Origin: Nitrospirales bacterium | GTDB lineage: Bacteria > Nitrospirota > Nitrospiria > Nitrospirales > UBA8639 | Assembly (NCBI GenBank): GCA_009377845.1 | Contig: WHTE01000005.1 | Span: 1 to 51,445, forward strand | Reading direction: 5' to 3' | DNA: 51,445 nt | Shown: positions 1 through 51,445 of the stretch, one piece after another | Position numbering within the stretch: the stretch's first letter is position 1 | Layout: every line of letters begins with the position of its first letter | Program-made: the position numbers and the translations under genes | Notes under the pieces: generated by a model | The model's input: only the letters and a program-made list of their open reading frames with translations | The model's database searches: none | What the model was told of the DNA's origin: nothing

Positions 1-1390
1 CGCGAACCGACGCATCCGTATCCAGTAATCCCCGGATCTTCGTGTGGTACTTGATCCGGCCGAACCCTTCACTCGACACTGACCGAATGAAGTTAAACCA
101 CTTGGGAATCCAGCCCCGATTCAGCATCACCCGCTTGGCAATCATCGGCCAGGAAAACGCATGCCGGGACAGATCCACGACATGATCATAAAATTCCGGC
201 CAGGCATAATACTTGGGTCGCACATTCATCGCGTGATTGTTATCCAGGAAATGAAAGGGAAAGGGCAGCACCCGTCCGTCCCGTTGTAATTCCCGATTGA
301 AGGGGGCCGCCTGCCCGAACGCCGTAAGCAGGGAAAAGGCCGGGAAGGCTCCGGGAGCCAAATCACAAAATTGTTTGGTCAGGTCAAAGGGTTCAGATCC
401 CTGATCGGAATCCAACCCCAACACAAAATTGACCTGGACATAGGGGATATAGCGGAGGATCAAATTGATATGATCCGCCACCTGCTTCACTTTGTCTTGT
501 CCCGTATGGCGGCCGGTCCGTGATTTATCTCCCATGTCATACCACGACTCAATCCCCGGCAGAATCGCCTTGAATCCATTTTGTTTTAACCGTTTGAGAT
601 GAGGTTCGGCCAGGAGGGACAGGGTACTCTCTGCAATGAAGTCGATGCTGTCTGGAGGGATCGCCGTTTCAATGGCATTCATATATTCCTGAAACCGCAC
701 GCCGAAATTCGGGTCGTGCCAGGCTACAATCGGTCGTTTCAACTTTGTCCGCAGAAATTTCAAATCCTCGCTGATCTGATCGAACGATAGGGGCTGATAG
801 TCGACAGTGGCGTCCACACAAAACCCGCAGGTATAGGGACACCCCATGCTGCCGATCATGGGCACCACTTTAAAAGACGTGGGAGCCTTGGCGATGGTGG
901 GCACAATAAACTTCCATCGTTCCTTCACCCCTGGCAATTCGGGCGGCTGTCGAGCTGCGGTGAGCTGGACCCCCAACGGCCTATGCGGTGAGCAATCCGC
1001 CAGAATATCGTGAATCAGGGTTTTATCGGTAAATCCCACCACATAGTCGAAATACCGGGCGGCATCCTGCGGATAGCTCCGCGCATGAGGGCCGCCTAAC
1101 ACCGTCACCGCCCCGCGAGATCGAAACATACTACTAATGGCATAGGCTGTCAGCGCCGATCGGGTAAAGGCCCCGATGAACACGATATCTGTCTCGTCCA
1201 GCAACTCCCGCTGAAGATCTTCTCGACCGGTGTAGCAGGTAAAGCGCACCTGATGGCCCAATTCCTCACACCACACTCCGACGACCTGCGGCATAATGCT
1301 CGCCAGATTTTGATTCATCACGCGGGCATAGAGGGAATCCGTGGGACCTTTGGTGACAAGATCCAAAATGGTCACCCGACGTGGGCGCAT
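1..1390 (-). CDS. B12-binding radical SAM protein (C-terminus cut by window edge)
   Basis: This is an open minus-strand frame of 463 visible residues running off the left edge. It begins at ATG 1388-1390 behind a strong AGGAGG. Residues 1-135 form a Rossmann-like cobalamin-binding region (runs such as DIVFIGAFTRSA and TVLGGPHA). It is followed by the radical SAM cysteine triad C184-x3-C188-x2-C191 (GCPYTCGFC). The later segment IVAWHDPNFG and the HLKRL/ILPGIESW segments fit the radical SAM barrel. The family uses a [4Fe-4S] cluster, SAM and often cobalamin for methylations or rearrangements; the substrate cannot be read from the sequence. It diverges from typA across about 295 bp. The family call is firm, the reaction unknown. 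Confidence 0.85.
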   Translation of the reverse strand, partial: MRPRRVTILDLVTKGPTDSLYARVMNQNLASIMPQVVGVWCEELGHQVRFTCYTGREDLQRELLDETDIVFIGAFTRSALTAYAISSMFRSRGAVTVLGGPHARSYPQDAARYFDYVVGFTDKTLIHDILADCSPHRPLGVQLTAARQPPELPGVKERWKFIVPTIAKAPTSFKVVPMIGSMGCPYTCGFCVDATVDYQPLSFDQISEDLKFLRTKLKRPIVAWHDPNFGVRFQEYMNAIETAIPPDSIDFIAESTLSLLAEPHLKRLKQNGFKAILPGIESWYDMGDKSRTGRHTGQDKVKQVADHINLILRYIPYVQVNFVLGLDSDQGSEPFDLTKQFCDLAPGAFPAFSLLTAFGQAAPFNRELQRDGRVLPFPFHFLDNNHAMNVRPKYYAWPEFYDHVVDLSRHAFSWPMIAKRVMLNRGWIPKWFNFIRSVSSEGFGRIKYHTKIRGLLDTDASVR

Positions 1391-1685
1391 AGACAACCTC
1401 CTAAATTGAATAACCAGGAAATCTTGGGAGAGGGGGAAAGAGGAGTCTCCAGAAGCTTAGACGGAAATCCGACATGAGGTCAAGGAATGCCAGTTGCATT
1501 AAGACCGATCTTCCTGTACCGTTTTGAGTGAATCGACCGTCTCGATAGGATCCAAGCCATCCTCCGGCTGTTCTGGCCGGTGTCGTAGCCCAAATCTCCT
1601 CAGACCGGCCTCGATACACAACCTCAGCATTGAACAATGTGGTTCATGCTGCGTCCGGTTGTGCCCAACAAAGGAACTGACTGTC

Positions 1686-3524
1686 ATGCCGAATCAAAAA
1701 CGACGAAGAGACCTTCGCAACGTCGCCATCATCGCTCACGTCGATCATGGCAAAACCACCTTGGTCGATGCCCTGCTGAGACAAACTGGCGCGCATGTGT
1801 TCAAGGAAGGCGAAGCCGTCATTATGGATTCGAATCCCTTGGAAAAAGAACGCGGCATTACCATTTTTTCAAAGAATGCCTCGCTGCTTTATAAAGATAC
1901 GCGCATCAACCTGGTGGATACCCCCGGCCATGCTGACTTTGGCAGTGAGGTCGAGCGAATCCTGCGAATGGTGGATGGCGTGTTATTGCTCGTGGACGCC
2001 ATTGATGGCCCGATGCCTCAAACCAAATTCGTCCTTAAAAAATCGTTGGAATTGCACCTCAAGCCCATCGTGGTCATAAACAAGATCGATCGCCCCAACG
2101 CCCGGCCTGAGGAAATCGTCAATCAAACCTTTGATTTATTTTGTGAACTCAACGCGACCGACGAACAATTGGATTTCCCCATTGTGTACGCATCCGGCAA
2201 AGAAGGACGGTCCACACTGGACCTCATGGATCCCGCAGTCGATATGAAGCCCTTATTGGACACCATCATCCATCGGGTTTTGCCGCCAGTGGCTGATCCT
2301 GAGCAACCGTTTCAAATGCTCGTCACCATGTTGGAATATGACTCCTATATCGGTCGTATTGCCGTGGGACGAATTGTCCATGGCATGATTCAAGTCGGAA
2401 ACCCCATCGTGGCCGTGAAGCGCGATGGCTCCATTGCTCGAGGAAAGGTGACAAAACTGTTGGCCTATCAAGGACTCGTCCGTGTCGAGAGCGAATCCGC
2501 TCAAGCCGGAGACATTATCTCCCTGGCAGGGGTTCAAGACGTTCGGGTGGGAGAAACCCTCGCCTCCCCCCAAAACCCGACAGCCTTACCGACCGTCAAC
2601 GTGGATGAACCCACGATTTCCATGAACTTCTCTCACAACACCAGTCCCTTGGCCGGAAAAGACGGGGGACGTTTTCTTACATCGCGACACATTCGGGAAC
2701 GTCTGGCTCACGAAGCCATGATGAATGTGGGCATCAAAGTGGAGGAGATCGACGGAGGCGAGCGATTTAAAGTCTCCGGACGAGGCGAACTCCATTTGTC
2801 CATTTTAATCGAGACCATGCGCCGGGAAGGGTTTGAAGTGGAAGTGTCCCCGCCCAAAGTCATTTTCAAAGAAATCGATGGTGAACTTCTGGAACCAGTC
2901 GAGCTCGTGATCGTTGAGGTGGATCCAGGCTATCAGGGCTCGGTTATCGAAGCGCTCGGCGGGCGGAAAGCCGAAATGAAAAATCTGCTTATCAGCGCCG
3001 TCGGCACGGTTCGCATGGAATTCCACATTGCCTCCCGGGCCCTCTTAGGCTTTCGCAGTGAATTATTACGGATGACCAGAGGAACCGGCGTGATGTCGCA
3101 AACGTTTCACGAATACCAGCCCTTCAAAGGAGAGATTCCTCATCGTACGGCCGGGGTGCTGATTTCTCACGGCCCCGGACAGGCTGTGGCTTATGGCCTG
3201 TGGGGCCTCCAGGACCGCGGAGAAATTTTCCTGCACCCCGGAGCGGACCTCTATGAAGGCATGATTGTCGGTATTAATAATAAAGGGAACGATCTGGTGG
3301 TGAATGCCATTCGGGAGAAAAAACTGACGAATATCCGTGCGGCTAGCTCTGATGAAGCCATTCACCTGATTCCGCCACAGGACATGACGTTGGAGTTTGC
3401 CCTGGAATTTATCGAAGACGACGAACTAGTCGAAGTCACACCAAAAAGCATTCGCCTTCGCAAACGCTATCTCACCGACAACGAACGCCGCGCCGCCCGA
3501 AACCAGGCCAAGAAGGCCCAGTAA
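1686..3524 (+). CDS. typA: Ribosome-associated GTPase TypA/BipA
   Basis: This 612-residue translational GTPase acts on the ribosome, where BipA is known to help 50S assembly and stress adaptation. The G motifs are clear: P-loop AHVDHGKTT (residues 17-25), RGITI (G2), DTPGH (G3) and NKID (G4). EF-G-like domains and the BipA-specific C-terminal region follow. The frame is open further upstream to 1524, but the start at 1686 ([16 protein letters not shown]) fits the family length and has AAAGGAA about 8 bases upstream. The gene stands alone, divergent from the radical SAM gene. A copy of the structured repeat lies 32 bp behind its stop. Confidence 0.96.
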
Positions 3525-3556
3525 CCGGCGGCCTCTTCCACTTTTTGCCCTGAAAT

Positions 3557-3916
3557 GGAGCGTTGAAAAAGGCCGCCGTGCCTGCACCGGAGCTCCCGGC
3601 CTTCGTAGCCGAAGCTACTTCGGCGGAGTAGGCTCGGCAGGCAGGCCAGCGGCGTTCCCTGCCTTCGCGGGAGCGGCTTCGCGTCTACGCGCTGAAGCGC
3701 TTCGCCGCGCAAGCGTGCAGGCAGGTCGCCCCTTGACCGTGCTCACGGACTCCTTCGTACGCTCCGCCCGTCCAAGTGGCTGCGGCCTTCCCTTCGAGCG
3801 GCCTCAGGACAGGACTGGACGCGCCTTTTTGAACACTCCCGTATGCTTTTTGCTTGGCTCTCGGTGACCCACATACGGATCAGAAGGCAACCTATTTTAA
3901 TGATTCCACTGCCCTG
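3557..3916 (-). repeat. Structured GC-rich interspersed repeat, copy 1 (longest)
   Basis: This copy is reverse-oriented relative to the copies near 48.3 and 50.3 kb. Its core (3557-3840) is bounded by near-perfect inverted ends: GGAGCGTTGAAAAAGGC at 3557 and the complement of GGGAGTGTTCAAAAAGGC at 3840 (two mismatches in 17). Homology with the other copies continues through a leader to about 3916, including a shared CACCGAGAGC. The core is far richer in GC than its neighbours. It holds many small palindromes such as CCGAAGTAGCTTCGG. This copy also has an extra, palindrome-rich block of roughly 65 bp (about 3650-3730) that the other two lack. It has no transposase and no convincing ORF. Confidence 0.85.
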
Positions 3917-4230
3917 AAATATTTTTTCCTCTTTCCCTCTCATTCGACAAAGCCTTACCCCGACTCTTTGAAATTTTGTTCAAGAAGGACTCACTCAACC
4001 TCATCCTGTGACCCGATCGGTTTTTCTCAGAATGGCGGCATGGTGGGCCCGGAATGCCTGTGTCGGCCTTTGCGCCGAAAAATTCTTTACCTGTCAGGCG
4101 TTTTCCGCCCATTAAGTACTTTCCTCTTTCTTTGTTTTTACGTATAATTCAGGTCCTACCGTCGAGCCGGGAAAAAGCCTTTCCGAAAGGCTCATCACCA
4201 GGCAGAGATCCATCCCATTGTGGAGCAGGC
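3917..4230. other. Intergenic region upstream of the DapF-family gene
   Basis: There is no convincing gene between the repeat and the ATG at 4231. Several open frames cross it but have no ribosome binding site or recognisable motif. The promoter of the DapF-family gene presumably lies here. No clear sigma-70 pair or operator was found. Confidence 0.4.
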
Positions 4231-5127
4231 ATGAACAATCTTTTTTTTAAAGGGCATGGTTTGGGGAATGACTATATTGCCCTCGACCCTTCCAAACTTT
4301 CCTTTCGATTAACTCCCCGCACCATCCGGGCCCTCTGCAATCGACATTGGGGAGTGGGGAGTGACGGCATTCTGGCACTCAGTCCTTCAAAAAAGGCTGA
4401 TTTTGGTTTACGTATTTACAATCCTGACGGGAGCGAAGCAGAAAAATCAGGTAATGGACTGCGGATTTTCGGCTGCTATCTGTACCACACCAAGCTCACG
4501 AAGAAACAACAATTTACGGTGGAAACCAAAGGAGGCCTGGTCGAGGTCCATTTGGAACTGAATGGCCATGGATACGTGAATGGAGCCACGGTCGACATGG
4601 GGCGTGCGTCATTTCAACCCATTGCCCTTCCCTGTACCTTACGCGTGCCTGAATTGATCCAACAACCGGTCAAGGCGGCCGGTCAATCCCTCCGGTTTAC
4701 CGGAGTCAGCGTCGGAAATCCCCATTGCGTGGTGTATAAAAAGCGGGACGAACACTGGACCAGGCAGGAGCTTCTGCAAATCGGTCCCGAACTGGAAAAT
4801 CACATTATTTTCCCGAAACGGACCAATGTCCAATTGGCCGTCCCCGCCGGGCCTCGGGCCATTTCTATTTTGATTTGGGAACGAGGTGCGGGAGAAACAC
4901 AGGCCTCGGGGTCCTCCGCCTGTGCGGCAGCTTGTGCAGGAGTACGATTAGGGTTAGTCAAAAGCCCAGTTCGGGTGAAAGCCCCCGGAGGGACACTGGA
5001 TATTACCGTCGACCCTCAATACAACATCACGATGAAAGGGCCCGTCCTTGAAGTGGCCCGAGGGGAAATCAGTCAAGCCTTCATTCACGGCTTGCGCCAG
5101 GCAGTTGCGACTCACCCGCCCTCATAA
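4231..5127 (+). CDS. dapF: Diaminopimelate epimerase family protein with both catalytic cysteines replaced by serine
   Basis: The protein has 298 residues, starting at ATG 4231 behind GGAG. The frame is open further upstream, but the DapF fold starts here (NLFFKGHGLGNDYI). Signature blocks NPDGSEAEKSGNGLR (residues 64-78), GNPHCVV (162-168) and ERGAGETQASGSSAC (217-231) place it firmly in the DapF family. Classical DapF converts LL- to meso-diaminopimelate for lysine and peptidoglycan, using two cysteines as acid and base. Here both positions are serine: Ser73 (codon TCA) replaces the QCGNG cysteine and Ser226 (codon TCG) the ACGTG cysteine. The fold and substrate-binding residues look intact, so it may be an altered isomerase or a non-catalytic homologue. 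The family is sure; DapF activity is doubtful. Confidence 0.85.
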   Translation: MNNLFFKGHGLGNDYIALDPSKLSFRLTPRTIRALCNRHWGVGSDGILALSPSKKADFGLRIYNPDGSEAEKSGNGLRIFGCYLYHTKLTKKQQFTVETKGGLVEVHLELNGHGYVNGATVDMGRASFQPIALPCTLRVPELIQQPVKAAGQSLRFTGVSVGNPHCVVYKKRDEHWTRQELLQIGPELENHIIFPKRTNVQLAVPAGPRAISILIWERGAGETQASGSSACAAACAGVRLGLVKSPVRVKAPGGTLDITVDPQYNITMKGPVLEVARGEISQAFIHGLRQAVATHPPS

Positions 5128-5159
5128 CTGTACTCTAGGTTGGCCTGCCGCGTTTGGGG

Positions 5160-5528
5160 TCACCCTCCAAATCCTCGCAGATAGGCCAGGACATCCTGTA
5201 TGTGCTGGTCGGATAACTCCCCCTTCCAGGATGGCATGGAGGTTCCCGGCTTTCCGTCTCGAATAATCGTTAACAATTCTTTCTCTGATTTTTTCTGCAC
5301 CATCTCAGTCGTTAAGTCAGCAGGCCGTGGCGTGAGACTGTCCGCCACCGGGCCATCACCTTGACCTTTGGTCCCGTGACAATTCAGACAATTGGTCCTA
5401 TACACACTTGCCCCCCTCTCGGCATTGCCTGTGGGATCGGCATTGTCTGTTGGGCCATCCGCCAACACCAGGCCCCCATGCAACATGGCAAACACCACCA
5501 CCACACCCGCTTGAACACGAATTCTCAC
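5160..5528 (-). CDS. Small exported monoheme cytochrome c
   Basis: The product has 122 residues with an N-terminal signal peptide (residues 1-23, cleavage near LADG). A single heme-c site CLNCH sits at 47-51, and the likely axial Met is in GTSMPSW near residue 97. It resembles small class I cytochromes c that carry electrons in the periplasm. It starts 21 bp after the di-heme peroxidase stop on the same strand, so the two are almost certainly cotranscribed. It may be the electron donor of that peroxidase. The donor role is inferred from position only. Confidence 0.88.
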   Translation of the reverse strand: MRIRVQAGVVVVFAMLHGGLVLADGPTDNADPTGNAERGASVYRTNCLNCHGTKGQGDGPVADSLTPRPADLTTEMVQKKSEKELLTIIRDGKPGTSMPSWKGELSDQHIQDVLAYLRGFGG

Positions 5529-5549
5529 AGATCTGCCTTTCAGTCCGGT

Positions 5550-6620
5550 TTATTCTGGTAATTTCGGAAACTCAAACGGAATCGGTTCGCCGGTCAACGA
5601 CTTTAAAAAGGCAATCAGATCATTTTTTTCTTGCGGGGCCAATCCTAGAGGCTTGATGCGCGTATCCAAATTCGGGTTGGCATTTCCTCCTTTATCATAA
5701 AAGTCGACGACTTCCTCCAATGTTTTAAAGGCTCCGTCATGCATGTACGGGGCGGTTTCAATGATGCTTCGGAGCGTCGGCGTCTTGAATGCACCCTTAT
5801 CGACGTCCTTCCGCGTCACCTCATACCGGCCTAAGTCTTCTTTCATCGGTCCCACTTGAGGCACACCGGTGTTATGGAATTGATTATCGGTAAAATTTGA
5901 GTCGTGGTGGCACAGAATGCACCGGCCTTTTCCTTTAAACACCGCCATCCCGCGTTGCGCGTCTTCACCCATCGCTTGTGGATCACCTAACACAAATTTG
6001 TCGAAGGCTGAATTGGTGGAGATGATCGTCCGTTCAAAGGCGGCAATCGCGTCCGCAATCCCTTGGATATTCACGCTCGTTCCCAAGGCGGCTTGAAATT
6101 GCTCACGATAGCCTTTGATCTTGTCGAGTTTCTTGACCACGTTTTCATGGGTCTCCGCCATTTCAATAGGATTGTGAATCGGGGCGATGGCTTGCTCCTC
6201 CAACGACCCGGCTCGCCCGTCCCAAAACTGGAAGGGATTAAAGGCGGTGTTATACACCGTTGGCGCCTGACGACCTCCCCGCTGTCCGCCCACACCCACC
6301 GAGGTTTGGTTGGGATCGGCAAATCCAACGACCGGGTTATGACAAAATGCACAGGAAATCGCATTGTTTTTGGACAACCGTCCATCAAAATAGAGCTGCT
6401 TGCCCAATGAAACTTTGGCGGCATAATTTAAATTGGTGGCCGGCGTGGGCACTGCCGTCGGAAGAGGGCCAATATCGGGAACCGTATGACCATCCACTGT
6501 CAACATGCTTGTTTTGGATTCAAGCCCCGGCTCACTTCCCGTCCCAGTTGAAGCCATCATGAACAGACCCATCATTCCACAAACCAATGCGCCAACTTTT
6601 CTCTTGATGCCTGTGCTCAT
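5550..6620 (-). CDS. Di-heme cytochrome c peroxidase (CcpA/MauG family)
   Basis: The protein has 356 residues with an N-terminal hydrophobic export signal (about 8-24). The two heme-c motifs CAFCH (90-94) and CILCH (234-238) sit about 145 residues apart, as in bacterial di-heme peroxidases. The conserved SVGVGGQRGGRQAPTVYN and FWDGRAGSLEEQA segments lie between them. Such enzymes reduce hydrogen peroxide to water in the periplasm with electrons from small cytochromes c. It leads a two-gene minus-strand operon with the downstream monoheme cytochrome. About 260 bp separate its start from hrpB, enough for divergent promoters. The MauG subgroup modifies proteins instead, and I cannot exclude that. 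Confidence 0.93.
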   Translation of the reverse strand: MSTGIKRKVGALVCGMMGLFMMASTGTGSEPGLESKTSMLTVDGHTVPDIGPLPTAVPTPATNLNYAAKVSLGKQLYFDGRLSKNNAISCAFCHNPVVGFADPNQTSVGVGGQRGGRQAPTVYNTAFNPFQFWDGRAGSLEEQAIAPIHNPIEMAETHENVVKKLDKIKGYREQFQAALGTSVNIQGIADAIAAFERTIISTNSAFDKFVLGDPQAMGEDAQRGMAVFKGKGRCILCHHDSNFTDNQFHNTGVPQVGPMKEDLGRYEVTRKDVDKGAFKTPTLRSIIETAPYMHDGAFKTLEEVVDFYDKGGNANPNLDTRIKPLGLAPQEKNDLIAFLKSLTGEPIPFEFPKLPE

Positions 6621-6882
6621 TCCTTCATCTCCTCCTGATTTGGTTTGTCGTATTCAAGACATCCGGCTAAGACAACAACGATCCCATATCACTGACAATG
6701 AGAATCTTTACTTTGAATAATTCAGTGTACCGCGAATGTCACTTCAATGGTAAGACCATTCACCCAAATGTGAAAGAGGTGCTCCTCCGTGGTCTTTTCA
6801 GGTAAGTTCCTTACCCGACATTGAAGCTTTGTTTACTTATTCAGAAACCATGATTCACACTCTCACCTTCGCCTAATCCCGC

Positions 6883-9405
6883 ATGAAGAGCCAATCGTAT
6901 CCCATTGACGCCGTTATTCCCAGGTTACAACAGACACTGAGGCAACACCGCATCGTGCTCCTCACCGCACAGCCGGGCGCCGGCAAAACGACACAGATCC
7001 CGCTGGCCCTTCTCCAAGAACCGTGGCTGATTCCCAAGACCATTATCATGCTGGAGCCTCGCCGGTTGGCGGCGCGCGCGGCGGCACGCCGCATGTCCGA
7101 CCTCCTGGGTGAAGCCATCGGCACCACCGTTGGATACCGGACACGGTTGGACACCAAAATCGGCCCGAACACGAAACTAGAAGTGGTGACCGAAGGCATT
7201 CTCACGAGGGTGCTTCAACACGATCCGTCTTTACAGAAGTATGGCTTGGTCATCTTTGATGAATTTCATGAACGTAGCCTGCAAGCCGATCTGGGTCTGG
7301 CCTTATGCCTGGAAACTCAAAAAGTGTTTCGAGAAGATCTTCGGCTCTTGATCATGTCGGCCACGCTGGACACTACGGCCATTTGTCAGCACTTGACACA
7401 GCCTCCCATCATCACCTGCGAGGGAAACATGTTTCCGGTCGAAACCCGCTATGTCGGGAAACCGGAGCGAAAAGATTTCGCTCCGCAAGTGGCACAAACT
7501 ATTCTTCGTCTGCTGAAGACCGACCAGGGCAACCTCCTGGTCTTTCTTCCGGGAGCCGGAGAAATCCGGCGAGTGGAGGGGCTCTTGGCGGACCTTCCGC
7601 TTGGCCCGCACACGCTGATCGCTCCGCTGTATGGTGATCTATCCGCCCAGGCCCAGGACCAGGCCATTCTGCCGCCACCTGCCGGATGGCGCAAAGTCGT
7701 CTTATCCACCAACATTGCCGAAACCAGTCTGACCATCGAAGGCATTCGTCTCGTCGTCGATACCGGTCTCATGCGTGTGCCACGCTTTGATCCGCGCAGC
7801 GGCATGAGCCGGCTGACCACCATCCAGGTCTCACAACAATCGGCCGAACAACGTCGCGGTCGAGCCGGACGTCTGGAACCCGGCCTGTGCGTGCGATTCT
7901 GGTCCGAGGCCGAGCAGCGTACCTTCACGCCGCGCACCACACCGGAAATTCTGGACGCCGACCTGACCTCTCTTGCCTTGGAATTGGCCCAATGGGGAAT
8001 TCGCAATCCGCAGGAATTGCTCTGGCTGGATCCTCCTCCTTCGGGGGCCATGGCTCAGGCGCGACAGCTCCTTCTATCCCTTGGCGCATTAGATGCCCAA
8101 GGTCACATCACCGATCACGGCCAATGCATGGCGAACCTCCCCATGCACCCGCGGCTCGCGCATATGGTCCTCAAGGGGCAGGCGTTGGGATTGGGAGCCT
8201 TGGCGTGTGATCTCGCCGCAGCCTTAAGCGAACGGGACCTGTTCAAGGGATCGATTGCACGAGAGCATGCCGATCTTCGCATCCGGTTCGATGTTCTTTA
8301 TGGAGGGTCCCATGGACAGAGAGACAAAGAATCTCCGGATAAGAGAACCATCCAACGCATTCGCCAAGCCTCTCAGGCCTGGCAACGGGCGCTTCGCATC
8401 ACCACTCCTCCGCATCTCCCCAAACAGCAGATCGATCGGATGAGCGTGCTCCTGGCCCTGGCCTATCCCGACCGGATTGCCCAACGACAATCGGATGAGG
8501 CCGGACGATATCGGCTGACCAATGGACTGAGCGCAAGATTCCATCACCCCGATCCGTTAGGGCATGAAGAATGGTTAGTCATTGCAGACCTTCACGGTGC
8601 ACCCTCGACGGCACGCATCTCTATGGCCGCCCCGATTACACATGAGGATCTGGTCACCCATTGCGCCGATCTCATACAGTCAACGGAGTCGGTGACGTGG
8701 GATGAATCGGCGCAAGCCGTCATGGCTCGTCGCCAACGCCGACTGGGAGAACTCATTCTTGAAGAAAGCCGCCTCCCCGATCCGGATCCTGAATTGGTGT
8801 TGACCGCGCTGCTCGAAGGCCTTCGAAACAAGGGCCTATCCTGTTTGCCCTGGACTCCTGCTCTCAGAAACTGGCAGGCGCGGGTCCAATTCCTCCGCCA
8901 CGTCACAGGACCGGAGTCCGCCTGGCCGGATGTCTCGGACGACACACTCCTTCATACACTGGACCAGTGGCTTGCCCCCTATCTCACCAATCTCTCCAGC
9001 CTCAATCAACTGAAACGAATCGATCTGGCATGGCCGCTTCAGGCACTTCTCTCTCCGAAACAACGACGCGCAATCGACACACTGGCGCCCACCCATCTCA
9101 CAATGCCGACGGGATCGCACATTCCCTTGGAGTATCAGTTGGGAGAGATTCCGGTTTTGGCTGTCCGTCTTCAAGAGTTATTTGGACAATGCGACACGCC
9201 CCGCCTGGTGAACGGCAGAGTCCCCGTCCTCATTCATCTGCTCTCTCCGGCCAGACGCCCCGTCCAGGTCACCCAGGACCTCACCAGTTTTTGGGCCACC
9301 GGCTACCAAGCGGTCAAAAAAGAATTAAAAGGCCGGTATCCGAAACACTCTTGGCCCGACGATCCCCTTCAAGCCCCACCCACCCGCGGCATCAAAAAAC
9401 GATAG
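6883..9405 (+). CDS. hrpB: ATP-dependent helicase HrpB (DEAH family)
   Basis: The 840-residue protein has the full DEAH helicase order. Walker A AQPGAGKTTQIP is at residues 29-40, DEFHER near 126-131 and SATLD soon after. Motif V/VI region STNIAETSLTIEGI and QQSAEQRRGRAGR follows, with the long HrpB-specific C-terminal domain behind it. The length matches HrpB (about 800-850). The cellular role of HrpB is poorly known; it is thought to act on RNA. The gene stands alone on the plus strand. The start at 6883 is the first ATG before the conserved N-terminal helix. Confidence 0.95.
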   Translation: MKSQSYPIDAVIPRLQQTLRQHRIVLLTAQPGAGKTTQIPLALLQEPWLIPKTIIMLEPRRLAARAAARRMSDLLGEAIGTTVGYRTRLDTKIGPNTKLEVVTEGILTRVLQHDPSLQKYGLVIFDEFHERSLQADLGLALCLETQKVFREDLRLLIMSATLDTTAICQHLTQPPIITCEGNMFPVETRYVGKPERKDFAPQVAQTILRLLKTDQGNLLVFLPGAGEIRRVEGLLADLPLGPHTLIAPLYGDLSAQAQDQAILPPPAGWRKVVLSTNIAETSLTIEGIRLVVDTGLMRVPRFDPRSGMSRLTTIQVSQQSAEQRRGRAGRLEPGLCVRFWSEAEQRTFTPRTTPEILDADLTSLALELAQWGIRNPQELLWLDPPPSGAMAQARQLLLSLGALDAQGHITDHGQCMANLPMHPRLAHMVLKGQALGLGALACDLAAALSERDLFKGSIAREHADLRIRFDVLYGGSHGQRDKESPDKRTIQRIRQASQAWQRALRITTPPHLPKQQIDRMSVLLALAYPDRIAQRQSDEAGRYRLTNGLSARFHHPDPLGHEEWLVIADLHGAPSTARISMAAPITHEDLVTHCADLIQSTESVTWDESAQAVMARRQRRLGELILEESRLPDPDPELVLTALLEGLRNKGLSCLPWTPALRNWQARVQFLRHVTGPESAWPDVSDDTLLHTLDQWLAPYLTNLSSLNQLKRIDLAWPLQALLSPKQRRAIDTLAPTHLTMPTGSHIPLEYQLGEIPVLAVRLQELFGQCDTPRLVNGRVPVLIHLLSPARRPVQVTQDLTSFWATGYQAVKKELKGRYPKHSWPDDPLQAPPTRGIKKR

Positions 9406-9931
9406 TTCCTTTTTGTATGTCTCCAGCCAATATACTTGACTTACCGTAGGTTTGAAAATTGATGTACTTCCACTCATTAAAATCTTACACAAACTTTTGC
9501 AAGGTATACGGACTCAACATTCCTAATGGCTTAATTCAAAAGTTAACAAAAAAAATCAATGAGGTATTAAATTCAAATTTTTTGAGCCTCTTACATAGCC
9601 CTCCCAGACAATCCTATCCAAGAAATATTTTGACCACGTTCGAAAACGCTACCAAGCCGTTGGTAGCGTTTTCGAGTGAGGATATTTCTCAAGGAGAAAA
9701 TTTTTCATAGTGTATCAGCGGCCTTTTTCGGTGCCAGGCATTTAGAAGTCATGAAACTTCAACTATATTACAACCTTGGGGAAGCTAGATGAGGTTGATC
9801 ACAAATTCCTTTGATAAATTCCATCGGTTCCTTCTGTTCCTATTGCATTTATTATGCAGAATTTTTAAGGTATATACTCCCCAATGTTTATTGCCAATCG
9901 TCTTTTTGTTTTCGACCAAGGAGCCCGCCTC
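9406..9931. other. Intergenic region holding a strong hairpin
   Basis: This gap of 526 bp is AT-rich compared with its flanks. An 83-codon frame (9459-9710) has no family signal, a low-complexity composition, and overlaps a long inverted repeat, so I do not call it a gene. The notable content is the hairpin annotated separately at 9620-9689. The promoter of the lipoprotein gene is presumably in 9700-9915. Confidence 0.5.
9620..9689. repeat. Long hairpin with a perfect 15-bp stem
   Basis: The inner arms CGAAAACGCTACCAA (9641-9655) and TTGGTAGCGTTTTCG (9660-9674) pair perfectly around a 4-base GCCG loop. Outside them, AGAAATAT (9621-9628) pairs again with ATATTTCT (9682-9689), so the whole forms a longer imperfect cruciform or RNA stem. 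No T-run follows either arm, so it is not a standard intrinsic terminator. It could be a processing site, a small RNA, or a solitary palindromic repeat. Confidence 0.8.
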
Positions 9932-10738
9932 ATGAATCCGAAATTTCTTTCTTATGTTTTGATCGTGACGAGTTGGATCATGGGCAGTTTTCTTCTAGGA
10001 TGTTCCAGCGTCGAACTGACAAAGGTTCCGAAGAAGCCCCTTCCCGCCCAGCACCCTCAATTGTCCGAATTACCATTGGAATTGCCGCCCGAGAGAGGCC
10101 CGCGGCGCCCCGTCGACGTCATCTCTCCCACCACTCTATCTGGTCCGGGACCGGAGATTATCATTGTGGAGATAGACCAAGCGCCCTTACGCACCACAGC
10201 CGAACAAGACGCGGCAGTGAAGCAACAATTGGGAGACCGGTTTGCCTTTATCGGTACGGAAGAAGTCCCTGCAGACCAGTGTCTGGTGACTGTGCCCTCA
10301 GATAATCCACCCGCTCCGCGTGCGATGGCACGATCAGCTGCTCCAGGGGCCTCCAGATATCGGCTGACATATTACAGTTACACCCAAAATGTAGCCGTGC
10401 ATGTCTGCCTGAAAGATCATCGGGTCTTCTCGGTGCAGGCGGATCCTCGTGAAGGATATCAGCCGGAAGAAGGTGAAGAAGAAATCACCGCTGCCATCAA
10501 TCTGGCGAGAACCGATAAAGGGATTGCCCGTGAGGTTCAGAATCTGCACGGGCATGCCATTCTCACCTCACCGGAGGAATACCGGTATTTTTGGGTGAGC
10601 GACGAAGCGGGATTTGGCGACCGCGTGTTTTGGGTGACATTTTCTGAGATGCCGGAGAGTCTGGCTCTGTATTTTGCCAGGGTGGACCTCACCTCTCAGA
10701 CGGTCCTGGATGCAGGGAAGGAGGCTGGCCCTCAATGA
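9932..10738 (+). CDS. Predicted lipoprotein, amine-oxidase N-domain-like
   Basis: The protein has 268 residues from ATG 9932 behind AAGGAG. A lipobox (FLLGC, Cys24) closes a hydrophobic signal, so it should be membrane-anchored. The middle and end (EITAAINLARTDKGIA; RVFWVTFSEMPESLALYFARVDLT) resemble the small N2/N3 domains that precede the catalytic domain in copper amine oxidases, where one reads di-acidic helix, strand and R-V-D-L-T elements. That match is by eye only. The stop overlaps an upstream ATG of the next gene (ATGA at 10735), indicating translational coupling. Alternatively it is an unrelated lipoprotein family. Confidence 0.7.
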   Translation: MNPKFLSYVLIVTSWIMGSFLLGCSSVELTKVPKKPLPAQHPQLSELPLELPPERGPRRPVDVISPTTLSGPGPEIIIVEIDQAPLRTTAEQDAAVKQQLGDRFAFIGTEEVPADQCLVTVPSDNPPAPRAMARSAAPGASRYRLTYYSYTQNVAVHVCLKDHRVFSVQADPREGYQPEEGEEEITAAINLARTDKGIAREVQNLHGHAILTSPEEYRYFWVSDEAGFGDRVFWVTFSEMPESLALYFARVDLTSQTVLDAGKEAGPQ

Positions 10739-10764
10739 CGATTCCCAACCAAGGAGCGCGTCAT

Positions 10765-11751
10765 ATGACATCCCTTCGATATTTCATCGCCGGTGTCGCC
10801 TTAGCCAGTATGCTGGTCGCCAACCCTGCTTGGGCCGATTGGGAATCCAAACCTTTTACCTGGGGACCGTGGAATTTACAAATCGAGATGAAGGATGCGG
10901 CAGGCCTGGGGCTACAAAATGTGTCCTATCAAGGCAACCAGGTGTTGGGCAAAGCCGATTTACCGGTGATTCGGGTGAAGTATGTCCGGGAGTGGCCGGC
11001 CTGGCATCCGTTTAGTTGGTTCGGGATCGGGCGATCCAGTGGACGGTGTGGACCATTCGAGGACCGGATCAGCCCGAAACGGCTTATTAAAAACCCCAAT
11101 TGCGATGGGGAAAAACTCTGTCAGGCCGAGCATACGATTCAAGGCGTCAAGTGGTTGGAATTAGGGGTCTACGCCAAAATCGGTCAATACCATCTGTATC
11201 AAGCCTGGTATCTGAGCGAAGATGGGCGTCTATATCCAAGTGTTCAGAGCTGGAATCTCTCCTGTAATACCGACCACGACCACCATGCTTACTGGCGGCT
11301 GGATTTTGATATTGGCGGGCCCGACCAGGATCAGGTCTTTGTACTCAATCGGAATTCTTCGAAGGACAATGGTTGGGGACCAGGGTGGCGAAAATATCTG
11401 GCGGAGGAGGAGGATGACAAGAAGCCTGCAAAGAACAGCCAGGATCGCGTCTGGTTTGTGCGCGATTACTCCACTGGTCAGGGTGTCTGGATTATTCCCG
11501 GCCCCTTTGATGGCAAATCGGGAAAGTTTTCGGATCGCGATGTCTCGATTCGCAAATATTACCGTGATGAAGATACCGGCTGGCCATTCGGTGCCCAAGG
11601 CGATTTGGAATTCCACAGTGATGAAAGCGTCCAGGAAACCAATGTGGTCTTTTGGTATGTGGCCCATCTTCCTCATAAGGCGGCGGAAGGGGACCGGCCA
11701 ATGCGCTATTGGATGGGGCCACTCCTCCAGATTCACCAGGGAACCCCATAG
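10765..11751 (+). CDS. Secreted protein resembling the copper amine oxidase catalytic domain
   Basis: The protein has 328 residues. The start at 10765 has AAGGAG in front and a clean signal peptide (cleavage near AWA-D25); an ATG at 10735 is also possible. LQNVSYQGNQVLGKADLP (50-67) resembles the opening of the amine oxidase core (HDVRY..ILYRASL). IGQYHLYQAWYLSEDG (139-154) aligns with VGNYDYVFxWxFxQDG, which holds the TPQ tyrosine. HDHHAYWRLDFDIGG (171-185) resembles the copper-ligand H-x-H and RLDxDxDG segment, and VVFWYVAHLPH (294-304) a third-histidine region. The TPQ-site Asn is Gln here, and the usual catalytic-base Asp region is not evident. Cysteines at 95, 113 and 119 may form disulfides. 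The fold assignment is a careful guess; the function is unknown. Confidence 0.65.
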   Translation: MTSLRYFIAGVALASMLVANPAWADWESKPFTWGPWNLQIEMKDAAGLGLQNVSYQGNQVLGKADLPVIRVKYVREWPAWHPFSWFGIGRSSGRCGPFEDRISPKRLIKNPNCDGEKLCQAEHTIQGVKWLELGVYAKIGQYHLYQAWYLSEDGRLYPSVQSWNLSCNTDHDHHAYWRLDFDIGGPDQDQVFVLNRNSSKDNGWGPGWRKYLAEEEDDKKPAKNSQDRVWFVRDYSTGQGVWIIPGPFDGKSGKFSDRDVSIRKYYRDEDTGWPFGAQGDLEFHSDESVQETNVVFWYVAHLPHKAAEGDRPMRYWMGPLLQIHQGTP

Positions 11752-12229
11752 CAACTCGAGGGATTCTTCCCTCAACAAGGTTCGTATTCTCAACCTCTTC
11801 GGGGGGACGCTCAGAGCAGGTTTCATGCAGAATCTGACCAATCCCTTGTTTAAGCTTCAAGCACAAAACCTTCGTTGTCACTCAGGCGGGCACAAAAGGT
11901 GCGGACGCACTCCGTTCCTCGAGCTCTCGGATCAACGCATTCTCCAAGAAGTAAACCGATGGCACGCCGTCTGAGACCGCACAGCATTCCCATTCGACTC
12001 AACACCACTGAACTTTCCCGCATCCGCCTCACAATCTTTACCTGCACGAGAAGCTCTTTTCTTGGTATCAAAGAAAGGACATCCCCTCGCATCTTTGGCC
12101 TTTCTGCATCATGTCATCGCCTTTTTCAGGAAGGGTTTGGTATGGTGAATGGATTATAAAGAACAGCTTCGACAATCAGATTTACCCATTTCGCTTCATC
12201 CCTCTATCCTCAGGAAGGAACATTGAGAC
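11752..12229. other. Intergenic region without a recognisable gene
   Basis: These 478 bp between two exported-protein genes carry only overlapping spurious frames on both strands. No terminator hairpin with a T-run, no RNA gene and no repeat was recognised. Confidence 0.4.
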
Positions 12230-12808
12230 ATGAAACGGTATTCAGGCACTCGACGCACACGAATCTGTCCACTGATCGCGTTTTCCTCCATCGTCCTGTC
12301 GTGTGCGCTGGGTTATGCGGAACAATCCATTGACGGCTTCCGCGATTTGAAGTTCGGGATGATGGAACAAGAAGTTTCAGCATTACCGGCCTGCCACAGT
12401 TCTACAGAATGTGTCTATGAACTCACCGATAAAAATCGATACCTGAAATTGACCTATTTGCCGGAACCAGTCCCCGGCGCTGCTGAATCCGCCGGAACCT
12501 CTCCGACCCCCAGGCTGGCACAAATTACCATCGATATGGGTCAATACACCGATGAATGGCATCAGCAGTTGCAGGTCATCCTGGGAGAGAGTTATCGCCT
12601 CACACACGATCTTACCGAAGCGACCATGCAATCGTTTCTTGCCAACCAACAAGACGAGCTGAATGCGGGGTATGAAGATGGGCAGGTGTTACTGAAGGTC
12701 GTGCGCCGCCCGTTCGGGAACATGACTTTGAAGGTGGTGTATCAAAATGCCGCCCTTGCCGCGGATTTCATTCAACACCTGCAAGCCGTGGCCTCATCCC
12801 CAAAATAA
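12230..12808 (+). CDS. Small exported protein of unknown function
   Basis: The product has 192 residues with a basic N-terminus and a hydrophobic export signal (about 15-30, cleavage near GYAEQ). AGGAAGGA lies about 12 bases before the ATG. The mature part begins GFRDLKFGMMEQEVSAL, a motif style (F-x-x-L-x-F-G-M-x-x-x-E-V) seen in small periplasmic or lipoprotein-like domains. One Cys pair (Cys55, Cys62) may form a disulfide. The protein at 32.8 kb has a comparable F-G-S-L-W-G start and may be a distant relative. No catalytic motif was seen. Confidence 0.75.
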   Translation: MKRYSGTRRTRICPLIAFSSIVLSCALGYAEQSIDGFRDLKFGMMEQEVSALPACHSSTECVYELTDKNRYLKLTYLPEPVPGAAESAGTSPTPRLAQITIDMGQYTDEWHQQLQVILGESYRLTHDLTEATMQSFLANQQDELNAGYEDGQVLLKVVRRPFGNMTLKVVYQNAALAADFIQHLQAVASSPK

Positions 12809-12896
12809 GATTCTCGGTGCCAGACCAGTCACGGCATAACTCCGCGGACACATGAACTGTTTATCCACACACCCTTGCCCCCTTGATGAGGAGTCG

Positions 12897-13289
12897 TTAC
12901 GAAGCTTCTCTGGGCACAGAATACGAAATGGGGACCAGCAAACGAGGTTGTAAGGTCTCCTCCCTTAAGAACAAGGAAAGCGGCAGCGTCACCACCCCCG
13001 CCTTCCGTTGCTGGTGCATCAGTTGTCGCCAACACCGGCGGCACAGATCATGATCCTTCATCGAGACCGCACGTCCCAGTTTGCTGGAATGAGGGTTCCG
13101 TTTTGGGGAAACAAAGACCTTCACCTCGCTTCCACATTTCGCACAATGGTTGACTCCGGTCGCACTGCCCCTTGCCACCCTGTGCGTCACCACCCCAAAG
13201 CCATCAGCGGCGTTTTTTCGTTTTGGATTCCATGCCTGTTCATGTGGAACAACTGATTCCGGCATATCCCATCTAAGCATTCGTCTCAT
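12897..13289 (-). CDS. Small zinc-ribbon-like protein
   Basis: The product has 130 residues, with AAGGAGGG five bases before its ATG, which argues strongly for a real gene. Two CxxC knuckles, CAKCG (near residue 50) and CRRCW (near residue 83), suggest a bound zinc ion. The rest is basic, so nucleic-acid contact is possible. No named family is recognised. It is convergent with the exported-protein gene at 12.2-12.8 kb. Confidence 0.65.
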   Translation of the reverse strand: MRRMLRWDMPESVVPHEQAWNPKRKNAADGFGVVTHRVARGSATGVNHCAKCGSEVKVFVSPKRNPHSSKLGRAVSMKDHDLCRRCWRQLMHQQRKAGVVTLPLSLFLREETLQPRLLVPISYSVPREAS

Positions 13290-13670
13290 GGCATCCCTCC
13301 TTGAAAAGAATGGTACCTGGCAATTATCTGCTTAACCGAGCAAGGGATATGCCTGGGACAGAGAAGAACGGCATATTAGGAGATAAGGGCTTATGGGAAC
13401 AAAGAAAATTGCTCGAAGGGCCCGAAGAGTAGGATTAAGAAGATAGGCAAGTTGTGCGGTGTACGGGCATATCTTTCCCGTGTGATTTCTCTGAAATTTT
13501 GACAGCTGTTGGAACCTTTGACAGGCAGCAATGGCACCCTCAAGTCCATCGTCCCCCCCATGGCTTCTTCAGTGTTTGAAGTGTGGATAGACCAGTACGT
13601 CCCAAGGAATCTTTCTATGCAGCCATATGTCTCTGTTCCTGACAACCGCCAAATGCTCAAAAACTCGCAA
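13290..13670. other. Intergenic region without a recognisable gene
   Basis: Some 380 bp lie between the zinc-ribbon gene and the receiver gene. A minus-strand frame of 103 codons (13391-13702) overlaps the end of the receiver gene out of frame and has no family signal. Nothing else was recognised. Confidence 0.35.
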
Positions 13671-14120
13671 TCAGACCGGAACCCTCTCCGGTGCGGATTC
13701 ATTCAAAATCAGCCAATAGAGCCCCAGGTTTTGAACCGCTTGGGTAAACTCTTGAAAGTCCACTGGCTTTCGAACATAGCTATTGGCTCCTAATTGATAG
13801 CTCTTCACGATATCCTGCTCTTCCTTGGACGAGGTGAGGACTACCACTGGCAGGAACTTCGTCCGATCGTCAGCTCGCAGCCGTCGTAACACTTCCAGCC
13901 CATCGATCTTGGGGAGCTTGAGGTCCAACAAAATAATTTGAGGCATATGGCTCATATCACGACCGGCATGGGCTCCGGTTCCGAATAAATATTCCAACGC
14001 CTCGACACCGTCTCGCGCCACCACGACTTCATTTTTAATATTGTTTTTCTTGAGCGCCCGCATTGTCAGCTCTTCATCGTCGGGATGATCTTCCACTAAC
14101 AGAATCACTTTGTTGGTCAT
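13671..14120 (-). CDS. Receiver-only response regulator (Rcp1-like)
   Basis: The protein has 149 residues from ATG 14118-14120, which has GGAGG six bases upstream; the longer upstream frame has no such signal. It is a single CheY-like receiver: acidic pair near VEDHPDDEE, phosphoacceptor Asp in ILLDLKLP, Thr in VVVLTSS, Lys in YVRKPVD. The HPDDEE and [10 protein letters not shown] patterns match the Rcp1 group that partners phytochrome-type and related kinases. It starts 20 bp after the histidine kinase, so it is very likely the phosphate acceptor of that kinase. It has no output domain, so the signal must pass to another protein. Confidence 0.93.
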
Positions 14121-14140
14121 AGTATCCTCCTTGGTTTGCC

Positions 14141-15877
14141 TTACAACGTAAAATGAAAGGTTGCGCCTTTGCCCACCGCTCCCTCTGCCCAAATTTGCCC
14201 GCCATGCCGTTGAATAATACGATGCACCGTCGCCAGTCCCACCCCCACACCCGGGTATTCCGTATAAGCATGAAGCCGTTGAAAGGCGCCGAAGAGTTTA
14301 TGTACATATGTCATATCAAAACCCGCCCCATTGTCTGTGACAAAATACGCCGACTGTCCTTTGTATTGCCCATGACCGAATTCAATGCGAGGGTGGGCTT
14401 GTTGCCGGGTAAACTTCCACGCGTTGCCTAATAAATTTTCTAATACCGCTCGCAGCAATTGCGGGTCAGCGGTGGCGAACACGTTATTGGCCACGAGACA
14501 TTCCACCTGCCGATCCGGTTCCATTTTTTGAAAGTCGTCAAGAACGGCCCGGACCACGGCACTCATATCAAAGGTCTGGGTATGAATTTCAGCTCGAGTC
14601 AACCGTGCCAGATTGAGCATGGCATCAATGAGCTGGGACATTCGCTGACTGGATGCCCGCACCCGGCGCAAATAACTTCGCCCTGACTCATCAAGTTTTT
14701 CATCATAGTCTTCCAGCACCGCCTGGCTAAATCCATCGATCCCGCGCAACGGGGCGCGTAAATCATGCGAGACCGAATAACTAAAGGCTTCAAGTTCTTT
14801 ATTACTGGCCTCGAGTTGTGCCGAGCGCTGGACGAGCTGGGAATTGAGTTTGCGTATATCGTCCTCCGCCCGCTTCCGCTCCGCCACTTCCCGAATGAGC
14901 TCCGCATTCGACGCGGCCAACTTTCCTGTTCGCTCCTGCACGCGCTTTTCCAGAGTATCTTTCGCCTGACGAAGGGTCTCTTCAGCCCACTGGCGCTCAT
15001 GAATTTCCAATTCCAAGTGTTTATTGGCGTCTTGCAGCGCGCCGGTTCGTTCTCGTACCTGATCTTCCAACTCGCTCGCGACCCGTCCAAGTTTTAACAC
15101 GACTAACCCGAAACCTCCCATCCATAAAAAGACCAGCATTCCCATCAATCCATAGGTCTCCTGCCAATTCATGCCCACCACCGTCTCTAACGAATCAACG
15201 GGATAGACGACCTCCAACATGCCGCCCACTTGCCCGATCCGCCAATCACGCTTTGGACTGTCGGGATGTCCGTTATGACATTCCACGCATGCTCCCTGCA
15301 TCCGATCGGCCTTCGCGAAACGGAGGGACTCACGCCCCTCGACTTGTTCAAGCCGATAAAACGGCTCATCAGGATGTTCCGTGAAAAATTCCCAGGCCTC
15401 TTGCTGAAAGGCATCGATGAGTCCGCCTGAATCTCCACCTTGGGAAAACGGATACGGACTCAGCAACCGCAATTGTTCGCCGGGTCGTCCTCCGACCAAC
15501 CGCCTGCCCATATTCCGGCTTAAGGTCTCAGGTAGAGGAATTTTCCCTTGATGGTCTCGATACCCTGCCGAGGCTTCGATTCCCTGGTCATGAAGCCGTT
15601 GAACCACTTCCACGGTGTACCATGTCCGCATTTCATTCAGCGCTCTGATATAAATATCGGCTCCCCGAAAGGCCATGGCCGTCACCATTTGGGTTTTCAA
15701 ATGGGAAATATGGAAATAAATCACGATTAAACAGAGTCCAAATAGCACGGTTAACACCAAAATCGTGTGTTTGTGGAGGATTTCCAGACCACCAAGGACC
15801 CTATTCACAAACTTTCGCCACAGTCCCAAGACCTGCAACGGCAGTGCTTTACGAAGAGTTAACTCTGATACCGGCAT
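14141..15877 (-). CDS. Membrane histidine kinase with a periplasmic heme-c DUF3365-type sensor domain
   Basis: The kinase has 578 residues: TM helix 1 (about 38-58), a periplasmic DUF3365/Tll0287-like domain (about 65-235), TM helix 2 (about 243-262), then a long coiled coil (270-362). HisKA follows, with the phospho-His in SHDLRAP (His371), then HATPase (N-box [10 protein letters not shown] 481-490, DNGAGF 515-520, GVGVGLAT 543-550). The sensor contains CVECHN at 197-202, a c-type heme attachment site. It therefore probably senses redox state, oxygen or a small ligand through heme. The cognate receiver is 20 bp downstream. The ligand is unknown. Confidence 0.92.
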
Positions 15878-16011
15878 AGGTCCTTACAATTTCCGATTAA
15901 GTCCGTTCATACCCATCCGTCTTCGAGGGAAGTCCTCTGACATACGCTATCGGATCATTACCCACAAAATTGAGCCATCGCTCTCAAGCGAGAACCATCC
16001 CCAAACGCACT
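15878..16011. other. Promoter region of the sensor kinase operon
   Basis: This short gap upstream of the kinase start precedes the decayed RRM gene. I saw no clear -35/-10 pair reading toward the kinase. Confidence 0.3.
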
Positions 16012-16220
16012 GAAAATATCGGTGGAGGACATTCCTATTTCTTCGCATGGAACTGCAGGGTCGGCTCAAGTCATCCTGGACCGATTCACCGGACGATCAC
16101 AATGTTGTGAGGTTGCGGACATGAGCACTCAGAAAGAGGCGCAAGGGGCCATCAATGGCCTCTATGGCACCGACGTGGGTGGACGAGTTTTTGTGGTGGG
16201 TGCTCTTCAATCGGCATTCA
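16012..16220 (+). pseudogene. Decayed RRM RNA-binding protein gene
   Basis: A plus-strand frame reads KISVEDIPISS, then AQVILDRFTGRSQCCEVADMSTQKEAQGAINGLYGTDVGGRVFVVGA. Bacterial RRM proteins have the order K-I-F-V-G-N-L, then V-I-x-D-R-x-T-G-R-S-R-G-F-G-F-V-E-M-x-T, then EAQxAIxxLNGTxxxGRxLxVxEA. Three losses are visible: no start codon (CTG before KIS), a missing stretch of about a dozen residues after the first strand, and the RNP1 aromatic core GFGFVEM degraded to QCCEVADM. The aromatic residues that stack on RNA are thus gone. An ATG-started frame at 16022 remains open, but it is unlikely to be functional. Confidence 0.65.
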
Positions 16221-16279
16221 CCGTCACGATTGACGCACAGTCATTGTGCGGAACATTTTCCCCAAGCTGTCTCGTCCAA

Positions 16280-18604
16280 TTACACGGGAGCTTGATTTTG
16301 TGCGGCAACGGCCATAAAGGCTTCTTCCGACTCTGATAAGCTGCCGGAACTGGTGTCTTCAGCCGTCGTAGTCTCCAGCTCCTGGTCTTCCTCATACGTT
16401 TGCCGCACTTCAAGAATTTCAATATCTAATTGGGCATCCGGGTACAATCTTCGCAAATCCCACTCCGTAATCCACCCGCGAACATACTCTCGCATCCGTG
16501 TGCTGGATAATTTTTCTACGGCAGAAACGGGCGGCGGCGTCCAACTATACGCCGATCCATGAAGCGAGCGGAGCCGCTCATATAAGGCATCCACCATAGA
16601 CTCATAAGGACGAACCAGTGGTTCACTTTCCTGTTCAATCAGTCGGAGACCCTGGACAGCATGTAACGCCTGGGCATAGGCTTCATCCGCCCCACCTTCC
16701 TGACATAACAGCTCAATTTTCCGGGAATCCTGTTTTGCCTCCAGAACCACACTTTGAAAATCATCCGTCAATGCCACAATGGCCCCAATCGCCGGACAGG
16801 CATATTCGGCTAACACCCCCATCCACCGCGCCACTTCCATATAGGATTTGGTCCGTTGTTTAAACGAATAACGGCCGATAATTTCAGCCTCGTCAATGAG
16901 CAAGATCCAGCCTTTGTAGCCCGCGGCCACCATCAGCCGCGAGACAAATTGGAACCGATGCAAGGCCAGTTCCTGATTGGTTAGTTTGTTGAACGTATAA
17001 GGAGCCTCGGGAGGACACCCCTGAAGATATTTATTGAGTTGACTATTACTCAATGGGTCTCCTGCCCAATACCGGATCATGCGATGACTCAGCTCAGGAT
17101 CATTGATCATCCGCTCATAGAGATATAGGGTCGCGGCAAATCGGGAATCGCATCCTTGGCCATCCCGATGCGCCCAATCATACAAATCGGCATAGTGAGG
17201 GCTCTGAAAATTCAGGTCACCGGATATTTCCGTAAGGGCATCCCCATGCTTTCCTGGAACAATGGCATGAGTGATGGCAGCACGAAAAAGGGTCACAACA
17301 TTGTAGAGGGGCGTTTCCTTACTGATCACAATAGGACTACAGACAAAGTTATTCTCTAGCGCCACCTGTTGCAGTGCTTGAAGAAGATGGGACTTCCCGC
17401 TTCCAAATCCTCCTTCAATCACGAGACCTTTGGTGGACGTGTTATGAGGAATGTGTGCTTCCATTTGTTGAAGCATCCGTCTGAATTTTCCTTCCAAATC
17501 CGGTTGGTGACTTCCAAACACCTGCACCACATCACGATTAGGCACCCCGGATCGCAAGGCTTCCATGGCACGTTGGTGCCCAACATCTCCATTGGCCATT
17601 GCCGGCCGATCAGCGTATTCCATTTTTCCGAGATCATGTTCTTCCCCAACATGCTCGAATCCAAGACGAATCAGAGCCCCTAGGGGATTTTGATACTGGC
17701 GGTCACGAACTTCATCCCAAATGCGCAATTTCAAGGCTTCGTACCGGTTGAGTCCTCGACGCCCGTCTGTCAAAAATTCCGGCGGCACGTGAACCACGAG
17801 CAAGAAACTTTCTAATTCATCCGTCCCATCGATAAACTGGCGAAGCATTTCGTACGTATCCAGCGTGGCAGAGACCCCATAATACAAGCCTTCCGGAGCA
17901 TCCGGTTTTTTACTGACCAAACATCGACTCAAGTCCAAGGAGACAACCAGCCCTGTTTTACCTGCTAACCGCAACCAACGGGATAACGAAACAAACATGT
18001 ATCGGGCATTGGTCCGCCCGATTTTTTGAAAAATGAGGGCTTCCTTGAGAGCCGAAATCTGACGAATCTCCCCGCACAGCCAAGCCTTAACCGGTTCCGT
18101 CATAAAGGGGCTTTCCGAACCGGAGTCCATTTGCCCCAAACACAATCGGATCATCGCCATACGAAATTCCTGGCACATCTGAGTATCCTGATAGATGGCC
18201 CGCTCCAACCAACTATTCAAATCCCGGCGCAATAACGGTTCGGCCCGTTCATTCATCCGGGCAACTCCAGCCATACAAAACTCCCCTTTGCCTTCTGGTA
18301 TCTGATACCCGTTTTCTTGAAGGAGTCGACGGACAAATTGTGATGCCAGGTCATCCCATGGAATTCGGCGAGCAACCTGATGAAAGAACTTATCCATCAT
18401 ATGAATCTTGGTGTCTTTGGCATCGACCGAGACGCACGCATACCCCTCATGCTGGGCCACCGTGGCTAATTGGCTTTGTACGCCCACCCGATCGCTGTCA
18501 GAAGCCGTCACCACAAACTTGACGGATGATCCTCCTTGCCCAACAAATCGTTGAAGGTATTCTTGCCGAAGCGTGTGAAACCATTCTTGAGGCCGTAAAT
18601 CCAT
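16280..18604 (-). CDS. BrxD/DUF2791-type double P-loop ATPase, paralogue 2
   Basis: The protein has 774 residues; AAGGA lies about 9 bases before ATG 18602-18604. The second half is an active-looking ATPase of the BREX ATP-binding (BrxC/BrxD, formerly DUF2791) type: RAMEALRSGVPNRDVV (345-360), Walker A GGFGSGKS (398-405), ISKETPLYNV, LSHRMIRYWAGDP and Walker B WILLIDEAE (566-574), with ALTDDFQS as a sensor segment. The first half (about 24-310) has the same strand order but no Walker A (VVTASDSDRV at 31-40), so it looks like a dead duplicate domain. The acidic tail may be flexible. It is strongly similar along its length to the next upstream gene, a tandem duplication. No BREX partner genes are in the window. 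Confidence 0.85.
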   Translation of the reverse strand: MDLRPQEWFHTLRQEYLQRFVGQGGSSVKFVVTASDSDRVGVQSQLATVAQHEGYACVSVDAKDTKIHMMDKFFHQVARRIPWDDLASQFVRRLLQENGYQIPEGKGEFCMAGVARMNERAEPLLRRDLNSWLERAIYQDTQMCQEFRMAMIRLCLGQMDSGSESPFMTEPVKAWLCGEIRQISALKEALIFQKIGRTNARYMFVSLSRWLRLAGKTGLVVSLDLSRCLVSKKPDAPEGLYYGVSATLDTYEMLRQFIDGTDELESFLLVVHVPPEFLTDGRRGLNRYEALKLRIWDEVRDRQYQNPLGALIRLGFEHVGEEHDLGKMEYADRPAMANGDVGHQRAMEALRSGVPNRDVVQVFGSHQPDLEGKFRRMLQQMEAHIPHNTSTKGLVIEGGFGSGKSHLLQALQQVALENNFVCSPIVISKETPLYNVVTLFRAAITHAIVPGKHGDALTEISGDLNFQSPHYADLYDWAHRDGQGCDSRFAATLYLYERMINDPELSHRMIRYWAGDPLSNSQLNKYLQGCPPEAPYTFNKLTNQELALHRFQFVSRLMVAAGYKGWILLIDEAEIIGRYSFKQRTKSYMEVARWMGVLAEYACPAIGAIVALTDDFQSVVLEAKQDSRKIELLCQEGGADEAYAQALHAVQGLRLIEQESEPLVRPYESMVDALYERLRSLHGSAYSWTPPPVSAVEKLSSTRMREYVRGWITEWDLRRLYPDAQLDIEILEVRQTYEEDQELETTTAEDTSSGSLSESEEAFMAVAAQNQAPV

Positions 18605-18950
18605 TGCTAGTATCCTTCACAGGTTAAAAAGAAGTGTTCATGAGCGGATGGCTCTTCAGGTGCTGACGAGATATGACAAGGAACTTTGCCCAAGACACCA
18701 CAATCGACTTGTAGTCCGGAATTCGGAGCTGGTTGAAGAGTTCCTCTGCATCGCTCTTGGCCTTTTGTCACGCTCACCTCCTGCCGTGTACGTTCGGCAC
18801 CCCAAACAACAACCACGCCCTGTAGGACACAGTAGACCGTTTGTGGCCTTGCTAGATGGGACTTGTTGCTCCCGCCTTGGAAACTGATTCCGACCCATTT
18901 TGGGACAATTTCCAAGATTTTGGGGATTTTCGAGTTTTTCAACGACCTGC
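18605..18950. other. Spacer between the two ATPase paralogues
   Basis: This gap of 346 bp in an otherwise compact operon is unusual. A minus-strand frame fills it (18942-18607, 111 codons, TTG start, no ribosome binding site) but has no family signal, and the composition looks non-coding. The segment TTTTTCAACGACCTGC (about 18935-18950) directly behind the first paralogue is reminiscent of repeat-end sequences. A separate promoter for the second paralogue could lie here. Confidence 0.4.
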
Positions 18951-21227
18951 TTAGGTGGACTCCGAGAGTGCAGGTTGAAGCATGTCTTCCTGAGAACCTT
19001 CTAATTCAATGTCCTCAGAATAGTCTTGTCGGATTTCAGTCAATTCGATTTCAACTTTTTGGGTCGGATCAAGACGATTCAGATCCCATTCGGTTATCCA
19101 GCCTTTGACATATTCACGCATCCGGGTGCTGGATAAACGTTCAATCGTGGGGACCTGAGGTGGCTCCCACCCATACGCCGCTCCATGAATGGAACGAATT
19201 TTGTGGTAGATTTCTTCCACGAGCTGGTCATAGGGACCGACTAAGGGAATGCGCTCGCATTCAATGAGTCGCATCCCTTGTTCCGCCTGTCTGGACAGCA
19301 CCAAATCGGTTTCGGATCCGGTTTCACGCAACTTTTCAGGAACTTTTTCCCGATCGCCTTTTTCATCCAGAATGGCGCTTTGAAAATCATCGGTCAGCGC
19401 CATCACCGCAGCCAATCCGGATTTATAGCCGAGATCCGCAAAACTGGAGGCTTCCAGGCGGCCCAGCCACCGGGCTAATTCCGCGTAGGATTGTGCTCGC
19501 TGTTTAAAGGAATATCGGCCGATAATTTCCGCCTCATCGATCAGCAGAATCCAACCGGAGTATCCCGCCGCGATCATGAGTCGTGAGACAAATTTAAACC
19601 GTTGCAACGCCATTTCCATGGGCGAGATCCGTTCAAACCGGTAGGAGACATTGGAGTCACAGGATTTGAGATACCGCTTTATTTCAGCATCGGTCAATGG
19701 ATCCCCTGCCCAAAATCGAATCATTCGATGACTCAGCTCCGGGTCATTCACCATCCGTTCATACAGAAACACCGTGGCCGCAAACCGCCCATCAATTTCA
19801 CCACCTTGGCGATGAACCCATTCATAGAAATCAGCATATTGTGGACTCTTGAAATTTAAATCCGCTGCGACCTCCGCCAGGGCATCTCCTCGCTTTTGCG
19901 GGATATCCGCAGATCCGATCGCTGCCCGAAACATCAACACCGGGCTATAGAGGGGCGTTTCTTTACTAATCACAACCTTACTGCATATAAACCTGGAGTC
20001 CAAAGCCATGTGCCTCAGGGACTCCAGTAAATGGGATTTTCCGGTCCCAAAGCCTCCTTCAATCAGCATTCCCTTTGTGGTCCAGCCTTTATGAATACTG
20101 GCCTGAGCATCTTGTAACATCTGCTGAAACTTTGACTTGACTGTCGGCTGAGGACATCCCAGTGCTTTGACGGCCCCCGGACTCGGCACTCCCGCCCGCA
20201 AGGATTCGATGACGCGTTGATGATGCACATCATCCTTGCGATTTCCTACTCTGGCCAGTAAACGGCTCTCATCAAACTTTTCGGTCTGGTCCGTGAGCCG
20301 GACCATCGGCGCAAAAGGATTTTGGCGTGTTTTATCCCGCACATCGTCCCAGATTCGAAGCTTCAAGGCTTCATAACGATTCAGCCCCAAGCGTTGGTCA
20401 GAGAGAAAGGCTTGTGAGGTCACAACTACCACCAATAGCCCTTCGATCTCGTCGCTGCCATCGATAAATTGCCTCAACATCTCATACGCATCCATCACGG
20501 CCGAGGGTGAATAGCTCAGGGAAGATGACCTGGGTTTCTTGCCGCCCATAAAGGCCGAAATATCGATGGTCAACACCACGCCGGGCTTCCCCAACAGGCG
20601 GATCCAATGAGCAAAGGACGCAATGAGGTCACGCGCATTGCTGCGATTCACCTTTTCAAAAATCAATAATTTTTTGAGAGCGGACATTTGCTTCAACTCT
20701 CCTCGAAGCCAGGCCTTTATCGCTGCCGCCTCTTTGGACTGGCTATCGGGTGATTCTAATTGGGCTAAACACAACTGGATCATGGCTAAGCGAAATTCCC
20801 GGCTCATATGGAAATCCTGAAATAGCGTGCCTTCCAACCATGAATTGATATCCCGCTGAATCGTCGCTTCATCGCAACCATTGAGGGAGGACAGACTCGA
20901 CCAGCGACACTCCTCCCGTCGTTCGGGTATCCGCCGTTGATTATCTTTGAGGAGCTTTTTCACGTAATCAAACGCCAGAGCATCCCAATCGATTTGTCTG
21001 GCCATTTCCCGGAACAGGAGATCAATGAGTTGGACCTTCGTACGACGAGCGTCGGCCTCGATCGTGACAAAACCTTCCTCTCGCGACAGCTCCCCCACTC
21101 CATCGGTCACCGGCTTGGTATCCTGATTTTCCTCCACGACCGCAAATTTGACGGCCGATCCTCCTCGACGGATAAATCCTTGAAGATAGGCTGTTTTGAG
21201 AACGTTCAACCATTCCTGTGGAGACAT
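18951..21227 (-). CDS. BrxD/DUF2791-type double P-loop ATPase, paralogue 1
   Basis: The protein has 758 residues from an ATG with GAGGGA upstream. Its architecture is that of paralogue 2: a degenerate first ATPase half (VKFAVVEENQDTKPVTDG at 27-44 where a P-loop would be, but a Walker-B-like strand GVVLTIDIS at 216-224), then an intact second half. The intact half has RVIESLRAGVPSPGAV, Walker A GGFGTGKS (391-398), SKETPLYSPV, ELSHRMIRFWAGDPL and Walker B WILLIDEAE. By eye the two proteins are roughly 60% identical over the active ATPase region and share the C-terminal block SSTRMREYV.GWITEWDL. The gene lies 81 bp behind the partner gene. In BREX such proteins act with PglZ and helicases in phage defence; none is present here, so the role is open. 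Confidence 0.85.
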   Translation of the reverse strand: MSPQEWLNVLKTAYLQGFIRRGGSAVKFAVVEENQDTKPVTDGVGELSREEGFVTIEADARRTKVQLIDLLFREMARQIDWDALAFDYVKKLLKDNQRRIPERREECRWSSLSSLNGCDEATIQRDINSWLEGTLFQDFHMSREFRLAMIQLCLAQLESPDSQSKEAAAIKAWLRGELKQMSALKKLLIFEKVNRSNARDLIASFAHWIRLLGKPGVVLTIDISAFMGGKKPRSSSLSYSPSAVMDAYEMLRQFIDGSDEIEGLLVVVVTSQAFLSDQRLGLNRYEALKLRIWDDVRDKTRQNPFAPMVRLTDQTEKFDESRLLARVGNRKDDVHHQRVIESLRAGVPSPGAVKALGCPQPTVKSKFQQMLQDAQASIHKGWTTKGMLIEGGFGTGKSHLLESLRHMALDSRFICSKVVISKETPLYSPVLMFRAAIGSADIPQKRGDALAEVAADLNFKSPQYADFYEWVHRQGGEIDGRFAATVFLYERMVNDPELSHRMIRFWAGDPLTDAEIKRYLKSCDSNVSYRFERISPMEMALQRFKFVSRLMIAAGYSGWILLIDEAEIIGRYSFKQRAQSYAELARWLGRLEASSFADLGYKSGLAAVMALTDDFQSAILDEKGDREKVPEKLRETGSETDLVLSRQAEQGMRLIECERIPLVGPYDQLVEEIYHKIRSIHGAAYGWEPPQVPTIERLSSTRMREYVKGWITEWDLNRLDPTQKVEIELTEIRQDYSEDIELEGSQEDMLQPALSEST

Positions 21228-21308
21228 AATTTTTCCCTCAATATCCTTTTACTCTGGTTCGTCTTCTCGGCTCCCCTTAGGGAAACTTAAATAACGACAC
21301 TGGTCTGC

Positions 21309-22202
21309 TTATCCCGCCTGAACAAAGGAAATTCCATAATACGTTTTCTCCCGTCCTCCTTGCGCAATCACGGTTAATGTTCTCGTGGCATCCCGCACTC
21401 CAGTGCTGGCATGGAAGTTCGCCCGATGATTGTTTTTGGTCGTAATGGTTCCACTTTTATCCAGCAAATAGACATCCCGGCCAAACTCCTGCCTGGTGTA
21501 TTCACTGGCCTGCCACGGAAGGAGCGTGAGAAGTTGGTACAGTTCCAAGAGGGGAATCACCGTCCCTTTTCCGATCAGGTGCTTCCCTCGACCTGCCACC
21601 ACAATGGAATAGGCCGTAAATACCATCTCGAGAAACGTGTGCGGCTTAAATCGTAGAGGTCTATTTTGAACTTCTTTTAAACGCCGGACCAAGACCGAGG
21701 GGCGTAGCCGATTCTCTCGCATTCGGTCAATCGCGACCGCACGTTCTTTGTGTAAGATTCGCAATAAAACCGGATAGGAAAACAAATAGCCATCATGTTC
21801 ATAGAGATTGACACCCATTTGTTGGGCGGTAGTGAGAAGTTCCTGACGAAAAGCTTTTCCCGCAAGATAATCGGCTTCATCAAAATTCAGCCGTTCTTGG
21901 GTTTTTACAAAGTCACAGCCCAAACTCAGCGTCACCTCCTTGCCTTCCTCCAATAATTTACGGAGCTTGACCAGATCGCCCACTTTTGCTGCATCTTTAA
22001 TCTTTTTAAACGACGCCATCACCTGCTTCGTCGTTTTCACTAAATCCCCGGCTTGCTCTTCAATGTCAGCCAGTGCCTGCTCCAAATTGACGTTTTTCGA
22101 GGCAACCTTGGAAGGAGTGGCGGCATCCGGCAATTCAAGCACACCCGTTGCCGATGTCGAACCATAGGCTTCTGACGTATTGTCAAATCCTTCGGCACTC
22201 AT
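21309..22202 (-). CDS. Unknown partner protein of the tandem ATPase operon
   Basis: The protein has 297 residues if it starts at ATG 22200-22202 (MSAEGFDNTSEAYG); a 31-residue longer form is possible, and neither has an excellent ribosome binding site. The N-terminal 35 residues look disordered and Ser/Thr-rich. Residues of about 40-95 form a likely coiled coil (LEQALADIEEQAGDLVKTT and following). The C-terminal part is globular, with conserved-looking segments KPHTFLEMVFTAYSIVV and RDATRTLTVIAQGG. No signal peptide or membrane helix is seen. It is first in the operon with the two ATPases, so it is probably a complex subunit. No family is recognised. Confidence 0.7.
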   Translation of the reverse strand: MSAEGFDNTSEAYGSTSATGVLELPDAATPSKVASKNVNLEQALADIEEQAGDLVKTTKQVMASFKKIKDAAKVGDLVKLRKLLEEGKEVTLSLGCDFVKTQERLNFDEADYLAGKAFRQELLTTAQQMGVNLYEHDGYLFSYPVLLRILHKERAVAIDRMRENRLRPSVLVRRLKEVQNRPLRFKPHTFLEMVFTAYSIVVAGRGKHLIGKGTVIPLLELYQLLTLLPWQASEYTRQEFGRDVYLLDKSGTITTKNNHRANFHASTGVRDATRTLTVIAQGGREKTYYGISFVQAG

Positions 22203-22447
22203 GGTCTTTAACAGAGTCCTCTGGTTGATGGTACATCCAGGCAACCAGCTACTGGACCGGTTGCTCGGCACATACCGTGTCCATTCGGCACACAAAGAAT
22301 GATTCTTAATAATTCCTGGCTCTTTTCAAGATTATTGCTCACCAAATAGACACAACTTCCTCCATGATGAGGGCCACCCGTTCGAACCTCAATTGACCTT
22401 TATTGATGTTGCCTTTTATGGTTACGCAATCACTTCACTCCGAATAC

Positions 22448-23242
22448 ATGGGCAACATGCCACCATTTGCTGTCATCACAGGAGCTTCACGGGGGATTGG
22501 AGCTGAATATGCGAGAGCATTAGCAGCTCAGGGCTATGACCTCCTGTTAGTCGCACGAGACCAAAGCCGTCTGGATCAATTAGCCGGGGGGCTGCATCAG
22601 ACCTATTCTGTCCAAGTCTGGACGGAAACTCTGGATCTTGCCCGGCCCAACGCAGGCTCAACCCTCTATCGTCTGGCTCAATCGCATCGGCCTCATGTGT
22701 CGTTGCTAATCAATAATGCCGGCTTTGGCATGTATGGCGTGTTTTCGGGCATGCCTCTCGCATCCATTCAAGACATGTTACAAGTCCATATTCATGTGAC
22801 CACAGAAAGCACCAGACTGTTCCTGCCTGATATGATGAATCAACGCCTGGGCGCGATTATCAATATCGCCTCCGTGGCTGGCCTTTTCCCAATACCCTAT
22901 ATGGCGGAATACGCTGCGACCAAAGCATTTATCATTTCTTTTTCTGAAGCAGTGGGGATGGAGGCTCGGGAAAGTGGGGTGACCATTCAAGTATGCTGCC
23001 CCGGCTTCACCGAAACTGACTTTCATCAGACTGCAAGTCATCGTCCACGCCATATCCTCCCTCCCCAAACTCCACACGATGTGGTGCAAACCTCACTCAA
23101 TGCGCTGAAGTCCAATAAGACCCTCGTGACCATTGGCTGGCCCGGGGTCGCGACTCAATGGATGGCTCGATTCATGCCCAAAAGGTGGCTCATGCGTCTG
23201 ACAAGCCGATTTGTTCGGCCAAATTCCCTCCCCTCTCATTGA
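22448..23242 (+). CDS. Short-chain dehydrogenase/reductase (classical SDR)
   Basis: The protein has about 264 residues from ATG 22448; starts at 22406, 22421 or 22457 are also possible because no good ribosome binding site decides. The NADP(H)-binding TGASRGIG lies near the N-terminus, followed by NNAG and the catalytic set N-S-Y-K (IINIASVAG, then YAATK). The order and length fit the DltE/YbbO-like classical SDR group that reduces carbonyls or oxidises alcohols. Substrate specificity cannot be read. The downstream lipoprotein gene starts 32 bp after the stop, so the two may be cotranscribed. Confidence 0.9.
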   Translation: MGNMPPFAVITGASRGIGAEYARALAAQGYDLLLVARDQSRLDQLAGGLHQTYSVQVWTETLDLARPNAGSTLYRLAQSHRPHVSLLINNAGFGMYGVFSGMPLASIQDMLQVHIHVTTESTRLFLPDMMNQRLGAIINIASVAGLFPIPYMAEYAATKAFIISFSEAVGMEARESGVTIQVCCPGFTETDFHQTASHRPRHILPPQTPHDVVQTSLNALKSNKTLVTIGWPGVATQWMARFMPKRWLMRLTSRFVRPNSLPSH

Positions 23243-23274
23243 ACAAACGATCCCTCATGCCAAAGGAGCTCGGT

Positions 23275-23706
23275 ATGTCCCATTCCCATTTTCCTTTCTT
23301 CCTCCTCCGTCTCAGCGTCTATAGTGTCCTCCTCTTGATCATCGGTTGTTCGGGACCTCGCCCTATTCTCTACCCCAACGACTATCTCAAACAGGTCGGA
23401 CCCGACCAGGCAGAACAGGACATTGAGGAATGTAAGCAACTTGCAGAGGACTATGTACCCGACCACGACGCCTCGACGGTAGCTGGAAGTACCGCCATCG
23501 GAGCTGGTTCAGGAGGTGCGATCGGCGCAGTGAGTGGTGCTATTCGAGGAGGAGCTGGCATTGGGGCAGCCATAGGAGCTGCAACAGGAGCAATCGCGGG
23601 CTTCATTCACGGCTTATTCCAAGCCTCGCAGCCCACACCAGCCTACAAATCGTTCACCAATCGGTGTCTTTCAGAACGCGGCTATGATTCCGTTGGTTGG
23701 GATTAG
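23275..23706 (+). CDS. Glycine-zipper lipoprotein
   Basis: The protein has 143 residues from ATG 23275, chosen because AAAGGAGC lies just upstream. A lipobox LLIIGC follows a hydrophobic segment, so the mature protein should be lipidated. A Gly/Ala-rich double zipper (GAGSGGAIGAVSGAIRGG and GIGAAIGAATGAIAGF) forms one or two membrane-interacting helices, as in small outer-membrane glycine-zipper proteins. A C-terminal CLSERGYDSVGW ending is typical of this kind of small lipoprotein. Its role is unknown, perhaps in envelope stability. Confidence 0.82.
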   Translation: MSHSHFPFFLLRLSVYSVLLLIIGCSGPRPILYPNDYLKQVGPDQAEQDIEECKQLAEDYVPDHDASTVAGSTAIGAGSGGAIGAVSGAIRGGAGIGAAIGAATGAIAGFIHGLFQASQPTPAYKSFTNRCLSERGYDSVGWD

Positions 23707-23823
23707 GTAAAGAAAGAAAATTTTGGAAGTTGAATGTGCATGTGTTGAGACGATGTTCGTGATTTTCCTCAGCTTGAGCTCATGCAGCATCAAAGATTGA
23801 CCGCTTTGGAAATCAAAGAATAT

Positions 23824-24681
23824 TTACAAGGAAGTACTTTCCGCACGACGAAGCGCTCGCATCAACACAGGATCTTGATAGGCCACTTCGCTTAAGGCGT
23901 CCAACATATGGAATGCTTTTTCCTTGGCCAAGGCTTTGGCTTTGCTGTATTGCCGCGCGTTAAAGCGGGCCACGGATGGCTGGCCATTGATGATCTGACA
24001 AGCTAAGGCTCCCCCATCTTTGAGTGCAAGGGTTCCCCCCTGATCGAACAACGTGCGCGTCTCGTCCACGCCTATCCCATGCAATTCCGCAAAATCATAG
24101 AGACCACTGGTCTCGATTAACCGTCCATCAGGCATGACGCATTTTCGTTTAAAATGCGGAGACCAATCCTTTCGAAAATCGATATAGGTAATATCTCCAC
24201 CCCGCATGATGCCCGGATCGACTTTCGTATCATCAAGCCCCAAATTCTTTTGCCGCAACCGATCCTGTAATTCCAGGGGAAGTCCTCGATAAAAGACCCG
24301 ATCCATGGCTTCTTCCAAAGTCACCCCATAACTCTGACGCATACGTTCAGCCGAGGCATACTGCTCTAGATCCATGACCCAGGTGTGTTTTGGAGTTTTG
24401 CCTGTTGGGTCAACGCGGCACACGAATGCGCCTTTTGTAACAAGTACACCCTCATGTGGATAGAGATAGACGCCTCCATCTTGAAGCAAGCGCTTCATGG
24501 CTTCCATGGGAATATCATAACTTTCTGACAACACTTGGGCATGCATCTCAAGATTTTCCGGTTCTGTCATTCCGCAGACCATGACATTCCCAGGAGGATC
24601 ATGATCGGTATAATTCTCAAGGATGTTATAGAGAACCGGGGGCTTTTCTTTCTTCAATGGACGCTTTTTCACTTTGTACAT
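23824..24681 (-). CDS. Conserved protein of unknown function
   Basis: The protein has 285 residues with AAGGAGAG seven bases before its ATG and coding-like composition throughout. It has a lysine-rich N-terminus (MYKVKKRPLKKEK), no signal peptide and no membrane helix, so it is probably cytoplasmic. Repeated short motifs are visible: LLQDGGVYLYPHEG and LFDQGGTLALKDGG look like two copies of a small D-G-G turn unit, which hints at internally repeated domains. It is convergent with the lipoprotein gene and divergent from pyrE. No family is recognised. Confidence 0.75.
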   Translation of the reverse strand: MYKVKKRPLKKEKPPVLYNILENYTDHDPPGNVMVCGMTEPENLEMHAQVLSESYDIPMEAMKRLLQDGGVYLYPHEGVLVTKGAFVCRVDPTGKTPKHTWVMDLEQYASAERMRQSYGVTLEEAMDRVFYRGLPLELQDRLRQKNLGLDDTKVDPGIMRGGDITYIDFRKDWSPHFKRKCVMPDGRLIETSGLYDFAELHGIGVDETRTLFDQGGTLALKDGGALACQIINGQPSVARFNARQYSKAKALAKEKAFHMLDALSEVAYQDPVLMRALRRAESTSL

Positions 24682-24845
24682 TCAACACTCTCCTTCCCGC
24701 TGAGTTTCTCATTGTCATTTTGGTTCGGCCACTTCAGAGAACGTCCGGTGATTTTGGTATACTACGGCATCCCAGTTACTCATTGGGAATTTCCCCCTCA
24801 TCAACATAATCTTTTCCATGCCCAGTTGCAGTACAGGAAGTCGTA

Positions 24846-25466
24846 ATGGTAGAAGGAATGCCCTTTAGGCTCAAAAATTATTTTTCCGAGCTTCCCATGG
24901 CTAAACATGCGCTCATTCAGGCTTTCCATCAATTAGACGCATTTAAATGGAATCCACAAGAAGGCTTTCGCCTAGCCTCAGGGAAAACCAGTCCGTATTA
25001 TGTGGACTGTCGTATTGTATTGGCTCACCCTCACTCGCGTCACCTCGTGGCTCAATTAGCCTATAGCCTGCTCAAATCCTTAGATTTCACACTCATCGGC
25101 GGGCTGGAGATCGGGGCGATTCCCCTGGCCACCTGCATTTCCGATTTTGGCTACACAGCCGATTCACAGCGGGAATGGAGAACGTTCGTCGTACGTAAAC
25201 AACCGAAAGACCATGGATTAGGCAAATTGATTGAAGGCACCATCCATCCCGGGGAAACAGCTGTAGTGGTCGACGACGTCTTAACAACCGGCGGCTCCTT
25301 ATTAAAGGCCGCCGAATCAGCTCGCAGCCAGGGATTAATCGTGACTCATGGGTTGGTTGTTGTGGATCGATCTGAAGATGAGGGGAAAAACAATCTGGCG
25401 CACATGGGCATTCAATTGCTCCCACTTCTGACCTTGGAAGATTTAAAACAGGTTACTCCTCGGTAA
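24846..25466 (+). CDS. pyrE: Orotate phosphoribosyltransferase
   Basis: The product has 206 residues. It joins orotate to PRPP to form OMP in pyrimidine synthesis, in the cytoplasm. FRLASGKTSPYYVDCR is the OPRT-specific N-terminal signature. The PRPP loop is VVVDDVLTTGGS and RKQPKDHGLGKLIEG is the catalytic Lys loop. ATG 24846 has AGGAAG six bases upstream; the inner ATGs at 24858 and 24897 (MAKHALIQ) are alternatives, the latter closer to typical PyrE length. No other pyr gene is nearby, and upstream is the divergent unknown gene. Confidence 0.9.
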   Translation: MVEGMPFRLKNYFSELPMAKHALIQAFHQLDAFKWNPQEGFRLASGKTSPYYVDCRIVLAHPHSRHLVAQLAYSLLKSLDFTLIGGLEIGAIPLATCISDFGYTADSQREWRTFVVRKQPKDHGLGKLIEGTIHPGETAVVVDDVLTTGGSLLKAAESARSQGLIVTHGLVVVDRSEDEGKNNLAHMGIQLLPLLTLEDLKQVTPR

Positions 25467-25775
25467 GTCCCCGGAAAATTTTCCCGCCACTGTTTAAAGC
25501 CTTGCCCAGCTCTTACGGCCTCAGCGGGTAGGCATCCAATTTTTCAAGCACCATTCAGTTCAGCATGATCGATGACGACCATTTCACGTTCACACAACGT
25601 CGACCGTACCCAACTATCCTAGATGACTCCCTTGACCGTCTCTTCTGCTCAATCATACAATTTTAAGACAGTCATTGACCGATTGTTCGGTCATATTCAT
25701 TTTCAAGAAGGATGCAACCTTTTCCCTCAACTTTCTCACCCAAGGGAGCCACTTCCCACACCACGGAGGATAACC
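25467..25775. other. Intergenic region with a candidate operator
   Basis: About 309 bp lie between pyrE and the rhodanese gene. The upstream open frame into the rhodanese gene lacks a start signal. The only structured element noticed is the inverted repeat at 25676-25693. Confidence 0.4.
25676..25693. promoter_or_regulatory. Inverted repeat TGACCGA-N4-TCGGTCA upstream of the rhodanese gene
   Basis: This is a perfect 7-bp inverted repeat with a 4-base spacer, about 83 bp before the rhodanese start. A closely related element (TGACCG-TT-CGGTCA) stands about 100 bp before ktrA at 28659. Such palindromes are typical of homodimeric regulators, TetR-type for example. No regulator gene is adjacent. 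Confidence 0.4.
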
Positions 25776-26195
25776 ATGAAACGCTTCTCTCTCTCCTTGG
25801 CAGTCGCCTTTTTTTTTCTGGGATGGTTGAACCCCGCCATCGTTTTTGCGGAACCCTATCTCTTAACTGTCCAACAACTCAAAGCAGGGCTCGATAAGGC
25901 CACCCAACCCCAACAGAAAGGATTTGTGCTCATTGATGTTCGGAGCCCAAACGAACATAATAGTGGCTTCATTCCCGGAACAGATGTCAATATTGATTTC
26001 CGGGAAATGCAAGCACGGCACCGTGAACTCGAAGCTAACCTGGATCAGCACATCGTGGTGTATTGCCAAACGGGACACCGCAGCAATATTGCTGCTGAGA
26101 CATTAATGGGGCTGGGCTATCAGCATGTGTATAACGTGGAAGGGAGTATGAATGCGTGGGAGGAGGCAGGATATCCCATCGAACACCCCAAGTAA
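25776..26195 (+). CDS. Exported rhodanese-domain protein
   Basis: The protein has 139 residues from ATG 25776, which has GGAGGA upstream, followed by a clean signal peptide (MKRFSLSLAVAFFFLG, cleavage near VFAE). A single rhodanese domain follows: LIDVRSPNE (substrate-side Asp-Val-Arg) and the active-site loop VVYCQTGHRS with catalytic Cys. The family transfers sulfane sulfur or senses redox state. An export signal places it in the periplasm, where it could handle thiosulfate or polysulfide. An open frame extends upstream to 25623, but without a start signal. Confidence 0.92.
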   Translation: MKRFSLSLAVAFFFLGWLNPAIVFAEPYLLTVQQLKAGLDKATQPQQKGFVLIDVRSPNEHNSGFIPGTDVNIDFREMQARHRELEANLDQHIVVYCQTGHRSNIAAETLMGLGYQHVYNVEGSMNAWEEAGYPIEHPK

Positions 26196-26221
26196 CCACG
26201 AACGGATCTTGGCAAGGAAAA

Positions 26222-27097
26222 TTAGGATTCCGCCACGGTGGAATAGATGCCGTTAAAGTCCTGATGCATCTCCCGAAAGGCTTCCAACAGGTGTGGGTCA
26301 AAATGCGTCGGTTTAGTCCGGTCGTTACCGTTTAATATGATGTCGCACGTCTTCGCATGCGAAAACGGTGGTTTGTATGGTCGGCGACTCCGTAAGGCAT
26401 CGTAAAGGTCGCACAACATCACAATCCGCCCCGTGATGGGTATCTGTGTTCCCTTCAGACCTTTAGGATATCCACTTCCATCCCAACGTTCGTGGTGAGT
26501 CAGTGCGACCTCTTTGGCCATCTCTAATAAGGGGGAAGTCGAACCGTCCAACAGACTCGCCCCCAACAGAGGATGCTGCTTGATCGATTCCCATTCTTCC
26601 TCCGTCAATGGGCCTTGCTTCCCGAGAACAGCATCGGGAACCCCGATTTTCCCCACATCATGCATCGGCGCTACCGCAAACAAACATCGAGCACGTGACT
26701 GATCCCAGCCAATGGCCAGGGCGAGCGATTGCGAGTAATGGCTCAAGCGTTCAATATGCGCGCCTGTTTCCTCATCCTTATAGCGTGACGCGCGGGCTAA
26801 GCGAAGAATGGTGTCTGTGTATGCCTGTTCTAACTCACTGTTTTTTTGTTGCTCGGCATCCAATGCCACCTTGAGGTCCCGGGCATAGGCGAGCATTTGG
26901 GCATGAGCTTTTTTGAGCTGTTGCGTTTTCTGTTCTTCCTGCTCCAACATCTGCTTGAGGTCTCTGGCATACACCATGAGCTGCGAGCGGGCAGCCTGCA
27001 GTTGTCCTTTGGCAGATTGTTGGGAAGATGTCCGCTGTGTGTTCTTTTGGGAACCTTGGGGCTTGATCCCAGCCTTCTTTGGTGCGCCCCCGCTCAT
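26222..27097 (-). CDS. HD-GYP phosphodiesterase with coiled-coil N-terminus
   Basis: The protein has 291 residues. Residues 1-30 are basic and disordered. Residues 30-95 form a coiled coil with a duplicated unit (LMVYARDLKQMLEQEEQKTQ and MLAYARDLKVALDAEQQK). From about 100 comes an HD-GYP domain, with HD in MHDVGKIG, the HHERWDGSGYPKGLKG block and the metal-ligand spacing of c-di-GMP phosphodiesterases. The start codon overlaps the receiver stop (ATGA at 27094-27097), so the two are translationally coupled. Together they form a split response regulator with HD-GYP output. c-di-GMP is the likely substrate, by family. Confidence 0.92.
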   Translation of the reverse strand: MSGGAPKKAGIKPQGSQKNTQRTSSQQSAKGQLQAARSQLMVYARDLKQMLEQEEQKTQQLKKAHAQMLAYARDLKVALDAEQQKNSELEQAYTDTILRLARASRYKDEETGAHIERLSHYSQSLALAIGWDQSRARCLFAVAPMHDVGKIGVPDAVLGKQGPLTEEEWESIKQHPLLGASLLDGSTSPLLEMAKEVALTHHERWDGSGYPKGLKGTQIPITGRIVMLCDLYDALRSRRPYKPPFSHAKTCDIILNGNDRTKPTHFDPHLLEAFREMHQDFNGIYSTVAES

Positions 27098-27471
27098 CGC
27101 GCCAGTGCCTCCCGAACCTTTTGAATCAGTTCGAGAGGGCTAAATGGCTTTACTAAATACCCCGCAAGATCCAGAGACGCCATCTGCTCACGTGATTCGA
27201 TCCCGTCTTTGGCCGTTAACATGACGATAGGGATTCTGGCTGTATCGGGGTTTTGGCGAAGCATTTTCACCACCTCACACCCATCAAGACCGGGCATCAT
27301 CCAATCGAGAATCACTAAGTCGGGAATGTGTGCGTGGATGGCATCCACCGCCCTGCAACCATCCACTGCGGTAAGGATACGATAAGAGGGATTTTCGAGA
27401 GTGACTTGGACCAGCAGTCTGAGATCTTCCTCATCATCGGCGATGAGAATCGTTTTCACGAAAGCAGCCAT
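27094..27471 (-). CDS. Receiver-domain response regulator
   Basis: The protein has 125 residues from ATG 27469-27471 with AGGAAA upstream; a TTG at 27499-27501 could add ten residues. It is a lone CheY-like receiver: DDEED acidic patch, phosphoacceptor Asp in LVILDWMMPGLDG, Thr in VMLTAKD, Lys in LVKPFSP. It lies just behind trmI and is fused by a 4-bp overlap to the HD-GYP gene. It therefore probably controls that enzyme directly, by protein contact. No histidine kinase is nearby. Confidence 0.92.
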   Translation of the reverse strand: MAAFVKTILIADDEEDLRLLVQVTLENPSYRILTAVDGCRAVDAIHAHIPDLVILDWMMPGLDGCEVVKMLRQNPDTARIPIVMLTAKDGIESREQMASLDLAGYLVKPFSPLELIQKVREALAR

Positions 27472-27505
27472 CAAGAAAATTTCCTGCTGATTGGCCCACA
27501 AGGGC

Positions 27506-28405
27506 TCAGAGGGTATCTAATCCATTGCCGGCATGTTCATCCTCCATGATGACATTATCATCCTGTTGAGCAGCGGTTTCGCTAGAATCCAATTGCTCAG
27601 CGTTCCATATGTTTTTTTCGACTTTTCTGGCGACTGTAATGAAACCGGAATGGGCCACCATTCGGTGATCCGGTCGGACACTTCGGCCTTTAATATTCCA
27701 AGTCCGCAATAACGTTTCAAAATTTTGAACCATGGCAAAGACTCGGCTCTGTTCCAGAGCTTGCACCGTTTGCATGACCTGAGGCACCGTCGGCACATAA
27801 CTCAGATACAGGCCTCCGGACCTTAATGCCCGTGCGGCATGGGAAACCACTCGCCAGGGCTCTGGAAGATCCAAAACCACTCGATCAAACATCCAGGAAG
27901 AAGTCCCTTCCCCAATCTCGATCCCTTCGTAGGCATCTCGAATCTGGAGGAAATGATTGGGTACCTTCCCCATAAACCGTTCAATATTTTTTGTGGCCGT
28001 GGCTGCAAAATCCTCTCGCATCTCATAGCTCACCACACACCCCCGGTCTCCTACCGCACGAAGAAGGGCCATCGTTAAGGCTCCCGAACCCACTCCGGCC
28101 TCAAAGACCCTGGCACCGGGATAAATATCCGCCCACATGGGGATGACGGCCAAATCTTTGGGGTAAATCACCTGAGCCCCTCTGGGCATCTTCAACGTAT
28201 ACTCAGCTAACGTTGGATGAACGGCCACCATTAATTTTCCATTGGAAAACTGGACCACCGTCCCATCCGGTTTTCCAATAATGTCATCATGAGGAATCCG
28301 GTCTCCACTATGCTGAAAAATTTCTCCGGCTTTGAGTGTGACCGCATAAGGCCGTTCCTTCTTATCAATTAAATGGACTCGTTCTCCAGACTGAAATATT
28401 TTCAT
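27506..28405 (-). CDS. trmI: tRNA (adenine-58-N1)-methyltransferase TrmI
   Basis: The protein has 299 residues. It uses SAM to methylate A58 in the T-loop of tRNA. An N-terminal beta-rich domain (residues 1-90) precedes the Rossmann fold with SAM motif FEAGVGSGALT, the acidic SAM ribose contact YEMREDF and VVLDLPEPW, as in the TrmI family. The C-terminus has about 25 extra low-complexity residues. It heads a compact minus-strand operon with the receiver and HD-GYP genes (27-34 bp gap), an odd pairing of tRNA modification with c-di-GMP signalling. Confidence 0.92.
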   Translation of the reverse strand: MKIFQSGERVHLIDKKERPYAVTLKAGEIFQHSGDRIPHDDIIGKPDGTVVQFSNGKLMVAVHPTLAEYTLKMPRGAQVIYPKDLAVIPMWADIYPGARVFEAGVGSGALTMALLRAVGDRGCVVSYEMREDFAATATKNIERFMGKVPNHFLQIRDAYEGIEIGEGTSSWMFDRVVLDLPEPWRVVSHAARALRSGGLYLSYVPTVPQVMQTVQALEQSRVFAMVQNFETLLRTWNIKGRSVRPDHRMVAHSGFITVARKVEKNIWNAEQLDSSETAAQQDDNVIMEDEHAGNGLDTL

Positions 28406-28771
28406 AAGGCGCCCATACTAGCAAGGAATTTCTCCCCTTTGATACCCGTCAAAATGATGGAGACTTCAGAAGGAAAAATGAGCGCCAATAAATATGCATT
28501 GCAAACTGGGCTTTCTTGACACCCCTTCCATTCAGACGTATGATTGGGAAACTTCATCATTATTCACACCTACTCTACCAACTTCTTTCAATTGTCCCGA
28601 CCTTTCAAACGTAGTTGTTTCATCTCTGGTCGGTATTTTCCCAACATCCAGAAATTGTTGACCGTTCGGTCATGGTTCATAAACTTTTCTTTACCACAAG
28701 GCCCCTCGCAGCCCTATGAAACCGATATTGATCAGCGGATGAGGACGTGAATTTTTGTATAATCAATTATT
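28406..28771. other. Divergent promoter region of trmI and ktrA
   Basis: The gap is 366 bp. It holds the inverted repeat at 28659-28672 and a consensus -10 TATAAT at 28758-28763 only 8 bases before the ktrA ATG. No small gene was recognised; the 68-codon frame at 28544-28750 has no support. Confidence 0.45.
28659..28672. promoter_or_regulatory. Inverted repeat TGACCG-TT-CGGTCA upstream of ktrA
   Basis: This is a perfect 6-bp inverted repeat with a 2-base spacer about 100 bp before ktrA. It shares its half-site with the element before the rhodanese gene at 25676, which makes a common dimeric regulator plausible. Confidence 0.4.
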
Positions 28772-29461
28772 ATGAAACGGCTTTTCACAGTCATCGGTCT
28801 TGGGCGCTTCGGATATAGCGTGGCCCAAACATTGGTCACCAAAGGATGCGAAGTGCTCGCCATCGACAAGGACGAAGAAAAGATTCAGGCAATAAGTGAC
28901 TTTGCGACCTTTGCCGTACAATGCGATGCCACTGATGAACGAGCGTTGAAAGCGGTCAGTGCTCAAAACGTCGATGTGGCGGTGGTCAGTATCGGAGAAA
29001 ACATTGAGGCCAGCATTCTCATTGTTCAGACCCTCAAGGAAATGGGGGTGAAGTCCATTGTGGCTAAAGCCGTGGCCACAATTCAGGGGAAAATTTTAAA
29101 AAATCTTGGGGTCGATGAGGTCATTTACCCTGAACGAGATGCGGCCATCCGTCTCGCACATCGGCTGGTTTCGCCAAGCGTGCTCGAATACTTAGAACTT
29201 GCCCCAGGGTATAGCGTGGAAGAAGTGTCCGTTTCGGAGAACTTATCTGGATTAAGCCTTGAGGAAGTCAAATTGCGTGGCCAGCATAACTTGAATGTGA
29301 TCGGGATAAAAAAACAGGTTACCCGAATGGTCAAAGGACGGATGATGAAAGAAGAAACCTTTAATTTTACCCCCAAACCCAATGACGTCATTGAAAAAGG
29401 TGATGTCCTGGTAATGATTGGCCGCGAAGAAGATCTCGACCGTTTTTGTAATAATGTGTAA
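28772..29461 (+). CDS. ktrA: Potassium uptake regulatory protein KtrA/TrkA type (RCK)
   Basis: The protein has 229 residues: an RCK_N Rossmann domain with nucleotide loop VIGLGRFGYSVAQ and the acidic ribose contact in AIDKDEEK, then an RCK_C domain from about residue 140 (SVEEVSVSENLSGLSLEEVKLR). It binds NAD(H)/ATP and gates a KtrB-type potassium or sodium-coupled channel. No ktrB/trkH gene is in the window, so its membrane partner is elsewhere. The RCK_C has an unusual basic insertion (KKQVTRMVKGRMMKEE). A TATAAT immediately before the ATG and no ribosome binding site suggest a leaderless mRNA. Confidence 0.92.
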   Translation: MKRLFTVIGLGRFGYSVAQTLVTKGCEVLAIDKDEEKIQAISDFATFAVQCDATDERALKAVSAQNVDVAVVSIGENIEASILIVQTLKEMGVKSIVAKAVATIQGKILKNLGVDEVIYPERDAAIRLAHRLVSPSVLEYLELAPGYSVEEVSVSENLSGLSLEEVKLRGQHNLNVIGIKKQVTRMVKGRMMKEETFNFTPKPNDVIEKGDVLVMIGREEDLDRFCNNV

Positions 29462-29864
29462 AAAATATAACAGTTCCGTCAATTATCTCTGCACTTTCCC
29501 TGCTTTGACCTCCATCTCTTTCCTGAATTTTAGATTTTTTGCCCTTTCGAACTATCCAGAGAATTAGATTTTCTACCGAACTCTTGTATAGCAAATCTGC
29601 CTTCCTAAAGGTTCAAGGCTTTCTAAATATTTTAATTTTCTTATTACTTTTCAAATAGTTGCAAAATTTACAAGAAAACAGACTCCTGTAAATTCTCCCA
29701 AAAGCATGAAATCCTACGTTGCAATAAAATTTCTTTTTGTGATTTTCTTAAGAACCTGAAACGCTCTATTGGCTTGTTTTTTGCTTTTAAAACATTATCT
29801 AAGATTCACCTCGCTACTTGAACCACATATCAGCAAAGACAAGGAACCGTCTGGGGAAACCGTC
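29462..29864. other. AT-rich region upstream of the sigma factor
   Basis: About 400 bp of AT-rich sequence with several A/T tracts, no hairpin with a T-run and no gene. The frame of the sigma factor is open back to 29769, but the start at 29865 is better supported. Promoter elements are likely but cannot be singled out because the whole stretch resembles -10 boxes. Confidence 0.4.
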
Positions 29865-31010
29865 ATGAAATACCAAACTGTTTTGGATGAGCCCACAGAA
29901 ACAGAGTTCTCCACTGTCAAAACCGAGGGGATAAACTCTTCGGTTAAAGGATTCGGTCCGGCTCTTGAATCGTTGTATTTTCGATCATTTGGTAGCCGGC
30001 CACTTCTCAATAAAGATTCAGAAATCGAACTCGCGAAAGAAATAGACCAAGCTTCCAGGGCCATCCGGCTCATTATCAAACAGGGACTTCATCTCGCACA
30101 TACCCTGAAGAAAGGACCAGAAAGGGATGAAACCGTTGCGCTTCTCAAGGAAACTTTTGCCTTGAGCGGGCTTTCGGCTCCAGCAATTGAAAAACTGAAA
30201 TCGGTTCTGTTGGCATTAGGCCAATCTCATCCCTCAGAGCACTCAACCATTCAATCTCTCTGCCAACAACTCCAAAAAGCCAAGTTTCAATTAGAAAAAG
30301 CCAAATCCGAACTGGTGCAGCGGAATCTTCGGCTGGTCGTGGATATTGCGAAACGATATACCGGCCATGGACTGGCGTTTCTGGACTTGGTACAGGAAGG
30401 TAATATCGGGCTTATGAAGGCGGCTGAACGATTTCAGTATCGCAAGGGATTTAAATTTAGCACCTATGCTACGTGGTGGATTCGACAAGGGATTACTCGA
30501 TCACTGGCTGACCAGTCCAGAACCATTCGGGTCCCTGTCCATTTAAATGAAATCTCCAATAAAATTGCTCGCACATCCAAGCGGCTGACACAACAGTATG
30601 CCTCCCCACCTCAAATAGAAGACATTGGGAAAGCGCTGAAACTTAGCGCTGAAAAAATTCACGACACCATGCAGGCGTTTCAAGATCCGATATCGTTAGA
30701 AACCCCGGTTGGGGAAGGGGATACATTTCTCACGGATTTTATTCCCGATCCGGGAACCATGACTCCTGATGGGCCTGTCTCCCGACAGGAAACGAACCAA
30801 CAAGTCGAACGGATTTTGGATTCTCTGACTCCAAGAGAACAGATGGTGATCCGCCTCCGTTTTGGAATTGGTCAAGACGAGCCCTGGACTCTTGAAGAGG
30901 TCGGGCAAAGCATGTCAGTCACCCGGGAACGAGTCCGTCAAATTGAAGCCAAAGCCCTTCAAAAATTGAAGGAACCCGCGATGAAGGATATGCTAGCTGC
31001 CATTAAGTAA
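29865..31010 (+). CDS. RpoD/RpoS-type sigma-70 factor
   Basis: The protein has 381 residues from ATG 29865 (GGGGAAA upstream); an open extension to 29769 looks non-coding. Region 1.2 (DSEIELAKEIDQASRAI) is followed by a linker. Region 2 comes next: LRLVVDIAKRYTGHGLAFLDLVQEGNIGLMKA, then FKFSTYATWWIRQGI (2.3-2.4). Region 3 follows, and region 4 with TPREQMVIRLRFGIG and helix-turn-helix LEEVGQSMSVTRERVRQIE. It lacks the long region 1.1 of a housekeeping RpoD, so it is probably a group 2 (RpoS/SigB-like) factor for stress or stationary phase. Its regulon is unknown. Confidence 0.9.
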   Translation: MKYQTVLDEPTETEFSTVKTEGINSSVKGFGPALESLYFRSFGSRPLLNKDSEIELAKEIDQASRAIRLIIKQGLHLAHTLKKGPERDETVALLKETFALSGLSAPAIEKLKSVLLALGQSHPSEHSTIQSLCQQLQKAKFQLEKAKSELVQRNLRLVVDIAKRYTGHGLAFLDLVQEGNIGLMKAAERFQYRKGFKFSTYATWWIRQGITRSLADQSRTIRVPVHLNEISNKIARTSKRLTQQYASPPQIEDIGKALKLSAEKIHDTMQAFQDPISLETPVGEGDTFLTDFIPDPGTMTPDGPVSRQETNQQVERILDSLTPREQMVIRLRFGIGQDEPWTLEEVGQSMSVTRERVRQIEAKALQKLKEPAMKDMLAAIK

Positions 31011-31167
31011 ATTTATGGAGTTCTCCTCCCCCAATCACTCCTCTCACACTCCTCTCATCAAAAATTTCCCAATTGGATAAGCCATTTTATCCTGGGCATG
31101 GACTTGTCAAGCAACCAGTAACCTCTTTAGCATACGGTACCATGTTTTTCGTTTTATCCATGCGTGA

Positions 31168-31539
31168 ATGAAATCTCCCTTGTTGTCATCAGATCCTATC
31201 CATGTGCTTCGGCAAGAGTTCAGAGGCCATCTTGAACAATTCTATGCCCATTTGAATCTGGCCCCTCCCTACCATAGCATTGAAAAAGCAGTACAACACT
31301 TATCCAATACACTCAGAACCAAACCCGAAGAATTCCGCCAAGGACTCCTCCAAGATGCCACAAATAAATGGGCATTATTTCAGGAAATCTTTTCGGCCTC
31401 TGGCCTACAAAAAAAGCACAGAGGGATCATTCAGCAATTGACCCTTTCTTCTTATTCTATTGCCTCTTCTGAATCTCTTCGTTTCCTAAGAAATTTTGCG
31501 GATGGCCCCCCAACAAACCATTCCCGAACTGGCAGGTAG
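31168..31539 (+). CDS. Small hypothetical protein
   Basis: The product has 123 residues and is probably cytoplasmic, with mainly helical composition (HVLRQEFRGHLEQFYAHL; SIEKAVQHLSNTLR). There is no signal peptide, no motif and no strong ribosome binding site, so gene status is only moderately supported. It lies between the sigma factor and lpxC on the same strand, with 157 bp and about 200 bp gaps. Confidence 0.5.
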   Translation: MKSPLLSSDPIHVLRQEFRGHLEQFYAHLNLAPPYHSIEKAVQHLSNTLRTKPEEFRQGLLQDATNKWALFQEIFSASGLQKKHRGIIQQLTLSSYSIASSESLRFLRNFADGPPTNHSRTGR

Positions 31540-31741
31540 CTCAACTCAAAAACGAACGGACTTAGATCAACAGAGAATCACTAAAGAGAATTTTGTGAGA
31601 AAAGAATACATTTGTTGGATTCCTACAACACTTCGAAACAACCAGATTGTGTTTTTCTCAAAAAACACAATTATTTTTTGTCCTCTCAAGTAGTACAACT
31701 CTTGCACAAAATATTAGCAGGTGAGGGATTACAGACTTTTT

Positions 31742-32689
31742 ATGCGTCATCAACAAACCCTGACAAAATCGTCATTTTTATCTGGCATTGGCCTGCATTC
31801 AGGCAATCCGGCCTCAATCGCTATTCATCCAGCTCCACCAAATACTGGAGTGATCTTTATCAAGCATGTGGATGCTCATTTTCAATCATGCCCGGCTACC
31901 ATCTCATTTTTGGGGAAAACAGATCATTGCACCACACTACAAGCCATCGATTTTCAAATACAAACGGTTGAACATGTTTTAGGTGCGCTGGCCGGACTCG
32001 AAATTGATAATGCTTATGTGGAATTGCAGGGCACGGAAACCCCTGCAGCCGATGGAAGTGCCGCCCCATTTGTCGACATTCTCCACCAATGTGGGATCTT
32101 AACCCAGGAAGAACCCCGTACATACTTAAAAATTGTACAGCCAATCAGCGTAGAGGACGAACAACGATCCATCACGGTCCTTCCCTCGGCTCTCCCCACA
32201 ATAACGTATTTTATCGATTTCCCGCACCCGCTTATTCAACAACAGGAATATCGGCATTCCTGTACGCCTCATGAGTTTCAAAAAAATATTGCCGGGGCTC
32301 GTACCTTTGCCTTTAGAAAAGAAGTGGAATTTTTATGGTCACGCGGACTAGGGCTAGGGGGCTCACTGTACAATACGGTCGTCTTTTCTGATACCGGCTT
32401 GGTCAATGAGGATGAATTACGTTTTCCGAATGAATGCGTTCGGCATAAAGTTCTCGATCTCATCGGAGACTTGTCGTTATTAGGCATTCCCGTTATTGGC
32501 CATTTTATCGCAAAATGCGCCGGGCACGCGCTCCATGCCCAATTGGTCCAAGCCATCCTCAAAAACCCTGACAAGTGGATTATTTTGAATGCTGGAAAAA
32601 CCGAGAAGGAACACATCCTAAACGGGAATACATTTCCCGCTTCAACGGTTTACCTTCCTGAACTCCAACCCGCGTTTCACTACCTCTAA
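31742..32689 (+). CDS. lpxC: UDP-3-O-acyl-N-acetylglucosamine deacetylase LpxC
   Basis: The enzyme has 315 residues and is the zinc deacetylase that commits UDP-GlcNAc derivatives to lipid A. The zinc signature TVEHVLGALAG (His78) and the second block RHKVLDLIGDLSLLG (His and Asp zinc ligands) are present. FSGIGLHSG-like (SFLSGIGLHSG) opens the fold and GHFIAKCAGHALHAQ carries the C-terminal catalytic His. A GTG at 31721 would give seven more residues; ATG 31742 is chosen because the conserved part starts right after it. The gene shows the organism makes a lipid A outer membrane. Confidence 0.95.
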   Translation: MRHQQTLTKSSFLSGIGLHSGNPASIAIHPAPPNTGVIFIKHVDAHFQSCPATISFLGKTDHCTTLQAIDFQIQTVEHVLGALAGLEIDNAYVELQGTETPAADGSAAPFVDILHQCGILTQEEPRTYLKIVQPISVEDEQRSITVLPSALPTITYFIDFPHPLIQQQEYRHSCTPHEFQKNIAGARTFAFRKEVEFLWSRGLGLGGSLYNTVVFSDTGLVNEDELRFPNECVRHKVLDLIGDLSLLGIPVIGHFIAKCAGHALHAQLVQAILKNPDKWIILNAGKTEKEHILNGNTFPASTVYLPELQPAFHYL

Positions 32690-32813
32690 TTCTATTTTTT
32701 CATCCCAATCATTTTCCCCTAAGCATCCTCAAGATTCCTGTCGTTCTCCCAGCCAGAATATGGATTTTTTCCATTGCCTTCATCCCATGACCGTGGTAGC
32801 TTTCCGCGTTATC

Positions 32814-33359
32814 ATGCAATTCCAATCGTTTCACACCAAATTTCAAACAGCTAACCGAAAAATATTGCTCACGGTATGTGCCTGTCTTTTCTTGTGGACG
32901 CCTGCCTTGAGCGCCACCCCCCTAGAACAAGATCCCAAAGGATTCTTCGGCAGCCTCTGGGGAAAATCACTCGAAGGCCGCTCAGACCTGAAGGAAATTG
33001 AATCCATTGATACCATGCATATTTACACGGTCAAAATTGGGCCACCCCAGATCGAAGGCATTGATATGGAATCAGTGAAACTGTATACCTTAGAAGAGAA
33101 ATATGCTCGAGCCCTCTTCCACTACCAGGGAGAAGCGAACCACAAGTCCCTGTTACATTATCTGGAAACTCAGTTTGGAAAAGCCGTCAAACCACAGGGA
33201 TCCATGATGCGGGGATTAAGTCAACAATACACTTGGCGTGGCCCAGAAACCCAAATAACCCTCACCTATCATGGATTTCGAGAACGGGGATTTTTAGCCG
33301 CCGAGAGCCGAATCTTTGCACCACTCTTCCTTGACGCAATGCCTGAACATTCCTACTAA
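32814..33359 (+). CDS. Small exported protein of unknown function
   Basis: The product has 181 residues from ATG 32814 (longer starts at 32760 and 32787 are possible). A signal peptide covers about residues 15-34 (ILLTVCACLFLWTPALSA). The mature start GFFGSLWGKSLEGRSDL resembles the F-R-D-L-K-F-G-M region of the exported protein at 12.2 kb, perhaps the same broad family. No cysteines in the mature part, no catalytic motif. Confidence 0.7.
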   Translation: MQFQSFHTKFQTANRKILLTVCACLFLWTPALSATPLEQDPKGFFGSLWGKSLEGRSDLKEIESIDTMHIYTVKIGPPQIEGIDMESVKLYTLEEKYARALFHYQGEANHKSLLHYLETQFGKAVKPQGSMMRGLSQQYTWRGPETQITLTYHGFRERGFLAAESRIFAPLFLDAMPEHSY

Positions 33360-34389
33360 CCGCCCCTTTACGGGCATCCCCCTACAAAATCACTCCCCCT
33401 GACGATCATAAATCACCCATCCAGCAACCGTTGGAAATGACAGCCATTTTGCAACCAAGCACACAGAAAAAAATTTCTACTTCGATCCACTTTTAATCTG
33501 ATTCATTACGGATTTAGCACCTTCAGGGCATGTTAAGCCTGCGCCCGGTGCGCCTTAAGATCCATCGCATTGTGGACAGTGGCTGGAATGGTCATAAGAT
33601 TTTTGGCCCCCAACCCTAAACATTTTGCGATATTGTAACGACAACAATGACACTGGCGAACACCACAGCATTTTCACGAATCCCGTGCTCCATGGTGCCA
33701 GGAACCGCTTTTCCCAAGCCCAATTTGATGCCATATAGGGTGATTCCGGTCCCGCCGAAGGTAAACATACCGCCAGTGTTCCGGATCATACCCTATTAAT
33801 CCGGCCATCATGACCACAACTTCCACTTCGGCTAAGGCCCCACTCGTTGCCTATATTCCTCCCACGCCAAATTTGGCGTTATAGAGTGAAAAGAGCAACA
33901 CATCAATAAGATATCGTGACAGGAAAACCGCCATTTTTGTGGTGTCCGAGGGTGCCCCCATAACGTGAGCCCTAAACAGTACTGAACCAACTCCTGAGTG
34001 ACAGCCTCCACCTGCTTCCTTTCAGCTAACCGACTGTTCCTGGCACCGTTATAATCTAACTCATCCCGCTCTACAAAAATGGGACGCTCACTTGTCAGGA
34101 ACATACACTGCCTCGATAGCTCTCATGATGCTGTAGACAAAATAAGAATCATGCACCCGATTTGAAATCGGCTGAAGAAAGGCCATTCGAATATGTTCTA
34201 AAACTTTTCTATACGTGGTTTCCATGGAATCAGACTCCTCTCAAAACCCTTTTGCAGATCATTTCTTTTCTATCCTTCTCAATCAGACATTCTCCCTTTT
34301 GGGACACTTGACTCCTATCATGACAAGGGGCACCATTAGACCTAGACCGTTTTCCTGATTCATCCTAGCCGAGTACCAAGAGGGATTTG
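33360..34389. other. About 1 kb with no intact gene
   Basis: Between the exported protein and the DUF6445-like gene there is no intact coding sequence. Minus-strand traces of a broken gene lie at about 33520-34225 (separate entry). The outer parts (33360-33515 and 34230-34389) look like plain intergenic sequence. Confidence 0.5.
33515..34225 (-). pseudogene. Frameshifted remnant of a membrane-protein gene
   Basis: Reading the minus strand from ATG 34223-34225, which has GAGGAG nine bases upstream, gives METTYRKVLEHIRMAF and 29 more codons, then a stop. The following frame continues sensibly (SERPIFVERDELDYNGARN) if one base is restored near 34094. Further on, pieces in different frames read like membrane helices: FLSRYLIDVLLFSLYNAKFGVGG, then GGMFTFGGTGITLYGIKLGL and NAVVFASVIVVVTIS. 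The tail is LGAKNLMTIPATVHNAMD. At least three frame changes are needed. The family is not recognised; the coding origin is inferred from composition and the good ribosome binding site. Confidence 0.45.
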
Positions 34390-35157
34390 ATGGCCAAACA
34401 CATTCGCCCGGAACTTTTCGCCATAAATCCTCATCACACGGTTTCCATTCACCACGTCGGCCTGGGACAACATCAGGTAGTGGTGGTCGATGATTTTTAC
34501 CAATGCCCCGATGAGGTTCTCCAAGAGGCGTTGAACCTCCCGTATACCGACCATTTCGAAATCGTGGGGAATTTTCCTGGGGTTCGAGCCAGCCTCAACG
34601 TTGAGACCCGGCAACTGGTGGAAACCATGAGTTCCCTTTGGGGATGTCCCCTGTTCACGTTTTTTTCTCCCCAACCGGTCATCTTTCAAGGCATCGAAAC
34701 TCAGAACTACCGGTTAAATGTGGGACAACGGCAACCTCACATCGATCAAGATATCACCGCCATGGTATACCTGAATCCTGCAGATTCCTGTTCGGGCGGG
34801 ACTGGTTTATATCGCCACCGCCCTACAGGACTCGAACGTGTTCCTATTATGCCTGACACTTCGATCCGACAACTTGCCGATCAACTGGAATTGAGCGATG
34901 AATTTCTTGCCAGCCCGGAAGGATATGAAAATTTCCAAAATAGCATGATTTTCAATCCACTCTTCGCCTGTCGACGAAATACCTACATCAATGACGGAAA
35001 TGAATATTGGGAATTACTGAAACTTATCGACATGCGGCCCAACCGCCTAATGATGTTCGATGGACGGTGTTTTCATTCCCAGTATATCCAATCCGGGGAC
35101 TACGCCCAGGCCTTTCGGGTCAGTCAAATCCTCTATCTTAGTCAGAAAAAAACGTAA
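34390..35157 (+). CDS. DUF6445-like protein (possible Fe(II)/2-oxoglutarate-type dioxygenase fold)
   Basis: The protein has 255 residues from ATG 34390 (AGAGGGA upstream; a TTG one codon earlier is possible). It has a run typical of double-stranded beta-helix oxygenases: PHIDQDITAMVYLN (H-x-D, positions of about 120-130), GGTGLYRHR, and a distal His in MFDGRCFHSQYI, plus a late Arg (AQAFRVSQILYL). This H-x-D...H...R set matches the iron and co-substrate pattern of such enzymes, and I recall the same layout in DUF6445 proteins. It is soluble, without a signal peptide. The substrate is unknown and the neighbours give no hint. Confidence 0.7.
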   Translation: MAKHIRPELFAINPHHTVSIHHVGLGQHQVVVVDDFYQCPDEVLQEALNLPYTDHFEIVGNFPGVRASLNVETRQLVETMSSLWGCPLFTFFSPQPVIFQGIETQNYRLNVGQRQPHIDQDITAMVYLNPADSCSGGTGLYRHRPTGLERVPIMPDTSIRQLADQLELSDEFLASPEGYENFQNSMIFNPLFACRRNTYINDGNEYWELLKLIDMRPNRLMMFDGRCFHSQYIQSGDYAQAFRVSQILYLSQKKT

Positions 35158-35416
35158 TCTCTTTCCAGAAATACCAACTTATCTCCACCTTTTTTCATTT
35201 CATTTTTTCTGATTTTCCCATCAAAATTTTTTAGGTGATCCACATGGATGAACCTCAAAAGAATGCTCGGCTTTTAGGCGTTGCTGACTTATTGCGCATT
35301 GAGTTTTCATATATGATCCGGCACGTGACGATGCTGATCTCTATAAAAATCCCTCAAATTGAACGGAAGAAGCTGAATAATTCTTGGTTTGTTGCAGCAT
35401 GTTCATTTTTCACAGG
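35158..35416. other. Short intergenic region between convergent genes
   Basis: The gap is 259 bp between the DUF6445-like gene and the minus-strand transporter. A frame at 35235 overlaps the transporter end and has no support. Several T-runs occur but no clear stem. Confidence 0.35.
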
Positions 35417-36769
35417 TTATTCACACACCTTTGCCATCCCCTGTAGATGCGTTTCTTCCCGGTACTTTTTCACCACAAGAAGAAAGAGACAGGCGACGAG
35501 GAACATCACCACGGCAAAAAACCAATAGTAATTGGGACCCATCAAGACGACGGTCCCATCCGGGTTCTGAATCCAATAGTTCACAAGGGCCGTAAACCCG
35601 TTTCCCAAGGAAACCGAGAGCAAAAACAATCCCATCATCAGCGATTTAAGTTTGAGCGGGGCCTGGGTATAGGAGAATTCGAGACAGGTAATCGACACCA
35701 TGACCTCCGCAGCCGTGATGACCATGAAGGCCAATAACTGCCAGGCAATCGCCGGTTTCATCCCAAAGCCAATTTGTTGTTCAATGTAGGCCGAGATCAG
35801 AAACGCCCCAACCGCCAGAAAAAAGCCCATGGACATTTTCCGCAATGGTGTCATGGGAACAATTCTATTCAAGAGTGGATACACCCCATAAGTAAACAGG
35901 GGAATAAACACCATAATCAGGACAGGATTGACTGCTTGAATTTGCGAAGGTAACCATTCAACCCCCATCCAGAGCCGGTTCATGTGCCGGGCTTGAAGGA
36001 CCCATGCCGAAGAGGTTTGATCAAAGAGGGACCAAAAAAATGCGACAAAAACATAAATGCCAGCCAGCTTTCCAATCGCATGCCATGCCTGTGAACTTGC
36101 TAGTTCTTGGAGCACACCTGACCGGTCAGGAGGAATATGGGCATAGCGGTTCCGGCCAGCCCAGAAAATAATGGTCGCTAAAAACATCAAGATTCCAGGC
36201 ACCCCAAACGCCAGACTCGGGCCATAGTGTTCCAACAACCAGGGTGTCAGCATCATGGATCCAAAGGCTCCGACATTGATGGCAAAGTAGAACCATGCAA
36301 ACGCCTTGGTTAAGAAATGCCCGTTAGCAGGACCAAACTGATCTCCCAAATTGGCTGACACGCAGGGCTTAATGCCCCCAGAGCCGATTGCAATCAAGGT
36401 TAATCCAACAAGTAATCCTAACCGGGTGTGATCCATGGCCAAGACGACATGGCCCCCACAATACACAAGGGAGAGAAGAATAATGGTTTTATATTTTCCC
36501 CAAAAGGCATCAGCCAAGACCGCCCCTAAAAAGGGAAAGAAGTACACCGCCGAGGCAAATAAGTGGAAATAACTTTTCGCTTCCGCCTCTCCCATGGGAT
36601 CCAGGTCCCCCTGGGTATTCAGCAACATTCCAGTCATAAACACCACCAGAATGGCCCGCATACCGTAATAACTAAAGCGTTCCGCTCCTTCATTGACCAC
36701 CAAATACACCACTCCCGCTGGCATTGAAGACGTCGCCAATGGTTCAGTTCGAAATTCGTGTTTGTTCAT
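35417..36769 (-). CDS. POT/PTR2-family proton-coupled oligopeptide transporter
   Basis: The protein has 450 residues from ATG 36767-36769 (frame open to 36856). It is an inner-membrane MFS carrier with about 12 hydrophobic helices. The family fingerprint is present: ExxER in NEGAERFSYYGMRAILVVF (helix 1, proton coupling). Others follow: GGIKPCVSANLGDQFG (helix 4-5 region), KAFAWFYFAINVGAFGS and FWSLFDQTSSAWVLQARHM. It imports di- and tripeptides with protons. The gene is divergent from the TonB receptor; the starts lie about 105 bp apart, so one regulatory region may serve both. Confidence 0.93.
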   Translation of the reverse strand: MNKHEFRTEPLATSSMPAGVVYLVVNEGAERFSYYGMRAILVVFMTGMLLNTQGDLDPMGEAEAKSYFHLFASAVYFFPFLGAVLADAFWGKYKTIILLSLVYCGGHVVLAMDHTRLGLLVGLTLIAIGSGGIKPCVSANLGDQFGPANGHFLTKAFAWFYFAINVGAFGSMMLTPWLLEHYGPSLAFGVPGILMFLATIIFWAGRNRYAHIPPDRSGVLQELASSQAWHAIGKLAGIYVFVAFFWSLFDQTSSAWVLQARHMNRLWMGVEWLPSQIQAVNPVLIMVFIPLFTYGVYPLLNRIVPMTPLRKMSMGFFLAVGAFLISAYIEQQIGFGMKPAIAWQLLAFMVITAAEVMVSITCLEFSYTQAPLKLKSLMMGLFLLSVSLGNGFTALVNYWIQNPDGTVVLMGPNYYWFFAVVMFLVACLFLLVVKKYREETHLQGMAKVCE

Positions 36770-36873
36770 AATCAGGTTCTGTTGGGATGAGGTGGACAAA
36801 TACTGAAATTTCGTATAGACCCTACCCGGCGAGAACAGGGGGGTTCTTCTAAGCACTGGAATGCCATTTTATA

Positions 36874-38826
36874 ATGCAGAACGTTTTCACGCCATTCCCG
36901 GGCCTGCTCATTTTCGCGAGTATGGCACTTCTGGAGATGTTTCCCTTGAATCCCGTGCAAGCCCAAGAATTCTCGACGACGACACTTGATCCTATCGTGG
37001 TTACAGGCTCAGCCCATTCTACCCAACTCCACCAATCGACCCAGAGCGTCACGATTCTAAACACTGAACAGTTTGCCCCCCTTCAGCCCAACCGGGTGGC
37101 CACAATGCTTCAACAAGTCCCAGGACTCCATACTGATGAAATGGGCGGAAGAAGTGGAATCAGTTCCCTTTATCTCAGAGGAGCCGACCCCAACTTCACC
37201 TTGATTATGCTGGATGGTATCCCCATGAATGACTCCACAAACCAACGAGGCGGATCAGTTGATCTTTCCGCCATTCCTCTTGATCGGATCGATCGAGTAG
37301 AAATTGTTCGAGGGCCTCTCTCGGCATTTTATGGATCTGAGGCCATGGCCGGCGCAATCAATTTCATTACCAAATCGGCTTCGACGGCTCCCTCCCTTCG
37401 CCTGCTAGGCGAAGGCGGTCGATTCGATTATCTCAAAGGGCTGCTTCAAACCAGAGGATCGGTTGGGCCGTTGTCCACCAATATTTCTCTTTCACATACC
37501 CAAAACGGAGAGCAAGTCGAGAAAGATTCATTTTTGATGAACGCAGTTGGATGGACTCTTGCCATACAAACAGACCCCAATTATGACGTTCGACTCACCG
37601 GTCAATATACGGATTCAACGGTCCAGAGTTTTCCGGAAGGCAGCGGTGGCCCCAGACTGGCCTTGCTTCGGGAAACCGAACGACGAAAGACTCAAGAATT
37701 TCTGACCGGTTTATCCGCCTCCTTTTTCACTCCTTCCGGATGGCGCCATCAGGTCTTTCTGAGTGTGACCCGGAGACTTCAAGACGTTTCAAACCCAGGA
37801 ATTCTTGCGACTCCAAACCTATATGTTCTACCGCCAGCTCATTTTGAAACCCTCTACCACCGGATTCAAACACGTATGACTGCAACCTGGACGATCAGTC
37901 CCCAATGGAAGTTTTCACTTGGTGAACAGCTGACTCATGAACGCGGAAGACGAGACGGGACACAAGACTTGAGTTCCCTAGGAGGCTCTTCAACTCAACC
38001 GGTAGATTTCAACTCTCGGCGAACATTCGGTGGAATCTTTGCGGAACTGACTTCGATCTGGTGGGAAAAATTTACCATGAATTCCGGCATTCGTACAGAT
38101 ATCTCTCAAGGATTTCAGCCTACAATAAGCCCTCGAATTGGAGGGAGCTACCAACTGTTGCCCTCACTGCAGATTCGGGGAGGCTATGGAAAAGGATTCA
38201 AATTGCCCAGCTTGTCCAGTCTAGGTGATCCATTGATTGGGAATCCTTCCTTACAACCCGAAACCAGCATCGGGTGGGATCTCGGCCTAGACTATCACAC
38301 AACCGATGAATCATTTACGGCAACAATAGAATACTTTCACAACCGGTTCAGAAAACTTATTGATCTCGATCCTGAACTACTCAATCAAGGAATTATTCGC
38401 CTCGCCAATATTGATGAGGCGATAACACACGGTTGGAATGTATCCCTGGCACTCTCTCCAATCCCTACCGTTTCTTTCCAGGCAAGTCTTACCCACCTCA
38501 CCACTCGAGTGGCAGAAACAGGAGCTCCACTAAGAAACCGTCCAAAATGGCGCGGATGGCTTGGAGTCACCATGAGGCTTTCTTCGACCGTCAATCTCAA
38601 AAGCCAAGTCACATGGGTCAGTTCCAGTCTGGACTTTCAAGTCCCAACCCAGACCACACGAGTAGGAGGATTTGCCAAGGCTGACATCACACTGAATTAC
38701 CATCCCTTCACTGCATGGCGTTGCTATGCAGCCTTGGAAAATGTCACCAACTCCTCGTATGAAGAATTTCTCGGATTTCCCTCTCCGCCCATCACCTTCC
38801 GATTGGGATTGGAATATCGGCTATAA
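36874..38826 (+). CDS. TonB-dependent outer-membrane receptor (BtuB-like)
   Basis: The protein has 650 residues with a signal peptide (cleavage near VQAQE) and a TonB box-like LDPIVVTGSA right behind it. The plug domain follows (QVPGLHTDEMGGRSGISSLYLRGADPNFTLIMLDGIP; VEIVRGPLSAFYGSEAMAGAINFIT), then a C-terminal beta-barrel ending in aromatic RLGLEYRL. Length and plug motifs fit the BtuB/siderophore type. The ligand (cobalamin, siderophore or another large molecule) is not readable. No cobalamin riboswitch was recognised upstream, and no TonB/ABC partner gene is close. Confidence 0.94.
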   Translation: MQNVFTPFPGLLIFASMALLEMFPLNPVQAQEFSTTTLDPIVVTGSAHSTQLHQSTQSVTILNTEQFAPLQPNRVATMLQQVPGLHTDEMGGRSGISSLYLRGADPNFTLIMLDGIPMNDSTNQRGGSVDLSAIPLDRIDRVEIVRGPLSAFYGSEAMAGAINFITKSASTAPSLRLLGEGGRFDYLKGLLQTRGSVGPLSTNISLSHTQNGEQVEKDSFLMNAVGWTLAIQTDPNYDVRLTGQYTDSTVQSFPEGSGGPRLALLRETERRKTQEFLTGLSASFFTPSGWRHQVFLSVTRRLQDVSNPGILATPNLYVLPPAHFETLYHRIQTRMTATWTISPQWKFSLGEQLTHERGRRDGTQDLSSLGGSSTQPVDFNSRRTFGGIFAELTSIWWEKFTMNSGIRTDISQGFQPTISPRIGGSYQLLPSLQIRGGYGKGFKLPSLSSLGDPLIGNPSLQPETSIGWDLGLDYHTTDESFTATIEYFHNRFRKLIDLDPELLNQGIIRLANIDEAITHGWNVSLALSPIPTVSFQASLTHLTTRVAETGAPLRNRPKWRGWLGVTMRLSSTVNLKSQVTWVSSSLDFQVPTQTTRVGGFAKADITLNYHPFTAWRCYAALENVTNSSYEEFLGFPSPPITFRLGLEYRL

Positions 38827-39019
38827 CCAACCGGTCAAATTGCATGTCTCAGAAAAAGAACCGGTAGCATGATACATCTACTTTCTCTCAATAAATAAAC
38901 CGACTAACCGTCCTTAAGCCCGAACCCAGTTTGACCGAAAAAAGGAAAGAGCGCAGAGAAGAGGCAAGAGGAGCGTTGGCCATCATATTTCAAAATTTTC
39001 AATTCCTTAGGATTCTTTC

Positions 39020-40009
39020 ATGCAACTATCACTTCCATTAAATCTCGCTCAACAAGACGAAGAAACTTCAACGATCTTTGAGAGAATTAAAGGCTGCAAA
39101 TCCTTGCCCATTCTGTCTCCGCTGGCCTCTAAAATTCTCCAAATGTGCCAAAACGAGGAGACCGAAGCCTCAGAATTGGCAAATATCATAAGTCAGGATC
39201 CAGGGATGGCAGCTCAAATCTTATTTATGGCCAATTCTGGGTATTACGGAGGGTCAAGACACAAGGTTACCAGCATCGTGCAGGCCGTGACCTTACTTGG
39301 ATTTTCATCGATCGCCAATCTGGCCCTTTCCTTTTGTTTTTATCGGTTAATTAAAGATATGAAAGAGATCTCGACATCCGGGATTGACCATGTGAAATTC
39401 TGGCGGCGATCAATCCTCGCCAGTGTCGCAGGCCGTGCCATTGGCAAACACTTCGCTTACCCGGATGCAGAACTCATGTATCTCGGTGCCCTTCTTCAGG
39501 ATATCGGGATCTTGGCATTGAATGAGGTGGCCTTAAAAGAAATAACCATATTTCAGGAGCAAGATCAGGACAATCATGCCAACTTACAACAGTTGGAACT
39601 CGAGCACTTGGGGGTCGACCATCAACAGGTTGGGGCTTGGCTTGCCCAGCATTGGCAGCTTCCAGAGGAATTCCAAGTAGCGATCCTGTATAGCCATGCT
39701 CCAGAATTATTTGAGACTCCACCGGACTTTCAATCTCTGGTCGATACCGTTGCGCTATCCGGCATCATCGCGGACATCTGGATCAATCCCCACACCGAAG
39801 CCGCGATTGCCTTGGCCCGTGAGAAAAGCCAAGGTCGGTTAACCGTACAACCGGAAGATTGGGAACCGATCCTCGGTCATATCATGACCGGAATCCCACA
39901 AATTGCCAGTTTCTTTCACACCCGACTCGGAAATTTCGAAGAAATGACCCACGTCCATCGATTAGCCTTAAAACACCTGAGCTCCTCAAAGCCACTCCAA
40001 TCCACCTAA
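39020..40009 (+). CDS. HDOD-domain signalling protein
   Basis: The protein has 329 residues with AGGA eight bases before the ATG. It has the HDOD fold: LPILSPLASKILQMCQNEETEASELANIISQDPGMAAQILFMANSGYYG at about 30-80. The helical block AVTLLGFSSIANLALS and YLGALLQDIGILALNEV follow. HDOD domains lack the catalytic HD-pair role and often act as binding modules in signalling and motility regulation. It converges with the GGDEF gene downstream, so a shared signalling theme is plausible but not shown. Confidence 0.9.
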   Translation: MQLSLPLNLAQQDEETSTIFERIKGCKSLPILSPLASKILQMCQNEETEASELANIISQDPGMAAQILFMANSGYYGGSRHKVTSIVQAVTLLGFSSIANLALSFCFYRLIKDMKEISTSGIDHVKFWRRSILASVAGRAIGKHFAYPDAELMYLGALLQDIGILALNEVALKEITIFQEQDQDNHANLQQLELEHLGVDHQQVGAWLAQHWQLPEEFQVAILYSHAPELFETPPDFQSLVDTVALSGIIADIWINPHTEAAIALAREKSQGRLTVQPEDWEPILGHIMTGIPQIASFFHTRLGNFEEMTHVHRLALKHLSSSKPLQST

Positions 40010-40032
40010 GCCATCACTCGCTCGCCACTCGC

Positions 40033-41190
40033 TTAGAATTCCTGGACCGCTCCTGTCATCTCGATAGCCAGACATAATTGATCCCGACCACGATTTTTTG
40101 CCCGATATAAGGCACGGTCCACACGTTCAAGCCACGAGGGCACGGTCTCGCCAGGTATGAACTCCGCCACACCGACAGACACGGTGAACGGAATTCGGAT
40201 ATCTTGATAGTGAAATTCCTCCCGTCGAACAGCATCCAACAACCGCTCTCCCAAACGTTGGCTCAGTTCTTGTCCAGCCCCTTGAAGCAAAACACAAAAC
40301 TCTTCCCCTCCATATCTGGCGATAAAATCAGTTTTTCTCGGGAAAGTCGACACAAGGCAATTCGCCAACTGCTGCAACACCGCATCGCCAGCCGGATGGC
40401 CATAGGTATCATTAATGTATTTAAAGTGATCAACATCCACCATCAAAAGACAGGCCGACGTCCCGGAGAAAAAGCTCACGCTGGCCGTTCGTTCTAATTG
40501 AAGATCCAATGCCCCACGATTATAGAGTTGCGTCAAAGAATCCAAAGTCATTTGCTTTCGTGCACTTCCGAGTTCCTCTTCCACGGCACGCAATTTTTCT
40601 CCCAGCTTTTTTAGCCGTTGTTGCTGACGTTTTTTGCGTTCATCAATCAGCGTATTGATGCCTTGGACCACTGCGAACAAGGCCTGCTTCACATCCTGAA
40701 AGGAACCTCCCTCAGTCGCGGCGCGTAATTGAGCTAGATGGTTGGTCACTTTCTGATCAGTTTCCTGATCCTCGACAATCGCGCGTCCCACGATATTGGT
40801 GAATTCCCAAAGAACATGTCGCACATCTTGCAGATTTCGTGTCACATAGGTTTTTTCCTGTTGACGATGCCCATTCACAAATCGAGTGAGGGCACCCCAA
40901 TCACGCCGGATCGTCGGCTCATGTATTTCCACATTCTCAGCAGGAATCTGAGCACCCACCAACACATGCATTGCCCACTGTTCAAACTCTTTTTCAATGG
41001 CTTCTTCCGAGAGTTCCTCCAGTCCAAACGCATGACGGCCCAGACTTCTCAGAATCCTGGCCAACGATTCTAACGCCCTGTCGTATTCAACAGATTCCCC
41101 TGCGGCATGTAATCCGTTTGCGCCAGGATTTTTTCGGGACCCATCATCATTATTGTGATCTTTTTTCCCGATGGACCAAGATCCCAACAT
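40033..41190 (-). CDS. Diguanylate cyclase (GGDEF) with long N-terminal region
   Basis: The protein has 385 residues with GAGGAGGAAG before its ATG. Residues 30-185 are a helical, non-membrane sensor-like region; a coiled coil (185-215) then leads to GGDEF. The active site GGEEF is at 294-298, with LMVDVDHFKYINDTYGH (249-265) as the GTP/metal site. An RxxD inhibitory I-site (RKTD, 285-288) sits five residues before it, so product inhibition by c-di-GMP is expected. It opposes HD-GYP enzymes such as the one at 26.2 kb. No membrane segment. Confidence 0.94.
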   Translation of the reverse strand: MLGSWSIGKKDHNNDDGSRKNPGANGLHAAGESVEYDRALESLARILRSLGRHAFGLEELSEEAIEKEFEQWAMHVLVGAQIPAENVEIHEPTIRRDWGALTRFVNGHRQQEKTYVTRNLQDVRHVLWEFTNIVGRAIVEDQETDQKVTNHLAQLRAATEGGSFQDVKQALFAVVQGINTLIDERKKRQQQRLKKLGEKLRAVEEELGSARKQMTLDSLTQLYNRGALDLQLERTASVSFFSGTSACLLMVDVDHFKYINDTYGHPAGDAVLQQLANCLVSTFPRKTDFIARYGGEEFCVLLQGAGQELSQRLGERLLDAVRREEFHYQDIRIPFTVSVGVAEFIPGETVPSWLERVDRALYRAKNRGRDQLCLAIEMTGAVQEF

Positions 41191-41426
41191 AGCTTCCTCC
41201 TCTTTAACTGACCGGTGGCCTATAGATGACTACTTCTGACGAAAACTCAGCGAATGCATGTGGGGGGGAGCGGGATAACTAGTTTGATTCGGTTATCGGC
41301 CTTTCTTGTAGGTCTCTTGAGCCACTTTTTGCTATGATCCCAGCACGGCATCGGAGATCCTTTTTCCCTGAGATTTTCTTTGTGGCTCTGTCAGGCTTTT
41401 CAACACAGTTTTTTCAATAGATCTTC

Positions 41427-42194
41427 GTGAACCAACCACACCCTATTTCAAGCCGGCAAAATCCCCATTTCAAACGATGGATATCATTACTCGACTCTCA
41501 GGGGATTAAACGCCATCACCAATGCCTGGTTTCAGGTAACAAACTCCGAAGGGAAATCGGGAAGAATCCAGGAGTCTCCGTCCAGGAAATACTACTTCCA
41601 CCCTCTTGGAACTTCTGCGAAGATTTCCCCTATCAGTCCAAACGCTATGAACTTTTCAATTCTCTGTTTCAGGAATTGGACGTGTTCGGAACCAAAGAAC
41701 CTCTTTTGGTATGCGGTGTTCCCGAAATTTCAAGTATGGATCTAACCCAGGCACCCAATGGCTTGGAAGTACTTTGCCCAATTGGAGACCCTGGAAATTT
41801 GGGTGCCTTACTTCGGTGTTGCAGGGCTTTTGACGTGCGAACGGTTATTCTTCTTCGGGAATCCGTTCACCCCTTCCACCCTAAAGTCATTCGAGCGAGT
41901 AGCGGAGCTGTTTTTGTCCAGTCTTTACATTGGGGAGGCTCCATCGCCGATCTGAATACGGCCGAAACATTGAAATGGATTACGGCATTGGATTTACACG
42001 GAACGAATATGGCTACGGTGAAATGGTCCGAAAACGTCCGACTGCTTATTGGAGAGGAAGGCGTAGGAGTTCCACCATTTCATTTTGCGAACCGACTGTG
42101 TATTCCCCAAAATCATACATCTATTCCGTTAAATGCCACAGTGGCAGGGAGCATCGCCCTCTATGCGTATCGCCAAGGTCTTTCACCGCGATAA
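41427..42194 (+). CDS. TrmH/SpoU-family RNA 2'-O-methyltransferase
   Basis: The protein has 255 residues from GTG 41427. It has a substrate-binding N-terminus (LDSQGIKRHHQCLVSGNKL), then the SPOUT knot: GDPGNLGALLRCCRAF (motif 1), RASSGAVF, LLIGEEGVGVP (motif 2) and SIPLNATVAGSIALYAYR (motif 3, SAM and catalytic residues). The family methylates ribose in rRNA or tRNA. Which nucleotide is modified cannot be read; an rRNA target is the most common. No in-frame ATG precedes the conserved part, so the GTG start is used despite a poor ribosome binding site. Confidence 0.88.
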   Translation: MNQPHPISSRQNPHFKRWISLLDSQGIKRHHQCLVSGNKLRREIGKNPGVSVQEILLPPSWNFCEDFPYQSKRYELFNSLFQELDVFGTKEPLLVCGVPEISSMDLTQAPNGLEVLCPIGDPGNLGALLRCCRAFDVRTVILLRESVHPFHPKVIRASSGAVFVQSLHWGGSIADLNTAETLKWITALDLHGTNMATVKWSENVRLLIGEEGVGVPPFHFANRLCIPQNHTSIPLNATVAGSIALYAYRQGLSPR

Positions 42195-42313
42195 CCTATT
42201 TCGATCAGACCTGCTGCCAGGTTTTCGTTAACCGGTTGCTGCACAACTCAAAATTAATAACAGACTACGAGGCCATGGACACACTACCGACCCATCAGGA
42301 AAAGAACATTCCC

Positions 42314-42568
42314 ATGATTACACCCGGCAGATATCGTCACTATAAAGGGAAAGACTACCACGTCATTGGCATTGCCAAGCATTCCGAAACAGAAGAAGAC
42401 CTCGTGGTCTACCGCGCGCTCTATGGAGCCTATGGCCTTTGGGTGAGACCGGTTGAGATGTTTTGCGAGAAGGTTAACACGGGGGGAAAGTTGGTCTCAC
42501 GATTTGAAAGGATCGACGAGGACAATCTTGACCCATCAGCACCACCAAAGGAACGCACGAGAGATTGA
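42314..42568 (+). CDS. DUF1653-family protein
   Basis: The product has 84 residues from ATG 42314 (MITPGRYRHYKGKDYHV); AGGAAAA lies ten bases upstream. A start at 42275 would add 13 residues. The pattern PGRYRHYKGK.Y.V.G.A.HSET.E.LVVYRALYG..GLWVRP.EMF is the DUF1653 signature, a small beta-rich fold of unknown function often found beside metabolic genes. The larger frame beginning at 41930 is a shadow over the methyltransferase gene. Confidence 0.9.
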   Translation: MITPGRYRHYKGKDYHVIGIAKHSETEEDLVVYRALYGAYGLWVRPVEMFCEKVNTGGKLVSRFERIDEDNLDPSAPPKERTRD

Positions 42569-42776
42569 TTGGAATTCCTCTTGTCAGACAGGATGACTAT
42601 CCGGATCGTTTAACCATCTGGCGATTACCGTCGATGCCCCCTCACCCCGACTGGCGGAGGCTTTTCTTTTAAAGGTCTTTTTGGAGAGCCAGGCACAACC
42701 GTCATGTCCTTCTGTTTGGTAGAGTTCTGCAATTTCATCCCATCAATCACAGTGCCTGTCATCCCCCTTTCGTCGC

Positions 42777-43295
42777 TCAGTCTTCCTGGGTTTGCTCCAT
42801 CGCCCTTGACACCTGTTCTGCCAACACGGCACGCGTTTGATCTTCTCGATAGGCCTGCAACCGTTTGGAGAGCGATGAATCGGCCAAGGCTAAGATAGCA
42901 GCAGCCAACAATCCCGCATTTACCGCGCCCGCGCTCCCAATCGCCAAGGTTCCCACGGGGATGCCTTTGGGCATTTGGACAATCGATAAGAGGGAATCGA
43001 GGCCTTGCAAGGCTTTAGATTGCATGGGAACACCTAACACCGGCAATTGGGTCTTAGCGGCAATCACCCCGGCTAAATGTGCAGCCCCTCCAGCCCCGGC
43101 GATAAACACCTGCACACCACGAGCTACCGCTTGACTAATATAATCCACCAGGGCATCTGGGGCCCTATGCGCGGAAAGAACACGGCATTCATGTGTAATG
43201 TGAAGTGTGGTGAGAGTCTCGCTGGCTAACCGCATCGTGTCCCAATCCGATTTACTTCCCATAACAATCGCCACTTGCAATGATGACTCAACCAT
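42777..43295 (-). CDS. purE: 5-(carboxyamino)imidazole ribonucleotide mutase PurE
   Basis: The protein has 172 residues with GGAGGAGC upstream of ATG 43293-43295. PurE moves CO2 from N5-CAIR to CAIR in purine synthesis. The family blocks are clear: [40 protein letters not shown] and [22 protein letters not shown]. The length (about 160-175) is usual for the class I mutase. No purK is adjacent, though it normally pairs with purE. It is divergent from the peroxiredoxin gene over about 220 bp. Confidence 0.96.
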
Positions 43296-43517
43296 AAGCT
43301 ATCCTGCTCCTCCTTATTTCTTTGGATTGGCGGTTAAAGCAAACTTCCGGAAAACCCGCTTACGATAACCAAGTTGACCATCTAAAGTGTACTGTCTTAA
43401 ACTAAGGTACTCTTAACATTTTTAGGGAATTCTCAGTAGAGACCACCAACTTTTCTCGCGGTGCTTTCTACCGCAGAGATGTATTATTCACTTTTTTCAT
43501 AACGGGAGAGAAGTATT

Positions 43518-44153
43518 ATGGCAATACGTCTTGGAGATGAAGCACCAAATTTTACGGCAGAAACGACGCAAGGCACCGTGAACTTCCATGAATGGCTAGG
43601 AGACGGATGGGGTATTCTCTTTTCACACCCAAAGGATTTCACCCCCGTTTGTACCACGGAATTGGGAGCCATGGCTAACTTGATGGAGGAATTTAAAAAA
43701 CGAAACCTCAAAGTGTTGGCCGTCAGTGTGGATCCCCTTGATTCCCATAAAGGTTGGGTCAAGGATATAAATGAGACTCAACACTGCACCGTAAGTTATC
43801 CCATCATTGCCGACCCCGAACGAAAAGTCGCGAACCTCTATGACATGATTCACCCCAATGCGCTGGATAATATGACCGTTCGCTCCGTGTTCGTGATCGG
43901 ACCGGATAAAAAAGTCAAATTAACCCTCACCTATCCCGCATCGACTGGCAGGAATTTCAACGAAATTCTCCGTGTCGTTGACTCACTCCAATTAACGGCC
44001 AAATATAAAGTCGCGACGCCGGCAAATTGGAAAGATGGAGAGGATTGCATCATTACACCCGCAGTGACAGACGAAGAAGTGCCAAATCTCTTTCCAAAAG
44101 GGCATCGGGTGGTTAAACCATACCTTCGCTACACCCCTCAGCCGAACCGCTAA
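43518..44153 (+). CDS. 1-Cys peroxiredoxin (Prx6 type)
   Basis: The protein has 211 residues with GGGAGAGAAG before the ATG. The N-terminal thioredoxin fold carries the peroxidatic Cys45 in PVCTTELG (T-x-x-C). The C-terminal extension (CIITPAVTDEEV, GHRVVKPYLRYTPQP) matches the Prx6 family, which detoxifies hydrogen and organic peroxides. Reductants vary in bacteria. A strong intrinsic terminator follows at 44182. It complements the di-heme peroxidase at 5.5 kb. Confidence 0.95.
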   Translation: MAIRLGDEAPNFTAETTQGTVNFHEWLGDGWGILFSHPKDFTPVCTTELGAMANLMEEFKKRNLKVLAVSVDPLDSHKGWVKDINETQHCTVSYPIIADPERKVANLYDMIHPNALDNMTVRSVFVIGPDKKVKLTLTYPASTGRNFNEILRVVDSLQLTAKYKVATPANWKDGEDCIITPAVTDEEVPNLFPKGHRVVKPYLRYTPQPNR

Positions 44154-44181
44154 GAGATTCTTTCTTACCATACCTTTGAGA

Positions 44182-44209
44182 CAGCGCCACGCAGGTGTGG
44201 CGCTGTTTT
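44182..44209 (+). terminator. Intrinsic terminator behind the peroxiredoxin gene
   Basis: A 9-bp GC-rich stem (CAGCGCCAC at 44182-44190 with GTGGCGCTG at 44197-44205) is closed by a 6-base loop and followed by TTTT. It lies 28 bp behind the peroxiredoxin stop and should end that transcript. Confidence 0.85.
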
Positions 44210-44418
44210 GGGTTCATCAGACTTTTCGTCTCCCTCCCGATCTGCAGAAGTTGTTAAATATTCCAAATTTCTTATACTATTGCCCTTTTTCATTATTCCC
44301 ATTCAGAACGCCCATCCGTTCCAACCCCTTCACAGTACTCTCCCAAAAGCGGCAAAGGGGTGAAGTTTTCAATCAAACGATATCAAGGTGACGAGGAAGA
44401 ACTGGATGAAGAGATCCA

Positions 44419-44763
44419 TCAAGATTGATAGGTCTCAAACAGGGCAACATCCATCAGGTAAGTGCGACGGCAAGGCCGGCATCTGAATTCTACGGCATGA
44501 CGTTCAACATGAACCGAACTGATCCGAATATCTTCAGGGTGCCCACGAAAACATCCCTCAAGAAGGAGCATTTCATTGTTCCCGCTTTCGGTCTTTTTCC
44601 TTGGTTGGGCAGTCACTGGATGAAGGGTTAAACGGTGACGCATCCGGCAATTCGTACAAACCACACCAATAATTTCCGGTGGGGAGACCAATTTTAAGTT
44701 GAGGGACAGCTGGTGCACGGAGAAGCATTGCTGAAGAAATGCTCCGCTTTTATACACGCTCAT
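44419..44763 (-). CDS. Small zinc-binding-like protein
   Basis: The product has 114 residues from ATG 44761-44763 (MSVYKSGAFLQQC); a longer start at 44788 is possible. Two CxxC pairs, VVCTNCRMR (about 35-38) and FRCRPCRRTYL (near 97), suggest one zinc site in a ribbon-like fold. This echoes the small protein at 12.9 kb, although sequence similarity is slight. It is convergent with the peroxiredoxin gene and not clearly tied to its neighbours. Function unknown. Confidence 0.55.
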   Translation of the reverse strand: MSVYKSGAFLQQCFSVHQLSLNLKLVSPPEIIGVVCTNCRMRHRLTLHPVTAQPRKKTESGNNEMLLLEGCFRGHPEDIRISSVHVERHAVEFRCRPCRRTYLMDVALFETYQS

Positions 44764-44848
44764 ACGAAATATCCCATGACGCACTTGCATTCAAATTCAC
44801 ATCAACCGCCTTGATTATATCTGGCTCATTTCTGCAGGAAGAACCCGG

Positions 44849-45301
44849 TTAGCCAGTGAGGTCATTTTGAAAAGGATCCGGCGGTTTGGGAATTTGGCAG
44901 ACCTCCCGTTCCCAACGGCGTAAAACCCCATCTTTACCAAAGTTTAAGATATACATAAAACAATACACTTTTTCGCGCGGCCCACCCTGGGCTCCCCCCA
45001 TCAGGCTTCCTGCCTGCTTACCAAAGGATTTGACTCCTGACGGGTCCAACTCACTTTCGGAAATGGCAAACCTGTACGTCCAGGTGGTCTCGTCGGAAAG
45101 CAATGGCTCTTTGACCATATGCGGTCTTCCCAGCTTCCCTTTGACATCAGACTGAGTTAACACGCCCACGCCACCGTCGAAATAGCTATCCCGCCAGGGA
45201 GCGCAGGCCACCAATGCGAGACAGAGCATGAAGACTGCACATGAAAGGATTTGGTTCACAACAACAAGGCGAGACGTCCTTCTACCGGATGATTCAGTCA
45301 T
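44849..45301 (-). CDS. BamE-like (SmpA/OmlA-type) lipoprotein
   Basis: The protein has 150 residues from ATG 45299-45301. A hydrophobic segment ends in ALVAC (lipobox, Cys35). GVLTQSDVKGKLGRPHMVKE then TTWTYRF has the small alpha/beta style of SmpA/OmlA domains, the BamE fold that helps assemble outer-membrane proteins. The start codon overlaps the stop of the preceding gene (ATGA), so the two are translationally coupled. The BamE relation is a guess based on domain style. Confidence 0.75.
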   Translation of the reverse strand: MTESSGRRTSRLVVVNQILSCAVFMLCLALVACAPWRDSYFDGGVGVLTQSDVKGKLGRPHMVKEPLLSDETTWTYRFAISESELDPSGVKSFGKQAGSLMGGAQGGPREKVYCFMYILNFGKDGVLRRWEREVCQIPKPPDPFQNDLTG

Positions 45302-45573
45302 CACCCCTTGCCTTGAGAACCCAAATAACAGGCTTTCACTAGTGCGAACACTTGCGCAACTAAACCCGTGACGATCATCCCTAAAGCAGTCGGAAGCATA
45401 AGAGAACCAGGATGATCCAACCCATGAATTCCAAGCATAAATCCTCCAGCGACACACAGAATCCCTACCACTCTCGCCATCATGACGGAACTTCGTTTCC
45501 CGGTCGAACCGGAATCAGGAGGATCATTTTCTGAGGTGGATGGCATATTGACTGGTTTTCGTGACGTGGTCAT
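45301..45573 (-). CDS. Small membrane protein
   Basis: The product has 90 residues with two membrane helices (about 31-50, VVGILCVAGGFMLGIHG, and about 55-77, MLPTALGMIVTGLVAQVFALV). The N-terminal 30 residues are polar and disordered. It lies 4 bp behind ettA and overlaps the lipoprotein gene by 4 bp, hence one transcript. No family is recognised. Confidence 0.7.
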   Translation of the reverse strand: MTTSRKPVNMPSTSENDPPDSGSTGKRSSVMMARVVGILCVAGGFMLGIHGLDHPGSLMLPTALGMIVTGLVAQVFALVKACYLGSQGKG

Positions 45574-45577
45574 ATTC

Positions 45578-47263
45578 TCAGCTTTTGGTCAGTTTTCTGT
45601 ATCTGATTTGATGGGGACGTTCCGCGGCCTTCCCCAATCGTTTTTTGCGATTGGCTTCATATTCACTGTAATTTCCTTCAAACCAACTCGCTTGGCTGTT
45701 CCCTTCAAAGGCTAAAATATGGGTGGCGACACGATCAAGAAACCATCGATCATGACTGCTGATCACTGCACACCCCCCAAAATGGTTCAATCCCTCCTCT
45801 AAAGCCCGCAAGGTGTTCACATCCAGATCATTCGTAGGCTCATCCAGCAACAGGAGGTTTGCCCCTTCTTTCAACATCCGGGCTAAATGAACCCGGTTGC
45901 GCTCCCCACCGGATAAATCCTTGACCATTTTTTGCTGATCGGACCCGGAAAAATTAAACCGGGACACATACCCACGCGAATTAATTTCCACCTTTCCTAA
46001 CGACACGGTTTCTTTTCCATCCGAAATACACTCCCAGACATTAAGATTGCCATCGATCTCACGATTCTGATCCACGTATCCCAGTTTGACGGTTTCTCCC
46101 AATATGAGAGTGCCCGTATCCGGCTTGACCAAACCCGCAATAATTTTAAACAGGGTGGACTTTCCCGCACCATTCGGACCGATGACGCCAACAATACCGC
46201 CTTTGGGTAACGAAAAGGACAGATTATCGAACAAGAGATTATCCCCGTAGCTTTTCGAGAGATTGGCAGCTTCCACCACGACATCGCCAAGCCGCGGGCC
46301 GGAAGGAATATAAATCTCCAAATCATCGGCCTGTGAAACCTGTTCCTCACCAACCAGTTGTTCATACCGTGTGACACGGGCTTTGCCTTTTGCCTGACGC
46401 CCTTTGGGGGATAGGCGGATCCACTCCAATTCCCGTTCCAAGGTTTTTTGACGCTTCGACTCCGTCTTTTCCTCCTGAGCCAATCGTGCTTTTTTTTGCT
46501 CCAACCAGGAGGAGTAATTTCCCTGGAACGGCACCCCTTGCCCGCGGTCCAACTCCAAAATCCATCCCGCGACATTATCTAAAAAATAGCGATCGTGGGT
46601 AACGGCGATCACCGTGCCCTTATATTGCTGAAGATGCTGCTCCAACCACTGCACTGTTTCCGCATCCAAATGATTGGTGGGCTCATCCAACAACAAAATA
46701 TCCGGCTCTTGAATAAGGAGGCGACATAAGGCCACCCGTCGACGCTCCCCTCCGGAAAGATTATCAACCTTGGCATCGGGTGGGGGACAACGAAGTGCAT
46801 CCATCGCAATTTCGAGTTGATGTTCTAATTCCCATCCATTCACCGCCTCGATTTGTTCCTGCAATTTTCCCTGTTTTTCTAATAACCGCTCCATCTCATC
46901 CGGGCTGAGATCCTCTCCAAATCGTTGACTCAATACTTCATACTCCCGAAGTAATCCCACAACATCCGCACGGCCTTCTTCAACAACTTCCTTGACCGTT
47001 TTCCCTGGCTCAAAATGAGGTTCCTGCTCAAACAACCCAACCGAATACCCTTTCGAAAAGGTGATTTTTCCGATGTAGTTTGAGTCAAGCCCGGCAATAA
47101 TGCGCAAAAGGGTGCTTTTTCCAGATCCGTTTAACCCTAACACGCCAATTTTGGCCCCATAATAAAATGACAGGTAAATATCCTTCAAAACCTGCTTTTT
47201 GGGAGGGTGGATTCGACCGACTCCCACTAAAGAAAAAATCACTTGTTTATCATTCACACTCAT
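45578..47263 (-). CDS. ettA: Energy-dependent translational throttle protein EttA (ABC-F)
   Basis: The ATPase has 561 residues with GGGAG before ATG 47261-47263. Two ABC cassettes: Walker A GLNGSGKST (first) and GPNGAGKST (second). The signatures are LSGGERRRVALCRLL and LSGGERNRVHLARML; the Walker B regions are LLLDEPTNHLDAETVQW and LLLDEPTNDLDVNTLRA. The linker with the P-site tRNA-interacting motif lies between. There are no membrane helices, as expected for ABC-F. EttA senses the ATP/ADP ratio at the ribosomal E site and gates the first peptide bond. It leads a three-gene operon with a membrane protein and a lipoprotein. Confidence 0.95.
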   Translation of the reverse strand: MSVNDKQVIFSLVGVGRIHPPKKQVLKDIYLSFYYGAKIGVLGLNGSGKSTLLRIIAGLDSNYIGKITFSKGYSVGLFEQEPHFEPGKTVKEVVEEGRADVVGLLREYEVLSQRFGEDLSPDEMERLLEKQGKLQEQIEAVNGWELEHQLEIAMDALRCPPPDAKVDNLSGGERRRVALCRLLIQEPDILLLDEPTNHLDAETVQWLEQHLQQYKGTVIAVTHDRYFLDNVAGWILELDRGQGVPFQGNYSSWLEQKKARLAQEEKTESKRQKTLERELEWIRLSPKGRQAKGKARVTRYEQLVGEEQVSQADDLEIYIPSGPRLGDVVVEAANLSKSYGDNLLFDNLSFSLPKGGIVGVIGPNGAGKSTLFKIIAGLVKPDTGTLILGETVKLGYVDQNREIDGNLNVWECISDGKETVSLGKVEINSRGYVSRFNFSGSDQQKMVKDLSGGERNRVHLARMLKEGANLLLLDEPTNDLDVNTLRALEEGLNHFGGCAVISSHDRWFLDRVATHILAFEGNSQASWFEGNYSEYEANRKKRLGKAAERPHQIRYRKLTKS

Positions 47264-47581
47264 GCCATACGCTCCCTAATTTCATGAACATACCTTACCG
47301 ATGACGTGAATCGGCAGAAATTTTAATTTTAGCAAAGGTATGAGATCATTCACAATGCAATGCCCAATGGAAAGGCCATCACACGCCTCATGAACACCCT
47401 TTTCACAGCCTAGCCAACCCTCGCCGTTTTCCAGCAGGAGTATCAAATCAACTTCGCAGAAAGTGGTTTGAATTAGGTGCCGATCGCGGTATCATAAAAG
47501 ATAAACAGATGGAAGCCCGCTTGGTTTCAACCATGACAGAGACCGACAGTGGATGACTTACCCCCTTATAGAGGTTGCCAA
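47264..47581. other. Divergent promoter region of ettA and the NUDIX gene
   Basis: About 318 bp without gene or repeat. The NUDIX frame is open back to 47549, but its start at 47582 is better placed. No hairpin or operator recognised. Confidence 0.35.
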
Positions 47582-48202
47582 ATGCTTTCGTCCATTAACT
47601 TTTGTAGCCACTGCGGTACAGAAGTTGAACAGAAAATCCCATCTGGCGAAACCCTCCTTCGTGCAGTCTGTCCCGCTTGCCAGACAATCCATTACCAAAA
47701 TCCCAAAATTGTGGCGGGCTGTATTCCCGAATGGGAAGGACAAATCCTCTTATGCCGACGGGCCATAGAACCCCGATTAGGTTTTTGGACATTCCCGGCT
47801 GGCTTTATGGAGTTAGGAGAAAGCACGGAAGAAGCTGCCGCCCGAGAAACGTTTGAGGAAGCCAATGCCAGAGTGGCAATACATTCATTGTATGGGATAT
47901 TTAGTTTACCCCATGTGAGTCAGGTCTATGTGGTCTATCGTGCGGCCTTACAGGATCTTGAATTTGGGCCAGGCGAGGAAAGTCTTGAAGTCCAACTCAT
48001 GTCCATTGAGAGCATCCCATGGGAACATCTCGCGTTTCCGGTTATTCAGGAAACCTTGCGTCGATATGTGGAGGATGTTTGCAAGACACATATCCAGGTA
48101 CATTTTGGAACAGTGTCTACCCAAAAACATTCGGCTGTAGATTCATCAGCATCCTTGTTAGCCAATGGTTCTTCTCCATCCATGCACCATCCTGCTGAAT
48201 AA
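47582..48202 (+). CDS. NUDIX hydrolase with N-terminal zinc ribbon (NudC-like)
   Basis: The product has 206 residues from ATG 47582 with AGAGG upstream. An N-terminal zinc ribbon (CSHCG near residue 8, CPACQ near 36) resembles NudC and related hydrolases. The Nudix box GFMELGESTEEAAARETFEEANA follows, with the metal-binding REtxEE core. Likely substrates are NADH, ADP-ribose or capped RNA; the family cannot be narrowed further. The C-terminal 40 residues are low-complexity. A copy of the structured repeat starts about 55 bp behind its stop. Confidence 0.9.
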   Translation: MLSSINFCSHCGTEVEQKIPSGETLLRAVCPACQTIHYQNPKIVAGCIPEWEGQILLCRRAIEPRLGFWTFPAGFMELGESTEEAAARETFEEANARVAIHSLYGIFSLPHVSQVYVVYRAALQDLEFGPGEESLEVQLMSIESIPWEHLAFPVIQETLRRYVEDVCKTHIQVHFGTVSTQKHSAVDSSASLLANGSSPSMHHPAE

Positions 48203-48257
48203 CCCGTCACAGTCCTCACGTTCCAGACACCCGGTTACCGCCTTGTCCTGGCTTCGC

Positions 48258-48526
48258 GGGGATCTGTTGAATATTGGAAATATTTTGCCTTTTGTTCCGC
48301 GCATGGGGCACCGAGAGCATGACGAAAAAAATCAGGGAGTGTTCAAAAATGACCGTCCAGCAAGGCCGCAGCCAGTTGACGGGCGGAGCGTACGAAGGAG
48401 TACGTGAGCACGGTCAAGGGGCGAGTACGCCGCTGGCCTGCCTGCCGAGCCTACTCCGCCGAAGTAGCTTCGGCTACGAAGGCCGGGAGTTCCAGCGCAG
48501 GCACGGCAGCCTTTTTCAACACTCCC
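48258..48526 (+). repeat. Structured GC-rich interspersed repeat, copy 2
   Basis: The leader (48258-48334) starts near CTGTTGAATA and carries CACCGAGAGC and an A-run. The core (48335-48526) runs from GGGAGTGTTCAAAAA to TTTTTCAACACTCCC, nearly perfect inverted ends. Inner segments GGACGGGCGGAGCGTACG-like and GCCGCTGGCCTGCCTGCCG are shared with copies 1 and 3. Its right end overlaps the last codons and stop of ogt on the other strand. Confidence 0.85.
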
Positions 48527-49016
48527 CGCGGCGTTCTAAATCAAGGAGGGCTTCTTTAATAGGTAATCCTCCACCATATCCCACCAGATGTCCGTTCTTT
48601 CCAATAACCCGATGACAGGGCACGATAATGGAAATTGGGTTCTGCCCATTGGCCGCCCCCACGGCACGAGAAGCCTTGGGATTGCCAATTTGGCTAGCAA
48701 TGCCACTATAGTTGACTGTGGCCCCATACGGGATATGTCGGAGGGCACGCCAGACCGAGAGTTGAAAATCAGTGCCTTGCAGCGATAATTCAACATGGAA
48801 TGTTCGCAACTTTCCTGCAAAATAGCCCTCCAGTTGCTGAATGACCTCCTGGAACGGACCCCGTCGTTCTTTCCAGGCAAGATCAGGCTCAACGGGATGG
48901 GGGCCATTCTGAAAATTCAGTCCGCTCAGCCCCCTGGTATCTGCAACCAACAATAATTCTCCAACTGGACTGGGCCATGTCCAAAAGAAAAAATGGGGTT
49001 GAGTTATTCTATTCAT
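48516..49016 (-). CDS. ogt: Methylated-DNA-protein cysteine methyltransferase Ogt
   Basis: The product has 166 residues. The suicide protein removes alkyl groups from O6-methylguanine in DNA. The active site IVPCHRVI (Cys134), the DNA-binding TVNYSGIASQIGNPKASRAVG (helix-turn-helix) and GYGGGLPIKEALLDLE are all present. The final residues Gly-Glu-Cys and the TGA stop are encoded inside the right end of repeat copy 2. The natural C-terminus may therefore have been altered by insertion of the repeat, but all catalytic parts are intact. Confidence 0.94.
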   Translation of the reverse strand: MNRITQPHFFFWTWPSPVGELLLVADTRGLSGLNFQNGPHPVEPDLAWKERRGPFQEVIQQLEGYFAGKLRTFHVELSLQGTDFQLSVWRALRHIPYGATVNYSGIASQIGNPKASRAVGAANGQNPISIIVPCHRVIGKNGHLVGYGGGLPIKEALLDLERRGEC

Positions 49017-49743
49017 ATTGAATGCTCGCGTTCCTCATTGCTCAACAATGCGTCTCTCATTTTTACACTCAGGATTTCAAATTTCAGGGGTTTCTAAGGA
49101 ACATACTTGCTGGGGATTTGAACACGATCCGGACCAGATTCACAATCACAAACTTCTGGTTACCCGGGAGGGACTGGCAAGGATCTATTGTACTGGAAAC
49201 CTCTTGTCATTTTTTGGGGGGATTTGGCCTGTACCACAGGCGATAGAATAGAAATAGAATGGATCGCCAAACCAGCCCATCGCCATCTTCCGCCGAACCA
49301 CCCAGGGCCTGACCATACTCTTAGACGTATCGTTTCCGTCGTCCGAAGATCGAGGACAATCCAATGACCACGGGATCATTCCCCGATGTTTCACGTACAA
49401 ACCGGTTAAAGTGAGAATTCCCTGGCTATTGCAATTGGCCCAGCAACCTGTTCAGGAGAAATGAATGAAAAAGCTGAAGCTTGGAGAATATGCCTAAAGA
49501 CAAAAAAGTCCCTGAGAAAGAAGTAACGTGATGCAGATCATCCGTTCCTGATAACTGATTGAGAAATGAACCGTCCAAGCCCTGAGAAAGGTGACACATG
49601 GATCCTGGGCATCTTTCCCGTCAAGCCGAATCAAGTATCCCATGAAGCCATAAATTAATACCTGATGACGTTTGGCATTTCCCTCCTCATGACTCGATTT
49701 CAAACGGGTAGACTTGCCATCAATCCTTGGCTATGATCGGCAC
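49017..49743. other. About 0.7 kb without a firm gene
   Basis: Between ogt and the XRE-type gene. Minus-strand frames at 49185-49400 and 49494-49703 lack ribosome binding sites and known motifs; the second reads KRHQVLIYGFMGYLIRLDGK and may be a leftover of a lost gene. No repeat, RNA or terminator was recognised. Confidence 0.4.
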
Positions 49744-50211
49744 ATGTCCCTAAATCATCATATCGATCAATGGTGTCGATTCCGTGGCATAACCTTGCTT
49801 CAACTAGCTGAGAAAACCGGTGTGCAGATCAACACGTTACAATGCGTGCAAAGCGGCACTCTGGATGCATCCGTCTCGTTATTTGAAACCATCGCCGGAC
49901 ATTTAAATATTCCCACTGCTTGGTTACATTACGATCCTCGAGTCATTCAACGGTTGTGGAACGACCCCGACGAGGATAATCAAGAACTTACCGACCCACC
50001 TTCATCCGACCCGCTTTTTCAACGAATTATCCAGGCATGCCGTGAATACCAGGACATATTCGTCTTGCTCACAAGTATACTCCACCACGGAGATCCCAAG
50101 TTAATTCGCGCCGCTCAGGTGAGCCTCCAAAGCCTTTTGAAACAGGCACGTCCCACTACCGTCCCATGGGGATCGAGACCTCCAGGACACTTTGAACCCC
50201 CCAGCGATTAA
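49744..50211 (+). CDS. XRE-type helix-turn-helix protein
   Basis: The product has 155 residues from ATG 49744 (a TTG ten codons upstream is possible). The N-terminal HTH is IDQWCRFRGITLLQLAEKTGVQINTLQCVQSG, with the usual Q-L-A-E-K-T-G turn. The C-terminal half is helical and without a catalytic motif. Such proteins repress or activate nearby genes, but no obvious target lies next to it. Repeat copy 3 begins directly after its stop codon. Confidence 0.75.
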   Translation: MSLNHHIDQWCRFRGITLLQLAEKTGVQINTLQCVQSGTLDASVSLFETIAGHLNIPTAWLHYDPRVIQRLWNDPDEDNQELTDPPSSDPLFQRIIQACREYQDIFVLLTSILHHGDPKLIRAAQVSLQSLLKQARPTTVPWGSRPPGHFEPPSD

Positions 50212-50473
50212 GGGGCTGTTGAATAAATTCAATATCTTTCCTGTTGATCCACATTGGGGGGACCCGAAAGCCATAAAAAAAATGGGGAGTGTTCAAAAAG
50301 GCGCGTCCAGTCCTGAGGCCGCTCGAAGGGAAGGCCGCAGCCCCTTGGACGGGCGGAGCGTACGGAGGAGGACGTGAGCACGGCCAAGGAGCGAGAACGC
50401 CGCTGGCCTGCCTGCCGAAGCTCGGCGCAGGCACGACGGCCCCTTCGGCCAGACTCAGGGCATGCTTTTTCAG
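50212..50473 (+). repeat. Structured GC-rich interspersed repeat, copy 3
   Basis: The leader starts at AGGGGCTGTTGAATA right behind the stop of the XRE-type gene. It includes GACCCGAAAGCC and an A-run that align with the leader of copy 2. The core begins with GGGAGTGTTCAAAAAGGC at 50285 and shares GAGGCCGCTCGAAGGGAAGGCCGCAG-like content with copy 1 and GCCGCTGGCCTGCCTGCCG with both others. Its right end is shortened: it stops at about CATGCTTTTTCAG without the CACTCC end. Confidence 0.8.
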
Positions 50474-50598
50474 ATGGTATCAAGCAGGCCGTACCGTAGA
50501 CACGAGGCAAAAAAACCGGTCACCCTCCAGCAGAACAATTTATTTATTCATGGACCCGAGGTCCTCTCCCTAACGCCTCATTCTGAAGGAGGTTGACG
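50474..50598. other. Spacer before the IS110 transposase remnant
   Basis: About 125 bp leading to the transposase, with AAGGAGG just before its ATG (50599). It probably contains the left end of the insertion sequence, but the exact end is not evident. IS110 elements often lack terminal inverted repeats. Confidence 0.35.
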
Positions 50599-51333
50599 AT
50601 GACCTATTGTGGCATTGATTTAGCGAGCAAGACCAGCGCGGTGTGTGTGCTGGATGCGACGGGCAAGATCTTCCGGGAACAGATGGGCCCCACCGACCCC
50701 ACAGGGTTTTCGCAGAGCCGGCAGGGGGGAGGGCGGATGCGCTGTGTGGTGGAGGCGGCTCCTTGAGCGGCATGGGTGGCGCAGCTCCTGGAGGAACTGG
50801 GCCATGAGGTCGTCGTGAGTGATCCGCGCCGGGCCAAGGCCGTGATTCAGACGAAGAACGAAGAACAAGACGGACAAGTTGGATGCGCAGCACGTGGCGC
50901 AGCTCGCCCGCACGGGGTGGGACACGGCCGTTCACCGCAAGACGAAGGCGGCTCGCCTGCAGCGGACCCAGCTCCAAGCGCGGCAAGGGTTGGTCGCGAC
51001 GGCGCAGGCGGCTCGGAGCCGGGGGCTACTGCAGGCCCATGGTATGCAAGTGGACCCAGTGTCGGCAGGGCCGTTGGGGCCGCGGGGGCAGACGCTGGTC
51101 GCCCCGCACGCCCCCGCGCTCTGGCCGCTTTTCGCCCCCGTAGTCAGTAGCTCTCAGCAAGCTCGCGAGGCGGCGCAGGCGGTGGAGCAGACGGTCAACC
51201 GATAGGCGCAGCAGGATGCGGTCTGCCAGCGCTTGATGCCGGTGCCGGGGGTCGGCCCCCTCGTGGCCAGCACGTATGTGGCCACGATTGCTGATCCCAC
51301 GCGATTTGCGACCTCGACCCCGGTGCCCGCCTA
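50599..51333 (+). pseudogene. Broken IS110-family transposase
   Basis: The gene reads MTYCGIDLASKTSAVCVLDA from ATG 50599, then breaks. An in-frame TGA stands at 50764 (after VVEAAP), a frameshift near 50865 and another stop near 51203. Pieces match the IS110 order: GIDLASKTS (first Asp), VVEAAP (Glu), VVSDPRRAKAV, TDKLDAQHVAQLAR (DEDD nuclease), then MPVPGVGPLVASTYVATIADPTRF (the Transposase_20 helix-hairpin). It ends soon after TRFATST, so the C-terminus is missing. GC is above that of the flanks. Confidence 0.8.
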
Positions 51334-51445
51334 GTGTACGGACCGGGGTCAAGGGTAACAAACGTACCGGACACATAGGTAACACCTGTCTTACTTGTTG
51401 GTACGTAGATCAATCGTCTTGATCCGATGATGACAAAAGAGCACG
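51334..51445. mobile_element. Possible end of a second insertion element
   Basis: Where the IS110 gene is cut, the sequence changes to a stretch with GGTAACAAACGTACCGGACACATAGGTAACACC, which contains a short repeated GGTAACA unit. This looks like the end region of another insertion sequence, perhaps IS481-like, that interrupted the IS110 copy. It continues past the right edge, so this cannot be confirmed. Confidence 0.3.

What the first reader, a model, noticed from the sequence alone, without database searches (positions are those of the whole stretch)
4231..5127. DapF homologue with Ser/Ser in place of the catalytic Cys/Cys
Canonical DapF uses two cysteines (E. coli Cys73 and Cys217) as the acid-base pair. 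Here the corresponding codons are TCA (Ser73) and TCG (Ser226), while the flanking GNG, NPDGS and ERG.GET blocks are intact. A classical two-cysteine racemisation cannot work. Either the chemistry changed, the protein is regulatory, or another DapF is elsewhere in the genome.
Basis: partly seen in the sequence, partly recalled or inferred. Interest (0 to 1): 0.7.

Follow-up and report, generated by a model that had tools for sequence, protein, structure and literature searches.

The report
DAP epimerase with paired catalytic serines
This is the only copy, in this bacterium, of an enzyme needed to make a cell-wall and lysine building block, and both cysteines that normally do its chemistry are serines; the same serine pair is conserved in bacteria of more than a dozen phyla, so it is a widespread and apparently untested variant rather than an error.

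Summary
The ORF at 4231-5127 (+) is a full-length DapF (TIGR00652, 227 bits, cut-off 115). The two catalytic Cys positions are Ser73 (TCA, 4447-4449) and Ser226 (TCG, 4906-4908). It is not an error: Ser/Ser was read in every relative fetched from two families of the same order, bar G055, and 67 Ser/Ser proteins from more than a dozen phyla form one clade (SH-aLRT 97) on a tree built without the two catalytic columns. This genome and 14 near-complete Ser/Ser relatives carry one DapF each. Sixteen such genomes, 12 single-contig, all have LysA and MurE, none has DAP dehydrogenase above cut-off, and five of five tested encode LL-DAP aminotransferase. Meso-DAP therefore has to come from LL-DAP, and no other known epimerase was found. 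Best reading: a working DAP epimerase using serine instead of cysteine. Precedent is partial: Ser/Cys hydroxyproline epimerases. I found no assayed Ser/Ser enzyme of this fold, and activity is untested here. Some bacteria carry a Ser/Ser protein beside a Cys/Cys DapF, so other functions may exist within the clade.

The parts
4231..5127 (+). dapF, Ser/Ser diaminopimelate epimerase homologue (298 aa)
   Evidence: AlphaFold model mean pLDDT 94.3, nearest folds mostly DapF
4447..4449 (+). codon TCA, Ser73, at the position of catalytic Cys73
   Evidence: N-cap of predicted helix 74-86
4906..4908 (+). codon TCG, Ser226, at the position of catalytic Cys217
   Evidence: N-cap of predicted helix 227-239
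4420..4467 (+). first active-site block NPDGSEAEKSGNGLRI (N64, K72, S73, G74, N75)
   Evidence: N64, G74, N75 and S73 invariant in 67 of 67 clade rows; K72 in 63 of 67
4879..4929 (+). second active-site block ERGAGETQASGSSACAA (E217, R218, S226, G227, S228)
   Evidence: E217, R218, S226, G227 invariant in 67 of 67 clade rows
1524..3524 (+). upstream neighbour, TypA/BipA GTPase; not part of the system (true start probably downstream of the listed TTG)

Best explanation
The gene encodes the organism's only diaminopimelate epimerase, a member of an old, multi-phylum DapF clade in which both catalytic cysteines are serines. Shown: the substitution, its conservation, the single copy, the LL-DAP-producing and meso-DAP-consuming genes in the genome, and a predicted DapF fold with an intact DAP pocket. 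Inferred: LL-DAP binds as in canonical DapF; in the closed form the hydroxyls of Ser73 and Ser226, each at the N-cap of a central helix, face the two sides of the alpha-carbon. [quoted passage not shown] Most speculative: how a serine becomes basic enough (helix dipoles, substrate ammonium, or Lys72, which precedes Ser73 in 63 of 67 members).
For: (1) One PF01678 protein per genome in G000 and 14 near-complete Ser/Ser relatives. In the phylum scan nearly every close relative has a single hit, although Cys/Cys DapFs of the phylum are detectable with the same query. (2) 16 of 16 Ser/Ser genomes, 12 of them single-contig and all 16 dapF sequences read, have LysA and MurE over cut-off and 0 of 16 have Ddh over cut-off. 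DapL over cut-off in G000 (615 vs 593) and in 4 of 4 relatives scanned. MurE of G000 is the DAP-adding type with DNPR motif. LysA and DAP-type MurE need meso-DAP, DapL makes LL-DAP (established pathway knowledge). (3) The residues whose Ala mutants kill C. glutamicum DapF (N15, N74, N85, N159, N194, E212, R213; PMC5296763) correspond to invariant residues in 67 of 67 Ser/Ser rows (window N13, N64, N75, N163, N199, E217, R218), and its T223 is Ser or Thr in all 67. (4) Model pLDDT 94.3; Ser73 and Ser226 at the N-caps of helices 74-86 and 227-239; best folds are DAP epimerases and O-ureidoserine racemase, Z 33-36. (5) 67 Ser/Ser rows are one clade with catalytic columns masked (SH-aLRT 97), and Ser survives TCN/AGY codon changes. 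(6) Ser at the second position also occurs in other parts of the tree (Rhodobacterales, Dehalococcoidia, others), as the only DapF in the seven Rhodobacterales and one Dehalococcoidia genomes tested, all eight with LysA and none with Ddh. (7) In Tangfeifania the sole Ser/Ser dapF lies next to lysA. [quoted passage not shown]
Against: No assay. Engineered Cys-to-Ser mutants of a relative are greatly impaired (HisR C67S/C209S, PMC11602996), and Cys-to-Ser is used to hinder catalysis for crystals (PMC12039745). Serine is a far weaker acid than cysteine. Several genomes keep a Cys/Cys DapF beside the Ser/Ser one, so the clade is not uniformly the housekeeping enzyme. An epimerase unrelated to PF01678 would not have been seen. 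Three of 14 sole-Ser/Ser genomes from other phyla showed no LysA, three more only below cut-off, and one has Ddh.
Confidence: 0.66

Rival explanations
1. The Ser/Ser protein acts on another substrate or catalyses another reaction (a different amino acid, an isomerisation or a dehydration), and an unknown non-homologous enzyme makes meso-DAP in these genomes.
For: Co-occurrence with Cys/Cys DapF in Lacrimispora, Anaeromicropila, Ewingella, Pseudomonas LP_7_YM, Paludibacter and Clostridium LS. The Pseudomonas copy sits between an aminotransferase, a semialdehyde dehydrogenase and a GNAT, the Lacrimispora copy beside a D-Ala-D-Ala-ligase-like protein. Ser/Thr in the proline racemase superfamily goes with dehydratase activity.
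Against: The DAP-contact residues are conserved over the whole clade. Each sole-copy lineage would need the same unseen replacement epimerase. Cys/Cys and Ser/Ser forms replace each other one for one within the order.
Confidence: 0.19
2. It is a catalytically dead or nearly dead regulatory protein, like the RppH-binding side role of E. coli DapF, and a trickle of meso-DAP comes from elsewhere.
For: Both catalytic cysteines are gone; moonlighting of DapF is known (PMC4227774, listed).
Against: A dead enzyme need not keep both Ser, the substrate pocket and the helix caps invariant across phyla, and no second epimerase of this family exists.
Confidence: 0.08
3. It epimerises DAP, but not by two serine bases: one serine plus a water, Lys72, or a substrate-assisted path does the proton transfers.
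For: K72 precedes Ser73 in 63 of 67 Ser/Ser rows against M, F, Q or N in Cys/Cys rows.
Against: Both serines are strictly conserved, and Ser73 without Lys72 persists in Lachnospiraceae copies.
Confidence: 0.06
4. Sequencing or assembly error at both codons.
For: Draft genome with 169 contigs.
Against: The same pair occurs in single-contig and independent genomes at 66-93% identity.
Confidence: 0.001

Closest known systems
Diaminopimelate epimerase DapF, EC 5.1.1.7 (TIGR00652, PF01678; E. coli, H. influenzae, C. glutamicum)
   Same: Full-length homology above cut-off, fold (Z 33-36 to most solved DapFs), all DAP-contact residues, place in the DapL/LysA/MurE pathway, single copy.
   Different: Both catalytic Cys are Ser; clade-specific K72, I79 (Cys in canonical), P65, S229 (Gly in canonical) and V272 (Ala in canonical).
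Ser/Cys 4-hydroxyproline 2-epimerase and Ser/Thr trans-3-hydroxyproline dehydratase, proline racemase superfamily (PMC4113996)
   Same: Same overall fold; a natural Ser replaces the first catalytic Cys; [quoted passage not shown]
   Different: About 11-14% identity, other substrates; only one side is Ser in the epimerase, and the Ser/Thr enzyme is a dehydratase. Here both sides are Ser.
Aspartate/glutamate racemase EcL-DER (Cys/Thr; PMC8142540)
   Same: A cofactor-independent racemase with one catalytic Cys naturally replaced by a hydroxyl residue.
   Different: Another fold (own knowledge); one Cys remains and the reaction is reported as irreversible.
Engineered H. influenzae DapF C73S (2q9h) and C217S (2q9j)
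   Same: Same fold and the same single residues changed.
   Different: Single engineered mutants; here the double state is natural and conserved together with other clade-specific residues.

Membership tests
DapF (TIGR00652 / PF01678) | Whole-protein score above the curated cut-off | tested here: met
   227.2 bits vs 114.65; PF01678 177.4 vs 34.7
DapF (TIGR00652 / PF01678) | Two-domain DapF fold | tested here: met
   pLDDT 94.3; Z 36.2, rmsd 1.9, 270 aligned to 9mro; Z 33.6, rmsd 2.4, 272 aligned to E. coli DapF
DapF (TIGR00652 / PF01678) | DAP-contact residues (Asn x5, Glu, Arg, Ser/Thr) | tested here: met
   N13, N64, N75, N163, N199, E217, R218, S228; seven invariant, the eighth Ser or Thr, in the clade
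DapF (TIGR00652 / PF01678) | Catalytic Cys/Cys acid-base pair | tested here: not met
   Ser73/Ser226. So it is a homologue and variant, not a canonical two-cysteine DapF
DapF (TIGR00652 / PF01678) | Epimerises LL-DAP to meso-DAP | not testable with these tools
   Only genomic inference
Proline racemase superfamily Ser/Cys epimerases | One Ser and one Cys on opposite faces | tested here: not met
   Both are Ser
Bifunctional DapF/glutamate racemase (NF038284) | Score above the curated cut-off | tested here: not met
   53.1 bits vs 350

The most novel reading that the evidence does not exclude
A large clade of cofactor-independent amino-acid epimerases, spread over more than a dozen bacterial phyla, runs the two-base alpha-carbon proton transfer with two serines and no cysteine, which current accounts of thiolate-based racemases do not cover.
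Probability: 0.6. Interest if true: 0.85.

Novelty: new variant of a known kind. Interest (0 to 1): 0.62.

Why it matters
The catalytic thiolate pair is the textbook basis of PLP-independent racemases and the target of aziridine and other thiol-directed DapF inhibitors. If a serine pair does the same job in many phyla, the chemistry of alpha-carbon deprotonation has to be rethought, thiol-directed inhibitors should miss these organisms, and annotation rules that require Cys would drop an enzyme needed for cell wall and lysine. It is directly testable with one purified protein.

Tried and rejected
Sequencing error: rejected, the pair recurs in single-contig relatives. Second DapF in the genome: not found. 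Ddh bypass: not found above cut-off; the best is 119 bits vs 180.6, in G053 only. A cysteine elsewhere in the active site: the Cys in the window's block GLRIFGCYL is absent in the f3 relatives (GLRIFARYL), so it cannot be the general replacement. Bifunctional DapF/glutamate racemase: far below cut-off. Gene neighbourhood as a general clue: weak; a pooled scan of neighbours from sole-copy genomes showed no recurring family, and the window's neighbours are TypA, cytochromes and HrpB. Plasmid-borne copies: 117 records matched with the window protein, all under 60% identity, the best-listed hits being annotated or placed as ordinary dapF. Literature on a natural Ser/Ser DapF or on dapF essentiality in Rhodobacterales: nothing found in the open library. 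No coordinates were available, so Ser-Ser distances were not measured.

Full report
Observation. The ORF at 4231-5127 (+) encodes a 298-residue DapF homologue. It passes the curated DapF equivalog model about twofold (227 vs 115 bits) and aligns nearly end to end with solved DapFs. At the two catalytic positions it has Ser73 (TCA, 4447-4449) and Ser226 (TCG, 4906-4908), with the flanking blocks intact.

Not an error and not local. The same NPDG[ST]EAEKSGNGLRI and ERG[AV]GETQASGSS[AS]CA blocks were read in the relatives of the window's own family and in those of a second family of the order, including single-contig genomes. Ser73 is written with TCN in some and AGY in others; these boxes are not one step apart, so the residue is being held by selection. 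Other families of the same order carry a different, 30-38% identical DapF, which is Cys/Cys in f2 and f4; one member of f3, G055, has a Ser/Cys form of that type. Two further lineages of the phylum, f21 and f18, are Ser/Ser as well.

Spread. Ser/Ser was found in Verrucomicrobiota, Chloroflexota, Thermodesulfobacteriota (including MAGs filed as Dadabacteria), Bacteroidota, Planctomycetota, Bacillota, Actinomycetota, Spirochaetota, Armatimonadota, Cyanobacteriota, Pseudomonadota, Rokuibacteriota, Methylomirabilota, Latescibacterota, FCPU426 and SAR324 (taxa as named by the records or the tree tool). On a tree of 105 proteins built with the two catalytic columns removed, 67 Ser/Ser rows form one side of a branch (SH-aLRT 97). 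Only the HR10/HR08 pair lies elsewhere, and a single Ser/Ser clade including that pair is not rejected either (AU p 0.54). Cys/Ser forms lie in other parts of the tree: Rhodobacterales, Dehalococcoidia, two actinomycete MAGs and a Poribacterium. The tree is a quick one with several long branches, so the number of origins is uncertain.

Is it the only DapF? The window's genome has one. Sixteen near-complete genomes of the order, fifteen of them Ser/Ser (G000 included) and one Ser/Cys, have one each. In the 295-genome phylum scan the close relatives show one hit each, apart from a tandem duplicate and contig-split copies. Outside the phylum the picture is mixed. Tangfeifania, Opitutaceae, Rokubacteria, Dadabacteria, Methylomirabilota, Anaerolineae, Latescibacteria and SAR324 have only the Ser/Ser one. 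Lacrimispora, Anaeromicropila, Ewingella, Pseudomonas LP_7_YM, Paludibacter, Clostridium LS and some MAGs have a Cys/Cys DapF as well.

Does the cell need a DAP epimerase? Sixteen Ser/Ser genomes (12 single-contig or more; all 16 dapF sequences read) were searched. LysA and MurE are over cut-off in 16 of 16; meso-DAP dehydrogenase is over cut-off in 0 of 16. The window's genome has LL-DAP aminotransferase at 615 bits vs 593, four of four relatives scanned pass the same model, and its MurE is the DAP-adding type with a DNPR motif. By established pathway knowledge DapL gives LL-DAP and LysA uses meso-DAP, so an epimerase is required, and no other candidate of the family exists. In other phyla LysA is over cut-off in 8 of 14 sole-Ser/Ser genomes, below cut-off in three and unseen in three; one has Ddh. 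All seven Rhodobacterales genomes and one Dehalococcoidia genome with a sole Cys/Ser DapF have LysA and none has Ddh. In Tangfeifania the Ser/Ser dapF adjoins lysA.

Anatomy. The AlphaFold model (pLDDT 94.3) has helices 74-86 and 227-239, so Ser73 and Ser226 sit at their N-caps, where canonical enzymes of this fold hold their cysteines (helix placement as described in PMC11602996). The nearest folds are DAP epimerases and the related O-ureidoserine racemase, Z 33-36. Residues shown by mutation to be needed for activity and DAP binding in C. glutamicum DapF (PMC5296763) are kept throughout the clade: seven invariant and the eighth Ser or Thr. The clade differs from Cys/Cys DapFs in few strongly conserved positions besides the serines, among them K72, I79, P65, S229, Q201 and V272. 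Lys72 directly before Ser73 (63 of 67) is the most suggestive, but it is not universal.

Mechanism. Best reading (0.66): LL-DAP epimerisation by two serines on opposite faces of the alpha-carbon. The steps up to substrate binding rest on conserved residues; the proton transfers are inferred. [quoted passage not shown] The same paper describes a Ser/Thr dehydratase, so a change of reaction is a real rival. Against: engineered Cys-to-Ser mutants of HisR are greatly impaired and such mutants are used to hinder catalysis for crystallography, although a single change in an enzyme tuned for cysteine is not the same as an old Ser/Ser lineage.

Novelty. The open library held no natural Ser/Ser DapF; most subscription papers are not in it, so absence there is weak. 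I rate it a new variant of a known kind: family membership by sequence, fold and binding site is met, while the defining Cys/Cys pair was tested and is not met.

Noticed in passing
L043 (G002:C122), second copy at record positions 6519-6890: A relative carries, besides the intact Ser/Ser dapF, a broken second fragment (87% identical, with in-frame stops) in which the Ser226 position is Leu.
   Followed up: no
L091 (G236:C22:829700-832400): Two tandem Ser/Ser dapF copies in one genome of the same order.
   Followed up: partly
L133:227-3659: Pseudomonas sp. LP_7_YM: a divergent Ser/Ser DapF in a possible biosynthetic cluster (aminotransferase, semialdehyde dehydrogenase, DapF-like, GNAT), in a genome that also has a Cys/Cys DapF.
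   Followed up: partly
L118:4434-6310 and L157:4391-6270: Lacrimispora Ser/Ser DapF next to a D-Ala-D-Ala-ligase-like ATP-grasp protein, in genomes that also have a Cys/Cys DapF.
   Followed up: partly
L097, L104, L111, L128 (Rhodobacterales and relatives); L121, L132, L160 (Dehalococcoidia): DapF is Cys/Ser; it is the sole DapF in the seven Rhodobacterales genomes and the one Dehalococcoidia genome tested.
   Followed up: partly
L048 (G055): A genome of family f3 lacks the Ser/Ser DapF and carries a different Ser/Cys DapF of the type found in families f2 and f4.
   Followed up: partly
window 5160-6620, - strand: A small cytochrome c and a di-haem cytochrome c peroxidase/MauG-type protein lie just downstream of dapF on the opposite strand.
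   Followed up: no

Follow-up and report, generated by a model that had tools for sequence, protein, structure and literature searches.

A tandem BrxD-like ATPase operon of a Nitrospirales bacterium as a candidate effector-less derivative of a conserved three-protein core

Described systems closest to the operon

BrxD of type 2 BREX is an ORC-Cdc6-type AAA+ protein that has been suggested to load the helicase BrxHI, its role being otherwise uncharacterised (PMC12839542). Even for BrxD itself, helicase loading is a hypothesis. The operon described here encodes a coiled-coil protein (CC) followed by two tandem BrxD-like ATPases (A1 and A2) and is located in a window of 51,445 nucleotides, by which the whole stretch of DNA that was analysed is meant. 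It shares the BrxD-family AAA+ protein with the BrxD-BrxHI dyad, and in two distant relatives (L122 and L124) the ATPase genes are followed by a DEAD helicase of 1109 or 1955 aa that is closest to BrxHI and to SngC of Shango. The trio differs from the dyad by having two ATPases instead of one and CC in addition, and the window operon contains neither PglZ, PglX, BrxC or PglW nor a helicase.

Shango (SngABC) is likewise a small operon with a BrxD-like ATPase (SngB), and SngC-like helicases occur beside the trio in L122 and L124 only. In contrast to the trio, Shango has a single ATPase (locus L128), and its SngA is a 688-aa TerB-type protein that is unrelated to CC: an HMM search gave no match between the two, and the profile comparison with the SngA of L128 gave a probability of 0.3%. 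Zorya is touched by the SNF2 partner of those relatives in which the two ATPase units are split into separate genes (AN and AC), since this partner carries an SNF2 and an Mrr_cat domain and has ZorD as its best PADLOC match. However, further Zorya genes were not noticed in its vicinity, its partners are CC, the two AAA+ proteins and a protein of 188 aa, and it is absent from the window. Type I CRISPR-Cas operons (I-D in L107) harbour a CC-AN-AC trio between cas3 and cas1 in L106 and L107, whereas no cas genes are located near the trio in the window. To our knowledge, CC-AN-AC is not a Cas component.

BREX could be ruled out as an identity of the operon due to the missing PglZ and the score for the BrxD equivalog. 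PglZ (PF08665) had no match in the whole genome, which is 93% complete, and the same search was positive in two control genomes; BrxC and a PglX/BrxX methyltransferase were not found among the window proteins scanned. Both ATPases are members of the family BrxC_BrxD (PF10923) with 109 and 114 bits (gathering score 22.2), but they reach 95.5 and 76.7 bits for the BrxD equivalog NF033438, for which the cut-off is 350. Shango was ruled out by its different first gene (no TerB-type SngA), the two ATPases and the lack of a helicase, also of the SngC type, in the window operon. PbeABCD was rejected as well: the XPB-like helicase of L108 matches PbeA models, yet its partners PbeB-D, which comprise a small protein, an ABC ATPase and a protein resembling DndE (PMC10853773), are not of the CC or BrxD types. 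The assignment made from the sequence alone, BrxD-type ATPases without a BREX partner, is thereby borne out, and no well-described system with defined partners was found that the operon matches.

Annotation of the operon and its proteins

The features of the operon and of its surroundings are compiled in Table 1. ORFs were called mechanically, and the Pfam scan covered the largest and the nearest ORFs of the window. The start codon of CC is the ATG at position 22202; a version of 328 aa among the ORFs is a TTG extension. A gap of 346 bp separates A1 and A2, and a gap of 402 bp separates A2 and the downstream histidine kinase gene. The 111-aa ORF located between A1 and A2 does not represent a conserved gene, and the length of this gap differs between relatives. 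In a scan of positions 13400-22600, 7 promoter-like sites (8.7 in shuffles, no enrichment) and 13 terminator-like sites (9.3 in shuffles, a slight excess) were detected. An Rfam scan gave no match.

Table 1. Positions of the operon, its motifs and selected neighbouring genes in the window.
Feature	Position	Strand	Evidence or remark
Operon: CC, A1, A2	16280-22202	-	ORF list
CC, coiled-coil protein, 297 aa, operon gene 1	21309..22202	-	ORF; alignment of 23 homologues; model; without PDB relative
A1, tandem BrxD-like AAA+, 758 aa	18951..21227	-	PF10923 E 7e-33; pLDDT 86.5; dN/dS 0.04-0.07
A1 N-half, BrxD-like, without P-loop; separate AN gene in other phyla	20223..21227	-	
A1 Walker A GGFGTGKS, residues 391-398	20034..20057	-	
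A1 Walker B ILLIDE, residues 560-565	19533..19550	-	
A2, tandem BrxD-like AAA+, 774 aa, A1 paralogue	16280..18604	-	PF10923 E 3e-31; 50% identity to A1; tree
A2 N-half, BrxD-like, without P-loop	17585..18604	-	
A2 Walker A GGFGSGKS, residues 398-405	17390..17413	-	
A2 Walker B ILLIDE, residues 567-572	16889..16906	-	
Histidine kinase, Tll0287-like sensor, CVECH motif	14141..15877	-	Pfam; conserved neighbour; tied to trio by position only
Single-domain response regulator	13671..14120	-	Pfam; conserved neighbour
HrpB, DEAH-type helicase, housekeeping gene	6883-9405		~7 kb from operon

A1 and A2 are paralogous from end to end, as the sequence-only reading had proposed for these adjacent genes. 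PF10923 matches both halves of each protein in several stretches. The Walker A motif GGFG(S/T)GKS(H) and the motif WILLIDEAE, which had been assigned to active halves before, are confined to the C-terminal halves. The P-loop is missing from the N-terminal halves, in which GGSxVKF is present at the P-loop site and RYEALKLRIWD is kept near the end. Judged by these motifs, each ATPase is a BrxD-like half without P-loop fused to a BrxD-like half of the active type. Two AAA+ domains are predicted on one chain in the AlphaFold2 model of A1 (pTM 0.86); the better matches of its fold search are P-loop/AAA+ proteins (RdrA of RADAR, HslU, ORC), none of them below an E-value of 0.001.

CC, A1 and A2 are all under strong purifying selection. 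Against four relatives, dN/dS amounts to 0.04-0.07 for CC, as for A1, and to 0.09-0.10 for A2; it is low in both halves of the ATPases and lowest in the live half of A1 (0.02-0.04). Chance ORFs are excluded by these low values together with the same gene order in many genomes. Since both halves are constrained, the halves without P-loop are kept and not decaying, presumably for structure or binding. A third tandem paralogue, A3 (854 aa), is encoded on a different contig of the same genome. It is also present in genomes of the genus g5 that have no CC, so that A3 stands alone and A1 and A2 accompany CC (genus and family labels are those of the genome collection used).

The coiled coil that had been read from the sequence of the first gene is backed by the AlphaFold2 model of CC (pLDDT 82; residues 1-36 disordered), which places helices at 40-74 and 77-104. 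In the model, a long helical hairpin is followed by a small beta-rich part, then by four helices and finally by a beta region at the C-terminus; judged from the order of these elements, the C-terminal end may be winged-helix-like. A fold search against the PDB and viral models revealed nothing below an E-value of 0.001, and sequence matches to designed helical bundles were rejected as coiled-coil artefacts. As CC is without a structural relative, binding of DNA by it is a guess.

The operon is flanked by housekeeping genes (BipA, HrpB, a sigma factor and transporters) and not by a defence island. The earlier statement that the window holds no helicase has to be corrected, as HrpB is one; inside the operon, no helicase gene was found. 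PADLOC matches in the window were obtained for mad2, mad3, mad8, MzaA and AriA, with one protein each. They are taken as probable generic ATPase or regulator similarity and not as defence genes.

The core and its neighbours in other bacteria

By a genome scan and profile searches, relatives were found in Nitrospirota, Desulfobacterota-type, Bacillota-type, Acetobacteraceae and CSSED10-310 genomes, most of the genomes being MAGs. In 61 of the 64 CC loci, AN and then AC, or their fusion, come after CC in the same orientation; the 64 include some loci more than once. The remaining three are L067, whose contig ends inside AN, L110, for which AN was not called, and L115, in which CC is alone and has a reported in-frame stop. 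CC and the paired BrxD-like ATPases are a conserved three-protein core, and the conservation of the trio, which the sequence-only reading had left to a comparison of gene neighbourhoods, is confirmed in this way. The core apparently has no name so far, and no description of it was found in the open-licence literature. It is present in the window as CC, A1 and A2, with AN and AC fused in each ATPase.

Outside the window's lineage, AN (~320-440 aa) and AC (~400-480 aa) are mostly separate genes. A fused ATPase gene with its own SNF2 gene next to it exists in L030, where the fusion probably arose independently. The second unit (AC) has a P-loop in every pair, two of them with A for the first G. 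The first unit (AN) is without P-loop in 21 of the 30 split pairs, namely in the SNF2-type group, the Acetobacteraceae, the genus g2 and the CRISPR-embedded L106 and L107, and with P-loop in L108, L109, L111-L114 and L122-L124. The arrangement of one dead and one live ATPase was apparently reached in more than one branch.

An SF2 helicase or another effector is usually located beside CC and the ATPase pair outside the window's lineage, which argues against the earlier idea of the trio as a complete system. The SNF2-type loci mostly continue with the conserved 188-aa protein, for which no family match was obtained, and an SNF2 helicase of ~580-750 aa; in the one that was scanned (L033, a Syntrophobacterales locus), the Mrr_cat nuclease domain is C-terminal. 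The modules of L033 and L036 comprise five genes. A divergently transcribed helicase-like gene is present in L108, L109, L110 and L111 (ResIII/XPB-like in L108, the one scanned), and BrxL follows the core in L112. A comparable large ORF is present in L123. L106 and L107 come from two genomes; in L107, Csc2, Cas4 and a CRISPR array with 38 copies of the repeat are present as well. Furthermore, some core loci adjoin AbiE, Dpd-like or DUF499/DUF1156/PLD-helicase genes. Taken together, the neighbours are circumstantial evidence for a defence origin of the core. As effectors are usual beside it elsewhere, the version in the window looks like an effector-less derivative. A mobile element was rejected as an identity of the locus: a protein search gave no match of the ATPase in phage or plasmid records, and CC had no match in viral contigs.

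Evolution and possible role in the window's lineage

In the tree, the fused Nitrospirales-type ATPases are monophyletic (100/100), the duplication into A1 and A2 predates the split of the sampled genera, and A3 and the A1/A2 pair are later duplicates inside the fused clade. The ATPases were thus fused once and then duplicated in this lineage. The trio is present in all four sampled genomes of the window's genus (g1), and CC with one or two fused ATPases also occurs in g3, g5 (one genome) and g6. The locus is syntenic over four genera of one family, its shared neighbours including a short-chain dehydrogenase beside CC. The vertical inheritance in Nitrospirota considered in the sequence-only reading is thus only partly borne out: the occurrence in this genus and the synteny within the family agree with it, but no more than 12 of 296 Nitrospirota genomes gave a match for CC. 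None of the sister-family members that were sampled has the trio, and several genera of the window's own family lack it too.

The SNF2 variant of the core is not represented in the window, from which the 188-aa and SNF2 genes are absent. The 188-aa family was not found in the window's genome or in three sampled congeners, one of them complete, and the search controls matched. It is absent from nine of the ten genomes of the family f1 that were searched, including the complete G253; only G229 (genus g2) has a member. For the cognate SNF2 protein, no full-length match was obtained in the window's own genome; the best matches are partial ones to larger proteins (~1180-1190 aa) that are encoded on different contigs. 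With both genes missing, the core seems to have lost its cognate effector in this lineage. Chromosomal SNF2 proteins acting in trans could mean that the effector is not truly lost.

Wherever the contig extends far enough, every fused Nitrospirales-type locus is followed by the kinase, and this by the single-domain response regulator. The distance between ATPase and kinase genes is 8-24 bp in L024, L025 and L027, which are single-copy forms, and 402 bp in the window. Due to the two wide gaps in the window, the kinase may form a separate transcript there. As the other flank is conserved too, its adjacency could be inherited synteny. The kinases of the window and of relatives contain a CxxCH motif, which is missing in those of L065 and L066, and the response regulator has no output domain.

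The explanation we favour, at about even confidence, is that the operon derives from a helicase-loader-type AAA+ core of defence-like modules; in this lineage, the core would have lost its effector and probably taken on a new use. The core consists of CC and two BrxD-like subunits of the ORC/Cdc6 type, usually beside an exchangeable motor or nuclease, mostly an SF2 helicase. The data show the domain make-up, the state of the motifs, the gene order, the absence of the 188-aa gene, the selection and the synteny, and we infer from them complex formation, DNA binding, helicase loading, control by the kinase and the present role. CC may anchor the ATPases to DNA or to each other via its coiled coil and its C-terminal part. 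Together, dead and live AAA+ domains may build a ring or clamp that is asymmetric and hydrolyses ATP through the live ones. This reading draws on ORC/Cdc6-type AAA+ proteins and on the loader role that has been suggested for BrxD. The assembly would then load or license a helicase on DNA that it recognises. Fusion of the ATPase pair into a single chain and duplication gave A1, A2 and the detached A3 in the window's lineage, which seems to have lost both the cognate SNF2 helicase-nuclease and the 188-aa protein and has kept the locus fixed beside the haem-type kinase and the response regulator. The trio therefore most likely acts as an ATP-driven DNA-binding or remodelling assembly, in its present form without a nuclease of its own and possibly tuned by the two-component pair.

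A wider proposal, to be taken as tentative, is that exchangeable defence helicases (SNF2-Mrr, Lhr-like, XPB-like, Cas3) are in general loaded or licensed by this core as their platform, and that it was domesticated here into an AAA+ machine that is fused, duplicated, free of a helicase and controlled by a two-component pair.

A still-working anti-phage or anti-plasmid defence, in which CC and the ATPases would detect foreign DNA and call in a helicase or nuclease from another locus of the genome, would agree with the relatives that have Mrr nucleases, lie in CRISPR operons or adjoin AbiE, BREX-related and other defence genes, with the unlinked SNF2 proteins of the genome and with the intact Walker motifs. 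It is rather unlikely, given the fixed, syntenic locus, its housekeeping flanks, the strong purifying selection and the lack of matches in phage, plasmid and viral sequences. We likewise doubt a housekeeping machine for chromosome maintenance or stress under the adjacent redox/haem kinase, which would load, e.g., a repair helicase in oxygen or nitrosative stress. Its presence in all four genomes of the genus that were searched, the synteny, the low dN/dS, the constant kinase and the CxxCH motif are in favour of it; however, the lack of the trio in the sampled sister-family members and in several genera of the same family speaks against a generally essential role, and the missing output domain and the kinases without CxxCH do not fit. 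A decayed remnant of type 2 BREX or Shango is highly improbable: BrxD and SngB profiles match both ATPases, but PglZ is missing from the genome, CC is unrelated to SngA, the scores are far under the equivalog cut-off and the core is intact as a family of its own in many genomes.

For the derivative of a helicase-loader-type core, the relatives are of particular value: the motor is swapped while the ATPase pair and CC stay together, including two CRISPR operons beside cas3, and this natural series makes the loader idea for BrxD directly testable. The arrangement of one dead and one live ATPase provides a handle on the workings of asymmetric AAA+ assemblies. In the window's lineage, a defence-type machine would have lost its effector and been retained for another use.

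Helicase and defence neighbours of the gene trio

In the SNF2-type modules, the conserved trio of a coiled-coil protein gene and two genes for BrxD-like AAA+ ATPases (CC-AN-AC) is mostly followed by the gene of a 188-aa protein, which is probably a dedicated adaptor. The family is strongly conserved, with a mean column identity of 80% over ten loci, and gave no match to any family. One such module (L036:2-9109) lies immediately downstream of a locus that encodes a DUF1156 methyltransferase and a PLD-type helicase; this locus is a BREX-related-like defence cluster.

In a genome of genus g2 (L069:6252-9445), and at the same place in a second g2 genome (L071), a Ski2-like helicase is apparently divided into two genes whose order is reversed: the DEAD gene lies downstream of the one for Helicase_C-DSHCT. 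Both genes are divergent from the CC-AN-AC operon. At L112:1155-7372, BrxL comes next after the trio; it is another AAA+ factor of the BREX type, and nucleotidyltransferase-like ORFs lie alongside.

Coordinates of the features in the relatives' loci and in the window's genome
Feature	Position	Context
188-aa protein (with homologues)	L033:4425-4991	between AC and SNF2
A3, third tandem BrxD-like paralogue, 854 aa	L045:8178-10742	contig C5 of the window's genome
CC-AN-AC trio	L106:4709-10263	CRISPR-Cas locus, flanked by cas3 and cas1
CC-AN-AC trio	L107:6812-12354	CRISPR-Cas locus, flanked by cas3 and cas1
CRISPR array	L107:1-3100	

A3 and further loci of the window's genome

A3 carries an N-terminal extension and is retained in genera g1 (that of the window) and g5, also where CC is missing. 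Among the genes conserved next to it is one for a transporter-like protein; in g1, another encodes a protein that matches Trans_reg_dom.

On contig C3, macro-domain-like and DarT-like proteins, recognised by eye, adjoin a 1192-aa SNF2 protein (L073:1958-7278); the locus may serve in defence or as a toxin-antitoxin system. In the window, a histidine kinase (14141-15877) with a Tll0287-like domain and a CVECH motif adjoins a single-domain response regulator and is a possible haem redox sensor.

The trio in CRISPR-Cas loci

Both loci with the trio between cas3 and cas1 are Bacillota-type, and one of the two (L107) is type I-D. To our knowledge, a role of a BrxD-like ATPase pair as a CRISPR accessory would be new.
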